Positions 1 through 20,946 of a stretch of DNA of 20,946 nucleotides are shown one piece after another (the stretch's first letter is position 1; each line of letters starts with the position of its first letter). The stretch spans positions 1 to 20,946 of IMG/VR virus record IMGVR_UViG_3300020009_000073; one strand, given 5' to 3'. Position numbers and translations under genes: made by a program. The notes under the pieces are model-generated. The model was given only the letters and a program-made list of their open reading frames with translations, ran no database searches and was not told where the DNA came from. The stretch is from a virus.

Positions 1-74
1 TTACGGACAACGCTGCGCTATCTCAACCCAATTACGATGTGTACGCCTCCAGATTAACGATAGAGGAAATGTGA
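1..74 (+). CDS. C-terminal end of an upstream virion-region gene (partial)
   Basis: The frame beginning at base 3 is open from the window edge to a TGA at 72-74 and reads as a plausible protein tail ending in SRLTIEEM. The stop overlaps the start of the next gene in a TGATG arrangement, as expected for translationally coupled genes of a late operon. Only 23 residues are visible, so no function can be assigned; position suggests a structural protein. Confidence 0.6.
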   Translation, partial: TDNAALSQPNYDVYASRLTIEEM

Positions 75-484
75 TGCCTACTACCCTGCGCCCGTTTGAC
101 TACGGCATGAAGAATTACATCGACAGGCTGAACGATCTTTACAACACCGGCGTTCCGCGTGTACGTACTGATTCGGCGGACCCAGATTCACCTGGCTCAG
201 ACGTTACTGTTAGCAGGCAGATGCGCCTGGCAGACAATGGGTGCTGCGCTGATTGTAGAGGTGCTACCATCACCATCACGTTTCATCCCGAGTGTCTGGT
301 CGATGGTTTTTCTATGATCATCTATGCTGTATCTGGTGGCGTCGTTACGGTGAGCGTCGCCGGTGTTGCCACTTTCATAGATACGACAGGGACATCGACA
401 TCAAAGACGATTTCATTAGGGAACGCGGCAATCATATCCAGTGACGGTATTGGTTTTCGCATTTTCAGAATGTCCGGTACATAG
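74..484 (+). CDS. Hypothetical virion-region protein, 136 aa
   Basis: I do not recognise a family. The start is taken as ATG 74, which overlaps the previous stop (TGATG) and has a GAGGAAA ribosome site about 6 bases upstream; a GTG at 71 is an in-frame alternative. The first 50 residues are polar. The rest is rich in short beta-type segments alternating Val, Thr, Ser and Gly, with four cysteines clustered around residues 55-75 (two adjacent, then CRG and PEC). There is no signal peptide or membrane segment. Placement directly before a large repeat-containing virion protein, with an 10-base gap, suggests a small tail or capsid accessory protein. That role is inferred from context only. Confidence 0.7.
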   Translation: MPTTLRPFDYGMKNYIDRLNDLYNTGVPRVRTDSADPDSPGSDVTVSRQMRLADNGCCADCRGATITITFHPECLVDGFSMIIYAVSGGVVTVSVAGVATFIDTTGTSTSKTISLGNAAIISSDGIGFRIFRMSGT

Positions 485-494
485 GAGCCAGGTT

Positions 495-2540
495 ATGTCT
501 CGTCGTCTTTTTGCTACCTCGGCGCTTAGGTTGCCTCCGACGGGCATTCCTGAGAACGCGCCACCGATCAACACCGTGCCAGCAGCACAAACAACCTTTC
601 TCGACACAGCTAAGCTATTCTCGGATGTAGGCGGTAATCAGGTCAAGGTCGGCGATGTAGATACGCCAATCGTCACCGCAACACTCACTGCATCTAATGG
701 TATGACGATTGCTGCAAGTCCACATCAGGGCGTGATGATTTCGAATAACGGGACATCTAAAGTGCTGATTGTTGGTTCGCCTGAAAACGTAAACCGTGCA
801 ATGAATGGCATGCGTATAGCACCGGCATCCGGCTTCAGTGGCACGGCAACAGTGACGTTGCGCACAAGCGACGGTCTCAATGTGGATGAGGATTCGTTTA
901 GCATTGTTGTGTCCGGTACGGCACCTCCACCTGTGGCACAAGCACCTCAAAACTATGTGCCTTCCACGAAGACAACGGGTTTTCAGACAGCGCTCAATTT
1001 ATCGAGCGACAACATTACTGTGTATGATTCCGATACGGAAAATCTTAGTGTTACGCTGACGGCAACGAACGGAACAATCAGCGTGTCGGCGGCTGCTGGT
1101 TCAGCCACAATCACCGGCAATACGACGGCTCTGATGACGATCTCGGGACCGCAAGTGCAGATTAACGCGGCCCTGGCTACTTTGATCTTTCAGCCGACTC
1201 CTGCTTACTCAGGACCAGCCAGCATAAGGCTGGTGACCAGTGACGGTGTACTGACTGACACCGACACGATCGCCATCACAGTTCAATCGTCGCCTGTTGC
1301 TCTTGGCCCGACGCTCTCTGTGGGAGCGCCGCTTCAATCAGTGTTTTCAGTGTCTTCGAATCCCGGTGTTAAATATCACTTCTATAACGCAGGCGCAGGC
1401 AACGATAGAAGAGTCCAGCTTGCTGCAGCGTATAAACCTAATCTTCAAGTCACGATGTCATCGAATCGTGGTGTGTTCACGTCGGACGATCAAGGCACCG
1501 GGCCTACTATCTTAGCTGACGGTCTTCCGTCTAGAGCTACTGGCGGTTATTGGTATGGAGCCGGCGGACAGAACATCAAGAATATACACACGGACTACAA
1601 CTTCATTAGTCTTGTCATGATGCGCAATTCCGGAAATGGTACGGACAATGGCGCGGTGTCGTGGCCTTGGCCTGGATGGCCTTCACCGGCCGATGTTCAG
1701 TTTGTGCGTGCGCGTGGACAAAAGATTATTCTAGTTATTGGTTGGCAGGGATTTGGTTTCAACTACACAACGCGCGCCCAATCCAATAACTTGCTGAACT
1801 CAATCATACCTTTCATCAATTCATTGGGCGGCGTGGACGGCATCGACTTCCGGAACTATATCGGCAACTTGATTGGATATAACCTAAGCACTGAAGCAAT
1901 CTATATCGTGCAACAGTTAAGAGTAATCTTTGGCCCTACGTTCATGATTGTGTATACGTACGATGTGATCGACTCGTATATCTCCGGGCATCGTGCATTA
2001 GCGAAGGCGTTGAATGACGCTGGTTGTTTGACGCTGTGCCAAGGTCTATACATTGAATGGGCTGGATTCAAGGTCGCAGGCGCATGCTCTAGTCGCGGAC
2101 TTGATTTCGCAGCGCAGACAGGTATACCGTACTCTAAGATGATGCTTAGCTTCACCACGAACTATAACTACACAGACAATCTAACCGTCGCAGAATGCAC
2201 ACGTGAAGTCACCACCTGCAAAAACACTCAGCCAACTTGGCGCGGTGCAAGTGTATACAGCACAGAACTAGATGGGGCGTTCTATTGGGACTGGATCGGT
2301 TATATCAGGAATCAAGCCTTGGGCTTCTGGGAGACGTACAGAGGCCGTTCAACAATCACCGGCGCTGGTACAAAGACCATCGTCTTCACTGGCAACATGC
2401 AACAGATAAACTATTCGTTGGACTCGATGTACTATGATGCCGACGACTACTATCTAGGTGGCGACACGATCACAGTCGTCGCCACCGACGGCACGTTGTC
2501 CGACACGAAGACAATGTCGGTCAACATACCGCCTGGATGA
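495..2540 (+). CDS. Tail/virion protein with cadherin-like repeats and degenerate GH18-like domain, 681 aa
   Basis: ATG 495 follows an AGGAG site and is preferred over the in-frame ATG 441, which lies inside the previous gene. Two beta-sandwich repeats of about 115 residues (roughly 27-142 and 150-265) end in TSDGLNVDEDSFSI and TSDGVLTDTDTIAITV, typical of cadherin-like surface-protein repeats; a third partial copy closes the protein (TDGTLSDTKTMSV). Between them, about residues 345-590, is an alpha/beta region resembling GH18 chitinases: KIILVIGWQGFG (strand 3-like) then GGVDGIDFRNY. GH18 enzymes carry DGxDxDxE, with Glu catalytic; here D448, G449 and D451 remain but the last two positions are R453 and Y455. 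It is likely a receptor- or polysaccharide-binding tail protein rather than an active hydrolase. The family assignment is mine by motif only. Confidence 0.75.
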   Translation: MSRRLFATSALRLPPTGIPENAPPINTVPAAQTTFLDTAKLFSDVGGNQVKVGDVDTPIVTATLTASNGMTIAASPHQGVMISNNGTSKVLIVGSPENVNRAMNGMRIAPASGFSGTATVTLRTSDGLNVDEDSFSIVVSGTAPPPVAQAPQNYVPSTKTTGFQTALNLSSDNITVYDSDTENLSVTLTATNGTISVSAAAGSATITGNTTALMTISGPQVQINAALATLIFQPTPAYSGPASIRLVTSDGVLTDTDTIAITVQSSPVALGPTLSVGAPLQSVFSVSSNPGVKYHFYNAGAGNDRRVQLAAAYKPNLQVTMSSNRGVFTSDDQGTGPTILADGLPSRATGGYWYGAGGQNIKNIHTDYNFISLVMMRNSGNGTDNGAVSWPWPGWPSPADVQFVRARGQKIILVIGWQGFGFNYTTRAQSNNLLNSIIPFINSLGGVDGIDFRNYIGNLIGYNLSTEAIYIVQQLRVIFGPTFMIVYTYDVIDSYISGHRALAKALNDAGCLTLCQGLYIEWAGFKVAGACSSRGLDFAAQTGIPYSKMMLSFTTNYNYTDNLTVAECTREVTTCKNTQPTWRGASVYSTELDGAFYWDWIGYIRNQALGFWETYRGRSTITGAGTKTIVFTGNMQQINYSLDSMYYDADDYYLGGDTITVVATDGTLSDTKTMSVNIPPG

Positions 2541-2550
2541 TTGAGTCGCG

Positions 2551-2850
2551 ATGTGGGACATCCAGCAATTGATGGTTCACTTGTCCGGTGTGGCAGGAGC
2601 GCTTGCTTCGATGCGATTCGTGAGTGGGACGCTTTGGCAACGTGTGATCATGGTTATAGGCGGCGCATTCTTTTCTTTCTACGCTATGGATTGGACCGCG
2701 CAGTGGCTCGCGTTGCCGATAGGGCTTGCAGGCTTCTTGCTAGGCCTGTTCGGTATGTCGGTGCTCAGTCGCGTGTGGGAATGGATGCAGTCGACAACAG
2801 CTATTCGAGACTTTCTTGATGCGTGGCTTCGCAAGCCAAGGGACAAGTAA
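2551..2850 (+). CDS. Small membrane protein, candidate holin, 99 aa
   Basis: Three hydrophobic segments are visible: residues about 7-24 (LMVHLSGVAGALASMRFV), 32-48 and 53-74 (a Leu/Gly/Phe-rich stretch), followed by a charged C-terminus ending in RKPRDK. Size, three membrane passes and a basic tail, immediately upstream of the endolysin gene, fit a class I-type holin; the GLAGFLLGLFGMSVL segment recalls LydA-like holins, but I cannot confirm the family. A second frame (2541-2819) is open here but lacks membrane character and does not join the next gene. This frame ends TAA exactly before the next ATG at 2851. The ribosome site is weak (TTGAG). Confidence 0.75.
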   Translation: MWDIQQLMVHLSGVAGALASMRFVSGTLWQRVIMVIGGAFFSFYAMDWTAQWLALPIGLAGFLLGLFGMSVLSRVWEWMQSTTAIRDFLDAWLRKPRDK

Positions 2851-3159
2851 ATGGACTTCGAATTCGACATCACGCATCTCTCTGCGTTCTGCTGGTTCTT
2901 CGTTAGCATCACGGCTCTTATTGCCAGCTTCTCCGGTTACGTGCGCAAGACGATCATGGAAGTCGTCGCGCTGGCCGGTGTGAGCCTGGGCTCAATCTCG
3001 CGGGCGTATTACGTGTTCATCCGCGAAACGATTCAACCCGATGCGTTGTGGATTTCAATCGCTCTTGCGCTCTACTGTCTTGCCATGTGGCATAAGATGC
3101 TGTGGGTTGTTCCACACCGGCCGGACTACAAGCCGCCGAAGAAGTCGAAGTTCTATTGA
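2851..3159 (+). CDS. Small membrane protein of the lysis cassette, 102 aa
   Basis: Three hydrophobic stretches occur at about residues 10-31 (LSAFCWFFVSITALIASFSG), 36-56 and 66-86, the last followed by the basic tail HRPDYKPPKKSKFY. The start abuts the preceding stop (TAAATG) and its TGA overlaps the endolysin start (TGATG), so the three genes form one coupled unit. It could be a second holin, an antiholin, or a holin-like protein of unknown role. With the holin-like half of the following gene, this makes three membrane modules in one cassette, and the sequence does not say which one sets lysis timing. Confidence 0.75.
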   Translation: MDFEFDITHLSAFCWFFVSITALIASFSGYVRKTIMEVVALAGVSLGSISRAYYVFIRETIQPDALWISIALALYCLAMWHKMLWVVPHRPDYKPPKKSKFY

Positions 3160-4397
3160 TGTCGATCACGCTCACCGACTACATCGTCAAAAGGAACGTC
3201 CGCGCGTTCCTTTGGGCGCTACGCTATGGTGAGGGCACGCAGGGTGAGGACGGTTATCGGACCCTGTTTGGTGGGCGTCTGTTTCTTGGGGTAGACGGTA
3301 CCTACGGCACATTTGATGACTTCCAAGACCACCCACGCATTCGCACAACGGTCACGCTTCGGAACGGTAAAAGACTTACGTCCACTGCGGCAGGAGCCTA
3401 TCAAATTCTCGAGAAAACTTGGCTCGGCTTATGCAGCGAATATGGATTCATCAACTTTGAACCACCGACGCAAGACCTGGCTGCTATAGCTTTGATAGCA
3501 GGACGAAAGGCGCTCGAGGACGTTGTCGAAGGCCGTATCAGTACAGCGGTGTTGAAGTGCAATAAAGAGTGGGCGAGCTTGCCGGGTAGTCCCTATGGTC
3601 AGCCGGTCGTTACCCAGGAGGAATTTCTACGTGAGTATGAAGAGGCAGGTGGACTGTTGATGAATGAGGAGGCAGCTAAAGAACCAATGATGCTGCCGGT
3701 CAAAGAGCTTCCCGCTAAGCTACCTCACATCGCTACCAAGACAGCGGAGATAGCTCAAGGCAATACCGACCTTGGCGTTGAATTGCAACAGGAGAAAGCC
3801 ATGCCTATTCCAGCCATCGTTGCGGCATTGTTGCCGACACTTATTCAATTGGTCCCGCAGCTCACAAAGATATTTGGTTCCGGCTCTGAAGTGTCGCAGC
3901 GGAACATTGCCGCAGCTGAAGCGGTGTTCACTGTAGCGAAGGACGCCATCGGTGCAAAGAACGAGCAGGAGGTCATTGAAGCAATCAAGGCTGATCCTGT
4001 CCAGGCAACCGCGGTCAAGCAGGCTATTGAGAAGAACTATCTGAACATTCAAGAAGCTGGCGCCGGAGGTATTGCAGCAGCTCGTGATTACAGTATTGCC
4101 GTTGCCCAGATGCGGACGCCAGAAGGCCAGCCGTTGTCATTGCTCACACAACCAGCATTCGTCATCTCGATGGTCATGCTCGGTCTTGTTGTCATGATGG
4201 TGCTCGTGGTCCTGTTCCCTTGGGAAATATTAAGAGAGGGCGGTGGACAAATCTACACCGACGAGGTTAGACTGATTGTGGTGACGGCCATCATCGGTTC
4301 GCTTTCAACGATCGGAGCCTTCTGGCTCGGGTCATCCTTTGCGAGCCGTCGTGAACCACCTAGTGCGCTTGGCTCACGCACACGTTCAACAGATTAG
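3159..4397 (+). CDS. Endolysin (lambda R-like lytic transglycosylase, GH104) fused to a holin-like membrane protein, 412 aa
   Basis: The first 165 residues match lambda R protein by motif: RAFLWALRYGEGT near the N-terminus, where E25 corresponds to the catalytic Glu, then FGGRLF, DHPR (57-60), TSTAAGAYQIL (74-84), and WASLPGSPYGQ (138-148). Such enzymes cleave peptidoglycan between MurNAc and GlcNAc with 1,6-anhydro product. Residues 165-214 form a Glu/Lys/Ala-rich linker. From M215 the sequence looks like a separate phage holin-like family: PIPAIVAALLPTLIQLVPQL, FGSGSEVSQRN, a helical stretch to about 310, then membrane segments at about 333-354 and 371-393 and a basic tail. The start is ATG 3159, overlapping the previous stop (TGATG). 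There is no stop between the two halves. A strong ribosome site (AGGAG) precedes M215, so two products are possible. Confidence 0.85.
   Translation: MSITLTDYIVKRNVRAFLWALRYGEGTQGEDGYRTLFGGRLFLGVDGTYGTFDDFQDHPRIRTTVTLRNGKRLTSTAAGAYQILEKTWLGLCSEYGFINFEPPTQDLAAIALIAGRKALEDVVEGRISTAVLKCNKEWASLPGSPYGQPVVTQEEFLREYEEAGGLLMNEEAAKEPMMLPVKELPAKLPHIATKTAEIAQGNTDLGVELQQEKAMPIPAIVAALLPTLIQLVPQLTKIFGSGSEVSQRNIAAAEAVFTVAKDAIGAKNEQEVIEAIKADPVQATAVKQAIEKNYLNIQEAGAGGIAAARDYSIAVAQMRTPEGQPLSLLTQPAFVISMVMLGLVVMMVLVVLFPWEILREGGGQIYTDEVRLIVVTAIIGSLSTIGAFWLGSSFASRREPPSALGSRTRSTD
3801..4397 (+). CDS. Holin-like protein from an in-frame internal start, 198 aa
   Basis: ATG 3801 is in frame with the endolysin fusion and sits 7 bases after AGGAG at 3790-3794, a better ribosome site than that of the full-length gene. 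The product would begin MPIPAIVAALLPTL, which is how I recall free-standing members of this holin-like family beginning. It has a coiled or helical middle, two strong membrane segments near its C-terminus and a cytoplasmic basic tail (SRREPPSALGSRTR). It would let the phage make a free holin besides the fused form. This is inferred; no transcript or protein evidence is available. Confidence 0.5.
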   Translation: MPIPAIVAALLPTLIQLVPQLTKIFGSGSEVSQRNIAAAEAVFTVAKDAIGAKNEQEVIEAIKADPVQATAVKQAIEKNYLNIQEAGAGGIAAARDYSIAVAQMRTPEGQPLSLLTQPAFVISMVMLGLVVMMVLVVLFPWEILREGGGQIYTDEVRLIVVTAIIGSLSTIGAFWLGSSFASRREPPSALGSRTRSTD

Positions 4398-4405
4398 GAG
4401 TTAGC

Positions 4406-4618
4406 ATGAAGATCGAAGTCAGCGAAGGTTCCAGCGGCGTCTGGTCCTGGCGTTTCAAGAGCGACAACGGCGAGACGGTAATCGCAGAGGGGACGAAGAC
4501 CTTCGAGTCGAAAGCCGAAGCGCAAAAGGCGGTAGCGTCGTTCGCTACATCAGTCGGCGTGAAGGCAAACGCCGTCAGCTACGTTCCACTTTTTGCGGAG
4601 AAAGAAGAGGAAGAGTAG
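4406..4618 (+). CDS. DUF1508/YegP-like small protein, 70 aa
   Basis: The pattern WSWRFKSDNGETVIAEGTK followed by F.SKAEAQKAVASFA matches the DUF1508 (YegP) repeat, a short beta-beta-beta-alpha unit in which a strand with W.WR.K..NG..IA is followed by a helix starting S(K/R)..A..(A/G)I..V. One repeat is present; bacterial YegP has two. The molecular role of the family is not established. It starts 8 bases after the lysis gene behind TAGGAG. Its last 44 bases overlap the end of the opposite-strand nuclease gene, so this is the last gene of the rightward late operon in this window. Confidence 0.75.
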   Translation: MKIEVSEGSSGVWSWRFKSDNGETVIAEGTKTFESKAEAQKAVASFATSVGVKANAVSYVPLFAEKEEEE

Positions 4619-5084
4619 TGCCGGCCCCTGGCAGTCTTTCAATAAGGGCTAGGGGTAGGGTACCACCCATACGCTGACCGCAGTGCCAGGCAGCGACCTG
4701 GCGCAGCCTGGCGCTACTGGCGACCGAGAGGGAGGCCATGTCGGCCGGGGACATCCCTCGGAGGTCTACCAGCCAGGTCGCCATCCTGTTGCCGATGAGA
4801 CACCAGCATAGCCCGCCAGCCCATACTCTGCGTGAAGCATAGATGATCTGGGACCGTCGCATGCCGTGCTGGATGCCTAGCACCTGTGCGGTGTCGCCCG
4901 GTGAGGTGTCGCTGAACTTCAACTCGATGCCACCTTCAACACCGTCGATGCAGAAGTTGACGTCTGGCGTTCCATCGGCCACCACATTTTCGATGCGCTC
5001 GAGATGGAAGCGCAAGTGGAGCTCTTGGCAGCTCTTGGTGATGTTGGGACGAATCCGCTCGGCCCAGAAGCCGACCTCATCCAT
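4575..5084 (-). CDS. Predicted PD-(D/E)XK nuclease (VRR-NUC-like), 169 aa
   Basis: The motif GTPDVNFCIDGVEGGIELKF contains the spacing typical of PD-(D/E)XK nucleases: D41 after Pro, then E54 and K56 on the next strand. Together with the N-terminal helix (SCQELHLRFHLERIEN) this resembles VRR-NUC and related phage Holliday-junction or replication nucleases. It sits last in the leftward replication operon, downstream of DNA polymerase, which suits processing of recombination or replication intermediates. The start overlaps the end of the upstream gene by 8 bases. The C-terminal half is less conserved-looking and ends inside the oppositely oriented DUF1508 gene. Confidence 0.65.
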   Translation of the reverse strand: MDEVGFWAERIRPNITKSCQELHLRFHLERIENVVADGTPDVNFCIDGVEGGIELKFSDTSPGDTAQVLGIQHGMRRSQIIYASRRVWAGGLCWCLIGNRMATWLVDLRGMSPADMASLSVASSARLRQVAAWHCGQRMGGTLPLALIERLPGAGTTLPLLSPQKVERS

Positions 5085-5310
5085 GTCTCTTAAGCAGCGC
5101 CTCGAACTTGGCCTGTGTTTCTTCAGCGCGACTTTGTTGCTTAGGGGAGTCGCTGTCTGCTAGTCGCCAGTAGTCTTGTCCGAGTTGAAATGCTTGCTTT
5201 AATTCTTCCCGTGATGCATCGAGCAACGCGTGGGCAAAGATGCGCACAGCAATAGTCGCTGGCGTACCTACCTTCAGATGCCAGATGGTGTCAATTTGGT
5301 CGTCCGTCAT
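5077..5310 (-). CDS. Hypothetical protein, 77 aa
   Basis: Family not recognised. The protein is mostly helical in appearance, with an N-terminal TPATIAVRIFAHALL segment and a charged Gln/Glu/Lys-rich second half (SPKQQSRAEETQAKFEALL). It has no cysteines and no membrane segment. Start and stop both overlap neighbours (TGATG with the upstream gene, 8 bases with the nuclease), so it is an integral member of the polymerase operon. A role as a replication accessory or small regulatory protein is possible but unsupported by motif. Confidence 0.7.
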   Translation of the reverse strand: MTDDQIDTIWHLKVGTPATIAVRIFAHALLDASREELKQAFQLGQDYWRLADSDSPKQQSRAEETQAKFEALLKRHG

Positions 5311-5633
5311 CAGTCACTGCTTCCTGTTTGGTTCGACTTGTTGATGTAGAACATTTGCGCCAGGCTGGGACGCTCTAGCTTGGGAGCGAAGCCTTCGAGC
5401 TTCAGGACAAAGTAGAGCGGCAGATTTGTTTCAAGAGCCCAATATTCTTTGTCGTTGATTTTCATCTTGCATACGAGGGCTTCAATGGCGTTGTACTTCT
5501 TGCCGTTGGATGCCTCGACGTAGCCTTTCAGTTTGAGTGGCACACGCTCGCCGATCTCTTCGCTGACGTGTCGTGGGACATCGATTGTTCCCAGCAGACG
5601 ATCTGTCTCGGTGGACCAGAGTTCGTAGTTCAT
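5310..5633 (-). CDS. Hypothetical protein, 107 aa
   Basis: Family not recognised. ATG 5633 is chosen because it overlaps the polymerase stop as ATGA and lies just after a run of G (GGGGGGCG) that can pair with the ribosome; the frame extends further upstream but inside polymerase. The protein begins MNYELWSTETDRLLGTIDVP, which suggests a beta-rich fold, and has two cysteines around residue 60. The final residues are polar (NKSNQTGSSD). There are no membrane segments. Conservation next to polymerase would be needed to infer a role. Confidence 0.7.
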   Translation of the reverse strand: MNYELWSTETDRLLGTIDVPRHVSEEIGERVPLKLKGYVEASNGKKYNAIEALVCKMKINDKEYWALETNLPLYFVLKLEGFAPKLERPSLAQMFYINKSNQTGSSD

Positions 5634-7672
5634 GCACACGCCCCCCAATTCGGGCCGCGTGTTTGATCAGCACGGATCGGGACATTCAGTGTCATACAGT
5701 TCTCCATGATGTGACGTACCTCCTTGATTGCTTCCTGATGTTGCGGGCTTCTATTGGCGCTGTGTCCGAGCTCGTCGTGACAGGTGAGCTTCGGAACGCC
5801 AATGACCTTCGTGGCACCACTGCGATGAATATCTCGCATGGCTGTTTTCATTAGGTCTGCGGCACTGCCTTGCAGTAGACCGTTCAGTGCCTTGTGAGTG
5901 TAGGCACGAGCTACACGCGGTCCCCATGTCTCGACAGCGTCGTCGTAGAGCATGGCCTTGCCGTTATACCCTTCGCTGCCCCAGCGTGGCTCGAACAGAT
6001 CGAAGCGGACACGCCGGCCACCGAAGGTCGTGATGAAGCCTCGCTCGGCTGCTCGCTTCTGGGCAACGTTGTACGTGGCACGAACGAATGGGACAGCGTT
6101 GTGATATTGCTGGATGATGTACTCGGACTCCTCACGTGAGAGTCCCAGGTAGGAGATCAGTGTGTCGATGCCCATGCCGTACACAAGCCCGAAGTTGATG
6201 TTCTTCACCGGCTTGCGCCAGCCCTTGCGCTTCATTGGTGTGCTAACGTCCCAGCCAGTGAACGGCGACACGAAGTCCAGAGTCATCTCGTGGAAGTCAG
6301 TGGTCGGATCATTGTTGTACTGCTGGCGCACAGCCTCACCAGACGGCCCGCGGGCGTAGTGTGCGAGGAACCTGTACTCGATCTGCGACCAGTCGTGGCG
6401 GACCCACTGCTCGCCCTCTTCTGGTATGAATAGAGCTCTGAGCTTCGGACCCCAATACTCATCGCGTGCTGGGATGTTCTGTAGGTTCGGCAAGCTACTC
6501 GAGAACCGTCCGGACACGGTACCGTTCTCGTCGCCCTTGAGCTGATGGAATAGAGCGAACAACCGACCGTTGACATGCTTGTCCAGGATGTACGAGCGGA
6601 CGAATGTGTTGCGGTACTTCTGAAGTTGCCTGCGGTGTCGAACTAGCTCACCAGCCGGATGCTTCACGCGCTCCAGCCACTCTTTCACGAACGACGGTTG
6701 TCCCGTGGCGGTCTTCGGATAGGCAACACCGGCTGCGTCGAACAATGCTGCGAGGTCGCTCTTGCCGATGTCCTTGTCTGGGTTGAGCTCGCGTATGGTG
6801 CCGCCCGACACAGCGATGATTCTGGCGTCGGCCTCGAGGATGCCCGCGGTGAGCTCGTCGTCCAGGCGCTTGGCGTACTCGATGTCAACGCGCACACCGT
6901 TCTGCCGCATCTGGACCATCATCGGGATGAGTTCGGTCTCTAAATCAAATAGACCCATCATGAGCTGCTGCTCTATGATGGGACGTTGCTTGGCCCATAT
7001 GCGCAGGGGCAAGTCTACGTCCCCCTCTGCATACGGTCCCACGAGACAAGCAGGTGCCGCCCAGATATGTGCACGGTAGTGATCGCCGTCACCGTAGGCG
7101 CGTTCAATCCACGCAGCGAGCTCGTTCTTTACCTTCGTCTCGCCGAGGTACGACTTGCTTAGGGCGTCCAAGTTATAGGTAAATCTATTAGAGTCTATTA
7201 GCGCTTCTGCGTGCTGTACGTCGATGAACGGTCCGCTCACGGGGACGCCCTCGCTCCACAAGGCATCCACGTCATAGGACAGGTTCGCACCGACCTTTGC
7301 CTGGCCCTCGGTGCACAGGTTGTCGCGCGCCCATGCCAGCACATGGCCAGGGTCGAGATTCTGCTCTGGTGCTATCTTGTGCCGCATTGGGAAGTACCAG
7401 CGGCCACCGTCTACCGTGCCGACGCTGATGCCTACGATGTGTGCACCCTCTTCACCTTCGCGCCTAAAGCCTGGACCCTTTTCAACGAGGGCACGATCTT
7501 TAGTCTCAGTGTCTAGTCCGAGGACTCTTACATCAGATAGCCTGGGAAACTCGCCTGGCGCAACCCATCCTGTTTCAGGAATGGGCGGCGTCGGGCGGTC
7601 ATAATTGATCCGCTTCTCTTTGACCTGGATCTCTTCCCAGAAGAAGCCGATCGAATCGTCACGCTGGAGCAT
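5630..7672 (-). CDS. Family A DNA polymerase with 3'-5' exonuclease, 680 aa
   Basis: This is the phage replicative polymerase. The exonuclease domain (about 45-230) shows Exo I (LGLDTET, D54/E56), Exo II (GANLSYDVDAL, D134) and Exo III (YAEGD, Y214/D218), so proofreading should be intact. The polymerase domain has motif A at 425-434 (HDWSQIEYRF, D427; the usual form is DYSQIELR), motif B at 486-499 (RKPVKNINFGLVYG, K490 and F494 in the O-helix) and motif C at 629-634 (LTCHDE, D633/E634; the usual form is VHDE). There is no 5'-3' exonuclease domain, as usual for phage members. ATG 7672 follows the upstream TAA directly; downstream, the stop overlaps the next start as ATGA. A clamp-like gene lies two genes upstream. 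Confidence 0.95.
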   Translation of the reverse strand: MLQRDDSIGFFWEEIQVKEKRINYDRPTPPIPETGWVAPGEFPRLSDVRVLGLDTETKDRALVEKGPGFRREGEEGAHIVGISVGTVDGGRWYFPMRHKIAPEQNLDPGHVLAWARDNLCTEGQAKVGANLSYDVDALWSEGVPVSGPFIDVQHAEALIDSNRFTYNLDALSKSYLGETKVKNELAAWIERAYGDGDHYRAHIWAAPACLVGPYAEGDVDLPLRIWAKQRPIIEQQLMMGLFDLETELIPMMVQMRQNGVRVDIEYAKRLDDELTAGILEADARIIAVSGGTIRELNPDKDIGKSDLAALFDAAGVAYPKTATGQPSFVKEWLERVKHPAGELVRHRRQLQKYRNTFVRSYILDKHVNGRLFALFHQLKGDENGTVSGRFSSSLPNLQNIPARDEYWGPKLRALFIPEEGEQWVRHDWSQIEYRFLAHYARGPSGEAVRQQYNNDPTTDFHEMTLDFVSPFTGWDVSTPMKRKGWRKPVKNINFGLVYGMGIDTLISYLGLSREESEYIIQQYHNAVPFVRATYNVAQKRAAERGFITTFGGRRVRFDLFEPRWGSEGYNGKAMLYDDAVETWGPRVARAYTHKALNGLLQGSAADLMKTAMRDIHRSGATKVIGVPKLTCHDELGHSANRSPQHQEAIKEVRHIMENCMTLNVPIRADQTRGPNWGACA

Positions 7673-7894
7673 TTATTTCTTCAGAATGTTGGGCGGTAGT
7701 GTGCCTGCGAGTACATGCATGTTTGCCGGGTCGGCGTAGGCTGTGTGATGCACTGGCTCACGTTTATTTTCCTGGACGCTCTTCATCACGAGCTCGAGGG
7801 CTTCGTCCATGAGTTTGTTTATCTTGTCGTTGCGCTCTTTGATTTCTGTGTTGAGCACTGTCATCTGATGGTAAATCTCTTCAATGCGTGTCAT
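7673..7894 (-). CDS. Small coiled-coil protein, 73 aa
   Basis: ATG 7894 is chosen because it overlaps the clamp stop as ATGA and has GGAGG 7 bases upstream; the longer frame begins inside the clamp gene. Residues 3-45 (RIEEIYHQMTVLNTEIKERN and on) form an amphipathic heptad pattern typical of a coiled coil. The C-terminus ends in LPPNILKK. Lying between clamp and polymerase in a coupled operon, it may be a replisome adaptor, but I recognise no family. Confidence 0.75.
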   Translation of the reverse strand: MTRIEEIYHQMTVLNTEIKERNDKINKLMDEALELVMKSVQENKREPVHHTAYADPANMHVLAGTLPPNILKK

Positions 7895-8850
7895 CTTTGA
7901 CCTCCGAATAGTCCGATCACTTCGCCAGCTTTGAAGGCGTGTGTGTCGGGTTTGATGTGCCACTGAATAGCCGTGGCGTGCTCAAAGACCAATGCCGCCA
8001 TGCGCGCATTGAGCTTCCCTGTTGCTGGTAGCTCGAGGTCGTCCGCCTCGAATGTTTCGTCTAGTAGCTTGAGTCCGCCTTCGCGGAACTCCACTACGGG
8101 TATGCGCATGTCCGCCAGTTTCACCGCGGCGTCGAGCACGCCAGCCAGCGCGTTGTGCGGTGTTGCCCAATCAGTCTCTGCTAGCCCGTTCACATAGCCA
8201 TCAACGACATGGGTCGGCCAGGAGGCCGCGATTAACTGCGTCTTCACCCAGCAGTCGTCGTCGAAGTAGAACGTGACGCTGTCATCGGTTACTCCCATGT
8301 CAATCGGTTCGCCCTTTGTCGTTACGGCATCGAAGCATGCGGAGGGCACGATCACCGTCGCAGGCAACACCGTGGGGAATGGGACGCGGCACAGAATGAC
8401 GTTGTTCGTGGCGTAGGCAAACCCGTTGTGAAGACAGATGCCGTTGGCCCATATCTTCGAAGAGTCGGTGGCCACGAAGGGTTTGAGTTGTTCAATGAGG
8501 GCACTGACACCAGAGGGTGTGTGGGAGGTTTTCGGAGTGGGGGTAGTACGTGGGTATTCCTTAGCCTCTGACAGACCGATACGGGACCGCCTGGCACGAC
8601 CCAGGACCATCAAACTAGCGTCCGTTACCCGGAACTCCGGGTCGCCGTCGCAGACCGTCCAGGCACTCGCCAGCTTCGCGGCATCAACTGTGCAGAGCGG
8701 CATGTTGGCTGGCACGTCTACTGTATAGCGCCCGTTGTTGACCTGGGCACGACGATCGCCGTTTTCATCGTCGTAGATGTGTAGCTTCTGGAAGGCTGGC
8801 AGTAGCGTGCCTGTGTGTGCGCATAGGTACTTGAGAGTTTCGAGGTTCAT
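7891..8850 (-). CDS. Sliding clamp-like protein (DnaN/beta-clamp-like), 319 aa
   Basis: The start is ATG 8850, which overlaps the dpdA stop as TAATG; the frame runs further upstream but inside dpdA. The sequence alternates beta-strand segments with helices. Its central IWANGICLHNGFAYATNNVILCRVPFP region (about 160-187) and the following VIVPSACFDAVT resemble the strand-turn-strand and helix pattern of phage DNA polymerase processivity factors of the beta-clamp fold. Bacterial clamps are about 370 residues in three domains; this is somewhat shorter. Position beside the family A polymerase supports a processivity role. The assignment rests on pattern and context; a structure prediction would decide. 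It could instead be another replication-associated protein of similar fold. Confidence 0.55.
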   Translation of the reverse strand: MNLETLKYLCAHTGTLLPAFQKLHIYDDENGDRRAQVNNGRYTVDVPANMPLCTVDAAKLASAWTVCDGDPEFRVTDASLMVLGRARRSRIGLSEAKEYPRTTPTPKTSHTPSGVSALIEQLKPFVATDSSKIWANGICLHNGFAYATNNVILCRVPFPTVLPATVIVPSACFDAVTTKGEPIDMGVTDDSVTFYFDDDCWVKTQLIAASWPTHVVDGYVNGLAETDWATPHNALAGVLDAAVKLADMRIPVVEFREGGLKLLDETFEADDLELPATGKLNARMAALVFEHATAIQWHIKPDTHAFKAGEVIGLFGGQR

Positions 8851-9788
8851 TAGAAGAAGGTCACAGCTGACCGCATGAATGTTGGGCGACCTAGTTTCTT
8901 CATGTAGTGTTTGAAGTAGCGGAGATTCCACGCGTCGCGCATGCCGTAGTTCGTAGCCAGGTCCTCCGGCTTGAAGCCCTCTGCGTGTAGGAGATCAGTG
9001 ACGTACTTCTGCGTCACGCTGTCCAGGCTCCAGAAGCTCTTGTCTTCTGTCTTGGTGTTCGGACTTTTCTCGGAGAACGAGATGGCCCGACGCTTGCCGC
9101 CGATGTCCATGATGCAGCTACCGAACATCGAGATCATGACCCACGATGTCGAGTCCACGGAGTACCACGGGTAGCGCTCCATGAGCTCGAACGTCGTCAA
9201 CCCGAATCCGTGCACACGGACTCGGGGTGACCCATCTGGGTTCGCCAGGTACTTGTCGAAGACATGATCAAGCCAGTCGATCAAGTACGGTGTTGCCTCT
9301 GGGACCATACCGCCGAGGAAGATGTAGTCATAGCCTTCGTCCAAGTACCGTACCAGCCATTCATCTCGATCGCGGGCATGGTGGACGGGGCACACTTGCA
9401 CGGGCAGTTTGAGTGACTCCATGTACTTCTGGTTAGCGTAGCTCTCCGCCTCGAGGCCGGCACCGATGGCATCAACATTCGATGCAATCTCGACAAAGTC
9501 TTGTGACGCAACTAGGTAGCGTGCGTACTTGTCGAGATCAACCTTGGCACCCAGCGTGAACATCGAGAACGCGCCCGAGTCCATGAATATCTTGTGGCCG
9601 TTGCGGCGGATCACTTCATCGACTTGCCCTTTGCCGACATAGTGATAGCTCTCGAGGTGGAACGGGTAGGACTCGGAGGCAGCAGCAATCTGCATCGGAT
9701 TGCCGCTTGTAGAGTCTGCCCGATGACCGTTGTAACGAGCAGCAGCATAAATCTTAATGCAGTCATTGAAGTCCTCGGCGTGGTTCAT
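8850..9788 (-). CDS. dpdA: DpdA: DNA guanine transglycosylase inserting 7-deazaguanine, 312 aa
   Basis: DpdA is the phage relative of tRNA-guanine transglycosylase (TGT) that exchanges guanine in DNA for a 7-deazaguanine base. The motif IFMDSGAFSMF (67-77) parallels TGT LTDSGGFQVF, so D70 matches the substrate-recognition Asp; YSVDSTSW (209-216) parallels the region holding the nucleophilic Asp, so D212 is the likely nucleophile. VHGFGLTTFELM before it matches the TGT GxGTPEDL loop. The CxCxxC zinc site of tRNA-acting TGT is absent, as expected for DpdA. The gene lies in a coupled operon with all four preQ0 synthesis genes, and its ATG overlaps the stop of a 27-aa membrane peptide. The stop overlaps the clamp start (TAATG). 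Confident on family; the exact base installed is not visible. Confidence 0.93.
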   Translation of the reverse strand: MNHAEDFNDCIKIYAAARYNGHRADSTSGNPMQIAAASESYPFHLESYHYVGKGQVDEVIRRNGHKIFMDSGAFSMFTLGAKVDLDKYARYLVASQDFVEIASNVDAIGAGLEAESYANQKYMESLKLPVQVCPVHHARDRDEWLVRYLDEGYDYIFLGGMVPEATPYLIDWLDHVFDKYLANPDGSPRVRVHGFGLTTFELMERYPWYSVDSTSWVMISMFGSCIMDIGGKRRAISFSEKSPNTKTEDKSFWSLDSVTQKYVTDLLHAEGFKPEDLATNYGMRDAWNLRYFKHYMKKLGRPTFMRSAVTFF

Positions 9789-9868
9789 AAACCTTCACCA
9801 TATAGCAATAGCCAGAGAAGTAGTATGATGATTGCCACTGCTTTCTCTAGTGCCCATTTATCCTCCAT
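9785..9868 (-). CDS. 27-aa single-pass membrane peptide between folE and dpdA
   Basis: The frame starts MEDKWALEKAVAIIILLL and continues WLLLYGEGL: a charged amphipathic N-terminus, about 13 consecutive hydrophobic residues flanked by Trp and Tyr, and a short acidic tail. Its ATG overlaps the end of folE by 11 bases and its TGA overlaps the dpdA start as ATGA, the same coupling used by every gene of this operon. The weak point is the ribosome site: the GGAGG just downstream of this start would serve ATG 9857 in another frame (a 20-codon polar reading) better. I favour the membrane frame because of its composition and exact ATGA junction. Function unknown. Confidence 0.5.
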   Translation of the reverse strand: MEDKWALEKAVAIIILLLWLLLYGEGL

Positions 9869-10466
9869 TGCAGGCGGCGAGGAACTCGGCCCGTGCTTTT
9901 GCGTCATCTTTGATTGCCCCCTTCAAGGCGTTTGTGATTGTGTAGTGCCCCTGCTGGCACACGCCGCGGCTTTCCATGCACAGGTGCCGTGCGCGTACTT
10001 GTACGCCGACGCCGATTGGCTTGAGGTTCCGATTGATGGCATCGGCAATCTGCGCTGTGAGTCGCTCCTGCACTTGCAATCGCCTGGCGTATGCGTCCAC
10101 GACACGGTTGATCTTCGACAGCCCCACGATGCGGCCGTTCGGGATGTAGGCCACCGTAGCGGTGCCGAAGATAGCGGCGAGGTGATGCTCGCAGTGTGAG
10201 TAGAGCGGGATGTTCTTCACGACGATCATCTCGTCAACACCGTCGGCTCCGTCCAGGAACGTTTTGAGCAGAGCATCGACATTGACGCGATAGCCAGCGG
10301 CCCAATAGTCGCGCCAGGCTTCGGCCACACGCGTCGGCGTTTCTTGGATGCCTTCACGCAATGGCACGTCGTAGCTTTCAATGCTTTCGATGATGCGAAG
10401 TTGATCCTCAACTGCTTCTACCATTTGCAATGGACCGAGTGGGATAGGCTCCTCGAGTGGGCTCAT
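9858..10466 (-). CDS. folE: GTP cyclohydrolase I (FolE), 202 aa
   Basis: FolE converts GTP to 7,8-dihydroneopterin triphosphate, the first step shared by folate and 7-deazaguanine synthesis. Family marks are GIQETPTRVAEAW (39-51), the zinc site YSHCEHHLAAIFG with C92 and H95, VGLSKINRVVDAYARRLQVQERLT (114-137) and the second zinc cysteine in HLCMESRGV (C163; bacterial enzymes usually read CMxxRGV). All three zinc ligands are present and length is normal, so the enzyme should be active. The ATG overlaps the queE stop as ATGA, with GGAGGT upstream. Placed among queC, queD, queE and dpdA, it feeds the phage DNA-modification pathway by raising flux from GTP. Confidence 0.95.
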   Translation of the reverse strand: MSPLEEPIPLGPLQMVEAVEDQLRIIESIESYDVPLREGIQETPTRVAEAWRDYWAAGYRVNVDALLKTFLDGADGVDEMIVVKNIPLYSHCEHHLAAIFGTATVAYIPNGRIVGLSKINRVVDAYARRLQVQERLTAQIADAINRNLKPIGVGVQVRARHLCMESRGVCQQGHYTITNALKGAIKDDAKARAEFLAACNGG

Positions 10467-11296
10467 TCAACACCTCCGAACAAATGTGTCTGACACGTCA
10501 TGCGCCGGTTGTAGTCCATCGCCAGCCGTGCAGCGTGTCGATAGTTCTTGGCTGTTTCCTTCTGGTCGATCAGTGTGTCGTCCCAGATGGTGGCTACTTC
10601 ACCTGGCAAGGTGCTACGCTTGTAGACAGCCATGCCACTGATGTAGATGTCGTTCTCAGCGACGAGTGCGTCCTCTGGTACGTCGTAATACGGTGATGCC
10701 GTGTCAGCTGTCACAACGTACTTGAGGTCTAGCACGTCCGCACTATTGAGCCAGAGGTGCGGCATAGCTGAATACGTGCTGCGAGTGTGCGGTACTTTGG
10801 GTGAGCACACGAAGCGCATGTGGCCGTGCTTGCGTGCGGTGTCGATCATCTCTTCACGCAGCAGCAACCCGTTCGTCTCAAACTGCCAGGTCGGCCGGCT
10901 GAGCATTCCGAAGTGCGGGTCGACCTGGGCGATGATGTGCTTGATCTGTTGCCATTGTAAAAGAGGCTCACCGCCAGTGAAGACGATGAGGTCGCACTTG
11001 TGCGCTTGCAGCTCGTGCATGATGGCATCGTGTGCTTGTGTCACCCGGCCATCCGCCAGGTGGAACTTCGTGTCGCACCACGGGCAGTCTTGCTTCAGCC
11101 CAATGTTGCAGCCCGCCAGCCGTATGAATAGAGCGGGTTGGCCGGCGTATGGGCCTTCCCCTTGTATGGTGTGAAACATACTGTGAATCAGGAGCTGGTC
11201 GGGCTGTAGCATCTCGTACGAGTTCTTCGTGGCGTTAACGTCTGCGTTGATGATTGGGAATTTTCGCTTGACAGGAGGGTCTAGAAGGCTGTGCAT
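10463..11296 (-). CDS. queE: 7-carboxy-7-deazaguanine synthase (QueE), radical SAM, 277 aa
   Basis: QueE rearranges 6-carboxy-tetrahydropterin to 7-carboxy-7-deazaguanine (CDG) using a 4Fe-4S cluster and S-adenosylmethionine. FHTIQGEGPYAG (41-52) is the family signature. The cluster cysteines are C63, C71 and C74 (CX7CX2C), a loop spacing unlike the canonical radical-SAM CX3CX2C, and QueE is known for variable loops. FTGGEPLLQ (106-114) is the SAM-binding GGE motif. A late Cys-Gln-Thr-His segment matches the family C-terminus. The ATG follows the queD stop by two bases with AGGAA upstream. At 277 residues it is longer than many bacterial QueE, mainly by an N-terminal extension of about 30 residues. 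Confidence 0.95.
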   Translation of the reverse strand: MHSLLDPPVKRKFPIINADVNATKNSYEMLQPDQLLIHSMFHTIQGEGPYAGQPALFIRLAGCNIGLKQDCPWCDTKFHLADGRVTQAHDAIMHELQAHKCDLIVFTGGEPLLQWQQIKHIIAQVDPHFGMLSRPTWQFETNGLLLREEMIDTARKHGHMRFVCSPKVPHTRSTYSAMPHLWLNSADVLDLKYVVTADTASPYYDVPEDALVAENDIYISGMAVYKRSTLPGEVATIWDDTLIDQKETAKNYRHAARLAMDYNRRMTCQTHLFGGVE

Positions 11297-11298
11297 CG

Positions 11299-11756
11299 TC
11301 AGTTCCTAGGGTTGATATAGATCCCCGAATTCTTGTCGTTCTCGCGTACCTCGACGCTGATGACCCAGCATCGGCCTAACGACTTCGAAATTAGATGTCC
11401 GTTCACCCATTCGCAAACCCATTGCGCTGTGCTTTCCATGCCGACACCGTAGGGCAACAGGCGAATCTTCGCGCCGCCTGCTTGCTCGATAGCGCGGAAC
11501 GCTGGCAGCAGCGGGTCGTCCTCACACAGTAGGAGCGTGTGGTCGAAGTATTCATCGAGGAACGACTTCACCCAGCCTAGCTGCCCGAAGTCCACCACGA
11601 AGCCGCAAGCGTCGCGATCGCTGGACCCGAAGACAAAGTGGAAGCTGCGCGAGTACCCGTGCACGAAGGCGCAGACGCCCTTGTGCCGGTGTTCCGATGC
11701 GCGCAAGGGTAGTTCCAGTAGATTTTTGTGCTCTGATGTGGTGTGACGTCGTTCAT
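11299..11756 (-). CDS. queD: 6-carboxy-tetrahydropterin synthase (QueD), with an apparent one-base frameshift
   Basis: QueD turns dihydroneopterin triphosphate into 6-carboxy-tetrahydropterin. The main frame reads GVCAFVHGYSRSFHFVFG, FVVDFGQLGWVKSFLDEYFDH, a CEDDPLLPAF segment and MESTAQWVCEWVN, the marks of the phage-type QueD subfamily with HGY instead of HGH. The correct-looking start is ATG 11756: it overlaps the queC stop as ATGA, has GGAG 6 bases upstream, and reads MNDVTPHQSTKIYWNYPCAHR, an expected QueD N-terminus. That stretch is one base out of frame with the remainder; the two join if one base is missing near 11692-11693. The uninterrupted frame begins upstream inside queC (ATG 11769) and lacks the NYPCAHR segment. 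It could be a real mutation, an assembly error or recoding. Confidence 0.8.
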
Positions 11757-12628
11757 GCTTTCTCCGCATCTTTGTCGGTTGCTGTGCCAGGTGGAGGCGT
11801 GTGATGGAAGTGTTCGGGGTCTTCCATAAACACGGCAATCTCACCTACCGTGATGCCCTGCTTTAGGGCGTTCGGCCAGCGGGCTTTAATCATTGCCCAG
11901 CGCTCGATCAGTGGGTCAGGTACCCCAGCCTGCCTGAAGCCTTCCGCGCGCAGCACACACGCATGGCACCGCCCGCATGGGGGTGTTTCGCCGGCATAGC
12001 AGGTATGGCTCATCGACATGACCTTATCCCAGCCTGGGAAGCTGGCGGCGAGCTTGACCGTCTCGGCCTTTGTAAGGTCGATGAGTGGGGTAAGAACACG
12101 CAGCTGCGGCCGGTCGGCCCGGATGTAATCGTCGCGATTCATCCCGAGTGCCTCTTGCATGGCAAAGGTTGTCGCGGCGATGAAATTCTCGGTGCAGTCG
12201 GGATAGTTGGCATTGTCCATTTGACACACGCCGGTGATGAGGTCGTAGCAGTCGAGCGATAGCGCGTAGTTGCCAGCCAGTATGAGGAACAGCATGTTGC
12301 GCAATGGCACGAACGTGACCTCGACACGGTTCTGAATCACCTGCTCCATCTGGTCGAAGTTGTTGTACGTTTCGAGCTCGACGTGTGGGTTGATCAGTGG
12401 GCTACGACCGCGGAGGGTGCCAGCCACGTTGATGATGCGGTGTGAGGCAACACCGACCATGCCGGCAATGCACGAGGCCGCGTCGATCTCGATACGGTGC
12501 TTCTGCCCGTAGTCGAACGTCAGGGCGTGTACCTCTTTGTACCGTTGCTTAGCCCATAGCAGGCACGTCGTTGAATCCTGCCCGCCCGACAATATGACGA
12601 GCGCTTTCTCTCGCTGTAGTGTATTCAC
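11753..12628 (-). CDS. queC: 7-cyano-7-deazaguanine synthase (QueC), 291 aa
   Basis: QueC converts CDG to preQ0 with two ATP and ammonia. ALVILSGGQDSTTCLLWA at the N-terminus is the PP-loop ATP pyrophosphatase motif (SGGQDS, 14-19). C210, C218, C221 and C224 in HTCYAGETPPCGRCHAC form the zinc site. FVPLRNMLFLILAGNYA and ITGVCQMDNANYPDC are family blocks. The start is GTG 12628 with AGGAG five bases away. About 50 residues after residue 240 extend beyond the usual end of QueC; they are not a glutamine amidotransferase domain, so this is not a Gat-QueC fusion of the kind linked to archaeosine-type bases. The stop overlaps the queD start. First gene of the leftward operon, behind a 54-base gap with a small hairpin. 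Confidence 0.95.
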   Translation of the reverse strand: MNTLQREKALVILSGGQDSTTCLLWAKQRYKEVHALTFDYGQKHRIEIDAASCIAGMVGVASHRIINVAGTLRGRSPLINPHVELETYNNFDQMEQVIQNRVEVTFVPLRNMLFLILAGNYALSLDCYDLITGVCQMDNANYPDCTENFIAATTFAMQEALGMNRDDYIRADRPQLRVLTPLIDLTKAETVKLAASFPGWDKVMSMSHTCYAGETPPCGRCHACVLRAEGFRQAGVPDPLIERWAMIKARWPNALKQGITVGEIAVFMEDPEHFHHTPPPGTATDKDAEKA

Positions 12629-12642
12629 TTGAACTCCTGTTC

Positions 12643-12659
12643 GGTTGATGAAGTCAACC
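12643..12659 (-). promoter_or_regulatory. 5' leader hairpin upstream of queC
   Basis: On the transcribed strand GGTTGA-CTTCA-TCAACC forms a 6-bp stem 15 bases before the queC AGGAG. The stop codon of the upstream gene lies in AATAAT (12682-12687), a poor -10 candidate. It does not match the preQ1 riboswitch consensus. It may mark the head of the modification operon. Confidence 0.35.
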
Positions 12660-12682
12660 CCAATCCACGGGGCCGACGGGGA

Positions 12683-13333
12683 TTATTCTGCCGCTGCCGT
12701 CGGTGTTGCCTTTGCTTCTTTGGCGGCGGCTTTCTTTTCCGCTGCCGCTGCCGGCCTGGCGAAGCTGATGCCGTTGTTGCGCGCCCAGACACCAGCCTGG
12801 GTCACTGCCGTACCTTCACTGATGCCAGAGGCCACCAGCGCATCAATGCATTCCTTGCGGCTCATCAAGCCCTTGCGGATCTTGTCGAACTTTGTGTCGA
12901 GGAACTTGTGAACCCTGGCCACAGGGCCATCGGGCTTGCGGAACCCTTCGTCCTTCGCTGCTGTCATGATGCTCTCCATTTGGGGTGATTCGTCAGCGCC
13001 CTCGCCGCTATCAACGGCTGGCTGACTGCCACGGATGATTGCTGTCAAGACACGCAAGGCCGAAGGCGCTATCGGCATCATTTTGCGAGCTTCCGTCTTC
13101 ATGTAGCTCGTTGCGAATTCGACCGGCGTGTACTCGAGCTCAACGCCTGCTACTTTCTTGATCGGGGTGTGAAAGAATTCGCGTTCGAACTTCTCGTTGT
13201 CGGCTACGCAGACAGCCAGCTGAGGGCCGTCGATGCCGACGTAGTAGGTCTGCTTGGGGCCGCGCTTGAAGACGCAAACAATGTTGCGCTGGCGGTTGGA
13301 CCTGATGGTCATCTCGTTCAATTCTGTAGTCAT
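12683..13333 (-). CDS. Hypothetical protein with Ala/Lys-rich C-terminal tail, 216 aa
   Basis: ATG 13333 is chosen for its upstream CAGAAAGG; the longer frame starts inside the promoter. Residues 1-100 look globular (IVCVFKRGPKQTYYVGIDGPQLAV and following), residues 105-125 are acidic, and 145-190 are helical with KGLMSRKECIDALVASGISE and TAVTQAGVWARNNG, which resembles a helix-turn-helix. The last 25 residues are an Ala/Lys-rich tail like histone H1 or AlgP tails. A similar layout occurs in the 279-aa protein at 19344-20183. DNA binding is a reasonable guess; no family is recognised. It has its own -10 box and precedes the modification operon by 54 bases, so readthrough into queC is possible. 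Confidence 0.75.
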   Translation of the reverse strand: MTTELNEMTIRSNRQRNIVCVFKRGPKQTYYVGIDGPQLAVCVADNEKFEREFFHTPIKKVAGVELEYTPVEFATSYMKTEARKMMPIAPSALRVLTAIIRGSQPAVDSGEGADESPQMESIMTAAKDEGFRKPDGPVARVHKFLDTKFDKIRKGLMSRKECIDALVASGISEGTAVTQAGVWARNNGISFARPAAAAEKKAAAKEAKATPTAAAE

Positions 13334-13362
13334 GGTGACTTGCCTTTCTGGGGTGAGCTTCA

Positions 13363-13383
13363 ATTATAGGGGCAAACTGCCCC
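13363..13383 (-). promoter_or_regulatory. Hairpin plus TATAAT promoter for the 216-aa gene
   Basis: A perfect -10 box TATAAT occupies 13368-13363 (reading leftward). It is directly preceded by the hairpin GGGGCA-GTT-TGCCCC (13383-13369), which may end transcription from the upstream gene. No good -35 is seen (TTGATG is only 15 bases away). The leader after the -10 is about 29 bases and ends in CCCCAGAAAGGCAAGTCACC before ATG. Confidence 0.6.
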
Positions 13384-13398
13384 CATCAACATGAATTT

Positions 13399-13665
13399 TT
13401 AGAGGGCCACAATGCGGTGAGCGTACTCACGGAACGCGACGAGGTGAGGCACGATCACTTGCAAACCCGAGCGGAAGGATTCTGGTTGGCCGTCGAAAAC
13501 GTGGCGGGTGACTTCGATGAGGTAGGCGTCGAAGCCATGTTCGCGGTTGCAGACCTCAACGACCTTGCCCTCGTGGTAGCAGTCGTTACGACCTGCCATC
13601 GGTTGGAATTCGTACGCGCGGATGACGTCGCCAGCCTGGAAGCGATTTGCGTGGGAGAGTTTCAT
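13399..13665 (-). CDS. Hypothetical protein, 88 aa
   Basis: Family not recognised. The protein starts MKLSHANRFQAGDVIRAYEF and contains EGKVVEVCNREHGFDAYLIE, a beta-rich pattern like a small SH3-type barrel in which GDVI and GKVVEV would be strands. There are two cysteines and no membrane segment. The start is preceded by CCCAGAAAGGCTCATC, the standard leader of this region, and by its own -10 and hairpin. Similar small barrel proteins are common in phage early regions, but no function is known from sequence. Confidence 0.75.
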   Translation of the reverse strand: MKLSHANRFQAGDVIRAYEFQPMAGRNDCYHEGKVVEVCNREHGFDAYLIEVTRHVFDGQPESFRSGLQVIVPHLVAFREYAHRIVAL

Positions 13666-13686
13666 GATGAGCCTTTCTGGGTTAGA

Positions 13687-13716
13687 CGCCCCGGTGTGGG
13701 GCGATGAATGATTATA
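13687..13716 (-). promoter_or_regulatory. TATAAT promoter with 5' hairpin for the 88-aa gene
   Basis: TATAAT lies at 13716-13711 and contains the TAA stop of the upstream gene. Eight bases further on, CGCCCC-ACACC-GGGGCG (13703-13687) forms a 6-bp stem at what would be the 5' end of the RNA. CAGAAAGG follows before ATG 13665. Confidence 0.6.
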
Positions 13717-13888
13717 CCGCGGAATTCAGCGGTACATAGTTCTTCGCAAATTCTTTTGCGACGGCCAGGTTCTTCGCGTAAGTGATGAACTTGCCGAGTG
13801 AGTCGTAGACGGCGTACACGCCAGGCTTGGACACGGAGAGGTTCGCCGTGAGGCCATTGGCAAGTGAGTGTGTGATTGCGTATCCCAT
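13712..13888 (-). CDS. Hypothetical small protein, 58 aa
   Basis: Reads MGYAITHSLANGLTANLSVS, then KPGVYAVYDSLGKFITYAKN, LAVAKEFAKNYVP and a short end. The first part looks like a beta-hairpin and the second like a helix. The composition is protein-like, and its ATG overlaps the stop of the upstream 72-aa gene as TAATG, which supports translation by coupling. Its TAA stop is built into the -10 box of the next gene. Family not recognised. Confidence 0.7.
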   Translation of the reverse strand: MGYAITHSLANGLTANLSVSKPGVYAVYDSLGKFITYAKNLAVAKEFAKNYVPLNSAV

Positions 13889-14106
13889 TAGTCAACACCG
13901 CGGTTGCGGGCTAGGTGAGCGTATACCTCTGTCACGAGGCTATGAAATAAGTCGTTTTCAATCGACTCGCCGGGGAAGTAGACGAGGAGCGCTTCTTCGA
14001 TGTCGTTGTGCGTGGCGTCGCGCGCACCTACCCTCTCGGCTAGGTTGCGCATCAGCATACGCTTATCGAGCTTCGACCAGTGCTCCCAGGGCAAGACGAA
14101 GTTCAT
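13888..14106 (-). CDS. Hypothetical protein, 72 aa
   Basis: Mostly helical and soluble: MNFVLPWEHWSKLDKRMLMR, then AERVGARDATHNDIEEALLV and FHSLVTEVYAHLARN. There are no cysteines and no family is recognised. The ATG overlaps the upstream stop (ATGA) and its TAA overlaps the next start (TAATG), placing it in the middle of a run of five coupled genes (14758 down to 13712) that appear to share the TATAAT promoter at 14791-14796. Confidence 0.7.
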   Translation of the reverse strand: MNFVLPWEHWSKLDKRMLMRNLAERVGARDATHNDIEEALLVYFPGESIENDLFHSLVTEVYAHLARNRGVD

Positions 14107-14330
14107 CCTGGGATGCCGGTGCCAGCCGGGTCGCCACTGTTGTCGCGGTACAGTTTGAAGTCCTCGTCGATCTGGTCGAGATCGTTCTCGTACATGACCT
14201 CCCAGACTTCGTAGCCTTCTTGATGCTCGGCCTCGTTGCAGTATTCGGTGACGAGGGCATTGTCGTCGGTGAACTTGTTGAAGAGGTGCTCGCGCACGGT
14301 GTCGCCAGTGAGTTTGAATTTGCCGGTCAT
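14103..14330 (-). CDS. Hypothetical acidic protein, 75 aa
   Basis: ATG 14330 is chosen because it overlaps the upstream stop as ATGA and follows an AGGGG site; the longer open frame to 14792 is low-complexity, basic and runs over two other genes. The protein starts MTGKFKLTGDTVREHLFNKF and is strongly acidic (EYCNEAEHQEGYEVWEVMY, DLDQIDEDF). Acidic small proteins in phage early regions sometimes mimic DNA or inhibit host enzymes, but nothing specific shows that here. Confidence 0.7.
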   Translation of the reverse strand: MTGKFKLTGDTVREHLFNKFTDDNALVTEYCNEAEHQEGYEVWEVMYENDLDQIDEDFKLYRDNSGDPAGTGIPG

Positions 14331-14515
14331 GATGTGATGCCCCTGTTGAGATGGTTGAGGAGTTCGGCCAAATCGATCAGGCCTTTTTCTTGAATGAGTG
14401 CGACTGTAATGATCGGCTTCCCTTGTGGGTCGAGAATTTCTCGCACAGGGTAGCCGCCGAGGAGAGTGATGCTTCGGCGTTCGGAAAGCGTGTATTTGCC
14501 AGTGGTCATGATCAT
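14327..14515 (-). CDS. Hypothetical small protein, 62 aa (or 60 aa from ATG 14509)
   Basis: Two starts two codons apart (ATG 14515 and ATG 14509) both give MTTGKYTLSERRSITLLGG near the N-terminus, followed by a VREILDPQGKPIITVAL strand pattern and the helix GLIDLAELLNHLN. The beginning MTTGKYTL resembles MTGKFKL of the next gene, perhaps a distant duplication. The stop overlaps the next ATG. No family is recognised and the ribosome site is weak, so coupling to the upstream gene is likely. Confidence 0.65.
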   Translation of the reverse strand: MIMTTGKYTLSERRSITLLGGYPVREILDPQGKPIITVALIQEKGLIDLAELLNHLNRGITS

Positions 14516-14518
14516 GAG

Positions 14519-14758
14519 TTAGTCGTTGTAAACGCGGAGGGTGAGACAGCCGAGGTGCTGCTTGTAGTCGACGGCGACGAGGTCGCCAGCTTCGATGTGA
14601 TAGCCAGTCCGGTAGAAGGGCTGGCCGTTGCCGAGGTATTCGGCGAACAAGAATGCTGAGGGCCAGTTGCCAGGCGGGAGGCCCAGGCTCGAGGCCTCTG
14701 CAGTGTAGTCGTGAACGGTGCTTGCGCTGAGCGCGGCGAGGGTAGGGATGCGGATCAT
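14519..14758 (-). CDS. Hypothetical protein, 79 aa
   Basis: Starts MIRIPTLAALSASTVHDYTA, continues with a proline-rich PPGNWPSAFLFAEYLGN, and closes with a beta-rich segment (IEAGDLVAVDYKQHLGCLTL). The GDLVAVDY pattern again suggests a small barrel. Its start is preceded by CAGAAAGACAGAA and by a TATAAT promoter with a TTCG hairpin, making it the first gene of a five-gene coupled run. Family not recognised. Confidence 0.7.
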   Translation of the reverse strand: MIRIPTLAALSASTVHDYTAEASSLGLPPGNWPSAFLFAEYLGNGQPFYRTGYHIEAGDLVAVDYKQHLGCLTLRVYND

Positions 14759-14774
14759 TTCTGTCTTTCTGTTG

Positions 14775-14796
14775 ATGGGGCCGAAGCCCCATTATA
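14775..14796 (-). promoter_or_regulatory. TATAAT promoter adjoining a TTCG-loop hairpin
   Basis: TATAAT at 14796-14791 follows CGGG. The hairpin ATGGGGC-TTCG-GCCCCAT (14792-14775) begins within the -10 box itself; C(UUCG)G is an unusually stable RNA tetraloop. If transcription begins the normal 6-8 bases after the -10, only half of the stem is in the RNA, so the hairpin may act on transcripts from further upstream. Confidence 0.6.
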
Positions 14797-14801
14797 CCCG
14801 A

Positions 14802-15608
14802 TTATTTAGCGACGATGTCAAGCACGCGATTGGCGAAGGTCCAGATATTGCCGTTGAAGTCGATGTCACGGTTCACCGAGTGGATGCCCGAGACGGTGAT
14901 GTTGCGACCGCCGCGGTCTTGTGCAGCGTAGCCGCCCTTCATGGCGTTCTCTTGCACGCGGTTAAACACGCTCCAGAGGGTGTTGCTGTCATCTTCAGCA
15001 CGACGCACAGACAGGAGGCCGTCGACGTGGTCTTCGCGCTTCTCGCCCCACTTCAGGAGGGTTGCGCCCGTGGCGAACTCGATGGCTTGCTGCTTGCTCA
15101 GCTCGACCTTCTTCATCTTTTCGATGCGGGGCAGTGCCAGGTTCGTGTGAACTTCGCGAACGAGGTTCGTGCCGTCGAGGATGTGGTCCATCATCTTCGG
15201 GTCATTGTGCAGCACGCGAATGCGACCGTAAGTTGCCGAGGGGATCATCAGACCGTTGAGGCACGCCAGCACCTTCAGAGCGGCCATCATTTCATAGGCC
15301 GAGGTGCGGTTGTGACTGTTCGTCATGGCCAGCTCCGGCACGTAGTCGCCCACTGCGAGCTTGCCCGTGAGGTAGTCATTGTGAACCAGACGCACGAGGT
15401 GCTTTGCGTAGGGCTTCTTCTCGGAGTTGAGGGTGCGCGATTGCGTGGCGCTAACCACTTCCCAGCCTTCGCTGCGCATCGTGTCAATCACGTCGGCGGT
15501 GCGAACGAATTGGTAGCGGTCGGAAGCGCCGGGACCTGCTTCTTCAGCGAAGACGCTGGGAGCGGAACGGGCGATGTCGGAGTTCGTGAGAGCGAGGAGC
15601 TTAGCCAT
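14802..15608 (-). CDS. DUF932 family phage/plasmid protein, 268 aa
   Basis: The blocks RYQFVRTADVIDTMRSEGW (32-50), KPYAKHLVRL, VGDYVPELAMTNSHNRTSAY (87-106) and ALKVLACLNGLMI match DUF932, a family found in phages and conjugative plasmids whose role is still unclear. The remaining half carries a long helical stretch (RIEKMKKVELSKQQAIEFAT) and ends in WTFANRVLDIVAK, typical in length for the family. The gene has a CATAAT -10, an 8-bp leader hairpin and CCCCAGAAAGG before ATG 15608. It is next to a DUF2786 gene, a neighbour often seen with DUF932 on mobile elements. Confidence 0.85.
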   Translation of the reverse strand: MAKLLALTNSDIARSAPSVFAEEAGPGASDRYQFVRTADVIDTMRSEGWEVVSATQSRTLNSEKKPYAKHLVRLVHNDYLTGKLAVGDYVPELAMTNSHNRTSAYEMMAALKVLACLNGLMIPSATYGRIRVLHNDPKMMDHILDGTNLVREVHTNLALPRIEKMKKVELSKQQAIEFATGATLLKWGEKREDHVDGLLSVRRAEDDSNTLWSVFNRVQENAMKGGYAAQDRGGRNITVSGIHSVNRDIDFNGNIWTFANRVLDIVAK

Positions 15609-15628
15609 GATTTGCCTTTCTGGGGTTG

Positions 15629-15660
15629 TCGCAACAACGTGTTGCGATGGGTGTATTATG
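15629..15660 (-). promoter_or_regulatory. CATAAT promoter with 8-bp 5' hairpin for the DUF932 gene
   Basis: The -10 candidate CATAAT is at 15660-15655. Seven bases on, TCGCAACA-CGT-TGTTGCGA (15647-15629) forms a perfect 8-bp stem with a 3-base loop, the same geometry as the hairpins of the 45-bp repeats at 17054 and 17950. CAGAAAGG then precedes the start. Confidence 0.6.
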
Positions 15661-15665
15661 GGGCA

Positions 15666-15692
15666 GAAAATGAGCTCCTACGTTGAGGAACC
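15666..15692 (-). terminator. Possible rho-independent terminator after the DUF2786 gene
   Basis: On the transcribed strand GGTTCCT-CAACGT-AGGAGCT pairs over about 7 bp with wobbles and is followed by CATTTTC. The stem is modest and the U-run short. It lies between the DUF2786 stop and the DUF932 promoter. Confidence 0.4.
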
Positions 15693-15706
15693 CATCTTCT
15701 TTGTTA

Positions 15707-16513
15707 CTAGTTGTGACCGACGCGTTTAACGTACTCGTCAATTCTGGCACGGTCGTCAGCCTGGCCACCAATGGCGCGGCGGTTGACGTCGATCTTCTTG
15801 CCAGCCTCGCGGCCGTCGTGGAACGCCACCGGGTCGAACTTCGACTTCGTGGTGCGCGACTCGTACTTGAACTCGCCGAACTTCTCTGCGATGGCGTGCT
15901 GCTTGACCACGACCAGCGCCCGGCTGGCGACCTGGGCCTGCTGCTCGGCCTGGCGCTCCGCGGCGACAGCCTCGATCGTGTGCAGGATGCCCGTGGCCAT
16001 GCCGTTACGGTAGGAGTTCATCACGACGCGACCGCCAGCCAGGTAGCGCGGGTGCTTGCGGAACTCTTTGCACAGGCGGTTCACCGTCTTGATGAGGTAC
16101 TCGTACGTCCACGAGGCGACCTTGACGTCGGTGTCGTACCCGTAGAAGCGGATGCAGGCTTCCTGCCCCTTCTCAGTGATGGTGTACTGGCTACGGGCAC
16201 CGCAGTCGTGCATGTGGGCCACCGCCACGGCAATCCACTGTGCCCAGCCTGGCACGCGCTCGCAGGGCGTTCCGTTGTCCTTGGCGGTTGCCACGACATC
16301 GGCGACGACCATGTGCTCGCCGTGACCCTTGCGCACGTCGTTGGCGATCTCCTGGGCGAAGTCAATGTTGAACTTGCGCATGAGCTTCTCAGCCTGGGCA
16401 GCAGCGGCAGCTGCCTCGTGCTCGTTGGCACGGTCGTCGTTGGCGATGGCCAGGAGCTTCTGAACGCGGCGAAGGACGGACTCACGCTCGGTGTTGATGT
16501 TGGATGTTGTCAT
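15707..16513 (-). CDS. DUF2786 domain protein, 268 aa
   Basis: Residues about 14-58 (VLRRVQKLLAIANDDRANEH, then EAAAAAAQAEKLMRKFNI) are the DUF2786 signature, a helical hairpin in which L.KI.KLLALA and NEHEA..A...A..LL.K.N recur. The middle portion holds VPGWAQWIAVAVAHMHDCGA and a beta-rich segment with FYGYDTDVKVASWTYEYLI, as in longer phage DUF2786 proteins. The C-terminus has GREAGKKIDVNRRAIGG. The function of the family is unknown. The start is ATG 16513 behind AATAGAAAGCACATC. An upstream palindrome (CCCCCCTTAAGGGGGG) separates it from the preceding gene. Confidence 0.85.
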   Translation of the reverse strand: MTTSNINTERESVLRRVQKLLAIANDDRANEHEAAAAAAQAEKLMRKFNIDFAQEIANDVRKGHGEHMVVADVVATAKDNGTPCERVPGWAQWIAVAVAHMHDCGARSQYTITEKGQEACIRFYGYDTDVKVASWTYEYLIKTVNRLCKEFRKHPRYLAGGRVVMNSYRNGMATGILHTIEAVAAERQAEQQAQVASRALVVVKQHAIAEKFGEFKYESRTTKSKFDPVAFHDGREAGKKIDVNRRAIGGQADDRARIDEYVKRVGHN

Positions 16514-16550
16514 GATGTGCTTTCTATTGAAAATATTTCGGGACTACCTT

Positions 16551-16566
16551 CCCCCCTTAAGGGGGG
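16551..16566. terminator. Perfect 16-bp palindrome, possible terminator
   Basis: CCCCCCTTAAGGGGGG can form a 6-bp G/C stem with a TTAA loop. No T-run follows on the transcribed strand (GGGGGG is followed by AAGGTAG), so it is at best a weak or factor-dependent terminator or a processing hairpin between the 65-aa gene and the DUF2786 gene. Confidence 0.4.
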
Positions 16567-16575
16567 ATGGAGGGG

Positions 16576-16773
16576 TTAGAACAAAGTTGTGAAGCGATCC
16601 TGCTCGGGTGTGAGTGTGAACGCGTCGGCCGGGACTTCATTGTCGTTGACGTTGCCGAGGTACACAGCACCGTCGCCACGGCCTTCGCAGAACTTGCAGT
16701 GTTCGTCGATTTGTTCTTGTGTGCGGAACGGACCGACGTATGCGCGAGCCAGGTCTTCGAAGATTGCGTACAT
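16576..16773 (-). CDS. Small protein with CxxC, 65 aa
   Basis: Starts MYAIFEDLARAYVGPFRTQE and contains EHCKFCEGRGDGAVYLG, where CKFC plus a preceding His could bind a metal. The rest is acidic (NVNDNEVPADAFTLTPEQD). ATG 16773 follows GCAAGGCACATC, a variant of the regional leader; the longer frame runs into the upstream gene. A possible -10 (CATAAT preceded by TGG, extended type) overlaps the upstream stop codon at 16808. No family is recognised. Confidence 0.7.
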   Translation of the reverse strand: MYAIFEDLARAYVGPFRTQEQIDEHCKFCEGRGDGAVYLGNVNDNEVPADAFTLTPEQDRFTTLF

Positions 16774-16804
16774 GATGTGCCTTGCGGTGTTGATTGGGGA
16801 AACT

Positions 16805-16810
16805 TGATTA
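16805..16810 (-). promoter_or_regulatory. Possible extended -10 (TGGCATAAT) overlapping a stop codon
   Basis: CATAAT preceded by TGG gives the extended -10 form TGn. Its TAA is the stop codon of the 78-aa gene, and it lies about 30 bases before the leader of the 65-aa gene. No -35 is seen. Confidence 0.4.
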
Positions 16811-17044
16811 TGCCACGAAGAAGTCAGCGCCGGTGAACTCGACGGCAACACCGGCTGCGTGGCAGTACGATTCCCAGCAAGCGGCGGTGATTGCCTGGGC
16901 GCGCAGGGCGTCGAAGCGGCTGGCCATGTAGGCCGAACGGAAGTTGCCTTCGAGCTTCTTGCCGCGGGCAGCGTGGACGGTGAGCGAGGAGCCAGCCTTG
17001 GCGAGCTTGGACACGAGGGCGAGGACGTTGGAGGAGGAGTTCAT
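16808..17044 (-). CDS. Hypothetical protein, 78 aa
   Basis: Begins MNSSSNVLALVSKLAKAGSS, a Ser-rich helix, then LTVHAARGKKLEGNFRSAYM and ALRAQAITAACWESYCHAAG, ending GADFFVA. It is basic in the middle and helical overall, with two cysteines. ATG 17044 is chosen for its CAGAAAGGCCTCC leader; the longer frame reads through the promoter and hairpin. It carries copy 1 of the 45-bp leader repeat and is preceded by a good terminator, so it should be a single transcription unit. Family not recognised. Confidence 0.7.
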   Translation of the reverse strand: MNSSSNVLALVSKLAKAGSSLTVHAARGKKLEGNFRSAYMASRFDALRAQAITAACWESYCHAAGVAVEFTGADFFVA

Positions 17045-17053
17045 TTTGGAGGC

Positions 17054-17098
17054 CTTTCTGTTGTTCGCCAAACCGTTCGGCGATGAGTTAATGTACCC
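17054..17098 (-). repeat. 45-bp leader repeat, copy 1
   Basis: Together with 17950-17994 this is a 45-base direct repeat with a single mismatch (17070 A versus 17966 G). It contains, in transcription order, GGGTACATTAACTCA (-10 candidate TACATT at 17095-17090), the hairpin 17083-17065 and AACAACAGAAAG, which includes the ribosome site. It is a promoter plus 5' leader cassette. Confidence 0.85.
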
Positions 17099-17100
17099 TG

Positions 17101-17124
17101 AAAAGAGGCAGCTCCCGCCGCCTC
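17101..17124 (-). terminator. Rho-independent terminator after the 71-aa gene
   Basis: Read leftward, GAGGCGGC-GGGA-GCTGCCTC forms an 8-bp stem with one G-U pair and a GGGA loop, directly followed by TTTTC. It lies between the stop at 17132 and the next -10 (17095-17090), so terminator and promoter are only a few bases apart. Confidence 0.7.
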
Positions 17125-17131
17125 GCCGCAT

Positions 17132-17347
17132 TCAATTGTTAGAAGATGTATCTCTGACAGCCAGGTCGATGGCCAGCTTACGCTTTTCGTGTCTCAGAAT
17201 GGCCTCGACTAGACCGTGTTGTTTTAAGTCAGGCAGGATCTGAGCGCGTGCCGCGTCGTAGAGCGGGCGCATGGTGGCGAGTGCCTCCTGGCGGCGGAGC
17301 TCTTTTGCCTTGGCGGAGATGTTCTGTTTGTAATCTTCGAAGCTCAT
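17132..17347 (-). CDS. Small charged helical protein, 71 aa
   Basis: MSFEDYKQNISAKAKELRRQ, then EALATMRPLYDAARAQILPD and HEKRKLAIDLAVRD: a basic, helix-rich sequence with coiled-coil potential. There are no cysteines or membrane segments. The start lies 9 bases after the stop of the upstream 109-aa gene and has only a weak ribosome site (GAGAAACCAAA), so it is probably co-transcribed and coupled. A rho-independent terminator follows its stop. Family not recognised. Confidence 0.7.
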   Translation of the reverse strand: MSFEDYKQNISAKAKELRRQEALATMRPLYDAARAQILPDLKQHGLVEAILRHEKRKLAIDLAVRDTSSNN

Positions 17348-17356
17348 TTTGGTTTC

Positions 17357-17686
17357 TCAGTGATGGTTGGTCTTGCACTCATGGGCAACGCCCTTGCCAA
17401 GGTCGACCGCGGTGAATGTCACCCGGCCTTTGTACTGCGGATTCATTCTGGTGAGGTAGTCCGCCATCGACACCGCACGGCTCATCGTGGTGAGCTTGAC
17501 CGAGTAGATGATCGACAAATCCCCCTCGGTCATGCGCACAGCGTAGCGCCCTTGCGGGTGCGACAGCATGCAGTTCGGGCCGTAGCTGAACCACGAGTGG
17601 GACTCCTCGTCCCAGGCCTCGTCGGCCACGGGCTTGCCGCAGTAGATGCAGTTCGGGCGTGCAGGAATGTTCTTGAAATACGACAT
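17357..17686 (-). CDS. Zinc-ribbon-like small protein, 109 aa
   Basis: The N-terminal PNCIYCGKPVADEAW gives a CxxC knuckle, and a third cysteine with neighbouring His (YGPNCMLSHPQG) about 25 residues later could complete a metal site. The remainder has LSIIYSVKLTTMSRAVSMAD and a final AHECKTNHH. It looks like a short treble-clef or rubredoxin-type knuckle, of a kind common in phage proteins, with no assignable activity. The leader carries a TAAAAT -10 and a 6-bp hairpin, but the ribosome site is CGAGGAAC rather than the regional CAGAAAGG. Confidence 0.75.
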   Translation of the reverse strand: MSYFKNIPARPNCIYCGKPVADEAWDEESHSWFSYGPNCMLSHPQGRYAVRMTEGDLSIIYSVKLTTMSRAVSMADYLTRMNPQYKGRVTFTAVDLGKGVAHECKTNHH

Positions 17687-17697
17687 TTGTTCCTCGA

Positions 17698-17724
17698 GGG
17701 GGCTGTGCCCCCTTCTTGATTTTA
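17698..17724 (-). promoter_or_regulatory. TAAAAT promoter with 5' hairpin for the zinc-knuckle gene
   Basis: TAAAAT (17724-17719) includes the TAA stop of the upstream gene. Six bases on, GGGGGC-ACA-GCCCCC (17712-17698) forms a 6-bp stem with a 3-base loop. No -35 is evident. The hairpin could equally be a weak terminator of the upstream gene. Confidence 0.5.
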
Positions 17725-17943
17725 GTTCGCGACGCAGAAGTGAAAGTGGACGCCGCCTTGAATTGCGCGTTCACCCAGGAACAGAGGGAAGAAACGACCT
17801 TCAGGGTTTGCCACGATCACGAAGTCCAGACGCTCGCCGCCCTGTGCCATCCGCGGGCCGAAGGCTTTCTCAACTGCCTTGACAGCGTTTTCACGCGTGG
17901 CATAGGTCTTGGTCGGGGTCATGTTCAGGAGGCTGATGGTCAT
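17722..17943 (-). CDS. Hypothetical protein, 73 aa
   Basis: Starts MTISLLNMTPTKTYATRENA, followed by a helix VKAVEKAFGPRM and a beta-rich second half (RLDFVIVANPEGRFFPLFLG, then VHFHFCVAN). The pattern TKTYATRENAVKAVEKAFG resembles the strand-helix unit of small phage proteins that read an amino-acid pair then a repeat helix, but I recognise no family. Copy 2 of the 45-bp leader repeat provides its promoter and ribosome site (CAGAAAGACAGAA). Confidence 0.7.
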   Translation of the reverse strand: MTISLLNMTPTKTYATRENAVKAVEKAFGPRMAQGGERLDFVIVANPEGRFFPLFLGERAIQGGVHFHFCVAN

Positions 17944-17949
17944 TTCTGT

Positions 17950-17994
17950 CTTTCTGTTGTTCGCCGAACCGTTCGGCGATGAGTTAATGTACCC
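17950..17994 (-). repeat. 45-bp leader repeat, copy 2
   Basis: Second copy of the cassette at 17054-17098. The hairpin here is perfect: TCGCCGAACGGTTCGGCGA on the transcribed strand (17979-17961), an 8-bp stem with a CGG loop. The -10 candidate TACATT is at 17991-17986. The single difference from copy 1 replaces a G-C pair with a G-U pair in the RNA. Confidence 0.85.
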
Positions 17995-18001
17995 CAGATT
18001 T

Positions 18002-18022
18002 GCCCCAGAACTGTGCTGGGGC
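18002..18022 (-). terminator. Hairpin upstream of leader copy 2, possible terminator
   Basis: GCCCCAG-CACAGTT-CTGGGGC forms a 7-bp stem after the stop at 18036. AAATC, not a T-run, follows in the transcribed direction, so termination would be weak; on the opposite strand the stem is followed by CAAAAG. Confidence 0.4.
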
Positions 18023-18035
18023 CAAAAGAATTTTG

Positions 18036-18287
18036 CTAGTCGTCAATTTCCAACACGACCTCGAGGTCCATGCTGTGCCGATTGACCCATCTGACTAGAT
18101 CAGTCAGGCTGGCATCCGCGGGCAGTACGCCCATGATTTCGCCTCGTACTGATTTAACCTCCAGGTCTTCGTCGTCGAGAATTACTTGATTGATTACTGC
18201 AGTGAGCTCTTCCTCTGTGCCAGCAGCCGTGAGCGGATAGTAGGGATGGTCTGACCGCTCTGACATAGGGATGACGTGCAATTTCAT
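18036..18287 (-). CDS. Hypothetical acidic protein, 83 aa
   Basis: Starts MKLHVIPMSERSDHPYYPLT, then a helix EEELTAVINQVILDDEDLEV, a SVRGEIMGVLPADASLTDLV segment and the ending HSMDLEVVLEIDD. It is clearly acidic, without cysteines or membrane segments. It has a TATAAT promoter of its own and the leader ACCAGAAAGGTAAATTC. No family is recognised; an early anti-host or regulatory protein is possible but unsupported. Confidence 0.7.
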   Translation of the reverse strand: MKLHVIPMSERSDHPYYPLTAAGTEEELTAVINQVILDDEDLEVKSVRGEIMGVLPADASLTDLVRWVNRHSMDLEVVLEIDD

Positions 18288-18316
18288 GAATTTACCTTTC
18301 TGGTGTAGGGGCTTAA

Positions 18317-18322
18317 ATTATA
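18317..18322 (-). promoter_or_regulatory. TATAAT promoter for the 83-aa gene
   Basis: TATAAT at 18322-18317 lies within GGGCTATAATTTAAGCCC, a 5-bp inverted repeat around the -10 box. The following bases (TTAAGCCCCTACACCAGAAAGG) closely parallel the leader of the gene at 13333 (TGAAGCTCACCCCAGAAAGG). Confidence 0.6.
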
Positions 18323-18366
18323 GCCCGAAAGTACCCCATTAGCCAGGGTACTGTCGCGCTAAATTT

Positions 18367-18540
18367 TTACCACCTGACACTCGGGTCTTTGGCTGCCCAC
18401 TTGGCCAGGGCTTGATACTGAGCTTCAGAAATCCATCCGCGTTCACCGTATTGCACGGCAATAGAGCTGAGGAACTGGCTGCGTTCGCAATTGGAAGCGA
18501 GCCAGCGTTGTTGTAGGTCGGAGAGGGTACGTTTGTTCAT
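18367..18540 (-). CDS. Hypothetical small protein, 57 aa, apparently leaderless
   Basis: Reads MNKRTLSDLQQRWLASNCER, then SQFLSSIAVQYGERGWISEA and QYQALAKWAAKDPSVRW, an all-helical basic sequence with a GWIS.AQ..ALAKW pattern like small helical bundle proteins of phages. It has no ribosome site. A perfect extended -10 (TGCTATAAT) ends six bases before the ATG, so transcription would begin at or next to the start codon. Family not recognised. Confidence 0.7.
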   Translation of the reverse strand: MNKRTLSDLQQRWLASNCERSQFLSSIAVQYGERGWISEAQYQALAKWAAKDPSVRW

Positions 18541-18546
18541 GACCAG

Positions 18547-18555
18547 ATTATAGCA
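18547..18555 (-). promoter_or_regulatory. Extended -10 promoter TGCTATAAT, six bases before ATG 18540
   Basis: TGCTATAAT matches the extended -10 consensus TGnTATAAT exactly. The spacer to the start codon is CTGGTC. Normal initiation 6-8 bases after the -10 would give an mRNA beginning at the ATG. It overlaps the 3' end of the upstream gene. Confidence 0.65.
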
Positions 18556-18808
18556 CGAATACTGCCGGGCATCCTGCCCAGGCTGGAATGCAATCGTCGC
18601 AGAGAAACTTGCGCTCCGCGTAGCTGCGCGGGTCGCCGCTGGCAGGCCCGCAGTTCATGGTACAGACCTTGGAGGCCGGATCGAAGGTTGCCAGGTCAGC
18701 CGGTGTTGCCCGCTCCCAGACGACCGGCTTTGGTTCCGGTGGCCTGGAAGGCTTGTCGCGAGTTGGACCTGGCTTCTCGCGTGGCACAGGCTTGTCGTTG
18801 TGCTTCAC
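18548..18808 (-). CDS. Pro-rich, Cys-containing hypothetical protein, 86 aa
   Basis: The start is taken as GTG 18808, which overlaps the upstream stop as GTGA. The N-terminal 40 residues are Pro/Lys-rich (KPVPREKPGPTRDKPSRPPE). The C-terminal half has KVCTMNCGPASGDPRSYAE and KFLCDDCIPAWAGC, giving five cysteines in CxxxC and CxxC arrangements that may bind zinc. No ribosome site is seen beyond AGG next to the start, so translation probably depends on the upstream tail-anchored gene. An in-frame ATG further up (18871) lies inside that gene. Family not recognised. Confidence 0.65.
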   Translation of the reverse strand: MKHNDKPVPREKPGPTRDKPSRPPEPKPVVWERATPADLATFDPASKVCTMNCGPASGDPRSYAERKFLCDDCIPAWAGCPAVFVL

Positions 18809-19011
18809 CTGAAAAGCATTAACAGGGCACTGCCGATGATGATTGTGATGGCGGCAGCAGTGAGAACCCATGCCAGCAAGCCACCAGAGACGCCGGGCTT
18901 TGGGGGAGGTTCAGTGGTGCCCAGGTAGGTCGGGTTGACCGGCCTGTTGAAAGTGGTGCCTGGCTTGTTGTCGCTGGGGTCGTAGGGTTTGTTTGCGCGG
19001 TCGATGGCCAT
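18805..19011 (-). CDS. Tail-anchored membrane protein, 68 aa
   Basis: The N-terminal 42 residues are polar and Pro-rich (DPSDNKPGTTFNRPVNPTYL, EPPPKPG). Then SGGLLAWVLTAAAITIIIGS and ALLMLFR form one membrane segment at the extreme C-terminus, which is the layout of a tail-anchored protein with its N-terminus in the cytoplasm. The start has the regional leader ACCAGAAAGCAAACC and follows the secreted-protein gene by 15 bases. The stop overlaps the next start. It could be an accessory holin-like or superinfection-exclusion protein; the sequence alone does not decide. Confidence 0.75.
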   Translation of the reverse strand: MAIDRANKPYDPSDNKPGTTFNRPVNPTYLGTTEPPPKPGVSGGLLAWVLTAAAITIIIGSALLMLFR

Positions 19012-19026
19012 GGTTTGCTTTCTGGT

Positions 19027-19299
19027 TTAGTTGAGCTTGCCGACTTTCCACTTGCTGGGGTAAATGCCGATGCGACGGCAGGCATCACCTTCTGACAACT
19101 CAAGCGGCTTGCGCATTGAGATCTTTGCGTACTGCAAGGCGACGGCTCCATTAGCTGCCATATTCATCGCTGCTTGAAGTGCGGCTTCGCCACGGGCTGT
19201 CTTTACCATGTAGGCCATGCATGTGCCGACGTCTTCATCGGCTGATGCGAACGCGCTGGCGGAGATGAGGGCAAGGGAGAGGATTGCAATTGATTTCAT
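19027..19299 (-). CDS. Secreted (periplasmic) small protein with signal peptide, 90 aa
   Basis: ATG 19299 gives MKSIAILSLALISASAFASA followed by DED, a typical Sec signal peptide with a Lys, a hydrophobic core and cleavage after AFASA. The longer frame to 19347 starts inside the upstream gene. The mature part has two cysteines (GTCMAYMVKTARGEAALQAA, EGDACRRIGIYPSKW), perhaps one disulfide, and a helical Ala/Met-rich centre. The leader is AACAGAAAGCTAGAA, behind a TTCG-loop hairpin. A phage early-region protein exported to the periplasm may block superinfecting phages or alter the envelope; this is a guess from localisation. Confidence 0.8.
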   Translation of the reverse strand: MKSIAILSLALISASAFASADEDVGTCMAYMVKTARGEAALQAAMNMAANGAVALQYAKISMRKPLELSEGDACRRIGIYPSKWKVGKLN

Positions 19300-19318
19300 T
19301 TCTAGCTTTCTGTTAAGA

Positions 19319-19336
19319 GCGGGGCCGAAGCCCCGC
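19319..19336 (-). terminator. GC-rich hairpin with TTCG loop
   Basis: GCGGGGC-TTCG-GCCCCGC is a perfect 7-bp stem with the stable C(UUCG)G tetraloop, between the 279-aa gene and the secreted-protein gene. CTCTTAAC follows rather than a T-run. Its 14-base core GGGGCTTCGGCCCC is identical to the hairpin at 14775-14792. It may attenuate, or protect the 3' or 5' RNA end. Confidence 0.5.
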
Positions 19337-19343
19337 GGTTGAT

Positions 19344-20183
19344 TCACTCGGCGGTTGCCGTCTTCTTGGCTTCAGCGTCGGCCTTGGCCTTGGCTTCCTT
19401 GGCTTCCTTGTCAGCCTTGGCCTTGGCTTCCTTTTCTTCGGCCTTGGCCTTGGCAGCAGCTTCGCGGTCAGCCTTGGCCTTGGCCTTGGCTTCCTCGTCG
19501 GCCTTCTTCTTGGCTTCACGTGCCTCGGCTTCGGTCGAACGCTTCTCGGCGCGCTCTTGATGGGCATCCCACTTCTGGCTGCGAGCGTACTGGAACTGCG
19601 TGCTCACGGTTGCCGGGGCAATGCCGAGCTCGCGGTCTGCCGTGATGGTCAGTGCGTCGCCGCGGGTGAGAGCCTTATCTTCCCAGAGTGCCAGGGCACG
19701 AACGAAGTCGACCTTGGACATCTGGTTCGTGCGCACCAGCTTGTCGAGGTTCTTGGCGTGCTCACGGGCACGTGCCAGCACGTCGTCGGCGGTCTTCACA
19801 CGCTTGGGTTCTTCTTTTTCCTTCTTGCCGACCGTGGTGCGCTTGGCTTGTTCGCCGGCGACCTTCTCGGCAGCGCCCATGATGGACTCGTCGGCGGCAA
19901 CGGGATGCTCTTCGGGAGCGGTCACATTGGTGGTGACGTCGTCGGTCTTGTCGGCGGCGGGGCTGGTTTCGTTTGTCATAATGGGTTCCTTTTCATCGGC
20001 TGGGGTTGCGGGGAGGGGAGCGGCCAGTTTACCATCAGCGGTCAACTGGTTGAAGTCTGCCTCGGTCTTAACTGTGCCTTCGTTGTTGCGGGCGAACTCG
20101 CGGGCTTCTTCACGATTGCCGAGAGATGCCAGCAGAACACGTTGGCCGGTTGCGTTGAGGTTCTTGGTGACTACGTAAAACAT
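19344..20183 (-). CDS. Hypothetical protein with long Ala/Lys/Glu-rich tail, 279 aa
   Basis: Residues 1-55 form a small domain (MFYVVTKNLNATGQRVLLAS, GNREEAREFARNN). Residues 70-130 are a low-complexity Thr/Ala/Glu linker. Residues 132-205 are helical with KVDFVRALALWEDKALTRGD and ELGIAPATVSTQFQYARSQK, a helix-turn-helix-like pattern resembling the 216-aa protein at 12683. Residues 208-279 are a repetitive tail of AKAKAD/EAKAKA-type units, a charged helix reminiscent of TolA domain II or histone H1-like tails. An in-frame ATG at 19979 (residue 69) has AAGGAA upstream and could give a shorter product. Leader CCCCAGAAAGGCACACC. DNA or nucleoid binding is a guess. Confidence 0.75.
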   Translation of the reverse strand: MFYVVTKNLNATGQRVLLASLGNREEAREFARNNEGTVKTEADFNQLTADGKLAAPLPATPADEKEPIMTNETSPAADKTDDVTTNVTAPEEHPVAADESIMGAAEKVAGEQAKRTTVGKKEKEEPKRVKTADDVLARAREHAKNLDKLVRTNQMSKVDFVRALALWEDKALTRGDALTITADRELGIAPATVSTQFQYARSQKWDAHQERAEKRSTEAEAREAKKKADEEAKAKAKADREAAAKAKAEEKEAKAKADKEAKEAKAKADAEAKKTATAE

Positions 20184-20237
20184 GGTGTGCCTTTCTGGGG
20201 TTGGTGTTAGGTGCCGCTTGTTTGCTGCGACCTATGT

Positions 20238-20243
20238 AATGTA
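20238..20243 (-). promoter_or_regulatory. TACATT -10 candidate for the 279-aa gene
   Basis: GGGATACATTACATAGG parallels the GGGTACATTAACTCA of the two 45-bp leader repeats. No -35 is seen. The leader that follows can pair AGGTCGC with GCG..ACCT over a bulged stem before CAGAAAGG. Confidence 0.5.
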
Positions 20244-20285
20244 TCCCAGATACCCTGCCAAACCAGCCCAACCGCTAATTGAAGT

Positions 20286-20300
20286 GGAACAAGTTGTTCC
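20286..20300 (-). terminator. Hairpin downstream of the 103-aa gene, possible terminator
   Basis: GGAACA-ACT-TGTTCC gives a 6-bp stem with a 3-base loop just after the stop at 20305. ACTTCAATTAG follows, so there is no proper T-run; the call is weak. Confidence 0.35.
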
Positions 20301-20304
20301 TGAG

Positions 20305-20616
20305 CTAGGTAATGTTACCTTTTGGTTCTGGAAACCGCCACTTAGCCAGGTATTCCTCAGCTCGCCTATTAAACTCGGTCACCTTGGCGGCGAACACAAT
20401 GACGCCACGGCGTTCGAAGTAGGCAGATTGCAAGGCGCTCACAATCATGTCGCCACTAGGGGGCTGCCCGTAGTGCCAGTCGGTATTGCTCGTCTCGACC
20501 GTGTTGGCTGTCACGATGTAAACACCGGCTAGGCGGTGTAGATCGCCACGTACGAACTTGCCCTGCAGCGGGTCGTGGAAATAGCACCCGGTCAAGATGC
20601 AGTCGGGGAGGTTCAT
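20305..20616 (-). CDS. Hypothetical protein, 103 aa
   Basis: ATG 20616 overlaps the stop of the 36-aa membrane peptide as ATGA; the longer frame to 20769 is out of keeping with its neighbours and overlaps two genes. The protein begins MNLPDCILTGCYFHDPLQGK and includes LAGVYIVTANTVETSNTDWH and YFERRGVIVFAAKVTEFN, with beta-rich middle and a basic helical C-terminus (RRAEEYLAKWRFPEPKG). Family not recognised. A small hairpin follows its stop, and the promoter of the next gene lies downstream. Confidence 0.7.
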   Translation of the reverse strand: MNLPDCILTGCYFHDPLQGKFVRGDLHRLAGVYIVTANTVETSNTDWHYGQPPSGDMIVSALQSAYFERRGVIVFAAKVTEFNRRAEEYLAKWRFPEPKGNIT

Positions 20617-20723
20617 CTTGGGGTCCCAGAGAAGAATAGGTAGAAAAACGTTATAGCGCATACGATGACCGCGATGATTAAGAGGATGCGTGCCGCGCAG
20701 GTAGCGACCTCGATTAGAGTCAT
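20613..20723 (-). CDS. 36-aa single-pass membrane peptide
   Basis: Reads MTLIEVATCAARILLIIAVI then VCAITFFYLFFSGTPR: a continuous hydrophobic stretch of about 20 residues starting after Arg12 and ending near Ser32. Its ATG overlaps the upstream stop as ATGA and its TGA overlaps the next start as ATGA, so it sits exactly between two genes with no free base. This junction pattern is the main evidence for translation. Function unknown; a small inner-membrane peptide. Confidence 0.65.
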   Translation of the reverse strand: MTLIEVATCAARILLIIAVIVCAITFFYLFFSGTPR

Positions 20724-20917
20724 GGTTCGAAGCCAGGCTGCAGCACGTAGTCGTCCTCGACCACTGCATACCAGCGGTCGGTCGTCTCGTGCAGCGTACT
20801 GTTGATTGCGTCGCAGATGACCTTTGCCTGCTCTGCGTTCATCACAGGTAAGCCGGTGACGAATTTCTCGTCGGGGTAATCGCCTGCGAAGTTGTCGGTG
20901 TGAATAATCTTAGCCAT
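20720..20917 (-). CDS. Hypothetical protein, 65 aa
   Basis: Starts MAKIIHTDNFAGDYPDEKFV, followed by a helix NAEQAKVICDAINSTLHE and a beta-like end RWYAVVEDDYVLQPGFEP. The layout (strand, helix with AKVICDAIN, strand) is seen in many small phage proteins of unknown function. One cysteine, no membrane segment. The start overlaps the stop of a gene that enters from the right edge, and the stop overlaps the 36-aa peptide start. Confidence 0.7.
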   Translation of the reverse strand: MAKIIHTDNFAGDYPDEKFVTGLPVMNAEQAKVICDAINSTLHETTDRWYAVVEDDYVLQPGFEP

Positions 20918-20946
20918 GATGTATGTCTTCAGTGCTCATGGGGTCC
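20910..20946 (-). CDS. 3' end of a gene entering from the right edge (partial)
   Basis: A frame open to the window edge ends ...STEDIHHG with TAA at 20912-20910, overlapping the next start by 8 bases. Only about 11 codons are visible, so this rests on the coupling pattern of the operon. Confidence 0.35.
   Translation of the reverse strand, partial: DPMSTEDIHHG

Follow-up and report, generated by a model that had tools for sequence, protein, structure and literature searches.

Can a single phage gene encode both an endolysin and a holin, and yield the holin on its own as well? Phages as a rule make the two as distinct proteins, with the timing of lysis ascribed to a holin that frees a soluble or SAR endolysin. 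We analyzed a stretch of DNA of 20,946 nucleotides from a soil-type phage (IMG/VR record IMGVR_UViG_3300020009_000073, positions 1 to 20,946; hereafter, the window) in which one reading frame runs from a lambda R-like enzyme into a holin-like protein, with a candidate internal start at M215. The features of this gene and of the two genes ahead of it are collected in Table 1.

Table 1. Coordinates of the fusion gene, its parts and the two preceding genes in the window
Feature	Coordinates	Strand	Remarks
Small holin, separate gene, phrog_2359	2551..2850	+	E 1.9e-10; 3 weak hydrophobic segments
Small membrane protein, no assigned family, 3 hydrophobic segments	2851..3159	+	stop TGA 3157-3159 overlaps the fusion ATG
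Fusion ORF: GH104 endolysin, linker and TeaA-type holin domain	3159..4397	+	412 aa
GH104 (lambda R-like) catalytic domain (predicted), residues 14-168	3198..3662	+	profile match; E25 = lambda E19
Linker, unconserved, residues 169-214	3663..3800	+	AF2 pLDDT about 23-39 (very low)
Internal Shine-Dalgarno (SD) match AGGAG	3790..3794	+	6 nt before ATG215
Nested ORF from ATG215, in frame, 198-aa TeaA/phrog_1544-type holin (predicted)	3801..4397	+	start aligned with TeaA M1
Hydrophobic/amphipathic segment, residues 217-238	3807..3872	+	KD 1.8, proline-containing; possible third pass or surface helix
Transmembrane segment, residues 335-353	4161..4217	+	KD 3.1
Transmembrane segment, residues 372-390, then basic tail	4272..4328	+	KD 2.1

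From ATG 3159 to the stop codon at 4395-4397 the frame is open over all 412 codons, and residues 165-214, where a stop or a frameshift would separate the two halves, contain neither. A first scan returned 19 loci, some of them near-identical to each other and one ended by a contig edge; all 18 complete close relatives carry the fusion in one unbroken frame with an ATG at the joint, which excludes a sequencing frameshift or a lost stop codon. An artefact of assembly or sequencing is likewise ruled out, as the same frame and joint occur in many independent contigs, and the one-frame fusion described in the initial annotation stands. The first ATG, which overlaps the stop codon of the upstream gene, lacks an SD of its own in the window and its clade alike, so this start is probably translationally coupled to that gene. 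Neither half of the protein has a useful match in Pfam or NCBIfam.

The N-terminal half is predicted to be a GH104, lambda R-like endolysin, as initially annotated. The fusion profile matches lambda lysozyme in two structures, 1am7 (E 6e-32, positions 14-168, hmmsearch) and 3d3d (E 1e-31), the N-terminal half matches the PHROGs endolysin family phrog_90 (E 1e-39), and E25, which faces the catalytic Glu of lambda, E19, does not vary among 17 aligned GH104 fusions. Lambda R (PDB 1am7) thus has the catalytic domain and the catalytic Glu in common with the fusion, but it ends after the domain, is soluble and has its holin in a separate gene, whereas the window's enzyme continues into a holin domain. 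Nor does the protein look like a SAR endolysin, no hydrophobic segment preceding residue 214 at a KD threshold of 1.5.

For the C-terminal half (residues 215-412), the relevant comparison is with TeaA of Vibrio phage ICP1, a holin shown experimentally to collapse the proton motive force and lyse cells (PMC7182436). This half matches phrog_1544 (E 3e-5), of which TeaA is a core member (5e-54), and gives weak tblastn matches (E 0.02-0.1) to TeaA and other Vibrio phage proteins. Aligned by hhalign with TeaA and a second Vibrio homologue, it reaches a probability of 97.9% (E 6e-13, 160 columns), and it and TeaA run colinear from their first residues, so that M215 stands where TeaA begins. The initial annotation had called this half holin-like and M215 the usual start of the holin, and the full-length homology agrees with it on both counts. 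The two proteins share their full colinear length, the start position, a hydrophobic segment near the N-terminus and two membrane segments near the C-terminus; they differ in that TeaA is encoded by a separate gene whereas the window's version follows an endolysin in frame. We do not file the C-terminal half under PF11351 (GTA_holin_3TM), since it has no match to that model at E<=1 and TeaA itself has none at E<=0.5.

Wider scans added seven more divergent fusions, in which three unrelated enzyme types stand ahead of the same C-terminal half: GH104 (L035, L044, L055, L061), a GH19-type endolysin (phrog_181; L063, L071) and an Enc34-type endolysin domain (phrog_873; L036, 38% identity to Enc34, E 2e-18). 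The Enc34/PHA02564-type catalytic domain is absent from the window's GH104 enzyme and is found in L036 alone. The C-terminal halves of the window, L035, L036, L044, L063 and L071 match phrog_1544; searched singly, those of L055 and L061, the latter the most divergent, fall short of it at E 0.01. In 13 records that were searched, the C-terminal half occurs exactly once per record, so no separate gene of the TeaA-type family supplies the holin in those records. Relative to 11 unfused GH104s, the GH104 domains sampled from fusions group as a single clade (support 100/99), and the joint has therefore been kept over long divergence. A tree of the C-terminal halves places the GH19 fusion L063, at moderate support, among fusions of the GH104 type, and so points to an exchange of the enzyme ahead of this half. 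Given a fusion to three endolysin types, an adjoining holin gene and homology to a proven holin, it is extremely improbable that the protein is a lysozyme of the virion that spans a membrane with its tail and acts at entry, even if virion proteins with GH104 domains are known as well (internal protein D of Bordetella phage BB8; phrog_17230 tail/lysozyme).

We also searched for relatives that keep the two halves as separate genes, as the initial annotation had proposed, and no split version of precisely this pair was found. A lysozyme/holin pair of Synechococcus phages was considered as such a form and rejected, its holin belonging to another family, phrog_126. None of 50,697 phage records covers 80% of the fusion, and no isolate phage in that collection carries it; plasmids gave no match for the C-terminal half of L071, and two scans of GTDB genomes gave no relative. 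L071 is record IMGVR_UViG_649633004_000006; its number looks different from the metagenome-type identifiers of the other contigs, which may point to a provirus, perhaps inducible, in a cultured strain.

Is M215 a start codon in its own right? The AGGAG reported ahead of it is present at 3790-3794, with six bases between its last G (at -7) and the A of ATG 3801-3803. Taken by itself, the window's SD is of unremarkable strength: 3.5% of internal ATGs equal it, as do 586 of 2000 synonymous shuffles (29%) of the six codons before M215, and we rejected a judgement from the window alone as weak on these grounds. What does exceed chance, at the level of sequence, is the recurrence of the signal at the same domain joint in eight lineages, together with how little the SD codons vary synonymously. 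All eight lineages have a start codon at the joint (seven ATG, one GTG) and an SD match upstream of it: AGGAG-6-ATG in the window, GGAG-9-ATG in L035, AAGGA-7-ATG in L036, AAAGG-7-ATG (weak) in L044, AAAGGAG-6-ATG in L055, AGGAGG-5-GTG in L061, AGAGGAG-6-ATG in L063 and AAGGA-7-ATG in L071. SD energies range from -3.2 (L044) to -10.3 kcal/mol (L061), with -7.4 kcal/mol in the window, and the fractions relative to 427 internal ATGs taken from these contigs are, in the order just given, 0.035, 0.04, 0.09, 0.28, 0.01, 0.002, 0.016 and 0.09. Fisher's combined p across the eight lineages is about 4e-6 if they are independent, a figure that shared descent makes optimistic.

Within the window's clade (70-92% nucleotide identity), Q211 and E212 show no synonymous differences in 132 comparable, albeit non-independent, pairs, compared with 33% at two-fold codons in general; where the amino acid does change there, in two cases (CGGGAG, CAGGGA), an SD match persists. 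The five-codon stretch at 208 ranks ninth lowest of 404 in synonymous variation; seven of the eight lower stretches lie at the 3' end of the fusion gene, beside the SD of the following gene, and act as a built-in positive control. The linker has diverged within the clade (LGVELQQEKA versus IAASYIQEKQ), and AGGAG is retained in nearly all members. At the RNA level, the internal-start site lies within the least-folded 1-4% of the gene's windows in L035, L036, L055 and L071, and the structure around the window's own site is ordinary. The comparison suggests selection on the internal start that had been proposed at M215, and the idea that one gene would yield a fused protein and a free holin is well supported by it.

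Two other accounts of the internal start were weighed. If two adjacent genes had fused, an old SD and ATG would remain, and with 3.5% of internal ATGs as strong, the site could be an unused relic of that event; but a clade of GH104 fusions has kept it despite long branches and linker saturation, L061 has a GTG with a strong SD as replacement, and the SD codons vary little, and we consider a relic very unlikely. The other account starts from lambda S105/S107, where a dual start gives two starts for one holin. The fusion resembles that system in its two starts, with an entire enzyme as the extension, and a long form acting as antiholin of the short holin in the same manner, the enzyme being a passenger, would fit two in-frame products that share a membrane domain, the longer bearing a large cytoplasmic extension. 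We regard such a timer as quite unlikely: the catalytic Glu is kept in all GH104 fusions and three enzyme types occur, which argues that enzymatic activity, and not bulk only, is selected.

The hydropathy of the C-terminal half shows two clear C-terminal segments with a short loop between them, plus one weaker segment, and AF2 models (mean pLDDT 51 and 58) place helices at 217-238, 335-353 and 372-390 with low confidence. Two passes and no signal peptide would plausibly hold the enzyme in the cytoplasm, as was first reasoned from the number of passes; the third hydrophobic segment, at 217-238, may however be a further pass, and a third pass would change the enzyme's side. This segment, beside the linker, could reorient, as might be expected if the holin part carried the fused enzyme across the membrane with no large hole. 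Translocation of this kind is proposed for a natural holin-endolysin fusion, the C. sporogenes TpeE-endolysin (PMC9527704), but the order is reversed here, with the enzyme N-terminal, and the holin families differ, and we consider it highly improbable for the window.

The neighboring genes bear on what the holin domain is for. A holin of family phrog_2359 is encoded at 2551-2850 and also on six long contigs of the window's clade, and the C-terminal half therefore cannot simply be named the holin of the phage; in this clade its role could be that of a second holin, of a tether or of an antiholin. The presence of phrog_2359 would also suit an anchored endolysin of the Enc34/M4Lys/LysAP kind, in which the C-terminal half only tethers and permeabilises, the phrog_2359 protein is the real holin and the internal product is minor, and full-length endolysins with C-terminal transmembrane domains do lyse cells with no holin (PMC7143992, PMC8943055). 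We think this unlikely, although it deserves more weight than the other alternatives: the C-terminal half is a whole TeaA homologue of about 200 residues and no short hairpin, the membrane part of Enc34 is unrelated to it (hhalign probability 0.1%, on which grounds a hidden TeaA relative in Enc34 was rejected) with no internal SD and ATG at the Enc34 joint, and phrog_2359 was not found in the records of L035, L036, L061 and L071.

Several further observations concern the surroundings of the gene. A small DUF1508 protein is encoded directly after the fusion (window 4406-4618; E 1e-5), and its start signal overlaps or abuts the fusion's 3' end, where synonymous variation is lowest. No spanin (Rz/Rz1-like) was recognised by eye beside the lysis cassette at 2551-4618. 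Beside divergent fusions (L071:2935-3297, L041:3636-4004, L035:1577-1867) lie small proteins with one membrane pass and no clear family, which are possible antiholins or partners; arrA likewise adjoins teaA in ICP1. Elsewhere in the window, genes for GTP cyclohydrolase I (FolE), a radical-SAM protein (QueE-like), PTPS (QueD-like) and QueC stand in a row on the minus strand (9858-12628) and make up a preQ0/7-deazaguanine pathway, which suggests modified guanine in the phage DNA. A 312-aa protein encoded beside them (8850-9788, minus strand), with no Pfam match, looks by eye like a putative 7-deazaguanine-inserting transglycosylase (DpdA-like).

Beyond the fused frame, the two homologies and the conserved internal start signal, which are properties of the sequences themselves, we infer that the internal start is used, that the products insert into the membrane and co-assemble, and that the enzyme is delivered at the lesion. 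In the model that we prefer, whose chances we judge to be evenly balanced, one gene would give a tethered endolysin-holin and a free holin that co-assemble in the membrane, tying enzyme delivery to triggering. The long product, initiated at 3159, would be an endolysin with a TeaA-type holin subunit as its C-terminus, anchored in the inner membrane so that the enzyme faces the cytoplasm and is kept from its substrate. The short product, initiated at ATG215 from its own SD, would be the holin alone, and the two forms would co-assemble through the holin domain that they share. On triggering, tethered enzymes at the lesion would reach the peptidoglycan through the flexible linker, and enzyme delivery would thereby be coupled to holin triggering. 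More generally, and leaning slightly towards doubt, we tentatively propose a recurrent architecture, an "SD-start-holin" module behind three unrelated endolysin types, in which free and enzyme-bearing holin would build one assembly and the hole would deliver its own enzyme. Against the preferred model we count the upstream phrog_2359 holin, which could be the hole-former, the weak signal of L044 (p 0.28), the ordinary RNA at the window's site, the low confidence of AF2 on topology, and the failure of L055 and L061 to reach phrog_1544.

How does this gene compare with known systems? Membrane anchoring alone is not new, since endolysins with C-terminal membrane segments are known in Enc34 ORF39, M4Lys and LysAP (PMC8943055, PMC7143992, PMC8879335). 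Those proteins, like the fusion, have an enzyme followed by membrane segments and no signal peptide, but they end in a short membrane tail of one or two helices whereas the fusion ends in a whole TeaA homologue. Two polypeptides from one endolysin gene are likewise known, from CTP1L, LysIME-EF1 and Ms6 LysA (PMC9430671), where an in-frame internal start gives a C-terminal product; the fusion has a candidate internal start with its own ribosome-binding site. The short product in those systems, whose hosts are Gram-positive or mycobacterial, carries a wall-binding domain (with a second catalytic domain in two cases), whereas in the fusion it is predicted to be a TeaA-like membrane protein, a holin. 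A published survey of internal starts in endolysins omitted Gram-negative phages as unlikely (PMC9430671). The TpeE-endolysin likewise combines holin and endolysin in one polypeptide but has its holin, of another family, at the N-terminus (PMC9527704), whereas the window's holin is C-terminal. A search of the open-access literature turned up no description of an endolysin gene with a holin nested in frame inside it. The authors of the Enc34 study noted that no known mechanism fits a Gram-negative C-terminal-membrane endolysin reaching the wall (PMC8943055). In the fusion described here, the C-terminal part can be recognised as a holin and carries a conserved signal for making that holin alone, which makes holin-bound delivery directly testable; if it is true, both steps of lysis would sit in one gene.
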